Source: Promethearchaeota archaeon
Lineage (GTDB): Archaea; Asgardarchaeota; Lokiarchaeia; Sigyniarchaeales; SOKP01
Reading direction: 5' to 3'
Length of the DNA: 46,435 nucleotides
Assembly: GCA_016839765.1 (NCBI GenBank)
Contig: JAEOTP010000014.1
Span: 1 to 46,435 of the forward strand
Position numbers and translations under genes: made by a program. The first letter of the stretch is position 1. Each line of letters begins with the position of its first letter. The notes under the pieces were generated by a model, which searched no databases, was not told the origin of the DNA, and saw only the letters and a list, made by a program, of their open reading frames with translations. This document shows, in pieces, positions 1 through 46,435 of the stretch.

Positions 1-50
1 ATAAATAATCAATTTTAATTTTAAATTCATTAAAGATTTTTTCTGGCTTA

Positions 51-2357
51 TTAGAGGAACCATGGGATTTCACTAAGATCACCAGTTGGAAATATGTTAT
101 TCTTAACATATTGAGCAATTATTAGGGAATACTGAAGACTAATGGGAAAATTTGAAGGTATATAAGTAGTATGCCGCCAATTCATTCGCGATAATGCTAA
201 TATATCAAAACCAGCTTCATAGGGCTTACTATAAACCCCACTATCTCTCAAAATTTTTATTTTAAAGGAGTTAGGTATTGATTTTGGAGCAAAATTTTTA
301 TAATTATATCCTTGAAAATATCTTGAAATACCTTGAGGAAAAATTAAACCTGATTTGTCATCAAGATTTATCCAAGTCCCCCTAGGAACTGCTTTATTAT
401 TAAAATTCCATTTTAATGGAAATTCAGAAACCGAAACTAACGCTCCAGCAGCAAAATTAGAAGTATTAAAACAATCCATAAATGAATCAGCCTCTTCGGT
501 TGATACTGATCCTAACCTATGAATAATTACAGCACCCGGTTTTTCTTGATGCATATCATTTTTATCAATTAATTTAACTGCGTCAAAAAATAAATTTTTT
601 ACTTCATTATTTGGAATTTTCAATCCTTCATATCTTCTAGAATATCCATGACTCCTAAATACAAAATTGTATGCTTTTTCAATTTCATCAATTTCGAATG
701 TTTGTGTCTTAAATCCTAAATATTTTCCATTTCCCGTAAATACTGTGGCAATTCCTAAAATAAACTCATCTTTTTTATTCTCAGTAATTCCTCTAGCAAA
801 TCTATAACCTATTATCATATCTATAGGAACATCATCTTTTGTATAGCAGGCTTCAACTTGCCAAGGTATCCCTCCTAGCTTGGCAAAAATACTGGTAGCT
901 ACGCTCCAAAGAGGAAAAGTTTTCCATTTCCCAAAAAATTGATTGAAATTTTTAATTATTTGTGTTGGATAACCTAATTTTGTTAAATTTTCTTTAAAAT
1001 ATTGATATAATGGCGTAAATTTTCCCCATTCTCGAGGACTATCTTCAGTAAGACCAATAATAAAAAAAGGAACTACTGTCTCGTTCAATTTGAATTTCAA
1101 TGGTAGATTGGGGAATTCGGACCTAATTTCTTCTATGATTTTTATTACTTCCCTTTTAAAATTTTGGTAAGTCAAACTTGTATCAATTGGTGTTGCATTA
1201 GTTAAACTAATTTTTAAATCATATCTATTTAGAAGACCCGGAAAATCAAACTGACCTGTCCCAGATCCAAAAACTATTAAATTAGCTACCTTGAATATTT
1301 TTTCTTTAATATTTGGTTGATCTAAAGGGTATAGTGGAATAAATACAATTTTATACTTAGGGGAATACAATGGCCCAAATTGGTTTAATAAATACATAGT
1401 CGCACATTCTGATTTTTTCACATTCCTACCAACCCATAATGGTGATTCTTCAATTGTCCCATACTCAATCCTACTTGGGACAATAGGTAATATATAATCT
1501 ATCAATTCTTGTTCAAGTAAAGATTCGCTTTTTTCTTCTTCAATCTCAAAATCAGTTTCTTCTTCAAACTCTTCTATAAATGGGAAATCTTCGTTGTATT
1601 CATCAATATATTCATTATAATCTATATTTCTACTTAATTTAGATATATGTTTTGTTTTTAAATCTTCAATTTTATTGTTTATATTAAAAGAAAATGATGA
1701 CAAATTACAATTAACACCATCACCAATTATATCATTTAAAAATGAAGTTAATTCCATAAAATACCTATTAGTATCTAATTTAGATAAATTCTGAATATGA
1801 TAGGGGCTCCCTTTAATCGAACCTTTAATTCTTGTAATCCTTCTCACTATAAAAGAGGGATAATAGATTTCTCTGTTTTTTACTAGTGAAGGGATAAATT
1901 GTAATCCTAAATATACTTTATGAGATGGCATCTCTAAGATGGGATCCTTTTTTAAAAAATCTCTTTTAAATTTCAAACCAATATCTGAGGCAATAGTAAA
2001 ATCGCTTTCTGGATATGATTTTAATAAATTATACATAAAACTTGAAAATAAGGCATGAATAAACTGATTTTGGTTTTCTACAGGAAAACTCCAATTAAAT
2101 TTATCTTCCGAGAATTCAATTTGTTCGCTCCAACAATCTTCCAAGAATGGGGGTGAAGAATCAGAAACTTTTTTATCAATTGCAATAAGACCAAGCTTAT
2201 CTCTGAGAGTTAGAACATTCCACCCAAAACTTAGATATTTTTTTCTTAAAGTCCTTAATCTAACTTCTAAATTACTTCTTTCCATAAAAAATATCTTAAA
2301 TGAATTAGGTAGACTTGATTTTGACTTTAAAATGTTGAACACTATTATCAACTCCAT
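51..2357 (-). CDS. Prokaryotic Argonaute (pAgo), probably catalytically inactive
   Basis: Guide-dependent nucleic-acid binding protein, 768 aa. The MID/PIWI half is clear: the 5'-guide pocket region runs from GYPTQ (462-466) through K469 to the AKLGG motif with K493, followed by GIPW (496-499). The first PIWI aspartate is present at D513 in the PIDMIIGYRF strand. The third catalytic position, normally Asp in the HRDG strand, is Leu (HRLG, L615), so the DEDX tetrad is broken and target cleavage is unlikely. NW at 726-727 and the hydrophobic C-terminal end PWFL match the family. Residues 1-200 fit the N/L1 region. Residues 245-280 form a very acidic stretch where a PAZ domain would be expected, so PAZ is reduced or diverged. 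It is last in an operon, 77 bases after a PD-(D/E)XK nuclease gene. Met25 (MERSN) is an alternative start. Family assignment is firm; inactivity is inferred from L615. Confidence 0.9.
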   Translation of the reverse strand: MELIIVFNILKSKSSLPNSFKIFFMERSNLEVRLRTLRKKYLSFGWNVLTLRDKLGLIAIDKKVSDSSPPFLEDCWSEQIEFSEDKFNWSFPVENQNQFIHALFSSFMYNLLKSYPESDFTIASDIGLKFKRDFLKKDPILEMPSHKVYLGLQFIPSLVKNREIYYPSFIVRRITRIKGSIKGSPYHIQNLSKLDTNRYFMELTSFLNDIIGDGVNCNLSSFSFNINNKIEDLKTKHISKLSRNIDYNEYIDEYNEDFPFIEEFEEETDFEIEEEKSESLLEQELIDYILPIVPSRIEYGTIEESPLWVGRNVKKSECATMYLLNQFGPLYSPKYKIVFIPLYPLDQPNIKEKIFKVANLIVFGSGTGQFDFPGLLNRYDLKISLTNATPIDTSLTYQNFKREVIKIIEEIRSEFPNLPLKFKLNETVVPFFIIGLTEDSPREWGKFTPLYQYFKENLTKLGYPTQIIKNFNQFFGKWKTFPLWSVATSIFAKLGGIPWQVEACYTKDDVPIDMIIGYRFARGITENKKDEFILGIATVFTGNGKYLGFKTQTFEIDEIEKAYNFVFRSHGYSRRYEGLKIPNNEVKNLFFDAVKLIDKNDMHQEKPGAVIIHRLGSVSTEEADSFMDCFNTSNFAAGALVSVSEFPLKWNFNNKAVPRGTWINLDDKSGLIFPQGISRYFQGYNYKNFAPKSIPNSFKIKILRDSGVYSKPYEAGFDILALSRMNWRHTTYIPSNFPISLQYSLIIAQYVKNNIFPTGDLSEIPWFL

Positions 2358-2434
2358 TTAATATTTAGTTTTATTAGATTCTCTTGTTTTTTTGGAATAA
2401 GATTATTCTTTAATTTTTTAATCAAAAATTAAAA

Positions 2435-2845
2435 TTAAATGATATGAATTATTTTTACTTTCGAAATTGTTTCTAAATCTTTTATATCACTTGATAATAA
2501 TTTATTTCTTGGATCATGAATACACATAATTAGAATGGTTTTTGCTAATTTTGAATATTTTATTGCTTGATAATAAAGCCTGTAAATATCATTAACACTT
2601 TTTATATTATATTTTAATTCAATAAGAATATTGTCTGAACCTATTGAAATATCAGGTCGGATTTGACGTCCTTCTTTATAACTTTTACTTTGTATATTTA
2701 ATTTAATATTTTTATCTAAAATTAAATCTAATTTATTAACTACAAAATTTTCAAAATCATCTTCAGTTCTAATTTTTTTTAATTTATAAATATCAATAGA
2801 CTTTAAAGTATTAGTGACTTTTTCTATAATTTCTCTCATATTCAT
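2435..2845 (-). CDS. Small PD-(D/E)XK nuclease (RecB/Cas4-like QxxxY motif), Argonaute partner
   Basis: 136-aa stand-alone nuclease fold. Visible motifs: an early acidic helix (EDDFENF, 28-34), P64-D65 followed ten residues later by E76-L-K78 (the PD-x10-ELK core), and Q93-x3-Y97, the QxxxY motif typical of RecB/AddB/Cas4-type members. All metal-binding and catalytic positions are intact, so cleavage of DNA (or RNA) is expected. The C-terminal strand-turn HDPxxKLxxxDI (110-121) recurs in the upstream neighbour. The gene starts 7 bases after the stop of the SAP-domain gene and lies 77 bases upstream of the Argonaute, in the same orientation. By analogy with inactive long pAgos that work with PD-(D/E)XK nucleases, it could be the effector arm. 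That role is inference; the nuclease motif is seen directly. Confidence 0.85.
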   Translation of the reverse strand: MNMREIIEKVTNTLKSIDIYKLKKIRTEDDFENFVVNKLDLILDKNIKLNIQSKSYKEGRQIRPDISIGSDNILIELKYNIKSVNDIYRLYYQAIKYSKLAKTILIMCIHDPRNKLLSSDIKDLETISKVKIIHII

Positions 2846-2852
2846 TTAAATC

Positions 2853-4172
2853 TTAATTTTTAAAATCCCTTTCATTTTTATGGATAATTTGGGAAAACTG
2901 TTTATACATTTCAATATCCTCATTCGATAATTTACCTGCAGGATCGTATATATAGCAAATTAAATTTTTACTATACCTTGTTTTATATGTCATAACATTA
3001 AGGGATATTTTTTGTTTTTGAGCTCCTGGTGATTTATATTTACTAAAGTACCATACAGAGATAGCTAACGTTTCTTCATTTTGTGTGATTAAAATTAATT
3101 GTTCCTTTGGATCTCTTTCGATAGTGGTATTATTATATTTTGGATTCATAATTTTTAAATTTTGGATATTGCTAAAAATTTGGCCTGCTAATGTTTTGAT
3201 ATCTGAAATTGTTCTGTAATCTAATTTAATATCTTCAAGAAAAGTATTGATTTGTTTTTTCATGTTCAATTTTTCAGGAATTTTTTCTTCTTCATAGGGT
3301 TTTAATTCTAATATTTCTTCTTGTGTTAGGTTATCTGTCTTTTTTTTACTTGCTTTTAGATTAGGTTCTTCAAGTTCAATTGGTTTTGAGATTTCTTTTA
3401 ATTTAGAGGGAGGTAATTTATCTAAAATTCTTTCCACTAGCTCATCCTTGCTACCTGAAACCGGTAAAACAAAATCTCTACATATCTCTTTTAAATCATC
3501 TTTAGTCATAAGATAAGATATTATATCTTCTATAGGATCTTTTGTCTCATATAATAATCTCTGAATTAATTCGTTTTTTGTTCCTGATATCTTCATATCT
3601 TGAGAGAGTAGTTCAAATTGTAAACCTTCTATTGTTGCATACTTTTTAGAATATAATAACTGTTCAATTGTCTCAATTTCTTTCTTTTTTTGTTCATCTA
3701 TGATCTCCTCTTCGAATTCCTCTTCAATAAATTCCTCAATGAAATCTTCCTTTATCCTCTTTTCGATTATTAATTTAGCAGGTTCTATAAATTCCCTTGG
3801 TAAATAAATAATATCATCATCGGATTTTTCATCTTCAAAAATAATATATCTTGATAGTAGTTTTCTATAATTGTCTCTAAAAGTTGTACCACTTCTTTGT
3901 TGTAAAATTTCTTCTCTTAAAGCGTTATATCCAATTTCATTTTTGTTATTTATTATAGTTTTTAGAATAAGGGCTGTAGTGCCATTATCTGGAATAATAA
4001 ATTGGAAATTTTCTTTGAATTGTGGATTATTGAGATTATCATCAATCAATTTTATTATTTCTTCCTTTCTTAAATTGCTATAGCCTCTTAATCCAAATCT
4101 TTGACAAATATGTATTAAAGTTGGAACTTTCTTTTCAGGCAAAAAATCTATAATACTTTTCATTTTACTCAA
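2853..4172 (-). CDS. SAP-repeat DNA-binding protein with degenerate nuclease-like C-terminal domain
   Basis: 439 aa, first gene of the Argonaute operon. SAP-like helix-extended-helix repeats are seen at about 12-47 (LIHICQRFGLRGYSN followed by a KEEII helix), 168-208 (LSQDMKISGTKNELIQRLL) and 215-253 (LKEICRDFVLPVSGSKDELV). The last is close to the SAP consensus. Between them lie a winged-helix-like segment (60-135) and an acidic linker (140-165). The C-terminal domain (about 305-439) ends with IYDPAGKLSNEDI, matching IHDPRNKLLSSDI of the small nuclease encoded 7 bases downstream. At the position of the nuclease ELK motif it reads SVW, so it looks like a catalytically dead sister domain. SAP domains usually bind AT-rich or structured DNA. 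A role as DNA-binding adaptor or regulator of the Argonaute/nuclease pair is inferred. No family name is recognised for the full protein. Confidence 0.75.
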   Translation of the reverse strand: MSKMKSIIDFLPEKKVPTLIHICQRFGLRGYSNLRKEEIIKLIDDNLNNPQFKENFQFIIPDNGTTALILKTIINNKNEIGYNALREEILQQRSGTTFRDNYRKLLSRYIIFEDEKSDDDIIYLPREFIEPAKLIIEKRIKEDFIEEFIEEEFEEEIIDEQKKKEIETIEQLLYSKKYATIEGLQFELLSQDMKISGTKNELIQRLLYETKDPIEDIISYLMTKDDLKEICRDFVLPVSGSKDELVERILDKLPPSKLKEISKPIELEEPNLKASKKKTDNLTQEEILELKPYEEEKIPEKLNMKKQINTFLEDIKLDYRTISDIKTLAGQIFSNIQNLKIMNPKYNNTTIERDPKEQLILITQNEETLAISVWYFSKYKSPGAQKQKISLNVMTYKTRYSKNLICYIYDPAGKLSNEDIEMYKQFSQIIHKNERDFKN

Positions 4173-4226
4173 TTCATGTTCATTTTTCTTTTCAATGAAA
4201 TACTTAATAAATAAAATATGTTTAAG

Positions 4227-4238
4227 TATATTTAAATA
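4227..4238 (-). promoter_or_regulatory. Candidate TATA box of the Argonaute operon
   Basis: The self-complementary tract tatatttaaata lies about 55-66 bases before the first ATG (4172) of the SAP gene. It is the best archaeal TATA match upstream of the operon. The gap between the SAP and nuclease genes (7 bases) has no room for a promoter, so the first two genes at least should share this one. Confidence 0.5.
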
Positions 4239-4591
4239 GAAATTTTTTATTGGTTCTTTTTTTAACCTATTGTTAAAAGTATATCATAGCTCTTTGGATA
4301 CTGTGTAATCTGGATTTTTTATTCAGATGTTTTTAATATATGTTCTGTAAAATAGATCATTATAGTGATTCCTATAAGATCTTCTATATAATTAAGTAAT
4401 TAAAGTTGATAAATTTAAATCTTTTTTATTAACGTTTTTCTTGATATATACACATATAGATACCTTAAATAAAAGTAGATATTTTTAAAATACTTAAATT
4501 TCGATAGAAGGTTGTAGTTCTGCTTGTAGGCTTATGAAATTTTATTTATGATTATTGAATTAATTATCCTCCTTTTTTTAATCAAATAAAA

Positions 4592-4620
4592 ATATATATA
4601 AATAATGAAGTGGTGAACGA
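4592..4620 (+). repeat. Orphan copy of the DUF2695 gene promoter segment
   Basis: The segment atatatataaataatgaag plus tggtgaacga matches 14299-14328 with a single missing T. At 14.3 kb it is the TATA box and leader of a DUF2695 gene; here no gene follows, since the frame closes at once. It may be a remnant of a duplicated gene start or a stray promoter. Confidence 0.6.
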
Positions 4621-4798
4621 TTGAGAAAAATCTTATTGGAACATCTCAATTAGTTATAGTTTAATTATTTTTTATTTTAATCATAGTTGCGATAATTACA
4701 GTATTTTAAATTAACTAACCAAAATTAGAAATAAATGGATTAAAAAAACAAAATTCAAATATGTAAATCTGTTAAAGGAACGGTTAATGACGACTAAG

Positions 4799-6337
4799 TC
4801 ATATTACTACTTCTTCTCCTTCCTTTAATAATATTACATTACTAAAGTTCTCTTTAAACCATATTGGATTTTCAGTATGAACAGGAATAATATATTCGGG
4901 ATCTACTGTTTCGATAGCCCAGATTAAATCGCTTTTTGATGCGTGTCCTGATGCATGGAATCCTTTTATAAACTCTGGTGTTAATTTTCTATCTTTTTCT
5001 ACGATTTCAAAACCATGCACTTCGAATCCGAAATGTTTAAGCCAATTATTTAACCTAATAAAGTCAAACTCGGATTCTTCTTCGAAGGCTTCGCTCGAAG
5101 AGTATATGTATGTTCCATTTTGAGGTTTAATATCCAGTAAATGTTTAATTTCATAAAGTGAGAAACAGAGAATATAATTTTCAGGAGCTTTTGCTATATT
5201 GATAGGATCTATATAATTAACTTGATTTTTTAGGAAGTTTTCTTCCCAGTAATTCTTACCAGATTTATATTCTCCATAAACTAAAATCTCACTAGTTCTA
5301 TCAATCGCATCGATTTGTTCAAGAGCTTTTAGTAGGTATACTTGTTTAGCAGGTATGACTATTTCCCTATTACTGTTTTTTGCGATTTTTTCGAATAATT
5401 CAAGGCGTTCAAAGTTTCGAGCAGAATAATCAGTCACAACTATTCCTTTTGCATCTTGGATAATTTTTAGACAATCATTATATACTTCTTCCTCGGATTC
5501 TTCAATATTCTCTCTGGAAGTTCTAGTACCTTCGATTATTAGAACAGAAGCGTCTTTAGCAGCTTGAATAAAATTTTTACTTTTATTAGCTTTTTTTCCA
5601 TGTAATCGAAAATCTCCGGTGTAAGCTATTGAAGTATCTCCAGATAAAATATATCCAGTGGACCCGTAGATGGAGTGATCAACCTCATAGCAATTAATAT
5701 CAAATTGAGTAGGATTAACACTTAAATCGCAAAAATCTCCGCATTCCAGCGGCTTTAAAATTCCTGTTTGTCGTTCTGGAGCATTTTTAATATTTGTACT
5801 TAGAAATTGTTCTAAAGTATTTCCAATTTTTTCAGTACAAATTAAGTTTCTGGTTTTATATGCTCCCCTTATAGCTTTTAATGTTTTATCAGATAGACCT
5901 TGGGTTTTTTTGGAATAAAAAGCAGCCTCTAAATTTAAAGTCAGACTAGATGAGTCAGCCATTCCTTTCATAAATGCTAAACTTATTGGTGAACTAATGA
6001 GGGGAATATCCTCATTTAGTAAGCCTATGTTACCAAAATGATCCATATGGGGATGACTTACTAAAACAGCTTCAATATTTAACTTTGGATACATTGAAAT
6101 GTCCAAATCAGGAGGGATTAAATCTTTTCGATATATATTTAATTTTGGAATTAAATCTAAATGTATTAAATCATAGATACCTCTAGAAGATCTTTCTTTT
6201 AAAAATTCTTGGAAAAAGTAATGATATTTTTTAAAATTCATACCAAAATCAAGGAATACGCCTTTCCCATTTTCCTCAACAAAGATTTTATTGCCTCCAA
6301 TGGTATTAGCCCCATCATATACAGTTATAGATGTCAT
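4799..6337 (-). CDS. Beta-CASP metallo-beta-lactamase, RNase J-like
   Basis: 512-aa metal-dependent hydrolase of the RNA-processing beta-CASP group. Motif 2 HxHxDH is SHPHMDH (H95, H97, D99, H100), motif 3 is H221 (VDHS) and motif 4 is D242 (YTGDFRLHG). The beta-CASP motifs follow: EGTR at 269-272, HASGHAS with H461/H465, and PVHTE with H487. All zinc ligands are present, so 5'-3' exo- or endoribonuclease activity is plausible. The closest relatives by pattern are RNase J-like MBL proteins. N-terminal KH domains, common in archaeal CPSF-type members, are absent. A paralogue (6594-8063) is transcribed divergently 256 bases away, suggesting an ancient tandem duplication. Substrate and physiological role are not visible from sequence. 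Confidence 0.85.
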   Translation of the reverse strand: MTSITVYDGANTIGGNKIFVEENGKGVFLDFGMNFKKYHYFFQEFLKERSSRGIYDLIHLDLIPKLNIYRKDLIPPDLDISMYPKLNIEAVLVSHPHMDHFGNIGLLNEDIPLISSPISLAFMKGMADSSSLTLNLEAAFYSKKTQGLSDKTLKAIRGAYKTRNLICTEKIGNTLEQFLSTNIKNAPERQTGILKPLECGDFCDLSVNPTQFDINCYEVDHSIYGSTGYILSGDTSIAYTGDFRLHGKKANKSKNFIQAAKDASVLIIEGTRTSRENIEESEEEVYNDCLKIIQDAKGIVVTDYSARNFERLELFEKIAKNSNREIVIPAKQVYLLKALEQIDAIDRTSEILVYGEYKSGKNYWEENFLKNQVNYIDPINIAKAPENYILCFSLYEIKHLLDIKPQNGTYIYSSSEAFEEESEFDFIRLNNWLKHFGFEVHGFEIVEKDRKLTPEFIKGFHASGHASKSDLIWAIETVDPEYIIPVHTENPIWFKENFSNVILLKEGEEVVI

Positions 6338-6580
6338 TATTTTCCCTTAATGATATTAGGTCATTTTTCATAGGATTTTTATAGACACTTTTATAGAGAA
6401 ACTTATAAGATTTAAATCTTTTTTACGAAAATAGGAAACTAAAATTTTTAATTATTTGTTTAAGCAATTATTTCTTATATAAAAGAAGTTATAAATACGT
6501 ATTTGTATATTGTATGTAGACCGAAAAAAATCCAGATTAGAGAATTTTTAATTTTTATTTGTTTGTAGTAAGCCTTTAAG

Positions 6581-6590
6581 AGGAGGGAGG
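6581..6590 (+). promoter_or_regulatory. Strong Shine-Dalgarno site deciding a TTG start
   Basis: aggagggagg ends three bases before the TTG at 6594, which opens the conserved reading frame (DKPVNIRLLGG). This supports TTG as initiator, since no ATG lies in frame before the conserved N-terminal strand. Confidence 0.7.
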
Positions 6591-6593
6591 CAA

Positions 6594-8063
6594 TTGGACA
6601 AGCCAGTAAACATACGGTTATTAGGTGGCGTTAATGAAGTAGGGGGAAACATCGTCTTATTGGAGGATTTTAAATTTGACGTGAAATTATTTTTGGACTT
6701 TGGTGTAAATATCAAAAGATTTAAAGGGTTGTATGATGAGGGAGAGCATCCATCGACTATTGAAGAATTGATAACGTTACGGTTAATTCCGAGTGAACAG
6801 AGCCTTCCGATTAAGAATTTATACACGAAACAGGCTGGGCTTTATAGACAAGGATTAAGAAATAAAGAATTTCCTTCAAATTTAGATGCGATTTTGATTT
6901 CTCATCCTCATAAGGATCATTTTTTGGGAGTATCGTTTGTCAATCGTTCAATTCCGATTTATACGGGAGTGGTTACAAAAAAAATCATCAAGGCCTTTTA
7001 TAGATCGTCCGGGCGTTATTTAGAGAATAATTTTAAAGGTTTAAACTGGCATACATTTAGGACGGGAGATATTTTGGATTTTAAGGGAATGAAGATTGTG
7101 CCTTTTCATGTAGACCATTCAATTCCTGCCGCATATGGATTCATAATTTACCGCTCTGCGGGGTCTATAGTATATACAGGTGATTTCCGGATGCATGGTC
7201 CATTGTCTCACATGACGGAAGAATTCCTTGAAGAAATCAGTACTAACAAATTATGTTTAGCAGAAGGAAAATTAAACCAAGAACAAAAGGATATGGCTTC
7301 AAAAGGCGTAAAAGTTTTAATCTGTGAAGGAACAAAAATTAAGAAAGGAGTTGTAGAATCTGAAGAATCTGTGAAAACAAATCTTGAAAGACTCTTCCAA
7401 AGAAATCCTTTTGATTATATTTTGGTAAAATATGATCGAATTGACTGGGATCGGTTTAGAACCTTTTCTCACATAGCAAGAAAGTATGGATGGCGATATA
7501 TAATTACGGAAAGGGATGCATATTTTTACCATCTTCTAAATAAAGGAGCAAAGTATGAGACAATGATGGATCCGAACATTATTAACGACGAGCATATTTT
7601 TATCTTGAAAAAGGGTCCTGCGAGGTATCAATGGCAAGAAAAAATACGCCAAGCGATTTATAAACAACGCCAAGGAGAACGATTTCTTGATTATTCACAG
7701 ATAAAAGATTTAAAAAAGCATTATTTTATCTACATTACACATCTTTATGATGATTTAATGAATAACCTGAATCTCGATCTTAAAGGCTTATTTATTTCAT
7801 CCAGTGTAGATCCGTATGTTGAGGAATTTTATGATAACACCAAAACAATTTGTAATAGATTGTTGGATATTGGAATACCAGCATATAGGATTCATGCTTC
7901 AGGCCACGCAACTCCACACGATCTTATTAACTTTATAAAAGAAGTTAAACCACAATATTTAATCCCTATTCACACAGAGCATCCTGAATTTTTTGGCAAG
8001 ATGTTTGATAAAACTAATATAAATGTACTTCAAGCCGAATTAAATAAACCAATATCTATTTAG
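6594..8063 (+). CDS. Beta-CASP metallo-beta-lactamase, RNase J-like (paralogue)
   Basis: 489 aa, TTG start behind a strong Shine-Dalgarno site. Zinc motif HxHxDH is SHPHKDH (H104, H106, D108, H109), followed by H175 (HVDHS) and D197 (YTGDFRMHG). CEGTK replaces EGTR. The C-terminal beta-CASP motifs HASGHATPHDL and PIHTEHP are intact. It is a divergent paralogue of the protein at 4799-6337, with the same architecture and motif order, and should likewise be an RNA-processing hydrolase. A translation-dead copy of about 115 bases of its C-terminal third lies at 15250-15364, so this gene or a close relative was duplicated more than once. Upstream, the block aaaagaagttataaat at 6481-6496 recurs downstream of the gene at 8215-8230. 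Confidence 0.85.
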   Translation: MDKPVNIRLLGGVNEVGGNIVLLEDFKFDVKLFLDFGVNIKRFKGLYDEGEHPSTIEELITLRLIPSEQSLPIKNLYTKQAGLYRQGLRNKEFPSNLDAILISHPHKDHFLGVSFVNRSIPIYTGVVTKKIIKAFYRSSGRYLENNFKGLNWHTFRTGDILDFKGMKIVPFHVDHSIPAAYGFIIYRSAGSIVYTGDFRMHGPLSHMTEEFLEEISTNKLCLAEGKLNQEQKDMASKGVKVLICEGTKIKKGVVESEESVKTNLERLFQRNPFDYILVKYDRIDWDRFRTFSHIARKYGWRYIITERDAYFYHLLNKGAKYETMMDPNIINDEHIFILKKGPARYQWQEKIRQAIYKQRQGERFLDYSQIKDLKKHYFIYITHLYDDLMNNLNLDLKGLFISSSVDPYVEEFYDNTKTICNRLLDIGIPAYRIHASGHATPHDLINFIKEVKPQYLIPIHTEHPEFFGKMFDKTNINVLQAELNKPISI

Positions 8064-8090
8064 GTATTTAATATTGTATAGATTTATATT

Positions 8091-8189
8091 ATGAAGATTT
8101 GCTGTCATATTTGCGGATTTGAAATCGGAGAAAAAGAAGTGGGTTTTTATTATTATCCAATTTGTGATGAGTTCACCTATTTTTCTTGA
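8091..8189 (+). CDS. Tiny cysteine-containing protein, uncertain
   Basis: 32-codon frame beginning MKICCHICGFEIGEKEVGFY, 27 bases after the RNase J-like gene. It shows Cys4, Cys5 and Cys8 (a CxxC with a following Gly as in zinc ribbons) and a third site at Cys25, so it may be a half zinc ribbon or the stump of a longer zinc-finger gene. There is no second full CxxC pair. It may share the transcript of the upstream gene. Function unknown; it could be chance. Confidence 0.35.
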   Translation: MKICCHICGFEIGEKEVGFYYYPICDEFTYFS

Positions 8190-8284
8190 TTATAAATTGG
8201 TCGTTTTTCTTAATAAAAGAAGTTATAAATGGGTGGTTGTTTAATGTATATTAAAGATATGAATCTTAGGGTTCATATATAATG

Positions 8285-8329
8285 AAGGTTATAAATAAAA
8301 TCTGATAAAGGTTATAAATAAAATCTAAT
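8285..8329 (+). repeat. Tandem direct repeat containing TTATAAAT promoter-like element
   Basis: Two copies of aaggttataaataaaatct with 23-base period, at 8285-8306 and 8308-8329, lie 40-85 bases before the PAS gene. Each carries TTATAAAT, a good archaeal TATA element. Related AAGTTATAAAT copies sit at 6486 and 8220. They may be duplicated promoters or operator sites. Confidence 0.55.
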
Positions 8330-8368
8330 ATAATTAAATAGATTAAGGCAAAAAATTGGAGTGATAAT

Positions 8369-8908
8369 ATGTCAAAAATGGAAGTAGAAGGGGAAATCAC
8401 TACAAAATGGAAAGATGAACAATTTCTATATTTTGCAGGAAATTCAAGTTTAGGAATTTTAATTATTCAAAGAGGGCACCTCATATATTTCAATAAAAAA
8501 TTTGCTGAAATATTTGGTTATAGTGAAGATGAAATCTCTAAATGGAAGAAAAGAGAATTTTATAAAATAGTCCATCCTGAAGATTTAAATGAATTAACTC
8601 AAAGATTTGTGCATGAAGATCAAAGAACTGTTTCTGTAAGGTTCAGGGGAATAAAAAAGAATGGCGAGATTATTTTAATTGAAAATTACAATAGTATAGT
8701 ATATTATAATGGCAAAATGGCGGTTTCCTCTACGTATTTAGAGTTAGAAAAACCATTTAAGAAAATGATGTATCAACCAACTACTGTTATCATGAAAGAA
8801 ACTCAAAAAATAGTTTTAGATTATCATCCGAGAACTGTAAAAATATTAGAAGATAATAATTTGAAATTTGAGATCATTGAGCATTTGTCGTATAAGGAAG
8901 AACATTAA
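8369..8908 (+). CDS. Stand-alone PAS sensor protein
   Basis: 179 aa. A PAS fold spans about residues 18-125: FLYFAGNSSLGILIIQRG opens the domain, FNKKFAEIFGYSEDEI is the typical helix, then HPEDL and the RFRGIKKNGEI strand. There is no kinase, receiver, DNA-binding or other output domain; residues 135-179 form a short conserved tail (YHPRTVKILEDNNLKFEII). It should bind a small ligand or partner protein and signal by interaction. A paralogue with the same tail is encoded at 10002-10559 on the opposite strand. ATG at 8369 follows a weak ggagtgat site. The family is clear, the ligand unknown. The upstream tandem TATA-like repeat suggests regulated or strong transcription. Confidence 0.8.
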   Translation: MSKMEVEGEITTKWKDEQFLYFAGNSSLGILIIQRGHLIYFNKKFAEIFGYSEDEISKWKKREFYKIVHPEDLNELTQRFVHEDQRTVSVRFRGIKKNGEIILIENYNSIVYYNGKMAVSSTYLELEKPFKKMMYQPTTVIMKETQKIVLDYHPRTVKILEDNNLKFEIIEHLSYKEEH

Positions 8909-8968
8909 TCTATTAAAAAATATTGGAGACTGAGATTAAAAGTATTTATTTATCATCATTTATTTGAA

Positions 8969-9532
8969 TCATTTATTTGCAATCCAATAGGAAGAATCAA
9001 ACCCATTTTTAACATCCTTATCATCGATTTTTCCCGAACATTCTTTTTGGATAATCATAATTGAAGAAAAATCAGTATGGAATAAATTCCGAATGGTTTT
9101 ATAAAATTTATTTATTGAAATATAATTTTTCCCGTCAAGATAGATTACATCCGAAAGTAAAATTGAATATTCCTTCCAATTTATATTATATTCTACATTT
9201 TTCATTAGATAAAGTTTTATTAAATCATCCCGCACTTTTGCTTTTTTTTCTTTTAAAGCTTCTAAAATCTTCACATATTCTGGAGAAATTGTAATTCTAT
9301 GATTCAAAGCAAGAAGATCTACGTCTTTTGGTTTATTTGCTTGAAAAGCTCTTCCGCGAGGGATTTTAATGCCTAGTTCATCTTTTACAAATCCTTTTGG
9401 ATAATGAAATAAAAATCCAAATTCAAGATTAGAATTTGTTAATTCTCTTTCTACTTCTCCAATTTCAAGAATATATCTTCTAATCAATAGTTTTAACTTA
9501 GGTTCTCTCCTTTTAGTTGGTTTTTTGGCCAT
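8969..9532 (-). CDS. DUF2299-like conserved hypothetical protein
   Basis: About 187 aa from the Met at 9532 (MAKKPTKRREPK); the frame is open 63 bases further up to an ATG at 9595. That extension is Lys/Tyr/Asn-rich and overlaps an AT-rich promoter-like tract, so the inner start is preferred. After a basic N-terminal tail, a two-layer alpha/beta pattern is seen: IRRYILEIG helix, FGFLFHYP strand, IPRGRAF turn, helix ISPEYVKILEALKEKKAKV. This resembles archaeal DUF2299 proteins, which have a secretion-chaperone-like fold and no known role. The tail reaches 61 bases from the end of the convergent PAS gene. Family assignment is tentative. Confidence 0.5.
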   Translation of the reverse strand: MAKKPTKRREPKLKLLIRRYILEIGEVERELTNSNLEFGFLFHYPKGFVKDELGIKIPRGRAFQANKPKDVDLLALNHRITISPEYVKILEALKEKKAKVRDDLIKLYLMKNVEYNINWKEYSILLSDVIYLDGKNYISINKFYKTIRNLFHTDFSSIMIIQKECSGKIDDKDVKNGFDSSYWIANK

Positions 9533-9831
9533 GTGCTTATTATTAATTTTATAATTTCTTTTATAGAACTCTTTATATTTTAATATATATAGCATTGGGT
9601 AGATAATATTTAAATTTCCCTTATTAAGAGCCTATTTTAAAAATCATTAAGATATTGCATGAATTGGCATTTTATCTTTTCTCAGATTCTATTTGGGCTT
9701 TAATAGTTAATATATCTTTCTTTATAAGTATATTGATGAAATCCTTTATAGAATAGTACTTTGAAAAGAATATTTAAATTTCTATAAACTATTATAAAAA
9801 ACATTTTAAATGATTTTTATTGTTTTAAAAT

Positions 9832-10005
9832 ATGGAGAAGAAGAAATTCTTTACTTTAGAAGATCATAAACTAGCTTCAATGGGTCCAGATTATGTTGTC
9901 ATAATCCCCAGGAAATTAATAAAGTATAAAATAATTGATCCGCAAAAACGTTATAATATTCATTTTGAAGAAATCATGGAAGGGAATCAGAAAAAGAAGG
10001 GTTAA
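9832..10005 (+). CDS. AbrB/SpoVT-type swapped-hairpin DNA-binding protein
   Basis: 57 aa, starting MEKKKFFTLEDHK. The core MGPDYVVIIPRKLIKYKI followed by IDPQKRYNIHFEE matches the swapped-hairpin beta-strand, IPxxLI loop and second strand of AbrB-like transcription factors or antitoxins. The C-terminal KKK tail is basic. These proteins normally act as dimers on DNA, often autoregulating. Its stop overlaps the last four bases of the convergent PAS gene, so the two transcripts overlap. No toxin gene is adjacent on the same strand, so a regulator is more likely than an antitoxin. Confidence 0.6.
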   Translation: MEKKKFFTLEDHKLASMGPDYVVIIPRKLIKYKIIDPQKRYNIHFEEIMEGNQKKKG

Positions 10006-10559
10006 TTTTCTTCTCGGTATGAACAATGTTTTATTATATCAAATTTTATATTATGATCTTTCAATATTTTAATGATTTTGGGATCATATTCCATTAAAAT
10101 TTTCTTTCCAGTTTTTATTGTGATAGTTTTAGGAGCATAAACCTCTTTTTCTTTTGGAGATATTTTAACGTAACTAGATAAAATTGCTGTTTTGTTATTA
10201 TATTCAATTCTACAGTTGTAATTTTCAATATTAATGATTTCTTTGTTTTTGGTTACTCCTCTAAATTGAACTGTCACTGTTTTTTTATCATTTTCAATCT
10301 TGAAATTTTTCACTAAATTTGGTAAATCATCAGGGTGAACAATCTTATAAAATTCCCTTTTTTTCCAATTTAAGATATCTTCTTTTGTATACCCAAATAT
10401 TTCGGTGAATTTTTGATTGAAATATTTTAGATAGCCTCTTTGAATTATTAAGACGCCCATTGCAGAATTATTAGCAAAATGAAGGAATTGATCATTATGT
10501 AATTTCGTAGCATATTCCTTAACTTCTTCAACTTTATCTTTGCCAATCATTTTTCGCAA
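10002..10559 (-). CDS. Stand-alone PAS sensor protein (paralogue)
   Basis: 185 aa, clearly paralogous to the 8369-8908 product over its whole length: FLHFANNSAMGVLIIQRG, FNQKFTEIFGYTKEDI, the shared NWKKREFYKIVHPDDL-type block, then VQFRGVTKNKEI, and a shared C-terminal tail ending in an II+HxSY+EE motif. Residues about 22-130 form the PAS domain; no output domain is attached. The gene converges on a small AbrB-like gene with a 4-base overlap. A pair of near-identical sensors within 2 kb suggests a recent duplication with possible heterodimer formation. Ligand unknown. Confidence 0.8.
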   Translation of the reverse strand: MRKMIGKDKVEEVKEYATKLHNDQFLHFANNSAMGVLIIQRGYLKYFNQKFTEIFGYTKEDILNWKKREFYKIVHPDDLPNLVKNFKIENDKKTVTVQFRGVTKNKEIINIENYNCRIEYNNKTAILSSYVKISPKEKEVYAPKTITIKTGKKILMEYDPKIIKILKDHNIKFDIIKHCSYREEN

Positions 10560-10884
10560 ATATAATAATATTAGATTTTCTTATTAATCTTTTTTAAATT
10601 AGGGTTTTTTATAATAATGATCTGAAAATACGAGTAGATTTGAAGGATACAATTCTTATAAAGATTGCTATGGAAAGATTTAGAAATCCTTTTTAACAAT
10701 TATTTCTTTGACAAATGGTTTTTGGCTTTATAATATATGAATTCTAGAAATTTTTAATAAAATTCTGAAAAATAAAAATTTAAATATAATTAAGTTAATT
10801 ATATAAATATTATATAGGGAAGCCTATAGAAACCCCTATAAGAATATTATTTTATGCAATTTCAGAATGCTCTAAAAATAGAAA
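10560..10884. other. Intergenic region with a small hairpin before the GTPase gene
   Basis: 325 bases between divergent genes. It carries a perfect 7-base stem, tatagggg-less form TATAGGG at 10813-10819 pairing with CCCTATA at 10834-10840 (14-base loop), 45 bases before the GTG of the GTPase gene. AT-rich promoter-like stretches (aaatataattaagttaattatataaat) lie just upstream. No other gene was seen. Confidence 0.5.
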
Positions 10885-11430
10885 GTGGTAGAAATTAGCA
10901 GAGATTTAACCTTCAAAATTTGTCTTTTTGGAGAAAAAAATGTTGGAAAAAGCTCACTAATTCAGGCAGTGACTCAAAAAGGCTTCAGTAAGGAGACAAG
11001 ACCACCAGCAATCATAGATATTGAAACTAAACATTTAACTATAAATTCATTTAAAACTGTACTTCAGATATGGATTCTTAGATTTGACTTTCAGTTTGAT
11101 TTTCTTTTCCCCATTTTTCTAAGGGGGACCTCAGGAGGTATTTTTATGTTTGATATCACCAAATTTCCCAGTATAAGCAATGTAGAAAGGTGGATAACAA
11201 CGTTTAAGAAAAGTTTATCTAATGATGAAAAGAAAATTCCACTAGTAATGGTAGGGGGAAAATGTGATCTCTATTTTAAAAGAACAGTCCCTAAGAAAAT
11301 CGCAAAAGAAATATCACAAAAATATGAATTCTTTAGATATTTCGAATGTTCTTCCAAAACTGGAGAAAATTTAGATAAGGTGTTTAAATTTTTAACGAGA
11401 GCTATAATGAAATTTAACGGTTATGTTTAA
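10885..11430 (+). CDS. Ras-like small GTPase with degenerate G3/G4 motifs
   Basis: 181 aa, GTG start. The P-loop is intact: GEKNVGKSS (16-24), after a KICLFG strand. The G3 box (WDTAGQE in Rab/Ras) is replaced by WILRFDF, so the Mg/gamma-phosphate-sensing Asp-x-x-Gly is missing. G4 is GGKCD instead of NKxD, and G5 is CSSKTG. The Rab-like helices RGTSGGIFMFDIT and VERWITTFKK are present. It has no C-terminal lipidation Cys and no membrane helix. Nucleotide binding is likely, but switching or hydrolysis is doubtful. It belongs to the expanded Asgard small-GTPase superfamily. The downstream Loki-repeat gene begins 75 bases after it on the same strand and may be cotranscribed. Confidence 0.85.
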   Translation: MVEISRDLTFKICLFGEKNVGKSSLIQAVTQKGFSKETRPPAIIDIETKHLTINSFKTVLQIWILRFDFQFDFLFPIFLRGTSGGIFMFDITKFPSISNVERWITTFKKSLSNDEKKIPLVMVGGKCDLYFKRTVPKKIAKEISQKYEFFRYFECSSKTGENLDKVFKFLTRAIMKFNGYV

Positions 11431-11505
11431 TCATTGGATTTAAGTTAATTATAAGAGCATAATTGAGGGGGATAAAATATATTATATGAAGGATTGGATT
11501 AATGA

Positions 11506-12183
11506 GTGGTTTTTATGAATGAAAAATTTGAAAATTATATTTTAGAAATAATAAATCGGGCAGAAAAAATTGCCAGAGACTACGAGTTAGCTATTAAAAA
11601 AGGTGGGTTTGAAAAAGAATGTCCTTACCCTAAAATAATTAAGATGTATGAAGATATAGGATATAAACTTAATGAAAATGGATGGAATGAGCAGGCTGTG
11701 ATTTTTAATAGCCAAATTAAGTTTTACAATAAAAAATTAGAGAAAGATAAGAAATTACGCGAAATTGAAGCTCAAAAAGTGCAAAAACAGAAAAAATTTG
11801 AAGTATTGCATAAAATTAAGGAAATTGATACTGTTAGAGCTGTAATCGATTCTCTCAATAAAGAAGAGGAGATTTTAAATTTTGAAGAGAAAAAGAAAGA
11901 AAAAATTGAAGAATCTGAAGAAATTTTCAATATGATCAGTAATGCTGAAAAAATAGCAAGAGATTACGAACAAGAAATAAAAAGGAGTAGCATCCTTCAT
12001 CTTGATTGTCCGTATGAAAAAATAATAGAAACTTATAGAAAAGCTAAACAAAGATTTGAAAGTATTAGCTGGAAAGAAGAGTCGAGTAAATTGATCGTGT
12101 CAATCAGATATTATAAGGAAAAACTCGAAAAAGATAAAAAATTACGCGAAATTGAAGACAAAAAATTTAATAAAGAATTATAG
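11506..12183 (+). CDS. Lokiarchaeal-type tandem-repeat protein (CPY...EKDKKLREIE modules)
   Basis: 225 aa with two homologous modules of about 75 residues, 16-90 and 145-218. Each reads AEKIARDYE-xx-IK ... CPY-x-KII-x-x-Y ... W-x-E ... Y-KLEKDKKLREIE and is all-helical, TPR-like. They are joined by a charged coiled-coil linker (90-143). Modules of this kind recur in Lokiarchaeal proteins, often with other domains, and are thought to mediate protein contacts; no enzymatic motif is present. GTG at 11506 or ATG at 11515 may start it. Location 75 bases after a small GTPase gene hints that it may be an interaction partner, which is inference. Confidence 0.65.
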   Translation: MVFMNEKFENYILEIINRAEKIARDYELAIKKGGFEKECPYPKIIKMYEDIGYKLNENGWNEQAVIFNSQIKFYNKKLEKDKKLREIEAQKVQKQKKFEVLHKIKEIDTVRAVIDSLNKEEEILNFEEKKKEKIEESEEIFNMISNAEKIARDYEQEIKRSSILHLDCPYEKIIETYRKAKQRFESISWKEESSKLIVSIRYYKEKLEKDKKLREIEDKKFNKEL

Positions 12184-12199
12184 AATCATATTACTCCTT

Positions 12200-12475
12200 T
12201 TATAATTTTTCAGAATCCTTGACAGACAAATAGCAATTTATTTGAACTTGTACAGGTTTATAACCACTTTCTTTAATGAATTTTCTATTAGTTCCATTTG
12301 AATATACTCTATATGTCTTCTTTGAACTACTTATATTATCTTCTGAAACTACCTCTTTGAGATTAGAAGGCATATCGATTTCTATATATAGTTTATTACC
12401 TAATAGTTGATATCTCATTTGGTTATCAACCATGGAAAATTTTTCCTCTTTCAAATCGACCATATTATTTATCAT
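12200..12475 (-). CDS. Small hypothetical protein
   Basis: 91 aa, unrecognised. Composition is balanced and protein-like, with alternating strands (LLGNKLYIEIDM, TYRVYSNG, PVQVQINCYLSV) that suggest a small beta-rich domain. Met5 or Met15 could also start it. It ends 17 bases from the convergent Loki-repeat gene. No signal peptide, metal motif or known family is visible. Confidence 0.45.
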   Translation of the reverse strand: MINNMVDLKEEKFSMVDNQMRYQLLGNKLYIEIDMPSNLKEVVSEDNISSSKKTYRVYSNGTNRKFIKESGYKPVQVQINCYLSVKDSEKL

Positions 12476-12623
12476 CTCTTTTTTAAGGGGAATGCAGAAA
12501 TCCCTTTTATTGATATCAATATTAATTTATTATATATATAAATTATAAATTGGAAGTTAATAAATCTATAAATCATTTTTTCAATAAGCCTATGTTCTTT
12601 CATTAAGGGTCCAATCGGCATCA

Positions 12624-12839
12624 TTAAATTTTTGACCTCTTTTTTACTACTAGCATACGATTATTGCATACAGTATCATACCATTTCTTATCTTTACGAA
12701 GTTCCTGAATAATATTCATGCATATATATTCCTTGTAATCACTGTATTTCTCTGGTAATTCGTTCTCCAATGATGGCATTCTTTTTATAACCTTTCTTTT
12801 TGGTCTATCCTTTTCACATACGCTACATTTTACTTCCAT
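12624..12839 (-). CDS. Small Cys-containing hypothetical protein
   Basis: 71 aa. It starts MEVKCSVCEKDRPKRK, with one CxxC (C5, C8) and further single cysteines at 40 and 58, so one zinc site of CxxC...C...C type is possible. Basic residues cluster at 10-20 and at the tail. It is monocistronic, with AT-rich sequence upstream. No known family recognised. Confidence 0.45.
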   Translation of the reverse strand: MEVKCSVCEKDRPKRKVIKRMPSLENELPEKYSDYKEYICMNIIQELRKDKKWYDTVCNNRMLVVKKRSKI

Positions 12840-13300
12840 TTTTTCACCTTTTTTTAAAATATTCTAACGTTCATTCTGTATTAGGACACCCTTTTCTTAA
12901 CACGAATTTCAAATTTTTAATAAACATTTTACAGTAATTAAAAGAAATGGTAAATACGAACATTTAAACTTTTTAGTTAAAAATCTTGATAAATATAAGA
13001 GATTTTAACAAACATTGAACATAATATAACACATAGGAAAAATGCCCTATCTCCCTAAAACTTTAAATCCTTTCACTTTTTTCTCTTAAAATACCTCAAT
13101 TTAACCCTAATATGTAGAATTAAAATTGGAATTGTTGTTAATGATTATATTGGGTTCCCATTTAAATGATATATTACTAATTTAAAATAAATAAAATGTG
13201 TTTTAAAGATATTATTTCTTAAATATTTTCATTTTTAAAATGTAAATTTAAAAATTCATGCAACTAAATTATTATTATAAAAAAGGATATAAAAAAGTAA
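12840..13300. other. AT-rich intergenic region with a dispersed repeat
   Basis: 461 bases between divergent genes. Its middle (13019-13112) is a copy of a roughly 94-base element found again at 28670-28763. The rest is low-complexity AT sequence; no open frame stands out. The ATP-grasp gene promoter probably lies at about 13250-13280. Confidence 0.55.
13019..13112 (+). repeat. Dispersed ~94-base element, copy A
   Basis: Aligns without gaps to 28670-28763 with about 78 of 94 positions identical by eye, including cacataggaaaaa, tcctttcac/tctttcac and tcaatttaaccc. Both copies are intergenic. The short frame through it (HIGKxPYLPK) is broken by stops in both, so it is either a small RNA, a mobile-repeat remnant or a decayed gene piece. 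Confidence 0.65.
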
Positions 13301-14296
13301 ATGAAAAAGATTGTAGTTCTTTTTTATGATAAGATAAACAATGTAAAAATTTATGATTTTGAATTGCCTATAGAGGGTTATACTGATTTTGAGGATTTTC
13401 AAAAAGAATTAGATCTATTAAAGGATAGATACGATATTTTGATGTTAGATGCCCATAATAAGAGTATCGATTACTTTTTACAAAATAAGGACCAGATCGA
13501 CTTAGTTGTTAATTTAGCGGATAATGGATATGAAAATAATTTTTCAAAAAATGCCTTTTTCATTGAATTATTTAATTTCTTAGCGATAAAATTTACAGGT
13601 CGACAAGCTAATAATGTTGAATTTTTCGAACGGAAAGATCTCATGTTATTTCTATTTGATTATTTAGGAATTAATCTTCCAAATACAGTGATGTATTATC
13701 AAGGGATTGATTTGAGATTTTTAGAAGAAAAGGTTAAAGCATTAAGATCGCCGGTTATTGTAAAAATGGGCATTTCAGGGGATTCTTTACTCCTTGATGA
13801 AAATAGTATTTGTAATTCGTTTAAAGAAGTCATGGAGAGAATTGAATATATAGAGAATATTTTAGGACAAAAAGAGATAATTCTTATTCAAGAGTTTATT
13901 GAAGATGCAAGAGAATATACGACATTAATTATTGGTAATGACGAGTGTAATGATGTTAAAGCATTCACCATCCAAGTAACTCCAAAAAAGTTTTATGATT
14001 TTGAACAAAAGAATTATAGCCTTCTTCCTGTAGAGCAATTCTATAAAAGATGCGATATTGAAAATTCGCAGTTATTAAAGAATATTGAGGATAAACTAAG
14101 TGATTTAAAATTAATTACAAATTGTAAAGACTATGTAAGATATGACTGGTTACTTGACCAAGATTCCAACTTTTTCTTACTTGATTTAAATGCCAATCCC
14201 TCCTTTGATTCAGAACTTTTCAAACTTTTTAATGATTTTTTTTCAATAAAAGGAAGAATTTTAGGTTACATTATCAATTCTGCTTTGAAGAGATAA
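13301..14296 (+). CDS. ATP-grasp ligase, D-alanine-D-alanine ligase-like
   Basis: 331 aa. The ATP-grasp fold is visible: FTGRQANNVEFFERKDLM (central-domain entry), SPVIVKMGISGDSLLL (the ATP-binding Lys and small loop), IQEFIEDAREYTTLIIGN (the E-x-E/ATP-contact strand), and the C-terminal YVRYDWLL...FFLLDLNANP, which supplies the Mg-binding Asp/Asn. It resembles Ddl or related carboxylate-amine ligases that couple ATP to formation of an amide or peptide bond. Archaea lack peptidoglycan, so the substrate is probably another amino acid or peptide. It is followed closely by a DUF2695 gene with its own promoter. No substrate-specificity residues can be read with confidence. Confidence 0.75.
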   Translation: MKKIVVLFYDKINNVKIYDFELPIEGYTDFEDFQKELDLLKDRYDILMLDAHNKSIDYFLQNKDQIDLVVNLADNGYENNFSKNAFFIELFNFLAIKFTGRQANNVEFFERKDLMLFLFDYLGINLPNTVMYYQGIDLRFLEEKVKALRSPVIVKMGISGDSLLLDENSICNSFKEVMERIEYIENILGQKEIILIQEFIEDAREYTTLIIGNDECNDVKAFTIQVTPKKFYDFEQKNYSLLPVEQFYKRCDIENSQLLKNIEDKLSDLKLITNCKDYVRYDWLLDQDSNFFLLDLNANPSFDSELFKLFNDFFSIKGRILGYIINSALKR

Positions 14297-14298
14297 TC

Positions 14299-14310
14299 AT
14301 ATATATAAAT
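14299..14310 (+). promoter_or_regulatory. TATA box of the DUF2695 gene
   Basis: atatatataaat lies about 25-30 bases before the ATG at 14332, the spacing expected between a TATA box and the transcription start in archaea, so the mRNA would be nearly leaderless. The box and following 18 bases are repeated at 4592-4620. Confidence 0.55.
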
Positions 14311-14331
14311 AATGAAGTGGTTGAACGAAAA

Positions 14332-14562
14332 ATGGATAAAAGAGATTTAGAAAGATTTTTTAATCGTTTAGAGGAATTATTAGAAACTAATGGGTGTAAT
14401 GGTCGCGATTTAACAAATGCGGAGATTATTTTAGAAGAAATGCACATACCAAAAGAAGAACAAGAAGAATTTTTGGAAGATTGCAGGAATTCTGGAGGTT
14501 TTTGTGATTGTGAAATTTTCTTAAACTCTGAAGAGTTTTTGAGAGAAAAGTATGATAAATAA
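14332..14562 (+). CDS. DUF2695 family protein
   Basis: 76 aa from the ATG at 14332 (MDKRDLERFFNRL). A GTG 15 bases upstream is in frame, but it sits too close to the TATA box to be transcribed. The family signature is clear: NGCNGRDLTNAEIILEE followed by the cysteine-rich GGFCDCEIFLN motif near the C-terminus. Members are small, mostly helical and of unknown function, often found in bacteria. The conserved cysteines (C27-type and the CxC pair) could bind a metal. A copy of its promoter and leader occurs 9.7 kb upstream without a gene. Confidence 0.7.
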   Translation: MDKRDLERFFNRLEELLETNGCNGRDLTNAEIILEEMHIPKEEQEEFLEDCRNSGGFCDCEIFLNSEEFLREKYDK

Positions 14563-14714
14563 AGTTATCTTTTAAATAAAGAAGAAAATAGAATATCGAT
14601 TTTGGACTTATTTAATCCTTTTCAAAGTGTTAATATTTTTTCTGTCCTCGAAGTAATATTTAATAATTATCCAATCAAATTAATTTATATAAAAAAAATT
14701 GTAGGTGATATCTA

Positions 14715-15221
14715 ATGAAAACAGATGATGAACAAGATGTTAATATTCAAAGAAAGAAAAAAATGAAAAGAATTGGCTTCATTACGCTTATAATAGGAAT
14801 TTCTTTGATAATTGCTGGAATATTCTTTTTTATAGCTTCACTTAATTCAATGGGTGAAGTTGGAAATAATAATTTCATGTTGTTTGGTGGTGCTACAGCT
14901 GGATGTTGGTTTGTTGGTTCTATTTGTATTATGGCTACATTTATGTTATTACGTGTGGCGTATCATAGAGAAATTCTTAGGTATGGATATGAAGAAACGG
15001 GAATGGCTCTCGGGACAGCTTCAGAAAAAGCGGTAGATGGATATGGAAGGATTATTGGTAAGGGATCTGAAGCAGTGGCAAGTGGTATTAAAAGTGCTGG
15101 TGGGATAAAATTAGATGTGGTTAGTAATAAAGAACAAATAATAAAAATTAAATGTAAAGCTTGTGGAACCCTAAACGATGAAGATGCTAAATATTGTGAT
15201 GAATGCGGGCAACAAATTTAA
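14715..15221 (+). CDS. Two-helix membrane protein with C-terminal zinc ribbon
   Basis: 168 aa. A charged N-terminal tail (RKKKMKR) precedes two membrane segments at about 20-45 (FITLIIGISLIIAGIFFFIA) and 56-80. A Gly/Ala-rich amphipathic stretch follows, then a zinc ribbon CKACG...YCDECG at 146-164. This layout (membrane anchor plus a cytoplasmic zinc ribbon of the zinc_ribbon_2 type) is common in archaea and Gram-positives; function is generally unknown. ATG at 14715 follows a gtaggtgat site. It is monocistronic. Confidence 0.65.
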   Translation: MKTDDEQDVNIQRKKKMKRIGFITLIIGISLIIAGIFFFIASLNSMGEVGNNNFMLFGGATAGCWFVGSICIMATFMLLRVAYHREILRYGYEETGMALGTASEKAVDGYGRIIGKGSEAVASGIKSAGGIKLDVVSNKEQIIKIKCKACGTLNDEDAKYCDECGQQI

Positions 15222-15249
15222 TTAAAATTGCAAAAAGATAAAAATACCC

Positions 15250-15364
15250 ATGACAAGAAAAAATTCGCTAAGCGATTTATAAACAACGCCAAGGAGAACT
15301 GCTTCTTGATTATTCGCAGATAAACGATTTAGAAAAGCATTATCTTATCAGCCATTCCACATTT
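15250..15364 (+). pseudogene. Fragment of an RNase J-like (beta-CASP) gene
   Basis: About 115 bases align with 7631-7745 inside the intact RNase J-like gene at roughly 85 % identity, including an unbroken run through the AIYKQRQGE codons. In the matching frame a Gln codon has become TAA just before AIYKQRQGE, and the frame ends at a second stop after LISHSTF. No flanking homology is seen, so this is a stranded piece of a lost paralogue, not a functional gene. Confidence 0.8.
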
Positions 15365-15375
15365 TAAATTCCCGA

Positions 15376-17340
15376 TCAGAGGTTTTTCAATTTTTCTTGT
15401 TCCTTTAACTTCTTTTTTTCTAATTTTTTCTTTTGTTTTTCTAATTTTTTTCGCTTTTTTGCTTCTAACTTCGCTTCTTTTTCTTTTTGTTTTCTTTCTA
15501 GTTTTAACCTTTTAAGTTCTTCTTTTTCTTTTTCAATAGCTTCTAGTTCTTCCCTTTCCTTTTCTAAACGTTCCCTTTCTAGTCTTAGCGCTTCTTCTTT
15601 CTCTCTTTCAATTTTTTCCAATCGTTCTTTTTCTAATTGTTCTTGGGCTAATCTTTCTTTTTCTATGCGAATTCGCTCGAGCCGCTCTTTTTCTTTTCTT
15701 TCCTTCTCTTGTCTTTCTCTCTCTTTTCTTTCCCGTTCTAATCGTTCTAATCTTTCTTTCTCTAGACGAGCTTTTTCTAATCGTTCTTTTTCCAATCGTT
15801 CTCTTTCCGCAATCTCAAAAATCCATTCATCGATTTTTCGAGTTAAATCCCCTTTTTCTTTTTCTGGTAATCCGAAGCCAGGTTCTTTTTTAATGTAAAT
15901 ATTGGCATATTTGCTCATTTCCCAGACTTTTTTCTGGTGTAATGTGGTTGCGCTCACACCCATTTGCCGAGCACTTTCTCTCGCGACTTCAAAAGCTTGT
16001 CCTATAGATTGCATTTCATAATTTTCTTCAATTACTTTTTTTAAATAGAGAAGGATTTGGTTAATATCTGCTTTAGGTGGAGGTGGTAACGGTTTAAGTT
16101 CGACAGTTACAGATTTTAAAGTGTCTAATTCAAAAGGTTCTGGTTCAATTTCTCTTATTTCCGGAGCTTCAAAATCGGAAATTGGAATTTCAATTTTATC
16201 TGAGATGATGGGCTGCTCTACGACGCTAGGTGATACAAAAGTTTTTTTTGCTTTTCTTTTAAATTGCATTGGCCAACTGATAAATGCATAAAGGCGATCT
16301 TCGGCTGAAACAAATAATGATGCTTTAGATGTACCTGAGTCTCGCTGTGAAGAGATTGGTGGTAGATCCGATCTTAAAATTAAACCCGCTTGTTCTATAA
16401 TAGAAAATAGATACATGGGATCAAATTCAAGATTAGAATAAATCATTTTCAAGGTTTTAATATTATCCTCAATAATGCTGAGATTTATTTGAGAGATGGT
16501 TCCCTCTAAAAGCGTATCTGTCGCGAATGTAATCCCTTCTAGTCCTGCTGTTGGATTGAGGTAAGATGAATCAGAGATAGCTTTCATTTTCTCAGAAACC
16601 AAAATTTGGTTATAAAAGTCCCTATGTGAACTTAGAATCTTATGACCCTCAATTGAGATGGGATATGAATCCTCCTTACATATTTCTTCCATCAACTCTA
16701 AAAATATATCCTTATGAGGTATGAAAACATTTCGCATCAAAGCACCTTTTATAAAGGTTAAATGATCCTCTGATTTATTAGATAAATCAACAGGAACTTT
16801 TATCACTTTCTCTGCGATAATTACGTCGCGATCCTCTTCTAAAGTGATATTTCCTGAAGTAGCCATTAGATCATAGACAAAGTCTGACAACACTAATCCT
16901 GTGAGGATTCTATGATCAGTTATATATTTGCCGGATTCTAATTCAAATTTAAGGAAATAATACCCGAGGCCAAATAAGTAATGAAGGGTTCCTTGATTGG
17001 TTTCAATTGAATAATCATAGCCACTAAAAAATATAACGATGTCCGTCTCTATTTTTGAGACGGGATGATGGACATAGGTTCCTAATGTGGGATACCCTAA
17101 TAAATCACTCCAACTAGGGATCATAAACAGCGAGTTGTTAGGATATAATTTATTTTCCATTTTCTGTTTTTCAATTCTTTCCTTTTCAATTCTTTCCTTT
17201 TCAAGTCTTTCCTTTTCAAGTCTTTCCTTTTCAAGTCTTTCTTTTTCAAGTCTTTCTTTTTCAAGGGCTTCTTTTTCAAGTAACTCTTTTTCTAACTTTT
17301 CTTCTTCCATCTCATCTTCATCCATTTTCTCAATCCCCAT
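15376..17340 (-). CDS. Large protein with charged single-helix arms around a globular core
   Basis: 654 aa. Residues 14-63 are a run of (E/K)RLEKE-type heptads and residues 511-654 a second, longer E/K/R-rich helix. Both have the charge pattern of stable single alpha-helices or coiled coils. Between them sit a mixed alpha/beta region (64-375, starting LYPNNSLFMIPSW), a Pro/Glu linker (376-432, with PLPPPPK) and a helical segment (433-510). No enzymatic motif, signal peptide or membrane helix was seen. The N-terminal repeats are near-identical at the DNA level and probably unstable in length. It may act as a cytoskeletal or scaffolding element; this is a guess from shape only. The core is not recognised. 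Confidence 0.7.
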   Translation of the reverse strand: MGIEKMDEDEMEEEKLEKELLEKEALEKERLEKERLEKERLEKERLEKERIEKERIEKQKMENKLYPNNSLFMIPSWSDLLGYPTLGTYVHHPVSKIETDIVIFFSGYDYSIETNQGTLHYLFGLGYYFLKFELESGKYITDHRILTGLVLSDFVYDLMATSGNITLEEDRDVIIAEKVIKVPVDLSNKSEDHLTFIKGALMRNVFIPHKDIFLELMEEICKEDSYPISIEGHKILSSHRDFYNQILVSEKMKAISDSSYLNPTAGLEGITFATDTLLEGTISQINLSIIEDNIKTLKMIYSNLEFDPMYLFSIIEQAGLILRSDLPPISSQRDSGTSKASLFVSAEDRLYAFISWPMQFKRKAKKTFVSPSVVEQPIISDKIEIPISDFEAPEIREIEPEPFELDTLKSVTVELKPLPPPPKADINQILLYLKKVIEENYEMQSIGQAFEVARESARQMGVSATTLHQKKVWEMSKYANIYIKKEPGFGLPEKEKGDLTRKIDEWIFEIAERERLEKERLEKARLEKERLERLERERKERERQEKERKEKERLERIRIEKERLAQEQLEKERLEKIEREKEEALRLERERLEKEREELEAIEKEKEELKRLKLERKQKEKEAKLEAKKRKKLEKQKKKLEKKKLKEQEKLKNL

Positions 17341-17542
17341 ATTAGCAACTCTAAATATAAATTTTTGTTAATATTTTTTTATAGAATAACTGTTTCTTAC
17401 TTCTTAGTATAATAAAATTCATTATATTATAGTTTTTGGATTTATTTATTATAGATTTAAAATAAGGAAGTAAGGATTAAAGTTTATAAGTTTTAGAAGT
17501 AAAATTAGTAACAATTAATAATTTTAAAAAAGGTAGAAAAAA

Positions 17543-18823
17543 GTGTCTCAAGAACACCAGTTTGCATTTTCTTTATCTGAAATTGAAACAAAGCTTAAAT
17601 CAAGACCATTCTACGCTCTATTCTTCAATATAGTGCTACTTTCTATATTCTTTATTCAAGCATTAAGAGTTTATTTACCAGGAGTATATGTTGCAATGTT
17701 TCATGTTGTATTTGGGTATAATATCGTGGAAAATTTACTTATTTTGCTAACATTAATATTTTTTGTAATACCCGCCTTTACGAATACGATATGCAAGATT
17801 GTAGGCATTCGGAGGTTAATGATTAGTTCTATCTATATTATCGCTATAGCTCGACTCTTGATTGCTTTTCACTTACCAAATTTGTGGCAAACAATTTTAT
17901 CTGGGATTATTGTTACTACATATGGAATGTTTATTAGCACTTTTCTCACATTATGGATTAAGGATGAAAGCACCGATATTAAGCGCTATAATAAAATAAC
18001 TATGGTCATTTTCTCATTTTTATGTGCTTTTGTTCTTGATTATTTAATTCGAACAATTGGATTTTCTCAGGATATATCTTTATTACCCCCTGGATTCGAT
18101 GCTAATATATGGTATATTACTCAATATCTCTGGTTAATACTACAGATTCCTCTAACGATCCTTTGTATTTATTTTACGATATTGTATTTTCCCAGATTTA
18201 CTACGGCATCTGATTTAAACATAAAAGAAGAATCTAAAACGAAAAGAAAAAGGACTGTATATTCTTTAGTTTTTATGGGTATTGGGATGTTTTGGTTTCT
18301 ATTATTTAATATATTTCTATATCCAAATATGATAGCCCATTACACAGCAACCAGTTATTATATCAGTAATATCTTAAGTATTAGTGCTCTGATAGCTACA
18401 ATAATGATTTTATTATACGTAAATAGACGATTTACGTTCAGCATTAAAACATTAGTAATATTAAATGGCTTTATGATTGTGTCAGTTTGTTTGTTTTTAT
18501 TTTTAGGTACTACTCTTGCTTATGTGGCGGTGATTTTAATATCTATTTCATTGATTATTATGTATTTAAATTTCTTTATACTTTTATCCTATATGTCTAC
18601 TGTTGTCTATAAATGGGAAAAAGTGAAGACCATATCGAATATTTTCGCGATCGGACTTGTTTTCTATGTTTTATTTACAGTTTTTCATATTTTCACTACT
18701 GATTGGGCATACGTAATATCTGCTTTTAAAGGATATGGTCCTGTGATAATACTTATAGCCGTAATTATTTTTTCTATCTCTTCAGTTCTATCAATTCAAT
18801 TAAATCAAACAGGGAGGGAATAA
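17543..18823 (+). CDS. Twelve-helix membrane protein (partner of an EEP-fold enzyme)
   Basis: 426 aa, GTG start (VSQEHQFAF). About twelve hydrophobic segments are seen, beginning FNIVLLSIFFIQALRVY (28-44) and ending PVIILIAVIIFSISSVLS, with a charged cytoplasmic loop near 225-240 (EESKTKRKR). MFS-like spacing is possible, but no MFS signature was read. The gene stops 3 bases before the ATG of an endonuclease/exonuclease/phosphatase-fold gene, so the two are translationally coupled. In eukaryotic CWH43/PGAP2IP a polytopic membrane region is joined to the same type of EEP domain for GPI-lipid remodelling. This pair could be a split, distant analogue; that is a hypothesis and does not rest on recognised sequence similarity in this protein. 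Confidence 0.7.
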   Translation: MSQEHQFAFSLSEIETKLKSRPFYALFFNIVLLSIFFIQALRVYLPGVYVAMFHVVFGYNIVENLLILLTLIFFVIPAFTNTICKIVGIRRLMISSIYIIAIARLLIAFHLPNLWQTILSGIIVTTYGMFISTFLTLWIKDESTDIKRYNKITMVIFSFLCAFVLDYLIRTIGFSQDISLLPPGFDANIWYITQYLWLILQIPLTILCIYFTILYFPRFTTASDLNIKEESKTKRKRTVYSLVFMGIGMFWFLLFNIFLYPNMIAHYTATSYYISNILSISALIATIMILLYVNRRFTFSIKTLVILNGFMIVSVCLFLFLGTTLAYVAVILISISLIIMYLNFFILLSYMSTVVYKWEKVKTISNIFAIGLVFYVLFTVFHIFTTDWAYVISAFKGYGPVIILIAVIIFSISSVLSIQLNQTGRE

Positions 18824-18826
18824 AGA

Positions 18827-19636
18827 ATGAATAAAAGATTTAAAATCGTTTTAGCAATTGTACTAGTTTCACCGTTGGTTCTTTCAGTAATAACATTTGG
18901 CATTGGAGAATTTCCCAAAGAAGTTTCTCCTAAATCAGAATTAACTTTTATGACATATAATATTCATTTTGGTCAGGGGATGGATGACTTGCTTAATCTT
19001 GAGCGAATTGCTCAAAATATATTAATTGATGATCCCGATATCATTGGACTACAGGAGGTTGAGGTGGGTAGAATAACGTCTCAAGGTGTAGATATGGCAT
19101 TCTGGTTGGCAAAAAGGTTAGGTATGAATTATTATTATCGTAATCCTCTAGATAATTTGCACGTTATGGGAAATGCTATCCTGAGTAAATATCCAATCGT
19201 ATTAAGTAATAGTTATCCGCTTCCAAGTCTGCTACAAGAAAGAGTATTTATTCACTGTGTCGTAGAAGTTAGTGTAAGCATAAGGATCGATGTATTCTGT
19301 ACTCATATAGGAATCAGAACAGAAAATAAATCAGCTCAAATCGATTTTCTACTTGAAAAAATTACAGAAATTTCTACATCTCCTAAACGAGTATTAATGG
19401 GAGACTTTAACTTACAGAATGATACCTTAGAAATAGCAAATGTACTTAATTACTTTAATGATACAGCGATTGAATTTGGTGCAGCAATTCGTGCCCCCAT
19501 TGATTATATTTTTGCCACTGGATACCAAGATATTTTAGATTATCATGTAATCACAGATATGTTACCCGACATCGATTCTCCTACTGAATTTGGCTCTGAT
19601 CATTTACCTGTTGTTTCAATTATAGATTTCTCCTAA
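18827..19636 (+). CDS. Endonuclease/exonuclease/phosphatase (EEP) family protein, membrane-anchored or secreted
   Basis: 269 aa. The N-terminal 5-25 (FKIVLAIVLVSPLVLSVITF) is a signal peptide or anchor, so the enzyme faces outside. The full EEP active site is visible: N45 (TYNIH), E77 (LQEVE), N116 (MGNAIL), H160 (CTH), D193/N195 (GDFN), D226 (PIDYIF) and D258-H259 (GSDHLP). The fold covers DNase I, AP endonucleases, sphingomyelinases and inositol-phosphate phosphatases. Extracytoplasmic location and coupling to a polytopic membrane protein favour a phosphodiesterase acting on a lipid headgroup. Substrate is inferred only. Catalytic set intact. Confidence 0.85.
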   Translation: MNKRFKIVLAIVLVSPLVLSVITFGIGEFPKEVSPKSELTFMTYNIHFGQGMDDLLNLERIAQNILIDDPDIIGLQEVEVGRITSQGVDMAFWLAKRLGMNYYYRNPLDNLHVMGNAILSKYPIVLSNSYPLPSLLQERVFIHCVVEVSVSIRIDVFCTHIGIRTENKSAQIDFLLEKITEISTSPKRVLMGDFNLQNDTLEIANVLNYFNDTAIEFGAAIRAPIDYIFATGYQDILDYHVITDMLPDIDSPTEFGSDHLPVVSIIDFS

Positions 19637-19762
19637 TAATCTAAAGCTTAATATTACTATGGTATAAATTGAGGATTTAGAAGAATTAATTAAATTTTTA
19701 ATGATAAAACGTTCTAGTTCAGATTAAATTGAAATTAACATAGTGTATAATAATCGACAGAA

Positions 19763-20713
19763 ATGAAACGCTCAAGTCTAGCAAGTTTATTGGGGACTCT
19801 GAGTCTCGGGTTAATCATTAGTTCGTGTATTTTAAGCCCAAATCCAACGAATATTGGTCTTATTCCCCTCGGAATATTGTTTTCAATATTGTTAATATCC
19901 GGCATTCTTGGTTCTTATTTCGGAGTTCGAACTTCAAATATTTATTATCATTATTATATCTACTATCCCTTAACGCGGTTTTTGTTTACTTACTATGGAA
20001 TTATTTCTATAGTGATAAGTCTAATTGCGATGTGTGTTGATATATCAATATTGGGGATAACTAGTGAGATATTATGGATTTCAAGTGCTGTGATTGGGAT
20101 TGTAGCGGCAATATTGTATCGTAGCGATAAAGAAAAACACGTAGCGGCCAGTTATTCCCCAGAAGTTAGAGATCAGACTAGAGGGATGTATGATGCTACA
20201 TTTAAGATAGTTCTGTTTGGTGAACCAGAAGTAGCAAAAGCAAATTTAACTCAGAAATTCTTGACAAATCTATTTGTATCCGATTCAAAAATGACGATAG
20301 GTGTCGATTTTGAAGTTAAAAGTGCAGATGTTGGGGGTAAGAAAGTTAAATTACAATTATGGGATTTTAGTGGAAAGGAACGATTTAAATTTTTACTTCC
20401 AACTTACGTTCGAGGTGCTAAAGGAGGTCTTTTTGTTTATGATGCGAATAAAGAATCTTCTATCAGGAGTATTGATGAGTGGTTAACAATTATTCGAAAC
20501 AAGATTACACCAGAGGTCGAATTCCCCATAATAGTTGTGGGGATTATCTCAGATATGGTTAATAATCAACAGATTTCTGCTGAAGAAGGCATCAAAATTG
20601 CAAAATCACGAGGGCTAGATGGTTTTATTGAATGTAGTGTTGAAACAGGGGAGAATATCGAAGAAACATTTGAAGCTCTAGCACGATTAATCTTGGAAAG
20701 ATCCAACGCATAA
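19763..20713 (+). CDS. Membrane-anchored Ras-like pseudo-GTPase
   Basis: 316 aa. Residues 8-119 contain four membrane helices (about 8-24, 30-53, 73-92, 96-119). After a linker comes a small-GTPase fold (145-316): KIVLFG strand, switch-I Thr178 in MTIGVDFE, G3 WDFSGKE (200-206), RGAKGGLFVYDA, and G5 position CSVETG. The P-loop reads GEPEVAKAN (153-161) and lacks the GKS/T that binds phosphates; G4 is IISD rather than NKxD. The domain is therefore probably unable to bind GTP normally. Most small GTPases attach to membranes by lipids; a built-in four-helix anchor is unusual. It follows the EEP gene on the same strand after 126 bases, which contain a likely promoter of its own. Confidence 0.85.
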   Translation: MKRSSLASLLGTLSLGLIISSCILSPNPTNIGLIPLGILFSILLISGILGSYFGVRTSNIYYHYYIYYPLTRFLFTYYGIISIVISLIAMCVDISILGITSEILWISSAVIGIVAAILYRSDKEKHVAASYSPEVRDQTRGMYDATFKIVLFGEPEVAKANLTQKFLTNLFVSDSKMTIGVDFEVKSADVGGKKVKLQLWDFSGKERFKFLLPTYVRGAKGGLFVYDANKESSIRSIDEWLTIIRNKITPEVEFPIIVVGIISDMVNNQQISAEEGIKIAKSRGLDGFIECSVETGENIEETFEALARLILERSNA

Positions 20714-20725
20714 TTAGTGCGTATT

Positions 20726-21682
20726 TTAAAAATTAAACAATTTTTTCAATTTATCAACTGTTTCAGAATCAAATTTTCTAAATATGGAATAAGCAGTAAT
20801 TGGTATAATGCAACCACAATTAGAACATAAGAGTGATGAATTTCCCATGACACAAAACTTTTGCGTTCCATCAGGATAATAACTCTTTATTTCACCGGAT
20901 TTAAATACACAATATGGTACAAATTCTTTTGACATATATACTTCTAACATTTTTTTGGAATAAAAAATAAAATCTCCATATTCACGCATAACTCTTAACA
21001 TCGTTACTATTGTTTTTTTTAAGATATTTCCTTTTAATAAAAGGGGGTCGTTAGGATAACCAGTATACATTAAGAAAACTAATCCAGAAGCACCATTCTC
21101 ATAGGCAATTTTGACAATATCATTAATTTCATTATAATTTATGGCCATGATGGTTGTTGCAACCACCGGATTACTTACCTGAACAGTTTGTAAAACTTTG
21201 TCAAAAACCTTCACACCTCTTATCTTATTATGGGTTTCCTTAGTACCATCTATACTTACCCAGTATTTTGGTTGTTTATATCCATTAAATTGAGGTAAAT
21301 TTATAACTCCATTTGAAACAACTTGAACTGAGGGGAAAATCTTAATCGCTTCTTTTATAACATCTATTCTTAAAGTAGGTTCTCCACCAGTTAAAACTGC
21401 TGTTTTTGTTCCTAAATCTCTATGATATTTAAAAACTTTGATCCATTCTTCCTTGGATAATTCTATTCTTTTATTTTTTAATTCCATGGATGATAAGGAA
21501 AAATAACAATGCTTACATTTTAAGTTACACTTCCAAGTTACATCATAATTCATATATAACGGAACCTTTTTTATTCTTAACTGTAAGATTGATAATCCCA
21601 TGGAAATAATTCTTATTATATTATTTGCAGTAAAGAGTTTCATTATGAATATTATTCTTGGATATAATTTATCATTAATCAT
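20726..21682 (-). CDS. Radical SAM enzyme
   Basis: 318 aa. The CxxxCxxC cluster motif is CNLKCKHC (C52, C56, C59), followed by LTGGEPTLR (SAM-binding GGE motif) and VSIDGTKETHNKIRG, all typical of the radical SAM/SPASM-related group (MoaA/PqqE-like). Near the C-terminus several cysteines (C in YC, FC, LCSNCGC) can hold an auxiliary iron-sulphur cluster. Product unknown. Met14 is a possible later start. It converges on the pseudo-GTPase gene (12-base gap) and is divergent from a sialidase remnant. It may serve the radical SAM/transferase operon at 22.7-27.9 kb, but it is separated from it by the opposite-strand ATC-hydrolase-like gene. Confidence 0.85.
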   Translation of the reverse strand: MINDKLYPRIIFIMKLFTANNIIRIISMGLSILQLRIKKVPLYMNYDVTWKCNLKCKHCYFSLSSMELKNKRIELSKEEWIKVFKYHRDLGTKTAVLTGGEPTLRIDVIKEAIKIFPSVQVVSNGVINLPQFNGYKQPKYWVSIDGTKETHNKIRGVKVFDKVLQTVQVSNPVVATTIMAINYNEINDIVKIAYENGASGLVFLMYTGYPNDPLLLKGNILKKTIVTMLRVMREYGDFIFYSKKMLEVYMSKEFVPYCVFKSGEIKSYYPDGTQKFCVMGNSSLLCSNCGCIIPITAYSIFRKFDSETVDKLKKLFNF

Positions 21683-21731
21683 GGATTAATGGAGAACAAT
21701 TTCTACCTAGAATTTTCTTTTTAAATTTTAA

Positions 21732-21911
21732 AATCTTTCAAAACAAGTATATGAAGGACCTTCAGGCCTATCTTCCATTGCAATCCTATCAGATTACACA
21801 ATCTGTATATTATTTGAAACTGGGAAGTATGACATTCGTGAATCTATAACGTTAATAAAAGTTGATCTTGATTGGCTTACAGATGGACGGGACATGGTTG
21901 TTCCAATATAA
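21732..21911 (+). pseudogene. C-terminal remnant of a sialidase (BNR/GH33-type)
   Basis: Open frame of about 60 codons without a start: QVYEGPSGLSSIAILSDYT continues through ICILFETGKYDIRESITLI to a DLDWL end. This matches the last strand pair of bacterial sialidases (GPSxYSxL...DGxIxxLYE...I...xFxLxWL). The frame is closed by TAA at 21729 and 21909, and no upstream sialidase sequence is found, so only about 60 of some 350-400 residues survive. Any active-site arginines, Asp box repeats and the nucleophile region are gone. Confidence 0.7.
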
Positions 21912-22103
21912 ATATTAAATATTTAAACCTTCTTTTTTAATTATTTATTTGATTAAATTCCTATATTCATTCCTTCTTTGGCTAATTTTAATACAGATAT
22001 TATTCTTAAGAGAAAGTTTTTATACTAAAATATAAGTATATCACTTACAGAACTGTATAAAAAATAATTTATACATTAGAATGAAATCTAATTAAAATTT
22101 TAA
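21912..22103. other. AT-rich spacer with promoter of the ATC-hydrolase-like gene
   Basis: Together with the preceding remnant it separates divergent genes. A TATA-like tract tttttatactaaaatataag at about 22018-22038 precedes the gene at 22117. No gene was seen in the spacer. Confidence 0.4.
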
Positions 22104-22109
22104 AGAGGT
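22104..22109 (+). promoter_or_regulatory. Shine-Dalgarno site supporting an ATT start
   Basis: agaggt ends 7 bases before ATT at 22117. The open frame runs from 22096 and has no ATG, GTG or TTG until 22186, yet residues encoded from 22117 (ISLEDTFAGAKNAFILLDAF) look like real protein. Confidence 0.55.
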
Positions 22110-22116
22110 AATAAAA

Positions 22117-22599
22117 ATTTCACTTGAGGATACATTTGCTGGAGCGAAAAATGCGTTTATTTTACTCGATGCTTTTATAGGTACAGTGATAAAGGAAAAT
22201 GGAGAGGAGAAAGCGTATAACATGATTGAAGAAACCTGTCAAAACATAGGAGCGCTACAAGGTAGGATGTCAAAAAGCCAAGCAAGACGGGAAAAAATTA
22301 AAGAGATGAATCCAAAAAACGCTTCATTTTTAGCTTCAGGTGCTATTAAAGGATTTGGTATTGAAACAGAGATTCTTAAAGAGAGTGACGAAAAAGTGAG
22401 CATAAAAGTAGGGAAATGTCCTGTGTATGAAGCTGCCAAAATGATGGGTTTAGACCCAGAACCATTGTGTCGGAGGAGTGCTATACCATTTATGAATAGT
22501 TTAGTTAAAGAATTAAGTCCTAATTTACAATATGAGCTTGAAAAATTCAGAACCGGACAAGATGATTTTTGTGAAGAGTCAATTGCATTGATAAAATAA
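22117..22599 (+). CDS. L-2-amino-thiazoline-4-carboxylic acid hydrolase-like protein
   Basis: About 160 aa if begun at the ATT at 22117 behind a good Shine-Dalgarno site; 137 aa from the first GTG (22186). The C-terminal half shows the family pattern: GKCPVYEAAKMMG, LCRRSAIPFMNSLV, and a final G-x-DDFCEESIALI strand with conserved cysteine. The cysteines at CP and at the last motif could be catalytic or redox-active. ATC hydrolases take part in bacterial cysteine formation from thiazolines, but many archaeal relatives are of unknown function, so only the fold is claimed. It is an isolated plus-strand gene between minus-strand radical SAM genes and ends in a T-rich terminator. Confidence 0.6.
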   Translation: MSLEDTFAGAKNAFILLDAFIGTVIKENGEEKAYNMIEETCQNIGALQGRMSKSQARREKIKEMNPKNASFLASGAIKGFGIETEILKESDEKVSIKVGKCPVYEAAKMMGLDPEPLCRRSAIPFMNSLVKELSPNLQYELEKFRTGQDDFCEESIALIK

Positions 22600-22617
22600 A
22601 ATAGGTTTAATAAACTG

Positions 22618-22637
22618 GTTTTTTCTTTTTTTTTTTT
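22618..22637 (+). terminator. T-run terminator
   Basis: Nearly unbroken T tract (ggttttttcttttttttttt) about 20 bases after the stop of the ATC-hydrolase-like gene. Archaeal RNA polymerase terminates at such tracts without a hairpin. Confidence 0.55.
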
Positions 22638-22683
22638 ATTCATTTTGCTATAAGAATTAATTTTTCTATTAGAAATTGTTATT

Positions 22684-23457
22684 TTAAAATCTAAGAAATT
22701 TCCTATTCCCTCTCTCTGGGAATATTAGATATTTTTTAAATTTAACTTTTAGGCGTTCTTGGGACATACCTAAACGCCACAGCCAATAAATCCAAAACCA
22801 TATTACATTTATATAAAGGAATCCGTTTTTTTCATATCGCCTGGTTGATGTAAGCACCGTTGAATGAATATATATAAATCTTTTCTTTCCATATTTTCTC
22901 AAGCGCCGCGAGAAATCAAAATCTTCACAAATCCATAAAGATCGAAATCCTTTAATTTTTTCAAAAACGGATTTACGGATAAAGATTGCATTATCTCCTG
23001 GAAATGTTCTTAGCAATCTCACAAGCCAGTTACCTATTCCTTGCCACCAGAAATTAGCAAATTTAAGGAAAGATGATCGTTTAACAATAGGATTCCAATT
23101 CCAATCTTTTTTAAAACCTCCTCCAATAACATTAGAATCTCTTAATCTATAAAGAACTCGTATTATTGCGCCTTCTGGCAAAATTGTATCAGCATGTAAA
23201 AATAGTAAAATGTCTCCCTTTGCGTGCATTGCACCTGCATTTAACTGCTGATACCGTCCCCTTGGTCCAATGATCACCTTATCTGCTAACTTTTGTGCAA
23301 TTTCAAGAGTTCCGTCTGTGGATCTACCATCACTGACAATTATTTCAATAGGAGCTGCTTTTCCTGAGGGAAAATATGCTGCTAAGCGAGCTTTCTTAAT
23401 AGTTAATTCAATATTTTCTGCTTCATTCAAGGTAATGATAATTATACTGACAATCAT
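22684..23457 (-). CDS. Family 2 glycosyltransferase, TIGR04283-like
   Basis: 257 aa. GT-A fold: VSIIIITLNEAENIE at the N-terminus, IIVSDGRSTDGT nucleotide-sugar loop, RGRYQQLNAGAMHAKGDILLFLHADT with the metal-binding HAD, FPGDNAIFIRK and a CEDFDFSRRLRKYG acceptor-side motif. This pattern is that of the 'rSAM/selenodomain-associated transferase 2' group. It is last in the operon, 5 bases after its usual partner (transferase 1 type, 23463-24257). In known arsenosugar-type clusters such pairs add a sugar to a radical-SAM product. The sugar and acceptor here are unknown. Confidence 0.85.
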   Translation of the reverse strand: MIVSIIIITLNEAENIELTIKKARLAAYFPSGKAAPIEIIVSDGRSTDGTLEIAQKLADKVIIGPRGRYQQLNAGAMHAKGDILLFLHADTILPEGAIIRVLYRLRDSNVIGGGFKKDWNWNPIVKRSSFLKFANFWWQGIGNWLVRLLRTFPGDNAIFIRKSVFEKIKGFRSLWICEDFDFSRRLRKYGKKRFIYIHSTVLTSTRRYEKNGFLYINVIWFWIYWLWRLGMSQERLKVKFKKYLIFPERGNRKFLRF

Positions 23458-23462
23458 AATAA

Positions 23463-24257
23463 CTATTTATCGTTCTTTTTTGCTATTTTTCGCCTACGGG
23501 TTTGATCTTGCTCTTCTACGATATAAAGGTTTAAATCTTCTATGATCTTGGCAGTATAGTGAGGAAAGTAAAACCCAGTGATTCTTTCTGAGTTTTTAAG
23601 TATTTTAATATATGAAATTAGGGTGACTAAATCTTCTTCAATATCAATATCTCCATATGGAGGGAGGGAAAACAACAGAAATTTATTTTCTCTACAGAAG
23701 TTTGCAAATTCAGATAATTCTAATCCACCACTGAATAAATGGTATTCTGAAAACCAACTAGGATTAAAATCTTTAGTAAGTCCAATAAGATATATACCAC
23801 CCCCAGTAGAAGGTCCAATAATTATAGGCTTCTCATTGGTTTTTTTTACTAAGTATTCCAAAGCTAGGTTAATTATTTTAGGGTCTAAAAATGGTAAGTC
23901 TGCGCCTAAAACAACTAATAAAGTTATTTTCTTTTCAAAAGATTCCTTTACAACTGATCCAAATCGTTGTTCAAAATTTGAACCCTTCTGAGGAATAAAA
24001 TCTATAGGTTTACTTAAATAACCATCAGTTCTAACACAATCAGCAATTTCATGAAGTTTGCCTACGCTTTCATCAGGAAAATAACCAACTTGTATTGTAT
24101 CTGCATTTGTTTTGGAAGCTATACTAATCGTGTCTTTGAGCATTGCTTCGGCTATTTTAGCTGAATCTAATTCAGTTAAACACGTATTTTGGGTTAATCG
24201 TGTTTTTACTAATCCTGGAATTGGAACCTTTGTAAAAATAACTATTGCAGATTTCAT
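23463..24257 (-). CDS. DUF2064 nucleotidyl/glycosyl transferase, TIGR04282-like
   Basis: 264 aa. The start KSAIVIFTKVPIPGLVKTRL is the family hallmark (xxxFxKxPxPGxVKTRL). It is followed by GADLPFLDPKIINLAL and GPSTGGGIYLIGL, which match the DUF2064 metal and nucleotide sites (usually GPAxDGGYYLIGL). Known members work with the TIGR04283 transferase and a radical SAM enzyme. The C-terminal 30 residues are unusually charged (DQTRRRKIAKKNDK). It lies between a methyltransferase gene (36 bases upstream) and the GT2 gene (5 bases downstream). The precise nucleotide product is unknown. Confidence 0.8.
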   Translation of the reverse strand: MKSAIVIFTKVPIPGLVKTRLTQNTCLTELDSAKIAEAMLKDTISIASKTNADTIQVGYFPDESVGKLHEIADCVRTDGYLSKPIDFIPQKGSNFEQRFGSVVKESFEKKITLLVVLGADLPFLDPKIINLALEYLVKKTNEKPIIIGPSTGGGIYLIGLTKDFNPSWFSEYHLFSGGLELSEFANFCRENKFLLFSLPPYGDIDIEEDLVTLISYIKILKNSERITGFYFPHYTAKIIEDLNLYIVEEQDQTRRRKIAKKNDK

Positions 24258-24293
24258 ATTAAAAAACTAATTAAATAATATTATTAAATAAAG

Positions 24294-25106
24294 CTAAGGT
24301 TTTTTAGCAATCCACATACCTCTACTTACCCATTTATTATGAACCGCTTTCTGCCAAGCCAGTACTCCTTTTTCTGCTTCAACATATAACTCTTCCCCGA
24401 ATCCTGCAATTATATTCTGTTTGTTTTTTTGAAGAATTGAGATATAACCATCCATATGATTAGCAAAATCATCACCTAGGTCATCATTTTCTATAAGTAT
24501 CAGCCCAACTTCTTCAATAAGTTTACCATATCCATCTAGAGTTTGCATATCAGGGAACACCATGAATTCCATCAAATAATCAGCATCAGAGTCAGGAGCT
24601 TCAATAGATCCCCAAATCCAATCTGCAAATCCTAAAACGCCTCCAGATTTTAAAACTCTATTAGCTTCCTTTATTAGTCTTGGTTTGTCTCTAATATAAC
24701 ACCAAGCATCTTGACCCCACACCACATCAAAAGTATTTGCATGAGCAGGTATATCTAAAGCAGATCCAAGCCTATATTCGATCTTATCTTCATAATGTTT
24801 TCCTTTTGTTCTTTCTTTAGCTTCTTCTATCATTTCAGGAGTTATATCTAATCCAACGATTCTAGTCCCATAATTTTCTGCCAAATGTCTCGCGGGACCA
24901 CCCAGGGCTGAACAAATATCTAATAGATAGATATCTTTTTCTTTGTCAAGTCCAACTTTCTTTGCTAAAACGTCTGTTTGTTCTGCTCCACCGACATGGA
25001 TTTGTTCACCCATAAGGAGCTCCCAAAGTTTACCACCAGGACCTGCATAAACTTGACTTACATCCCATACCGAAAAATCATACTTTTTTTTATTCATTCT
25101 ATACAC
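24294..25106 (-). CDS. SAM-dependent methyltransferase
   Basis: 270 aa class I methyltransferase: LLDICSALGGPARHLA is motif I (SAM-binding loop), GLDITPEMIEEA the acidic end of strand 2, and FDVVWGQDAWCYI motif II, followed by LKSGGVLGFADW. The N-terminal AGPGGKLWELLMGEQIHVGG resembles the lid of the sarcosine/dimethylglycine or phosphoethanolamine methyltransferase group. In this operon it probably methylates the intermediate made by the adjacent radical SAM enzyme. Substrate not readable; the cysteine triad of ArsM is not seen. Confidence 0.8.
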   Translation of the reverse strand: MYRMNKKKYDFSVWDVSQVYAGPGGKLWELLMGEQIHVGGAEQTDVLAKKVGLDKEKDIYLLDICSALGGPARHLAENYGTRIVGLDITPEMIEEAKERTKGKHYEDKIEYRLGSALDIPAHANTFDVVWGQDAWCYIRDKPRLIKEANRVLKSGGVLGFADWIWGSIEAPDSDADYLMEFMVFPDMQTLDGYGKLIEEVGLILIENDDLGDDFANHMDGYISILQKNKQNIIAGFGEELYVEAEKGVLAWQKAVHNKWVSRGMWIAKKP

Positions 25107-25148
25107 TTTTGATTCATTATAATATAATAGATTTAAGGTTAACCAACA

Positions 25149-26234
25149 CTATTCTTCTTTAAGAAGATTAGGGGTGAATTGATAACATTTGGGATCAGTT
25201 GCCAATATATCTCCTTCATAATAGTAAGCACTACTTCTACATCCAAAGCAATATGAATTATTGACACAATTTCCACAATTTCCTGGAAGTTTAGAAAGAT
25301 CTCGAAAGTCTAAAAAAAGAAGCCTTTTTTTATGTTTCTCAATTAATACTTCAAGTTTCTCATTGTTAACATTGCCAAATTCTTGGGTTCGAATAACTGA
25401 GCAAGGCGTAATCCAACCGTCATAAGTTACACAAATTACCGTACCACAGTAAAACTTTGATACATCCATAGGTCCACATGAAGGATCGTCGGGATAATTC
25501 AATTTGTCCCTATAAATAAATGCATCCTCAATTTGACTAATGGTAGGTTCCCAAGAAGCATTAGCATTGCGGTGTATGACAGGATTAAATAGCGTTAAAC
25601 AACTTTTAATGCCAAACTCTTCTTGCATATAAAAAATCATCCTTTTCGCATCCCCATCTGCTAAGGGGGACGTATACGTAATGCAATTTACCATTGCCCC
25701 GGGATTTTTCCCTTCAGATAACACATTTACAATTCCTTTTAGAATTAGTTCTATATTTTTAGAATCCCCATCACACCCTTCACCTCCATGTAAAATACTA
25801 TATAACTCTGGATTAATAGTATCTAGATGTGTTGAGATAAATCCTCCATCAGTTACCTCAACGGCTTTTTTTGCTATCCTTGGATTTGCTAAAGGAATAC
25901 CACTAGTCCAAATATTATTGATTAATCGTAAGTTTGAAGCATACTTGCATAGTTCATACCAATCCTTTCTTAAAAAAGGATCTCCTCCCAACCAATCAAT
26001 CATACGGACTCCTATTTTGGATGCGGCATCTAATAATTCTTTGATCTTTCCAGAATCCATTCCCTGTGGACTATCTGGTGTACTTCCTGCATAACAATAG
26101 TCACATAACTGATTACATCTTAATGTGGATTCAATTTGAAGGATAAAGATTTTACCCTCGTCAAAATATTGCTTTTGAAGCTCAAATTCAGAAGCCATCC
26201 CCGCGTGTTTTAATGGAATATCCTCTCTTCTCAT
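25149..26234 (-). CDS. Radical SAM/SPASM enzyme
   Basis: 361 aa. CNQLCDYC (C40, C44, C47) binds the catalytic iron-sulphur cluster, followed by WLGGDPFLR (the GGE variant GGD) and the radical SAM barrel strands. The C-terminal SPASM-like region has CGTVICVTYDGWITPC, then CGNCVNNSYCFGC and a final DPKC, enough for two auxiliary clusters. SPASM enzymes often modify peptides or small carbon chains; no precursor-peptide gene is visible nearby. It is flanked by a methyltransferase (downstream, 42 bases) and a membrane protein (upstream, 74 bases) in a six-gene minus-strand operon. Start ATG at 26234. Confidence 0.9.
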   Translation of the reverse strand: MRREDIPLKHAGMASEFELQKQYFDEGKIFILQIESTLRCNQLCDYCYAGSTPDSPQGMDSGKIKELLDAASKIGVRMIDWLGGDPFLRKDWYELCKYASNLRLINNIWTSGIPLANPRIAKKAVEVTDGGFISTHLDTINPELYSILHGGEGCDGDSKNIELILKGIVNVLSEGKNPGAMVNCITYTSPLADGDAKRMIFYMQEEFGIKSCLTLFNPVIHRNANASWEPTISQIEDAFIYRDKLNYPDDPSCGPMDVSKFYCGTVICVTYDGWITPCSVIRTQEFGNVNNEKLEVLIEKHKKRLLFLDFRDLSKLPGNCGNCVNNSYCFGCRSSAYYYEGDILATDPKCYQFTPNLLKEE

Positions 26235-26308
26235 AGAAATTTCCTTAATCTCCTTAATTATTTACTTAAATTAAGTAAAATTATTAAATTTTCAATTTAT
26301 AAAATAAA

Positions 26309-27076
26309 TTACCCGTAGACCAAATTTACCCAATCCATACCTATCGTAACACTTTGAATGGCTAAAGCGATTAATGAAGCTCCCATTGTAATAATTACAA
26401 CCCAAAAGCTTTTTCTTGGCCAAGGGTTATTCTGTATATTATATCCCATCTTGTATTGTTCCCATAGAATTACGGAAATTAGAACAAATAACCCAATATT
26501 AAATGCCCAAGTAGCGAATTCAAGACTCTCTGGTGGTAAATTGATGAGATATCCTGCAACTTCACCATAACTATATAGTTGAGCTTCTAAAGGAAGTCTA
26601 ACGATGAAGAACATTAAACCCATATGTCCTACTAATATCCAGGCAATTATTATTGTGTGCATATTCAGCCAATTATTTCCTCTTTTGCTTAAATTTTTTT
26701 CAAAATATTTCTTTCCTTTAGTCTTTTCAACCACTACAATAATAATCCAAATACCAAGTATTATTGAAGATATAATGGTACAGATTACAGTATTAAATGA
26801 TCCGCTCGCTGTTATAGGTAGCATAAAGGATTGAATCATCGCTATGGTTCTTGATAATGGAGTTTTATGATACCAGGCTAAACCCACATTCAAAATAATA
26901 ATAGCATAAGCAATATTATGAGTCCATCTTGGATCATTTATAGCATATTCAATAAACGATAACCACCAAATAAGATAAGCTACTCCCATGATAATTAAAC
27001 CTAACCCGGGGCCTACAAGTTTATTTTGTTTTGATGTTGTTGGTTTCGGTTTTTCTTCACTCATTATTACTATCAC
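26309..27076 (-). CDS. Seven-helix membrane protein
   Basis: 255 aa. After a charged N-terminus (SEEKPKPTTSKQNK), about seven hydrophobic segments are seen: LGLIIMGVAYLIWWLSF, IAYAIIILNVGLAW, an MLPITASGSF turn, ICTIISSIILGIWIIIVV, IIIAWILVGHMGLMFFIV, AFNIGLFVLISVILW and FWVVIITMGASLIALAI. There are several conserved-looking His/Trp near helix ends (H in NMH, HMG), so heme or quinone binding is conceivable but unproven. It belongs to the radical SAM operon and may export or anchor the product. No family recognised. Confidence 0.6.
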   Translation of the reverse strand: MIVIMSEEKPKPTTSKQNKLVGPGLGLIIMGVAYLIWWLSFIEYAINDPRWTHNIAYAIIILNVGLAWYHKTPLSRTIAMIQSFMLPITASGSFNTVICTIISSIILGIWIIIVVVEKTKGKKYFEKNLSKRGNNWLNMHTIIIAWILVGHMGLMFFIVRLPLEAQLYSYGEVAGYLINLPPESLEFATWAFNIGLFVLISVILWEQYKMGYNIQNNPWPRKSFWVVIITMGASLIALAIQSVTIGMDWVNLVYG

Positions 27077-27174
27077 ATTTGGAAAAAGTCTATTTTAAAT
27101 TTTATATCCATTTTGTCTTATTTAAAATTTATAATTTTAAACTATAGGTAATTAAAAGCAAATATTTGATTATA

Positions 27175-27861
27175 TCAATCAAAATATCCCTTAAGATTAC
27201 TTTCGTGGCTTTTTTTAGTGTAAGGACAAGTTTCTATGCAAATATTACACCAAATTGAAGTATAATCCGAAAGTTTCCTCAGATTTGCTAAATTATACGA
27301 CAAGCATGCTTGCTTATTATAACCCTCTGAGCTTAATGCTTTTGCCGGACAGTTTGCAATACACATATCACATTCTTTACAGAATTTACTCTCTTTAATA
27401 GGGATTCCTGTCACCAATGGCGCTTCTGTAACAATTGCCCTTAACCTAACTTGAGAGCCAAATTTCTTACTTATAAATAAGTTATTCTTTCCTATAGGCC
27501 CTAGACCAGCTAAAGCTGCTGAATCTTTCAAAAAAATTCCAGGGGTATAGGGCATAATCTTAGATTTATATGATATTTTTAATAGAAAATCCTTTAAACG
27601 ATGAGCTCGACTCTCCAGTATTGAATCCAAATAATGAAAGCTCTTACCAGTAGTTTGATCTTGACTCCAAGCATCGAGTATAATGTCGTATAAGTATATT
27701 CCAATTACTATTACCGTATATGCGCCTTTCATGTAAGTTTCTGGCCTATTCTCCTCTTTAAATCTTTTATATTCTTTAGGATTTGCAAAGCCAATAACAT
27801 CAATGCCCATTTGATTTGAGAATTTAATTAAATCCTCAGTAAGTTTTTGGTTTCTTTCCAT
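27175..27861 (-). CDS. QueG-like iron-sulphur protein
   Basis: 228 aa. The signature KDSAALAGLGPIGKNNLFIS and the following VRLRAIVTEAPL match the core of epoxyqueuosine reductase. Two 4Fe-4S clusters are predicted: C161-xx-C164-xx-C167-xxx-C171-P and C205-xx-C208-xxx-C212-P with C186. At 228 residues it lacks the C-terminal HEAT-like tRNA-binding part of true QueG (about 380), so it belongs to the shorter QueG-like reductases of anaerobes whose substrates are mostly unknown. It is first in the minus-strand operon and could donate electrons to the radical SAM step, which is inference. Confidence 0.8.
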   Translation of the reverse strand: MERNQKLTEDLIKFSNQMGIDVIGFANPKEYKRFKEENRPETYMKGAYTVIVIGIYLYDIILDAWSQDQTTGKSFHYLDSILESRAHRLKDFLLKISYKSKIMPYTPGIFLKDSAALAGLGPIGKNNLFISKKFGSQVRLRAIVTEAPLVTGIPIKESKFCKECDMCIANCPAKALSSEGYNKQACLSYNLANLRKLSDYTSIWCNICIETCPYTKKSHESNLKGYFD

Positions 27862-27964
27862 TTTTCGTATCCTTTATTTATAATAAATAAACAGAGTTTT
27901 TTTCAATATTTATTTCTGCTTTTTATTTACAAATAGAATTTTCAAAATAAAATTTTGCCTTGAG

Positions 27965-28630
27965 ATGACAGAATATCAATCAAAACGTTATAAAGAAGTA
28001 TATAATTTATTTATTTCTAAGTTTTATGATATCGGATTAAAGATTGGGTTAACCCCATCTGGAGAAAAAATACTACGAGCTAGCGTCTTTAAAAGTTTGT
28101 CACCATATATTAAAAGAAAAGATCGCATATTAGACCTATGCTGTGGAACTGGTACGCTTACAGTCTTAATCACAAGCTTGATTTATAGAGAATGTAAAAT
28201 AATAGGAGTTGATTTATCATTTGGTCAGATCGCCAAGGCACAGAAAAAGAATAAATATCCTAATTTAATATTTGCATTAATGGATGCTAATGAACTAAAA
28301 TTTTCAAATAATTATTTTGATCATGTTATAATTTCTGCAGCTTTACATGAGATGGATAAGAATCAAAGACTCAATGTTCTTTCTGAAATCCATCGAATAT
28401 TGAAAAGAGGAGGTATTTTTTTAATTTTTGAACATCATGAGCCTTCAAAAATTTCACTGCGAATTCTCTATAACTTCTATTTGGGTTTTATTGAAAAAGT
28501 TACTTCCCATTCATTCGAAATGCAGAGAAATATATTGAAAGAACTAAAAAAATCTGGTTTCAAAATATTAAAACAGATTCCTATTAAAAAATTCCTAAGC
28601 TTTTTTCAGATAATCTTGTTGAAAAAATAA
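27965..28630 (+). CDS. SAM-dependent methyltransferase, UbiE-like
   Basis: 221 aa. Motif I is RILDLCCGTGTLT (about 56-68), with GVDLSFGQIAKAQ and LMDANELKF...FDHVIISAALHEM as motifs II-III, then LKRGGIFLIFEHH. The layout matches the MenG/UbiE and related small-molecule C- or O-methyltransferases. It is divergent from the QueG-like gene (104 bases apart), so it may belong functionally to the radical SAM operon. Substrate unknown. Confidence 0.8.
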   Translation: MTEYQSKRYKEVYNLFISKFYDIGLKIGLTPSGEKILRASVFKSLSPYIKRKDRILDLCCGTGTLTVLITSLIYRECKIIGVDLSFGQIAKAQKKNKYPNLIFALMDANELKFSNNYFDHVIISAALHEMDKNQRLNVLSEIHRILKRGGIFLIFEHHEPSKISLRILYNFYLGFIEKVTSHSFEMQRNILKELKKSGFKILKQIPIKKFLSFFQIILLKK

Positions 28631-28669
28631 AATAAATATAAAAAAGAACTAACTAAGAAATTATAATAA

Positions 28670-28763
28670 ACATATTATAGCACATAGGAAAAAAGCCTTA
28701 TCTTCCTAAAATTTAAAACTCTTTCACTTTCTTCTCTAAGAATATTTCAATTTAACCCGATTA
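28670..28763 (+). repeat. Dispersed ~94-base element, copy B
   Basis: Ungapped match to 13019-13112 with about 78 of 94 identical positions. It lies 40 bases after the methyltransferase stop and 148 bases before the CxxC protein. No continuous reading frame is shared, since stops differ between copies. Confidence 0.65.
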
Positions 28764-28910
28764 CACTAAAAATAACCAAGATATTTTCTAACAGAATTTT
28801 GAAGTTTATTTCTCATAATACCAAGGTTTATTAAATTTAAAAATATATCTTATATACTTGAACAGAGATATTTCAAAGTTTCAAGTATAAAATTAAAATT
28901 TGGTGAAAGT

Positions 28911-29051
28911 ATGTCTAATAGAAATTATGGCAATAGAACGATGCACAAAGCCACATGTGCCGACTGCGGTAACGAGTGCGAAGTTCCATTTAAGCCTACG
29001 GAAGGCAGAGATGTTTATTGTCGAGAGTGTTATAGAAAGCATAGAAGATAA
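28911..29051 (+). CDS. CxxC-x17-CxxC zinc protein (TIGR04272-like)
   Basis: 46 aa, ATG behind a ggtgaaag site. The sequence MHKATCADCGNECEVPF...DVYCRECYRKHRR has cysteine pairs at 16/19 and 37/40, seventeen residues apart, plus Cys23. This is the CxxC-x17-CxxC zinc-ribbon family found widely in archaea and some bacteria, of unknown cellular role and likely nucleic-acid or protein binding. Basic N- and C-termini support RNA/DNA contact. Its base composition is less AT-rich than its surroundings, in keeping with a strongly conserved protein. A hairpin follows. Confidence 0.8.
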   Translation: MSNRNYGNRTMHKATCADCGNECEVPFKPTEGRDVYCRECYRKHRR

Positions 29052-29068
29052 TTAATTCTATTTTTTCT

Positions 29069-29093
29069 AAGTTTTGGTTATAACCAAAAACTT
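29069..29093 (+). terminator. Hairpin after the CxxC gene
   Basis: aagttttggtta pairs with taaccaaaaactt (one extra A), a nearly perfect 12-base stem without a loop, starting 18 bases after the stop. Further T runs follow at 29119-29142. It fits a terminator; a bidirectional protein-binding palindrome is possible. Confidence 0.45.
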
Positions 29094-29254
29094 ATTTTCT
29101 AACTTATCGAGTAATGATTTATTTTTTTTTATTTTTTTTTTAGGCCGTAGATCTACAGATGTTCGATACGTGCGGGAATTTTATTAAATTTTTTGGCTTA
29201 TATATAAAAGGCTTATAACATTAACTAACTAAATATATTTGAGATCATTATTTT

Positions 29255-29482
29255 ATGAACAACATAGAAAAATTAAACGCAATATCACAAATGATTGAGG
29301 GATTGAAAGATATTAGGCAAGAAGAGAAAAAAATAGTGCCTAAATGTGAATTCTGTGGTAAAAACATCGTGAGCAGTAAGTGGAATAAGGAATATCATCA
29401 TATTAATATATGTCAAGAACCAATAAAACGATTTTTTTGTTCCCGTCAATGTAAATTAAAATGGGTTTTTAATAATGTTTGA
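29255..29482 (+). CDS. Small MYM/TRASH-like zinc protein
   Basis: 75 aa. KCEFCGKNIV (first CxxC) and ICQEP...RFFCSRQCKLKWVF form a treble-clef-like site as in MYM/TRASH or HNH-like zinc fingers. The histidines HHIN may add ligands. A paralogue at 42844-43044 shares CEFCGK-I, NICQEP-KRFFCS-CKL-W. The N-terminal helix (about 30 residues) is specific to this copy. Proteins like this usually bind DNA, RNA or metal; none is characterised here. The palindrome at its stop codon may end the transcript. Confidence 0.65.
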   Translation: MNNIEKLNAISQMIEGLKDIRQEEKKIVPKCEFCGKNIVSSKWNKEYHHINICQEPIKRFFCSRQCKLKWVFNNV

Positions 29483-29496
29483 TTTTATAAAATCAA
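29479..29496. terminator. Perfect 18-base palindrome at a stop codon
   Basis: ttgattttataaaatcaa overlaps the TGA of the zinc-protein gene and is followed by ccttttattttg. It is likely a transcript end; a protein-binding palindrome is the alternative. Confidence 0.35.
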
Positions 29497-29768
29497 CCTT
29501 TTATTTTGTGAAATAAGATAATATGAGAAAAAAAGCTGGGAAACTGTTGCCCAAAGTTTATATTGATTAACAAAACTATACTCTGGTTCAATTTTTGCAT
29601 CTGGCATTCAAACCTACTCACTTTCTAATTTATGTACTTAAGTTATCTTTATTTCTATATTAATCTTCAAGACATTTAAAAGCAGAATTTGACAGAATTG
29701 TCATGAAGAATAAGGAAAGGATTATTAAAATTCCCCTCCTCTTTTATTCTAAATGAAAAATAGGAAAT

Positions 29769-29966
29769 TTATAAAAAATCATCTATTAATGTTTGCCTTT
29801 GTCTCAAACTTTTAATAGTAAAATTCAGGGAATTAATTATTTGCTCAGCTTGGTCACTTGCGAGCTTTCTTGCTTCCTTTTTATCCTTAGCACTAATTTT
29901 GAATTTTCTATAGGGAAAAATATGGAATTTTATCTCAGCTATATACTCTGGCAAAAAGTTCACCAA
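29769..29966 (-). CDS. Small hypothetical protein
   Basis: 65 aa. The core YIAEIKFHIFPYRKFKISA followed by a KKEARKLASDQAEQI helix has a beta-beta-alpha pattern seen in small DpnD/PcfM-like or similar accessory proteins. No catalytic or metal residues are visible. An overlapping plus-strand frame exists but is less protein-like. Monocistronic between zinc-protein and membrane-protein genes. Family assignment is weak. Confidence 0.45.
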   Translation of the reverse strand: MVNFLPEYIAEIKFHIFPYRKFKISAKDKKEARKLASDQAEQIINSLNFTIKSLRQRQTLIDDFL

Positions 29967-30141
29967 TATTATTATAATAATGTTAAAGAATGAATCATTT
30001 TACATAATTATTTTAGTTATGCTTTTCTAATGAGTTTTTTTCATCAGTTCTTTATTAGATAAATATTGGGCTATAAAAATCATATAAATTGATTAAGCTG
30101 ATGAAATCATAATAAAATAGAAATTTTTTTTCGAGATAGTT

Positions 30142-30300
30142 ATGAAGAAAATTGATCTTATCATTTTGGGGTATGCTGCTACGCTGATATTGGATTTTAT
30201 TTTTCTTATCATAGTTCAGAGATTAGATATTTTACTAATATCAGGCCCTTTAGCTTTAATCCCATTAATTATAACACTAATTCGAAGGAAGAGGGATTGA
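30142..30300 (+). CDS. Small two-helix membrane protein
   Basis: 52 aa, MKKIDLIILGYAATLILD start. There are two hydrophobic helices (about 4-25 and 29-46) with a short loop (QRLD) and a basic RRKRD end, which places the C-terminus in the cytoplasm. Its TGA is one base before the ATG of the next gene, so the two are translationally coupled and likely act together. Such small partners resemble the beta-type halves of split lycopene cyclase-like proteins, but sequence alone does not prove this. Confidence 0.6.
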   Translation: MKKIDLIILGYAATLILDFIFLIIVQRLDILLISGPLALIPLIITLIRRKRD

Positions 30301-30301
30301 T

Positions 30302-30856
30302 ATGGTTGGGATTATTTACTTTTATATTAACCTTTTAATTAATATTTATATTTTAATAGCAGTTTATTATTATTGCATTAAGATATATGGAATAAGAGCA
30401 ACAATAATCACTAACTTATGCCTTTCATCTTTAGTTTTAACACTTATTTTCACAGGTACTTATTCCGTAGCAGATTTGGGAACGTATATACCATTTTCTA
30501 TATTGAAAGTAGGAGAATTTGAATTTTCTACAGATCCAATTACTATCTTTACAATATTTGTTGTTATTTTTGAGCTAGCGCGGTTTTCTCTCAAAAAACC
30601 AAAAGGAACTGACTTATCTATTAAAGATATTGTAGTTATATCCATTGTAGTGACTTTATATGGAATTCTTTTTCAACTCCTTATGGATCCAACAGCAGCG
30701 GCTATGGGGCTTTACTATTATCGAAATCCTCCCGCGATAAATATTTTCGGATTTCCAATATGGTTTATAACTGCATTTGCTATATATGGTTTGTATGCGT
30801 TTATTTTTTTATTAACTGAACGTTACTATTTCCAAAAAATTAACAGATATGGTTGA
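30302..30856 (+). CDS. Carotenoid biosynthesis-like membrane protein (DUF422/CruF-type)
   Basis: 184 aa with five or six membrane helices. The MDPTAAAMGLYYYRNPP motif followed by INIFGFPIWFITAFA matches the DPxAxxxGxWxW...GxPxxNFxGW core of carotenoid 1,2-hydratase-like (CruF/BABR hydratase) proteins. At 184 residues it is shorter than the usual 230-290, lacking some N-terminal helices. The coupled 52-aa protein upstream could supply two of them. A role in isoprenoid or carotenoid modification in the membrane is inferred; no other carotenoid gene is in the window. Confidence 0.6.
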   Translation: MVGIIYFYINLLINIYILIAVYYYCIKIYGIRATIITNLCLSSLVLTLIFTGTYSVADLGTYIPFSILKVGEFEFSTDPITIFTIFVVIFELARFSLKKPKGTDLSIKDIVVISIVVTLYGILFQLLMDPTAAAMGLYYYRNPPAINIFGFPIWFITAFAIYGLYAFIFLLTERYYFQKINRYG

Positions 30857-30864
30857 ATCAAGAC

Positions 30865-31008
30865 TTATTCTTCATAGAATATAGCTAAATAATTATAAAC
30901 ACCTGCAACGTGGTGGACTTTTACATTAGGATGTTGATCCAGCCATGCATTAATCTCTTCCTCAAATTTCTTTTGTTTTACAACTCCAAAAAGCACAGAA
31001 CATTTCAT
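30865..31008 (-). CDS. Small hypothetical protein, parent of a nearby fragment
   Basis: 47 aa, starting MKCSVLFGVVKQKKFEEEIN and ending YNYLAIFYEE. A pattern strand-helix-strand (CSVLFGVV, FEEEINAWL, VKVHHVAGVYNYLAIFYE) looks like half of a ferredoxin-like small domain. Its C-terminal half and the upstream flank are repeated in decayed form at 33116-33240. No family recognised. The stop lies only 9 bases from that of the convergent carotenoid-like gene. Confidence 0.5.
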   Translation of the reverse strand: MKCSVLFGVVKQKKFEEEINAWLDQHPNVKVHHVAGVYNYLAIFYEE

Positions 31009-31080
31009 TTTTATTTATTCATCTTTTCTATTTAATTTTATAAGCTTTTTATGATAAAACATTATTAAATATTTTTTTTT

Positions 31081-31146
31081 ACTAAACCTAGCAGATTAAA
31101 TCATCAAATATTTCAATAATTTATTTTATTATTTTATTATTTTATC
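31081..31146 (-). repeat. Upstream flank of the 47-aa gene, repeated at 33170-33240
   Basis: actaaacctagcagatt...tcatcaaatatttcaataa here and actaagcttggcaga...atcatctaatatttcaata at 33170 share most bases with small gaps. It probably holds the promoter of the 47-aa gene and shows that gene and flank were duplicated together. Confidence 0.6.
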
Positions 31147-31210
31147 AAAAACATAAAAAGGTATAATTTATAATCGGAAAAATTCAAAGAATAATTTCTT
31201 AGGTTTTTAA

Positions 31211-32383
31211 TTAATCTTTCCTCTTATAACTGTTATTGATTAGGTTATTTACTTCTTCTAAACTGGGAACTTTAGGATGAAGTGAATAATTCCGGAGTTT
31301 AAGTGAGTCATCTGCAATAGCTTTAAGTTCGCTTTTTGGAACATTTTTATCTTCCAAACTTAACCACAGACCAATTTTTTTCAAAAACAAATCAATCTCA
31401 TCGCAAGCTTTCTCAGCAGCCGCCTCATCAGATTCCTTTTTTAAGTTAGGATTAAAGAGACGGGCAATGATAGCGTATTTCGAAACCGCATATTTCCATG
31501 TCCAACGGTTTATTTCAGGGTACATGATTGCAAGGCTCTCTCCGTGCATTATATTTGGAACATGCCCTCCAATAGCCATACTTATTCCATGAGGAAGAAT
31601 GGTGCCTATATTGGTAATTGAAAGTCCACCAAGGGTCGCAGCAAATGAAAGTGCCTCTCGCGCCTCTCTATTTGATCCCTCTTTTATAGCTATCGGAAGA
31701 TACTTAATAACTTTTTTTATTGAGTCCAATGCATAAAGATCGATAAAATCTGATGCGTTTTTATTTATTAAAGTTTCAAAGGAATGGCAAAAAGCATCAA
31801 AGCCTGTTGAAGCTGTAATATAGGGTGGAACCGTTAACGTGAGTTCAGGATCAATTATACTGACAGTTGGATTAAGAGTCCTATCAGCAAGCGCAGATTT
31901 AAATTTTTCGTCGGGATTTTTTATAACTGCCATATTAGTAACTTCGGATCCTGTACCCGCTGTAGTTGGAACAGCTATGATAGGGAGAACTCTATTACTT
32001 TCAATTCTTTTTTGCTCTAGACGGTAATCCCACACATCGCCTTTATGTGTAGCACCAACAGCAATAGCCTTTGCGGTATCAATACTAGATCCCCCCCCAA
32101 CTCCCAAGATAACATCAACTTCCTTATTAGCGGCTATTTCGGAGCCTATATTTACACACGTGGTTGTGGGATTAGGAATAACTTCATCATAATGAATTAT
32201 CTCAATTCCCGCATCGGTACATAAGTTTTTTACTTTCTCAAATAAGCTTTCCATAGCAGGAAAAGGTTTAACGGAAACCATTAGACATCTTTTTCCAATT
32301 CTTGCCACAACTTTCCCTATTTCATTTACACGGCTCCATCCAAATCTAATGCGAGTTGGTTGATAATAATTGAAATTTCTCAA
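31211..32383 (-). CDS. Iron-containing alcohol dehydrogenase
   Basis: 390 aa, family III ADH. GVGGGSSIDTAKAIA binds the NAD(P) pyrophosphate, PTTAGTGSEVTNMAVI is the family stretch, and metal ligands lie in GFDAFCHSFE (D and H), LPHGISMAIGG and MHGESLAIMYP. Length and motif order are complete. It interconverts an aldehyde/ketone and alcohol with NAD(P)H, consistent with fermentation or a hydroxyacid cycle beside the 2-hydroxyacyl-CoA dehydratase genes. The N-terminal FGWSR is typical of HOT/ADH4-like members. It is a single gene, divergent from the small barrel gene at 32650. Confidence 0.92.
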   Translation of the reverse strand: MRNFNYYQPTRIRFGWSRVNEIGKVVARIGKRCLMVSVKPFPAMESLFEKVKNLCTDAGIEIIHYDEVIPNPTTTCVNIGSEIAANKEVDVILGVGGGSSIDTAKAIAVGATHKGDVWDYRLEQKRIESNRVLPIIAVPTTAGTGSEVTNMAVIKNPDEKFKSALADRTLNPTVSIIDPELTLTVPPYITASTGFDAFCHSFETLINKNASDFIDLYALDSIKKVIKYLPIAIKEGSNREAREALSFAATLGGLSITNIGTILPHGISMAIGGHVPNIMHGESLAIMYPEINRWTWKYAVSKYAIIARLFNPNLKKESDEAAAEKACDEIDLFLKKIGLWLSLEDKNVPKSELKAIADDSLKLRNYSLHPKVPSLEEVNNLINNSYKRKD

Positions 32384-32468
32384 ATTATTTCCTCCAATAT
32401 TATATAAAATTAATAAAAGGTAAATTGTATAAATTAATCTTATTCTTTTTTTTAATTATAATTAGGTA

Positions 32469-32533
32469 TTAATTCTAAGTATAACAAAGAAAATGGTATC
32501 AGTATGACTCTTAATATTGATCCTATTGTCCCC
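32469..32533 (+). pseudogene. Fragment of the 3' end of the CBS-longin gene
   Basis: 65 bases match 34506-34570, inside the last codons of the CBS gene, at about 85 % identity (tctaag-ata-caaagaaaatgg, then cttaatattgatcctatt). It continues into unrelated sequence. No coding role; it marks a past duplication around 32-35 kb. Confidence 0.75.
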
Positions 32534-32649
32534 TCTATGGACTTATTGCTAGTAGACAGTGTGTATCATGAAATATACTGAAATGTAAAATTTTATATAA
32601 TTATTGATGATATTCTATCATACTATAAATTTTGAGAGGTGAAAACTAA

Positions 32650-32955
32650 ATGATTTTTATAGTTACTCAATGGATCCCATATCACAAAACAGATGAGTGG
32701 TTTGAGGCTTTTAAAAAAGTTGCAGGTAAGTTACCAAGCTTTATAAAAAAGTGGCAGACATTTGCGACGCCAGATGTAGCTCGCGGGATAAAGGGTTATA
32801 ATGTTATTATGGTAGAAAAAGGGAACGCAGATGAAGCACTCGTCGAAATTGCTAAATTATTTGCTCCATTCTGGAAAATAGAAGGCTTTGCAATGAAAAC
32901 TGAGACTGTTTTTACTATTAAAGATTCAGTTAAAATATTAGGAAAAAGTTTGTAA
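32650..32955 (+). CDS. Small barrel-like protein, paralogue 1
   Basis: 101 aa, ATG behind a clear gaggtgaa site. Starts MIFIVTQWIPYHKTDEWFEAF; the strand-helix pattern suggests a dimeric ferredoxin-like (ABM/Dabb-like) alpha-beta barrel. It shares the V-T-Q-x-x-P-x-x-x-S/T opening and overall length with the proteins at 33263 and 37333, but is the most diverged of the three. No catalytic residues are obvious. Location beside the alcohol dehydrogenase and acyl-CoA dehydrogenase genes suggests a small-molecule or coenzyme-binding role, unproven. Confidence 0.6.
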   Translation: MIFIVTQWIPYHKTDEWFEAFKKVAGKLPSFIKKWQTFATPDVARGIKGYNVIMVEKGNADEALVEIAKLFAPFWKIEGFAMKTETVFTIKDSVKILGKSL

Positions 32956-33115
32956 TCGTAAATCACAATGAATAGGAGAAGGAAGGAATATTTCGTTTAT
33001 TTAATTTTTAAAATTTTTTTTTTTCATAAATTTATTATGTTGGAATTAGGTACAGAATCGTTCAATAATATGTTTTAATGGAAAAAACTTTTCAAATTTA
33101 TATAATCAAAAAACA

Positions 33116-33240
33116 GCAACGTGGAGCATCTTTATATTAGGATGTTGATCCAGCCATGTATTAGCTTTGACTAAGCTTGGCAGAATCATCTAATATTTCA
33201 ATAAAAAAAAATAAAAAATAATTAATTTTATTATTTTATC
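33116..33240 (-). pseudogene. Decayed copy of the 47-aa gene and its flank
   Basis: 33116-33163 matches 30905-30953 (gatgttgatccagccatg region, codons for AWLDQHPN), and 33170-33240 matches 31081-31146. The gene's 5' half, about 128 bases, is missing between the blocks, so no protein can be made. It lies just downstream of the paralogue-2 gene on the same strand. Confidence 0.7.
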
Positions 33241-33262
33241 CGTAATTTTTGTTGCACGAGTA

Positions 33263-33598
33263 TTATTCTGGGGCAGCCAATCCTATTAGTGGCATACCTT
33301 CCACGAGGTCATAGGCAATATTAATCTCATATTTAAATCCATCGATGGATTCTGACATCATTAACAACCGTTTCATTGCGAGGTCCATAGATTCTTTCAC
33401 TTTTCCTGGTTGAATAGAGCTAATTGTAGTACTAAACATAGCATCTTTAACTGCCCATATTGCTGAGCGTAGAATGGGTTTAGAAATAGTTCTATCATCG
33501 GGAAATTTTTTCATTACGTCAAGATATACTTTTCCAACTTTTTCTGATTGCCCATGAGGCCACCAATGTTGGGTTACTATTAAAACCATCTTATTCAC
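33263..33598 (-). CDS. Small barrel-like protein, paralogue 2
   Basis: 111 aa. MVLIVTQHWWPHGQSEKVG, then KFPDDRTISKPI, and a C-terminal EGMPLIGLAAPE match the 37333-37656 protein closely (PHGKS, KFPPDRSISKQI, EAMGLLGLEPPE). The strand-helix-strand repeat suggests a dimeric alpha-beta barrel. Met4 (MVLIV) is the better aligned start. Function unknown. It is divergently arranged with the CBS-longin gene and flanked by duplication debris. Confidence 0.65.
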   Translation of the reverse strand: MNKMVLIVTQHWWPHGQSEKVGKVYLDVMKKFPDDRTISKPILRSAIWAVKDAMFSTTISSIQPGKVKESMDLAMKRLLMMSESIDGFKYEINIAYDLVEGMPLIGLAAPE

Positions 33599-33763
33599 TT
33601 ATTTTTAATCATTTAATTTTATTAGATTTCGAAGGTGATAAAAAGGATCATAATCTAATATTTATTTCTTATATTTTTATCCAAATTTAAAATAAGTATA
33701 TTGCTTTGATTAAAATTCCTTTAAGACGCTATGTTTAATAATTCAAAGTGATTATTTTTACTG

Positions 33764-34597
33764 ATGGAAGAGATTAATGAAAGTTCGGCTACTGTAGGGG
33801 AAATCATGACCGCTGATGTTATAATGCTAAAGAAAGATGCCCTGTTTAAAGAATTGGTTGAAAAATTACAAAAACACAACATTTCGGCAGTTTTTATTGA
33901 GGATACTACTAAAAATGAGTATTTCATCGTTACTAAAACTGATGTGATTAATTTTCTTAGTAGTGGTGGCATGTTTGAACAAAATCTCTCAGAAGTTTCG
34001 GTTGAAAAACTTATGCAAGGACCAACTGAATTGATAGATATTGACACACCAATAGACACTGTTATTCGGTTTATGATTGAGCATGGTTTTAAACGAGTTT
34101 TAATTGGGAAGGATGACAAGCCAGTGGGGGTTGTTTCAACTAAAGATATTATGCAGTGGAATAACACCTATTTTAAACCATCAAAACCTCAAATATTACT
34201 GATTATGGATAATTTAAACAGCATTTTTATAGCGAAGCATATTTATAAAGAAAATCTTGATGATGATGTGCATGATGGATTAATGGACGCTTATGGGGGT
34301 GCTTTAACTTCAATTTCAGCGATAACAGATGAAGTTATTAAACAATCTGGAACTATGCGCCAGTTACTAAAAGATAAGCGATCAATTCTTTTTGAACCTT
34401 ACAAGGGTATTACTGGAGTTTTGATTAGTGATTATAATTCGATTGAGTTACGGCGAAAGCTTAAAATTGCGACTAAAAAGTTCTATGAACTCCACTCTGA
34501 AATTATTAGTTCTAAGCATAGCAAAGAAAATGGTATCAGCAGGACCCTTAATATTGATCCTATTATCCCAATTTTTAAAGAAGGTGAGAAAGAATAA
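33764..34597 (+). CDS. CBS-pair protein with a longin/roadblock-like C-terminal domain
   Basis: 277 aa. CBS1 (about 8-68: VGEIMTADVIMLKKDA...FIVTKTDVINFL) and CBS2 (76-133: LIDIDTPIDTVIRFM...GVVSTKDIMQW) form a Bateman module that senses adenine nucleotides or SAM. Residues 141-250 (QILLIMDNLNSIFIAK, YGGALTSISAITDEV, GITGVLISDYNSIELRRKL) read like a longin/roadblock fold, as found in Asgard GTPase regulators. The fusion suggests an energy- or cofactor-sensing platform for small GTPases; the longin call rests on pattern and needs a profile search. The tail ISRTLNIDPIIPIF is repeated as a fragment at 32.5 kb. Confidence 0.7.
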   Translation: MEEINESSATVGEIMTADVIMLKKDALFKELVEKLQKHNISAVFIEDTTKNEYFIVTKTDVINFLSSGGMFEQNLSEVSVEKLMQGPTELIDIDTPIDTVIRFMIEHGFKRVLIGKDDKPVGVVSTKDIMQWNNTYFKPSKPQILLIMDNLNSIFIAKHIYKENLDDDVHDGLMDAYGGALTSISAITDEVIKQSGTMRQLLKDKRSILFEPYKGITGVLISDYNSIELRRKLKIATKKFYELHSEIISSKHSKENGISRTLNIDPIIPIFKEGEKE

Positions 34598-34701
34598 GCT
34601 TATCTTATGAATTTGGGGGTTCTAGTTTTTATAATCAAAAAGTTAAAAATCTGAAAAAAGTTATACTAATCATAAGATAATTTTATATAAGCGTCTGCCA
34701 A

Positions 34702-34983
34702 ATGAAAACAAAAACTAAAGTTGAAATTCTGATTATTGAAGAAGAGGATTTTTGCGCTAAATGCTGCAAAACGGTGAACGTGATTGATAAAATGATGGAA
34801 ACTATCCCGGAGCTTAAAGATAAAGTTGAGGTTTTCTATAGTGATTTAAACTCTCAAGAGAATTCACAAAAATACGGTGAATTAACCCCACCAGTAATTA
34901 TGATAAATGATGTTATCTTTTCTGAAGGTCATGTACCAATCATAAAAAAGTTAGCTAGGAGCTTATTAGAGAGTGCAGTATAG
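34702..34983 (+). CDS. Thioredoxin-like protein with CxxCC site
   Basis: 93 aa. VEILIIEEEDFCAKCCKTV places a C-x-x-C-C redox site after strand 1, and LTPPVIMINDVIFSEG supplies the cis-Pro loop of thioredoxin folds. Length and layout match the small thioredoxin-like/MtH895 group of anaerobic archaea. It is likely a disulphide reductant or metal/thiol carrier in the cytoplasm. It follows the CBS-longin gene after 104 bases with its own promoter-like tract (aattttatataa). Confidence 0.8.
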   Translation: MKTKTKVEILIIEEEDFCAKCCKTVNVIDKMMETIPELKDKVEVFYSDLNSQENSQKYGELTPPVIMINDVIFSEGHVPIIKKLARSLLESAV

Positions 34984-35051
34984 AAGTTCATTTGTATTGT
35001 CTTTTCTTTATTCATTTCTAAAAGAAAAATTTTAAAAATAAAATTATATAA

Positions 35052-36791
35052 TTAATCATTCATTTGGTAGGCATCTTTTAAGGAGTGTACTACTTTCCAG
35101 ACTCTGTTAAATCTTTCTCTATCTACATTAGGTCTTTTGATCATTTTTAAGCACCATTCCATCTGTTCAGGAGTAGTGCTAGGTTTATGATAAAGGCTTA
35201 ATGCATATTTGGAAAAATCTCTTACTAGAAAATCAAAAATTTGATCTAAAGTGTCCTCATCAATGTTGTAGATGGTCGCATTTTCAATAATAAGATGTGC
35301 ATAAACAATTAGGGCAAAGATTTCACCAATTCCAGAAAGCATAAAATCCAGATCTTTTTGTTGTTCGACATTAGGGGTTGCTTTTGTTCCAAGAAGGTGG
35401 AACATTTTAATTTGTTCCAAGAAAATCTTAATATTGGGCAAATTATATCCCTCAAATGCGGGTTTCCAATCATGAAGGCGAACGCTTCCTAATCCCCGAG
35501 TTGGACCTTGATTGAAAAGAAAATCATCATTTTTAACGTGATCTTGCTTTGGAACCTCCTCATAATTCTTATGATTCATAAAGAAATTAAGCATAAATTT
35601 CAAAATTAAGGCGATATTAACATGGACGGTGCCCTCTAGTTTTGGTAAAGCACGAATATCTCTTGCAGCACTTTCAAAATACATATCTTTTTCAAAGCCT
35701 TTAGCTGCAATAACGTCCCATAAAAGATTGATCACTTCCTCACCTTGAGTTGTTGTTTTCATTTTCATGACGGGGGCATAGAGCAGGTAACGTCGATCTT
35801 TATTTGAAGCTATGCGCATGTAGTCAGCTGTTCTTAATCCAAATAATTTCATAGCGACTAAACGTGTATAAGCATCTACAAAATTCTGTTTAACGTGTTG
35901 AAAATCCGTAACATACATATTATACAGTCTGCGATGTGCCGCATGATGAATTGCTTCATAAAATGCATGTGTACAGATTCCAATTGAAGCCCATCCAAGA
36001 TTATATTTCCCCACATTAACAGTATTAAGCGCGGCATTCCACGCATCCTCTCCTTTAGAAAGAATATCCTCTTCAGTTATGGGATAATTATGGAGTGCAA
36101 AATTTGCGACATAATTTTGACTGTCACATACATTTTTTATCAATTCATAATTTTTATGTTTATAATTTGCTACGAAGAAGACGTATTGTTCCTTATTTTT
36201 CATATTATATGGAGGAATATTTCCATCTTTATCAGCAAATTTACCAAAATTTGAAACCATCTCTGCCTCGTTTCCATTTCCTATGTAGTATTTCTCTCCA
36301 TTAGCTCTATAAGTTCCATCTTCTTGTGGTGTAAGTGCCATCTCAGTACCATAGATATCAGCACCATGAGCTCGTTCTGAGAGTCCAAATGCAAAAATTG
36401 CCCCTTCCCTGAGTAACCGAGCAGCCTTCCTTTTAGCCGCTTCATTCTTGCTTAACCAAATAGGACCAAGTCCTAAAATGGTAACTTGCCATGTATACCA
36501 ATAAGAAAGTCCATAAAATGCGAGTATTTCGTTATATTCGCAAATTCGCCAAGTGTCCCAGCGATAATTTTCATCTTCACCAAATCGAGCTGGTGTTAGA
36601 AGCTGTGCGAAAATTTTGTTATTTTTCTGAAACTCGATAAAATCAGAATACCAAACCCTTTTATGATCATCTTCTTTAATTTTCGCTTTCCCCTTCTTTT
36701 CAAAAAATTCAATAGTTTTAAGCATAATATCTTTAGACATTTCATCAGGATAATAGCGGTCATGCTTTTTAGGATTTAATAAAATTGTCAT
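35052..36791 (-). CDS. Acyl-CoA dehydrogenase family protein
   Basis: 579 aa. FAFGLSERAHGADIYGTEM is the FAD/substrate loop, YIGNGNEAEMVSNFG the mid-domain strand, VGKYNLGWASIGICTHAF the start of the C-terminal helical domain, and FESAARDIRALPKLEGT the region that carries the catalytic-base area of ACADs. It is longer than classical ACADs (380-400), resembling larger archaeal or ACAD-like oxidoreductases with an extra C-terminal extension. It probably oxidises or reduces a CoA thioester in concert with the dehydratase at 37.8-40.1 kb (2-enoyl-CoA is the shared intermediate), which is inference. Confidence 0.85.
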   Translation of the reverse strand: MTILLNPKKHDRYYPDEMSKDIMLKTIEFFEKKGKAKIKEDDHKRVWYSDFIEFQKNNKIFAQLLTPARFGEDENYRWDTWRICEYNEILAFYGLSYWYTWQVTILGLGPIWLSKNEAAKRKAARLLREGAIFAFGLSERAHGADIYGTEMALTPQEDGTYRANGEKYYIGNGNEAEMVSNFGKFADKDGNIPPYNMKNKEQYVFFVANYKHKNYELIKNVCDSQNYVANFALHNYPITEEDILSKGEDAWNAALNTVNVGKYNLGWASIGICTHAFYEAIHHAAHRRLYNMYVTDFQHVKQNFVDAYTRLVAMKLFGLRTADYMRIASNKDRRYLLYAPVMKMKTTTQGEEVINLLWDVIAAKGFEKDMYFESAARDIRALPKLEGTVHVNIALILKFMLNFFMNHKNYEEVPKQDHVKNDDFLFNQGPTRGLGSVRLHDWKPAFEGYNLPNIKIFLEQIKMFHLLGTKATPNVEQQKDLDFMLSGIGEIFALIVYAHLIIENATIYNIDEDTLDQIFDFLVRDFSKYALSLYHKPSTTPEQMEWCLKMIKRPNVDRERFNRVWKVVHSLKDAYQMND

Positions 36792-36961
36792 AATTATCTC
36801 TTTAATTTATAATATTCAAGTAATTCTAGGAATCTTGAAAAAATAATAAAAATTATGTATAATCCCATTAAAAATTGGACTAAAAATCATTTTTAACTGT
36901 TATTTCTCTTCAATTATTATTGTATAGTTTAATTATGAATTATATTTAGCGTGAAAAAGTA

Positions 36962-37282
36962 GTGGCTGGAACCAGTCTTAATTATTGTCCCTATTGCGGT
37001 AAAAAAGTACTAAAATCTAATAAATATGAAACAAATTTCTGTCGTTATTGTGGGAAAGCACTAAAAAGGGAGCAGAGAAGTATACAAGATAAAGTACAAT
37101 GCACAGTTTGTCATGAATACATCTGGTATGGAAGAAGTTATACTATACAATGTTCTTTCTGTGGTAGTAACTTTCATTATTCGTGTGTAGTTTCTTGGTT
37201 AATGAAATATAATTCGTGTCCTATGTGCCAAAATGAATTCTTAAATCCATCTTTATCTCTTTCAGAAAAAGAGGTTAAATAA
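36962..37282 (+). CDS. Zinc-ribbon plus RING/PHD-like protein
   Basis: 106 aa, GTG start. An N-terminal zinc ribbon is C9-xx-C12...C27-xx-C30. A cross-brace-like finger follows: C47-xx-C50, C64-xx-C67, H72-xx-C75, C86-xx-C89, with the RING-H2-like run FHYSCVVSWL...CPMC. The C4HC3 ligand order is that of RINGv/PHD fingers. RING proteins in Asgard archaea can belong to ubiquitin-like pathways, but no E1, E2 or ubiquitin gene lies in this window. A role as E3-type adaptor is therefore only a possibility. All eight ligands are present. Confidence 0.7.
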   Translation: MAGTSLNYCPYCGKKVLKSNKYETNFCRYCGKALKREQRSIQDKVQCTVCHEYIWYGRSYTIQCSFCGSNFHYSCVVSWLMKYNSCPMCQNEFLNPSLSLSEKEVK

Positions 37283-37332
37283 ATACTTAACAAAAAAAAA
37301 AAAAGAATTAAAAATAATAGTTTTCTGAGCTG

Positions 37333-37656
37333 TTAAGCTTCAGGGGGTTCTAATCCTAATAGGCCCATGGCTTCCACTGCTGATAAGTAAGTCTTTATAC
37401 TATATTTATATCCCTCGACCTCAGTGAACATAAGCATTGACTCAGACATTCTAATAAGTGCCTCTTTTTCTTTTCCATCTTTTACTTCCCACACACCAAT
37501 TACTTCCATTCCTTTTAAAGTTGACCTCACACAAACCATTATCTGTTTACTTATGCTTCTATCTGGAGGAAATTTTTTTGAGACCTCAAGCCATTTTTTT
37601 CCCGCTTCTGAAGATTTTCCATGCGGAACTAATGATTCAACTATAATGACTACCAT
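37333..37656 (-). CDS. Small barrel-like protein, paralogue 3
   Basis: 107 aa; the sister of the 33263-33598 protein: MVVIIVESLVPHGKSSEAG, KFPPDRSISKQI, MSESMLMFTEVEGYKYSI, and the shared end EAMGLLGLEPPEA. The putative alpha-beta barrel has no clear catalytic site; the conserved PHG, D-R-S/T and EG+KY residues may line a pocket. It lies between the RING-like gene and the dehydratase genes, divergent from the latter. Confidence 0.65.
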   Translation of the reverse strand: MVVIIVESLVPHGKSSEAGKKWLEVSKKFPPDRSISKQIMVCVRSTLKGMEVIGVWEVKDGKEKEALIRMSESMLMFTEVEGYKYSIKTYLSAVEAMGLLGLEPPEA

Positions 37657-37832
37657 ATTTTTTACCTCTTGATTTTAGTTTTAGTAATAAAAATTGGATT
37701 CTAATGGTGAGTAAAAAAAAGTATAATTGATTATTAATAGTTTACATTTTTGTTTAAAATTGAAGAGTATTAAGTATATTCTTATTGTTACAATTATTTA
37801 GGAAAATATTGATACAGAAATCATTTAATTGA

Positions 37833-38915
37833 ATGGTGGTTAAGGGAATTAAATCTTCTAAAAAGCCAATGATGGGATGGGTATGTACCTACACCCCATT
37901 AGAATTAATCTATGCAGCGGGATTCCAACCATATCGTATATTTGGTCATTCAAATCCAGTAAAAAACGCAGATTCATATATACACCCTAATTATTGTCAA
38001 TTTGTGAAATCGACTATCGATGTTGCTGTAGAAGATGGGTATAACTTTCTTGAAGGAGTCACATTTGTGAATTCTTGTGATGCTATGAGACGACTGCATG
38101 ATGTTTGGAAGGAGTATGTTCCTACAAAATTTATTTACATTTTAGATATACCGATGGGCTATTCATCATTGGGATTGAAATATATTAGGACGGAATTTGA
38201 AAAATTTAAAATTGCGTTAGAAAATTACACTTCAAATGTTATTCAGGAAGAGGTACTTGAGGACGCAATCGATGTATTCATAGAATCTCGTTCGCTATTC
38301 CATAGTGTGAATACCTTAAGGTTTAAGAATCCTCCCCTAATAATTGGAAGCGAGATCATGGAAATTACATCAGAGTTTTTTAAATCTGACCCAAAAATCT
38401 GGAATGAGCAAATAAAAGAGAAATTAACCATTTCAGGGAGAAATACGACTAGATCTGATATAATTAATAAACCAAGATTAATATTATCGGGAAGTCCAAT
38501 CCATGATGTTAACTTTATTTCATTTATCGAAGATTGTGGATTTAATGTTGTTTATGAGGATTTATGTACAGGAAGCAAGTTTTTTGATATAAAAATAAAT
38601 AAATCGAATGATTTATTAAGTGTTTTGGGAGAAGCATATCTGAATAGAGTCCCATGCGCCCGTATGATGAAAATTAAGGACCGGGCAAAAAATATTTTAA
38701 ATATATCCAAAAAGTATGACGCTAATGGAATAATCCATCATTCCTTGAAATTTTGTGATACATACCTGTATGATGTGCCGAGATTGAAAGAACTCTTAAT
38801 TGAAAAGGATTTAAATGTCTTATTTTTAGAGAGTGATGGATCTTTAGGAAGTCTAAATCAGTTAAAGACTCGAATTGAAGCTTTTTTAGAAATTATAAAA
38901 AGTCAAATGAGATGA
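37833..38915 (+). CDS. 2-hydroxyacyl-CoA dehydratase subunit (HgdB/BcrC-type)
   Basis: 360 aa. GWVCTYTPLELIYAAGFQPYRIFG is the family opening (the first cluster-ligand Cys lies in WVCTY), followed by VNSCDAMRRLHDVW with the second Cys, LILSGSPIHD and a C-terminal HHSLKFCDTYLYDVPRLK with the third Cys. These bind a 4Fe-4S cluster of the dehydratase D-component, which removes water from a 2-hydroxyacyl-CoA or reduces benzoyl-CoA. It is encoded 7 bases before the second subunit. No ATPase activator (HgdC/BadF type) is in the window, so it must be elsewhere. Confidence 0.88.
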   Translation: MVVKGIKSSKKPMMGWVCTYTPLELIYAAGFQPYRIFGHSNPVKNADSYIHPNYCQFVKSTIDVAVEDGYNFLEGVTFVNSCDAMRRLHDVWKEYVPTKFIYILDIPMGYSSLGLKYIRTEFEKFKIALENYTSNVIQEEVLEDAIDVFIESRSLFHSVNTLRFKNPPLIIGSEIMEITSEFFKSDPKIWNEQIKEKLTISGRNTTRSDIINKPRLILSGSPIHDVNFISFIEDCGFNVVYEDLCTGSKFFDIKINKSNDLLSVLGEAYLNRVPCARMMKIKDRAKNILNISKKYDANGIIHHSLKFCDTYLYDVPRLKELLIEKDLNVLFLESDGSLGSLNQLKTRIEAFLEIIKSQMR

Positions 38916-38922
38916 TTAAAAA

Positions 38923-40149
38923 GTGGTTGATTATACATTATTGAAGCAGTATTTTTTCCAACTTGAAGATGCTCTTAAACATAAGATTGCGTTAAAATTA
39001 ACCCCTCGTAGGAAATTCATTTATGAAATAGCTCGAATTGGAATTCGTATTTTTGATAAGAATTGGTCTAATGGATGGACAACCGTATTTGTTCCGTATG
39101 AAATTTTAAATTCTATGAATGTCTCAGGAATGTTTGTGGAATTTTTTGGAGCAATGCTCTCAGGAGCAGGTTTGTCAAGAAAATATTTCGAATTAGCTGA
39201 GAGCAAAGGTTATTCAACTGATAGTTGCTCATATCATCGAACTATTATAGGGGCAGCTATGGATGGGTTAATTCCTGAACCAGATGTGTTAATAGGAGCA
39301 AGCATTCCATGTAATGGAGGTGTTAAAGCGTTAAAACGTATTGGAGAGATATTTAATAAAGATGTTTTTATACTGAATATTCCCATTGAAGTCACATCAA
39401 AATCTATTGATTATTTGGTTGATCAGTACCAACAGATGATTGATTACATTGAAGAAAATACTGGGCGTAAATTAGATTATCACAAGCTCAAACAATCAAT
39501 AAAATTTAACAATCAAGCAAGAGAGTATCTGGTCGAAGTAAATAATCTTTGCAAAAATGTTCCTAGTCCTTCTATTTCAAACGATTTAAAAAATTTCATC
39601 ATGTACATTTTACTTCTGGGTACGAAAGAAGGTGTTGAAGTCGCTAAGAATTATCGAGATGAATTTCAATATAGAATTGATAATAAATTCTTTGGCTTAC
39701 CGGAAGAAAAATATCGCTTACTTTGGATACAGAATAGAATACAGTTTAAAACAGACCTAATAAATACTCTGGAAGATAGATTTGGCGCTAATGTAGTGAT
39801 TGACGAATTAAATCATATTTGGTGGGACGAACTGGATGAAAGTGATCCTTTAAGAAGTCTTGCGTATCGTATGATGACACATCCTTTAGTTGGTCCAGTA
39901 GAGCGTCGACTTAAAGTACTTACGCAATTAGCAAAAGAATATAGAGTAAATGGAGCAATAAATCCTGCCCATTGGGGTTGTCGGCAATCTGGGGGGGCAA
40001 GAGTATTATTTAAAGAAGCACTTCAAAAAGTTGGAGTCCCACTAATTCATCTGGATGTTGATTGTGTTGACGAAAGGAATTATTCTCATGGACAAATACT
40101 CACTAGACTTGAAGCATTTATGGAAATGTTAACCGCAAGCAATTTTTGA
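38923..40149 (+). CDS. 2-hydroxyacyl-CoA dehydratase subunit (second)
   Basis: 408 aa, GTG start. The protein pairs with the preceding subunit: AKxxGYSTDSCSYHR (Cys), ASIPCNGGVKALKR (Cys) and NPAHWGCRQSGGARVLFKEAL (Cys) provide cluster ligands, and HLDVDCVDERNYSHGQILTRLEAF is the typical end. Members act as heterodimers activated by ATP-driven one-electron transfer, used in amino-acid fermentation (glutamate, phenylalanine, leucine) or aromatic degradation. The flavodoxin gene 93 bases downstream could supply electrons. Substrate not readable. Confidence 0.88.
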   Translation: MVDYTLLKQYFFQLEDALKHKIALKLTPRRKFIYEIARIGIRIFDKNWSNGWTTVFVPYEILNSMNVSGMFVEFFGAMLSGAGLSRKYFELAESKGYSTDSCSYHRTIIGAAMDGLIPEPDVLIGASIPCNGGVKALKRIGEIFNKDVFILNIPIEVTSKSIDYLVDQYQQMIDYIEENTGRKLDYHKLKQSIKFNNQAREYLVEVNNLCKNVPSPSISNDLKNFIMYILLLGTKEGVEVAKNYRDEFQYRIDNKFFGLPEEKYRLLWIQNRIQFKTDLINTLEDRFGANVVIDELNHIWWDELDESDPLRSLAYRMMTHPLVGPVERRLKVLTQLAKEYRVNGAINPAHWGCRQSGGARVLFKEALQKVGVPLIHLDVDCVDERNYSHGQILTRLEAFMEMLTASNF

Positions 40150-40242
40150 TTTTACTTTTTTTATTTTTCTACATATTTTTTTATGAAAATTATTAAATTT
40201 AGTGAATCATAATATCTTCTACCATTAAAAATGTGTTTTAAA

Positions 40243-40689
40243 ATGAAAGTTCTTATTGTTTATGATACTAAATATGGAAATACTAAAAAGGTAGCCGAAT
40301 TAATTGCTGATGGAATTAATACTGCTGAAGGCAATGAAACTGTAATTAATCATATAGATGATATTGATATGGGTAAAGACGAAACCTATGATTTAATTTT
40401 AATTGGCTCTCCAAATCATATGGGAAGCCATACAAAGACAGTAAAGAAATTTATCAAAAACCTTTCAGGAGCTCCCTTAAAAGGAAATTCTTTTGCTGTA
40501 TTTGATACATATCTAGGGAAGGATTTTGAGAAAGCGATAAAAAAAATGGAAAAACAAATTAGTGAGAGTATGCCAGATTTAAATAAAGCAAGTCCTGGGT
40601 TGTCTATACAAGTTACTGGTATGAAAGGTCCAATACTAGAAGAAGATCTTCCAAAATGTGGAGAATTCGGGATTAAGTTAGTAAAATAA
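40243..40689 (+). CDS. Flavodoxin
   Basis: 148 aa from the Met of KVLIVYDTKYGNTKKVAELIA; an ATG 12 bases upstream is less likely. YDTKYGNTK is the FMN phosphate loop, and GSPNHMGSHTKTVKKFI with AVFDTYLG the isoalloxazine loops. It is a single-domain electron carrier replacing or complementing ferredoxin under iron limitation. It lies 93 bases after the dehydratase subunit genes in the same direction and may provide low-potential electrons to them or their activator. Ends before T-rich sequence. Confidence 0.88.
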   Translation: MKVLIVYDTKYGNTKKVAELIADGINTAEGNETVINHIDDIDMGKDETYDLILIGSPNHMGSHTKTVKKFIKNLSGAPLKGNSFAVFDTYLGKDFEKAIKKMEKQISESMPDLNKASPGLSIQVTGMKGPILEEDLPKCGEFGIKLVK

Positions 40690-40991
40690 ATACTTTCTTT
40701 TTTATTTTTTTTTATGATTTCTTTAGAAATTCATAATTTCTTTAAAAATTCATAATTTTGATAAATTGAAAAAAAAAATTTGAAGTTAAGCAGCCTTAGA
40801 TTTATAAACCTTATTGAATTTATTGGTGAAAATCCACTTTTCTTCCCTTATAAAAGAAAAATTTCAAAAGAAAGCTTAAATAGGGGCAAGACATAATTAA
40901 ATATTGCAAAGAAATCTCGTGATAACGAAATTCACATTAATTTATTGAATAAAATAAAGAGAAAATAAATAGAAATAGGAGGAATAAAAGA
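40690..40991. other. Intergenic region with T-run terminator
   Basis: 302 bases. The first 30 bases (ctttcttttttatttttttttatg) are a T-rich terminator of the flavodoxin gene. Promoter-like AT tracts (gaaagcttaaataggg at about 40870) precede the ACT gene, whose Shine-Dalgarno aggagg sits at 40978-40983. No gene was seen. Confidence 0.5.
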
Positions 40992-41375
40992 GTGAAAGAT
41001 TTAACGGTTGTTTTAAAAAACCAGCCAGGTATTTTAGCCGATATGGGGGAGGCTTTAGGCAAGATGGGTATTAATATGGAAGGTTTATGTGGAATTCCCC
41101 TAAAAAATGAGGCTTTCGTTCATATTTTGGTTGAAGATGAAACCACAACCCGCTGGGCACTCGAAGAAGCTGGTTTTGAAATACGTGCTATACGTGAAGT
41201 ATTAGTTGTGGATGTCGGTCAAAGTGTGGGAAAACCAGGCACAGGGGGAAGGATGGCTCGCAAAATAGGTGATGCTGGCGTTAATATTGACCTAATCTAT
41301 TTTGCTGAGAATAATAGAGTTGTTCTGGGAGTTGACAACTTAGAAAAAGCTCGCGCCGCTTTGGCGAAAGATTGA
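40992..41375 (+). CDS. Double ACT-domain protein
   Basis: 127 aa, GTG start behind aggagg. Two ACT modules: residues 1-70 (LTVVLKNQPGILADMGEALGKMGINMEGL) and 72-127 (GGRMARKIGDAGVNIDLIYF...RVVLGVDNLEKARAAL). ACT dimers bind amino acids and regulate metabolism or transcription; no catalytic domain is attached. It probably senses an amino acid that feeds the 2-hydroxyacyl-CoA pathway next door, which is inference. Base composition is less AT-rich than neighbours. Confidence 0.85.
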   Translation: MKDLTVVLKNQPGILADMGEALGKMGINMEGLCGIPLKNEAFVHILVEDETTTRWALEEAGFEIRAIREVLVVDVGQSVGKPGTGGRMARKIGDAGVNIDLIYFAENNRVVLGVDNLEKARAALAKD

Positions 41376-41414
41376 GAATTACTTTTAATTTCTTTTTCTT
41401 TTTAAAAAAATCAA

Positions 41415-42107
41415 TTGGTAAGAAGTGAATCTAACATTTATTTGGTAAAATTTATTAGAGAAATGCAGGTAAAATTAGAAGCAATTCCTACTCTGGGTGC
41501 TATTGTTTATAATGCTATTGTAAAACGGATTCTAAGTAAGACGGAATTAGAAATTGCACAGAAAGTTACTCAAAGAATAAAAAAGGGAGTTTTAATAGAT
41601 ATCGGTTCAGGTACAGGATACTTATCAATAGAAATAGGAAAAAAAGCACCACAGCTTAATATTTATGGGATTGATTTAAGCAGGAAAATGGTAGAGATTG
41701 CATCAGGTCATGCAAAAGCTTTTGAAAATGTAAAATTTAAACTAGCTAATGCTGCTGAACTTCCTTTTGAAGATGATTCGATTGATTTCATTATTAGCAC
41801 AGGTTCATTTCATCATTGGAAGCACCCAATTAAAATTTTTAATGAATGTTACCGCGTTTTAAAAACTAATGGAGAAGCATGGATCTATGATGGATGTTCG
41901 AATCCCCCTAATGAAGAAGTGATTAAACTAAAACGAAAATATAGTGGTTTTAAATATCCCATTCTCACTCAAATCCAAAAACTACATGGTTTTAATTGGG
42001 AAGAATACAATACCAAAATTAAAAATCTTCTTGAGCATACAAAATTTAAAAAGAACTTCCAAATGGTATTAACTGATGGTTGGATGAAGATGGTTCTCAA
42101 GAAGTAG
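41415..42107 (+). CDS. SAM-dependent methyltransferase
   Basis: 230 aa if TTG at 41415 starts it; ATG at 41463 (MQVKLEAIP) is the alternative. GVLIDIGSGTGYLSIEIG is motif I, GIDLSRKMVEIASGHA motif II, and LPFEDDSIDFIISTGSFHHW the family motif III, then LKTNGEAWIYDG. It is a UbiE/Methyltransf_11 type enzyme for a small molecule. It converges on the Ddn-like gene with an 11-base overlap of the two coding ends. Substrate unknown. Confidence 0.8.
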   Translation: MVRSESNIYLVKFIREMQVKLEAIPTLGAIVYNAIVKRILSKTELEIAQKVTQRIKKGVLIDIGSGTGYLSIEIGKKAPQLNIYGIDLSRKMVEIASGHAKAFENVKFKLANAAELPFEDDSIDFIISTGSFHHWKHPIKIFNECYRVLKTNGEAWIYDGCSNPPNEEVIKLKRKYSGFKYPILTQIQKLHGFNWEEYNTKIKNLLEHTKFKKNFQMVLTDGWMKMVLKK

Positions 42108-42669
42108 GGGGACTTATAGTTTTGTGAAATCGGATAATTATAATTAAACTCAACAATTCTGAAAAATCAGCAGTTTCGGGGTCGTCTATTTTCGGGTTCC
42201 ACCCAAATAACATTTTCGCAGAACGCCCATGATTCTTAACATACCATTTAATGATTTGAAGTTTATAGTCATTATCTACTACAAATTCTATCTCTGGTTT
42301 AAAACGGTGAAAACCATACCTTATTGATACAAAATCGGGATTAGCACGCATATTTTTAACCCACCCCGCTTCTTCTCCTCGTCCAGATATAACTGTAATA
42401 GTACCATCAATCCGATGATATTCTAAGGGAGTTCTTCTCTTCTTTCCAGTTTTTCTTCCTTTTGTATACAAAAGTAGAAAAATTCTTCCGAAACCAAACA
42501 TTGGTAAAAGAAAAAGTCGATAGAGAGGAATTATTAAAATTTTATTCAATCTTTTCCATTTTTTAAGTGTTTTTTTCCTAATACTCTCATTTTCGTGATT
42601 AAGGTTATAAAGTGGAGTTCCGGGCTTAGGTAACATCTTATTCGCTCTTTTAAGACTGCTTGAATGCAA
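42097..42669 (-). CDS. Deazaflavin (F420)-dependent nitroreductase-like protein
   Basis: 190 aa. LLYTKGRKTGKKRRTPLEY, VISGRGEEAGWVKNMRANPD and the FVVDNDYKLQIIKWYVK region are the Ddn/PF04075 signature: basic loop for F420 phosphates followed by the split beta-barrel. Such enzymes use reduced F420 for two-electron reductions (quinones, enoates). The N-terminal 50 residues are basic with a hydrophobic LIIPLYRLFLLPMFGFG stretch that may lie on the membrane. F420 use suits an archaeon. Overlaps the convergent methyltransferase tail. Confidence 0.82.
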   Translation of the reverse strand: MHSSSLKRANKMLPKPGTPLYNLNHENESIRKKTLKKWKRLNKILIIPLYRLFLLPMFGFGRIFLLLYTKGRKTGKKRRTPLEYHRIDGTITVISGRGEEAGWVKNMRANPDFVSIRYGFHRFKPEIEFVVDNDYKLQIIKWYVKNHGRSAKMLFGWNPKIDDPETADFSELLSLIIIIRFHKTISPPTS

Positions 42670-42843
42670 TATTTTTTTTCTTTTTAATTATTTATCATAA
42701 TTACTTATTTATGTAAATTTTGGGGATTATGTTTATTTTTCTCTATTAAAATTTCTTCAAATGTTTATAAAGTTTGGATAAATATTCTATATTCCATTTT
42801 TAAATTAAGTAAAAAGCTTTTAATATTAACGTATTATTATTAT

Positions 42844-43044
42844 ATGAGATTGATCAAAAAGATAAAATTAATAATGCCTGAATGCGAATTTTGTGGAAAG
42901 ACCATCGTGAGAAATACGTGGAATAAGAAATATCGCCATATCAACATATGTCAGGAACCTACAAAACGATTTTTCTGTTCCCATAAATGTAAATTAAGAT
43001 GGATTTTTGAAATAAGGGGAGAGGCTGTTGAAATTGAACAGTAA
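42844..43044 (+). CDS. Small MYM/TRASH-like zinc protein (paralogue)
   Basis: 66 aa, or 56 from Met11 (MPECEFCGK). Shares CEFCGKTIV, HINICQEP and KRFFCSHKCKLRW with the 29255-29482 protein; the two differ in N-terminus and tail. The cysteines (C-xx-C and FCSHKC) with the HIN histidine form one zinc site of treble-clef type. Probably a nucleic-acid binding or metal-handling protein; copies 13.6 kb apart suggest a family spread through the genome. Confidence 0.65.
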   Translation: MRLIKKIKLIMPECEFCGKTIVRNTWNKKYRHINICQEPTKRFFCSHKCKLRWIFEIRGEAVEIEQ

Positions 43045-43222
43045 ATTCTCTCAGTGTATTTCTTTTATATAATTATAGTTGGGATAAATACTATTATTCA
43101 TATAGTAATTTCTGCATGAATTAACTTCCATTTAAGACTATAAATAAGCAAATTACTTTATTTTAAGCCAAATTTTTCAATAATACTAAATTGCTAAAAA
43201 TGAAAGAAAATTTAAAGTATAT

Positions 43223-44014
43223 ATGGAAACAACAATATATTTTTTTACTGGAACAGGTAATTCATTAAAGGTTGCGAAAGCTCTTGCCGAAAAATTAGTA
43301 GAATCTGAACTTATACCCATTGCGAAAGTATGGCAAATGGAAAACCTTAATTCTACCAGTGAAAAAGTCGGCTTTATTTTTCCTTTATACTATTCTGGAT
43401 TGCCAAAAATAGTTCATGACTTTATAAACAATCTAGATCTTAGTAAATCAAATTATATATTTACAGTTATAACAAGTGCTGGAGATATTAATGAACAACC
43501 GCTTCAGCAGTTGAATAAGATTTTGGAAGCGAAAGCGAAAGCGCTTAGTGCAGGTTTTTTTGTTACCATGCCCAGTAATTATATTATTGGTTATGAAGTT
43601 CCCTCAGAAGAATATCAAAAAAAGTGTTTTGAAAGAGCATCTTCGCAAGTTGAATTAATCTCTGAAATCATAAATAATAGAAAGGAAAATCTCAATCAAG
43701 TTATTTTTGAAAAAGATGTAAGCAGGAGTGAGAGAATTAATAACACTTTTCAGGAAGAAGTACTTCAAAGTGATAAGTCATTCTATGCTGATGAAAATTG
43801 CACCAGCTGTGGTATATGTGAACAAGTGTGTCCTGTGAATAATGTTATATTAGTAGAAGGTATACCACAATGGCAACATAAATGCCAGCAATGCTTAGCA
43901 TGTATTAATTTCTGCCCAGAAAAGTCTATTCAATTTAGTACATACACTTTAAAAACACAAAGGTATCATCATCCTGAAATTACCCTTCAAGAAGTAATAG
44001 ACCAACATAAGTAG
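43223..44014 (+). CDS. EFR1-type flavodoxin/ferredoxin fusion
   Basis: 263 aa. The N-terminal flavodoxin half begins TTIYFFTGTGNSLKVAKALAE and has IFPLYYSGLPKIVHDFI. The C-terminal half carries two 4Fe-4S motifs: CTSCGICEQVCP and CQQCLACINFCP. This EFR1 layout is found in strict anaerobes and shuttles electrons between flavin and iron-sulphur partners. It is followed 38 bases later by a DUF169 gene in the same direction, likely an operon. Confidence 0.88.
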   Translation: METTIYFFTGTGNSLKVAKALAEKLVESELIPIAKVWQMENLNSTSEKVGFIFPLYYSGLPKIVHDFINNLDLSKSNYIFTVITSAGDINEQPLQQLNKILEAKAKALSAGFFVTMPSNYIIGYEVPSEEYQKKCFERASSQVELISEIINNRKENLNQVIFEKDVSRSERINNTFQEEVLQSDKSFYADENCTSCGICEQVCPVNNVILVEGIPQWQHKCQQCLACINFCPEKSIQFSTYTLKTQRYHHPEITLQEVIDQHK

Positions 44015-44052
44015 AAAAATAAATAAAATATCAATGAAAGGTTTAATATAAT

Positions 44053-44895
44053 ATGAGTAGTAAAAGTAAGACTAAAGAAGATTTTCAAAAAGCTGGTGAA
44101 GAAATATTCGAGAAGCTACATCTTAATAGCTTCCCAATATCGTTAAAATATATTAGAGATATTGAAAATGAAATCCCTCCGGGTGTTAGACGACCTATAG
44201 ACGATGGAGAAAAGAAGTCTATTTGTCAAGCTTTTACCTATGCTCGCAGGTTTAGGCAAAAATTGTGCATTACCGCAGAAGATAATTTTTGCACGCCGTC
44301 TTCCGTTGCGCATGGATGGGTTCCTCTTTCGATGGAAGAGTTTGTTGAGTCTCAAGTGCGCCAAAAATGGACAAAAGACGAAAAAGCAGAGAGAAGAAGG
44401 GCAGAACACATATACGCGGGTACTTTTAAGAATGTAATTGAATTAGCGTATCGTGGTGTTATTGTCTCTCCCCTGATGGAGACTCCCGTCATTCCAGATG
44501 CCATTATGGTTTATTGTGATGGTCCGAAACTTACCTACATAATAAACGCCCTAAACTATGAACATAAGCGTAAATATCGAATACAATCCACTTTCGAAGG
44601 TTTTGGTGAGAGTTGCGGAAAGGGAGGATTAATGCCATTTCTTACCCAAAAAGCCCAAATTATCATCCCAGGTACGGGAGATCGCTCATTTGCTGGAATT
44701 CAAGATCATGAACTTGGAATTGGAATGCCAGCTAGCTTCATATTTTATGTTTTAGAGAATTTATTTCAAACGGGGTCAGGTCAAGGTTTAAAGTTTCCAT
44801 TAAGACAATTAATTCCAAAATTAGACGAAAATTTAACACCTGGCTTTCGCTACATGCGAGAAGTAATAGATAAAAAATTGAGTAAAAATGATTAG
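44053..44895 (+). CDS. DUF169 family protein
   Basis: 280 aa. The family pattern is seen in FPISLKYIRD at the N-terminus, SICQAFTYARRFRQKLCIT with two cysteines, NFCTPSSVAHGWV, a VIVSPLMETPVIPDAIMVY strand, and FGESCGKGGLMPFL plus IPGTGDRSFAGIQDHELGIGMP. DUF169 proteins are common in anaerobes and methanogens and of unknown function; the conserved cysteines may bind a cluster or metal. It is second after the EFR1 gene, so electron transfer is a fair guess. The last 4 bases overlap the convergent SnoaL-like gene. Confidence 0.85.
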   Translation: MSSKSKTKEDFQKAGEEIFEKLHLNSFPISLKYIRDIENEIPPGVRRPIDDGEKKSICQAFTYARRFRQKLCITAEDNFCTPSSVAHGWVPLSMEEFVESQVRQKWTKDEKAERRRAEHIYAGTFKNVIELAYRGVIVSPLMETPVIPDAIMVYCDGPKLTYIINALNYEHKRKYRIQSTFEGFGESCGKGGLMPFLTQKAQIIIPGTGDRSFAGIQDHELGIGMPASFIFYVLENLFQTGSGQGLKFPLRQLIPKLDENLTPGFRYMREVIDKKLSKND

Positions 44896-45341
44896 AGTAA
44901 GCCTTTTAGAGATTTTTTTTTAATTAACCTTAATAATTTCTTACTTAGGAAACTATCGAGAGCTGCGTCAGCGAATTCTAATCTATCAAGATATAATCTT
45001 AGACTTTTTATTTTATAATTTTCATATTCCAAGACTTCTGTTATTTTAACACTAAGTTGTTTTCCGTTTTTAAATGACGTATGAATATAAAATTCCTCAA
45101 AAAAAATATTGTTTTCTACCATAATAAGAATTGGTTCAAATTTAATTGATTCAAACATTGAGAAGAACCAATTCAGCCATTTTTTTAATCCAGCTATTCC
45201 TTTTAATTTTATCCCAAGCATTTCAATTTCGCACTCTTCCGAAAAATACGGAACGAGCCTTTCAATATCCTGTAATTCTAAGTTTTTATCCAGATCTGCA
45301 GCAAGTTTGAGAATTTTTTTCATATCTTGTTGCTCTATCAA
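44892..45341 (-). CDS. SnoaL/NTF2-like protein
   Basis: 149 aa. Helix KKILKLAADLDKNLELQDI, then LVPYFSEECEIEMLGIKLKG and the following GLKKWLNWFFSMF pattern, with strands FEPILIMVENNIFFEEF and QLSVKITEVLEYENYKI, describe the cone-shaped NTF2 fold. Such proteins are isomerases, hydratases or ligand carriers. A basic C-terminal tail (SKKLLRLIKKK) is odd for the family. No catalytic Asp/His pair can be assigned. Met7 is a later possible start. Convergent with DUF169. Confidence 0.65.
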   Translation of the reverse strand: MIEQQDMKKILKLAADLDKNLELQDIERLVPYFSEECEIEMLGIKLKGIAGLKKWLNWFFSMFESIKFEPILIMVENNIFFEEFYIHTSFKNGKQLSVKITEVLEYENYKIKSLRLYLDRLEFADAALDSFLSKKLLRLIKKKSLKGLL

Positions 45342-45509
45342 TTTCTTATCCTTTCAAGAAGTATATTTAATATTAAGGTTATATAGAAGGTATAATAATA
45401 AGAAGTTTTAGAATAGAAGTGTAATGATTTTCATTTTTGATTTCAAAACGTTTATTAACAAATTCTTTCATAATTGATTTAAATGTAAGATAAATTACTT
45501 TTGAGAAAA

Positions 45510-46435
45510 ATGAATGTAAAGAACATTATCGGTCGGCCTAGATTTGAATCAGGTGATTTCTTAGGCTATGTGTTATGGAAGCAGTCAGATGGGTTTCATT
45601 TAAAATGGAATACAAAAGGAGGAAAAACTAATCATTTTCAGGGAAAGATAATTGGTGAAAGTAAACTAGCTAAAAAAATGAGGCTTGTAACTGGGGATAG
45701 AATCGAAAAAGCGGAAAAGAATACAATTGAATGGAATACTAAAGTAGAAGATGAAGATGGAGTTGATTTCCTCACGCCTGGAAATTTTACAGTCGAAGTG
45801 AGAATAAACAAGAAAAAAATAAAAGCAGAAAACATATTTTTAGGTCCTCGAATGCTACAACCAGATGGCAATCCATTTACAATCACTCAAGCTGTCGCGG
45901 AAAAAGTAAAAATTGATAAGAAGATAGGGAAAAAAGAAAAGGAGATTAAAGCAGCAATACCAGTGCCAGAGCCAGAACCTACATATGAACCCGAGTCAGA
46001 ACCCGTATATGAGCCTGAACCAGAACCAGCATATGAACCCGAGTCAGAACCTGTATATGAACCCGAACCGGAACCTACATACGAGCCCGAGCCAGAACCA
46101 GTATATGAGCCCAAACTAGAACCTGTATATGAGCCTGAACCTGAACCAGCATTTGAGCCCGAACCGGAACCTACATATGAACTCGAACCAGAACCAGTAT
46201 ATGAGCCCAAACTAGACCCAGCATTTGAGCCTGAACCTGAACCAGCATTTGAGCCTGAACCGGAACCTACATATGAACTCGAACCTGAACCAGCATTTGA
46301 GCCCGAGCCAGAACCCGTATATGAGCCCGAGCCAGAACCCGTATATGAGCCCGAGCCAGAACCCGTATATGAGCCCGAGCCAGAACCCGTATATGAGCCC
46401 GAGCCAGAACCCGTATATGAGCCCGAGCCAGAACC
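45510..46435 (+). CDS. Secretless protein with beta-rich head and EPEPEPxY repeat tail, partial
   Basis: At least 308 codons, running off the window without a stop. Start ATG at 45510 ([20 protein letters not shown]); a TTG 9 bases upstream is in frame. Residues 1-130 look like a beta-rich domain ([35 protein letters not shown]), then a Lys-rich linker (about 132-148). From residue 154 comes a tail of 8-residue units E-P-E-P-E-P-x-(Y/F), 19 complete plus one partial. There is no signal peptide. The acidic proline tail is likely extended and stiff, acting as a spacer or a binding strip. Function and C-terminus unknown. Confidence 0.75.
45969..46435 (+). repeat. 24-base in-frame tandem repeat
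   Basis: Nineteen full units of the pattern gagcccgagccagaacccgt-atat and a partial twentieth. The first fourteen vary (TY, AF, KLEP, ELEP forms), while those from about 46302 to the window end are identical at the DNA level, which points to recent expansion by slippage or unequal exchange. Confidence 0.9.

Follow-up and report, generated by a model that had tools for sequence, protein, structure and literature searches.

Can a Ras-like protein that is predicted to be fixed in the membrane by four helices of its own, and whose P-loop is degenerate, still have a role in the cell, and if so, what kind of role? The question is raised by an open reading frame in the 46,435-nucleotide stretch of Lokiarchaeal DNA analysed here (the window). 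The first-pass annotation had described this frame as a four-helix anchor fused to a pseudo-GTPase, and that description was borne out: an intact frame with an ATG start encodes four predicted transmembrane (TM) segments followed by a short linker and a full Ras/Rab-like domain (Table 1).

Table 1. Features of the fusion gene and their positions in the window.
Feature	Position	Strand	Remarks
Fusion gene (4TM anchor, linker, pseudo-GTPase)	19763..20713	+	316 aa; also present in sister MAG
Four predicted TM helices, aa 3-24, 33-56, 60-91, 95-118	19763..20116	+	hydropathy; low-confidence AlphaFold2 helices
Charged linker, aa 119-141	20117..20185	+	pLDDT < 50 at 122-140
Ras/Rab-like domain, aa 142-316	20186..20710	+	colinear with complete soluble paralog including start Met (MYDATFK)
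Degenerate P-loop G153-EPEVAKAN (residues 153-161)	20219..20245	+	canonical paralog GDAGCGKTT; Lys159 kept
Switch I block FLTNLFVSDSKMTIGVDFEVKS	20258..20323	+	identical to soluble paralog; Thr178 kept
G3/switch II DFSGKE-RFKFLLPTYVRGA	20363..20419	+	canonical DFGGEE-RFRFLLPTYVRGA
Degenerate G4 GIISD	20540..20554	+	canonical GGKAD
Degenerate G5 SVET	20636..20647	+	canonical SSKT

Hydropathy places four TM segments in residues 1-118, and a Pfam search of residues 1-146 matched no family. The Pfam Ras profile aligns to residues 148-311 at 130 bits (cut-off 21.6). An AlphaFold2 model built from a 37-row alignment has helices at residues 3-24, 33-56, 60-91 and 95-129 with low confidence (pLDDT about 40-60) and a confident Ras fold at residues 144-316 (pLDDT mostly 76-95). 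The top Foldseek structures for this model are Rab8, Rab43, Sec4 and Rab11 (TM-scores of 0.85-0.89 when normalised to the target), while the nearest PDB relatives of the GTPase domain by sequence are Sec4, Rab14 and Rab11; profile match and fold together place the protein in the Ras superfamily. The charges of the anchor lie in MKR at the N-terminus, at R56 and R72 between helices 2 and 3, and in RSDKEKH after helix 4, a pattern that by the positive-inside rule suggests an N-in/C-in topology with both ends cytoplasmic.

Motif decay and the preserved switch face

The nearest soluble paralog encoded in this genome (C67, L002; 175 aa) has the motifs MYDATFKIVIFGDAGCGKTT, MTIGVDF, DFGGEE, GGKADL and ECSSKT, and at the matching sites the fusion has MYDATFKIVLFGEPEVAKAN, MTIGVDF, DFSGKE, GIISDM and ECSVET. 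In G1, the fusion retains the first Gly and Lys159 alone: the Gly of GK (the Gly15 equivalent) and the equivalent of Ser/Thr17 are both Ala, and where an active switch has GxxxxGK[ST] the fusion reads GEPEVAKA. The Lys is likewise lost from G4 ([N/T/G]KxD, here IISD) and from G5 (SxK, here SVE). The G2 Thr (T178 in MTIGVDF) and the DxxG of G3 (DFSG, with D201 and G204) are present, as is D264 of G4. Degradation of G1, G4 and G5 on a Ras fold fits the sequence definition of a pseudoGTPase, a kind whose classes include one with no nucleotide binding (class i; Stiegler and Boggon 2017, PMC5593906). The first-pass annotation is therefore sound in calling the domain a pseudo-GTPase by that definition, and the GEPEVAKAN that it noted in place of a GKS/T P-loop, the WDFSGKE and the switch-I Thr are all as it described them. 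Its loss of the P-loop stands as degeneracy and falls as total absence, since Lys159 stays and G1 is thus crippled rather than absent; the decay of G4 and G5 is additional to what it listed.

Forty-one canonical orthologs supplied a reference set of 99 invariant columns (97.5% or more). The fusion departs from this reference at 9 of the 14 columns in G1, G4 and G5, at 2 of 35 in switch I, interswitch and switch II, and at 16 of 50 elsewhere. Comparison of the nucleotide motifs with the switch face gives a Fisher p=4e-5 and with the remaining columns p=0.06, these p-values being descriptive because the regions were picked with the G1 degeneracy already known. Paralogs with an intact P-loop and similar or greater divergence give the mirror image, with 0-2 of 14 changes in the nucleotide motifs and 3-17 of 35 in the switch face. 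Two other proteins, L081 and L091, resemble the fusion, with 7-11 of 14 changes in the nucleotide motifs and 1 of 35 in the switch face. On this comparison the loss of motifs in the fusion is non-random, and the pattern fits what might be expected of a tethered pseudo-GTPase that retains the partners of the soluble GTPase.

Origin, distribution and recent evolution

The parent of the GTPase half is a soluble Lokiarchaeal GTPase of 175 aa that starts with MYDATFK and has an intact GDAGCGKTT. The paralog in the same genome is 70% identical to the fusion domain across its whole length. Judged from this alignment, it was a soluble Rab-like gene copied in full (MYDATFK family), and not a domain fragment, that was joined behind the four-helix anchor, since the start methionine of the paralog lies inside the fusion. 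Strong matches to the GTPase domain occur in 22 of the 24 genomes of the genus, two of which also have the fusion; the soluble MYDATFK gene is present almost throughout the genus. A recent duplication of the soluble gene was rejected because dS between it and the fusion domain is saturated (about 2.4). The corresponding dN is 0.21 and omega is about 0.09, indicating that the domain has been mostly constrained since an old duplication.

A search of Asgard genomes for the same fusion gave one further copy, in the sister MAG Yap2000.bin6.138 (G009). It is 90% identical and has the same flanking genes, and because gene and flanks recur in an independent MAG, an assembly artefact can be dismissed as its source. 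It is present in these two closely related genomes only (G000, the source of the window, and G009) and absent from the other 22 of the genus. No convincing relative of the 4TM region emerged from the order (79 genomes), the class (83) or the phylum (227 Asgard genomes), or from the viral contigs searched. Candidate origins for the 4TM domain were limited to weak matches in G027 (L220), G033, G035 and G053 (E 1e-4 to 0.01); three of these were examined (L034-L036) and proved to be frames lacking a GTPase, whose hydrophobic similarity to the anchor is probably fortuitous. The earlier remark that such a fusion is unusual for Ras-like proteins was upheld: this is the single multi-TM fusion among about 50 Ras-like domains examined in the genome, most of the others retaining GxxxxGK[ST], and of 142 collected GTPase frames only the two fusion copies have a multi-TM anchor, with none among the 140 others from relatives.

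Pseudo-GTPases of the same parent family are more widespread. Two groups without TM helices (L058, L175, L177, L178 and L180 in one, L081 and L091 in the other) have, like the fusion, a degenerate G1 and a degenerate G4, which in these groups reads VGI-I/V/T-P-D/E. The first is a MYDANFK clade found in G001, G004, G006, G013, G017 and G018, with GDDTEGKK or GDETEGKK, VGI-I/T-P-D/E and a lysine-rich C-terminal tail; purifying selection acts on it (omega 0.13-0.38), and it has a conserved neighbourhood in the loci read and does not have the preserved-switch pattern. The five members named above and L179 form a conserved set with GDDTEGKK, VGIIPD and lysine-rich tails, and the recurring neighbours in the loci read are small secreted-like, 4TM Cys-rich, pyridoxamine-oxidase-like, TetR and flavodoxin-like genes. 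The other group (L081 1203-1973 and L091 4764-5549) has in common an 80-aa basic N-terminal extension and has a preserved switch face. An all-column tree places the fusion with the MYDANFK clade (96/92); with the motif columns removed, neither a joint pseudo-GTPase clade (AU p 0.33) nor a grouping with the soluble paralog (0.53) is rejected. Derivation of the fusion from the 4TM neighbour of that clade was rejected for want of significant similarity (E>0.09), and the neighbour is absent in G000 and G009. Three further Ras-like proteins of G000 (L210, L211 and L212, on C51, C39 and C65) are without a P-loop (for example, AAGWEPAKKDF), and thus there are several pseudo-GTPases in this genome.

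Upstream of the fusion, on the same strand and adjacent in both fusion-bearing genomes, are a membrane (MFS-like) gene and an EEP gene, separated from it by a 126-nt gap. The functional tie to this pair that had been proposed from the adjacency is unsupported: the two genes are conserved together in G002, G003, G010 and G011, where other genes flank them and the fusion is not beside them, so the adjacency is local, and a conserved linkage was rejected. In other genomes of the genus (L069, L070 and L072; matches also in G010 and G016), membrane part and EEP form a single protein of 684-695 aa with 12-13 TM helices and a C-terminal EEP, a layout resembling that of eukaryotic CWH43/PGAP2IP; the pair in the window (17543-19636) looks like a split form, and its EEP matches Pfam Exo_endo_phos_PGAP2IP. 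Elsewhere in the window, on the minus strand, 51-2357 encodes a protein of 768 aa, possibly an Argonaute, that matches the Piwi domain weakly (25.6 bits, below the 28.9 cut-off), and 15376-17340 encodes one of 654 aa that has long charged repeats of the KERLEKER type at either end and matches no Pfam family.

Between the G000 and G009 copies, omega for the fusion is 0.73 (codon bootstrap about 0.42-1.4), with 0.67 for the TM part, 0.95 for the GTPase part and 1.03 for residues 57-316, indistinguishable from neutral. For the same genome pair, omega is 0.02 in the soluble paralog and 0.16-0.28 in the measured neighbouring genes, and nonsynonymous and synonymous counts differ between fusion and neighbours (Fisher p=0.004). 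The 48 substitutions include 34.5 nonsynonymous ones versus 32.9 expected in a neutral simulation, under which the probability of no stop codon is 0.21; neither copy has a stop or a frameshift. Further conserved residues are lost in G009 (TIGVDF to TIVVDF, which removes a switch-I Gly, and ERF to EKF), where the Gly15 position is occupied by Thr (GEPEVTKAN). The first 56 codons are 16% divergent versus about 2% beyond them, and omega is still about 1 when they are excluded. The region 19600-19930, which spans the end of the EEP gene, the gap and these codons, is about 10% divergent between the sister genomes amid about 2-3%; the divergent tract over the codons and the preceding intergenic DNA is perhaps the product of recombination. 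We read the history of the fusion as long-term maintenance followed by recent relaxation, on the basis of one genome pair for which relaxation and an adaptive burst are alike possible. Given its near-neutral rate since the genomes split, the fusion may now be dispensable.

Proposed role and competing explanations

The reading that we favour, about which we are evenly divided between belief and doubt, is that a soluble GTPase copy became a constitutively membrane-tethered, non-cycling scaffold or decoy. A complete MYDATFK-family gene copy was joined behind the anchor and then lost G1, G4 and G5 while the switch-I/interswitch/switch-II face stayed. The protein, always at the membrane and presumably no longer cycling, would hold there by its preserved face the partners of the soluble GTPase, be they an effector, an exchange factor or another regulator. 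Constraint has been relaxed recently in the two fusion genomes, as seen in the one pair compared. The Ras fold kept in the AlphaFold2 model, the constraint on same-family pseudo-GTPases and the second copy in the sister MAG speak for this reading, along with the non-random motif loss and the low omega against the soluble paralog; the near-neutral omega of the genome pair, the additional losses in G009 and the occurrence in two genomes only speak against it. Recruitment of partners at the membrane, which the first-pass annotation had suggested, is consistent with the preserved switch face. Nucleotide-free mutants of the G15A/G17A type trap exchange factors. As the Gly-to-Ala change in the P-loop falls at the position altered in these Rho-family laboratory mutants, which serve as nucleotide-free baits (PMC12644026), a specific version of the proposal would be a decoy for exchange factors.

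A less probable alternative, to which we still give appreciable weight, is that the gene is dispensable or dying: a fusion of long standing, formerly functional, that now drifts and has not drifted long enough for its frame to be broken. The near-neutral substitution count and the chance of escaping a stop codon speak for it, as do the much lower omega of the soluble paralog and the neighbours, the lack of the fusion in the rest of the genus and the additional switch-I Gly lost in G009. Over the longer history, however, the switch face was preserved against the nucleotide motifs, both frames are uninterrupted, and the case comes from one species pair, at a short range where omega is noisy. A homologue of the same architecture with a functional P-loop would have made the fusion merely a decayed copy; none was found in the searches of genus, order, class, phylum and genome contigs, but decay survives in part as an explanation because the recent evolution is near-neutral.

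That the domain is atypical yet still binds nucleotide, either weakly or as a slow or GTP-locked GTPase like the Rnd or RGK proteins, strikes us as improbable. Retention of Lys159, Thr178, D201/G204 and D264 would suit such a protein, but the two Ala substitutions in G1, together with GGKAD to GIISD and SSK to SVE, would remove phosphate, Mg and guanine contacts, and the Thr at the Gly15 position in G009 points the same way. We give very little credence to the idea that the fusion serves the adjacent CWH43/PGAP2IP-like pair as subunit or regulator, where same-strand adjacency in both fusion-bearing genomes is set against the intergenic gap and the four genomes that keep the pair among other neighbours.

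Significance and comparison with known systems

The available portions of PMC4915359 and PMC10933270 report no prenylatable cysteines, polybasic tail or other membrane signal for Asgard Ras-like GTPases, and make no mention of TM fusions. For the route of these GTPases to membranes, a GTPase fold fixed by TM helices, together with the relatives that have basic extensions, would give direct access to the proteins met there, and the preserved face offers a bait for partners of the nearly universal soluble paralog. A broader and rather doubtful reading is that Lokiarchaea repeatedly convert one soluble Rab-like GTPase into pseudo-GTPases, each with its own candidate membrane attachment (4TM, lysine-rich tail or basic N-terminal extension), forming an Asgard layer of scaffolds or exchange-factor traps that do not cycle, are held at the membrane and serve Rab-like signalling, in cells without a known prenylation-type anchor for them. 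Rarity and recent drift limit the importance of the fusion itself, and the wider set of conserved pseudo-GTPases in the family may be of greater importance.

Among known systems, the Miro (RHOT) GTPases resemble the fusion in that a protein with a small-GTPase domain is held by a transmembrane segment. They have a pair of GTPase domains, EF hands and a single TM at the C-terminus, whereas the fusion has one GTPase domain and four N-terminal TMs. The soluble MYDATFK GTPase (L002, L059 and orthologs), for all its identity to the fusion, is unanchored, canonical in GDAGCGKTT and GGKAD, and strongly constrained in the same genome pair. From Asgard archaea, Tran et al. (2024, PMC10933270) describe GTPases joined to a longin or roadblock domain, which are likewise multi-domain small GTPases; in place of such a domain the present fusion has a four-TM anchor. 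The pG1 and pG2 domains of p190RhoGAP, and CENP-M, are pseudoGTPases with a proposed scaffold or adaptor role (PMC5593906); these are eukaryotic and without a TM-helix anchor, whereas the fusion has a predicted TM anchor and is assigned to the kind by its sequence.
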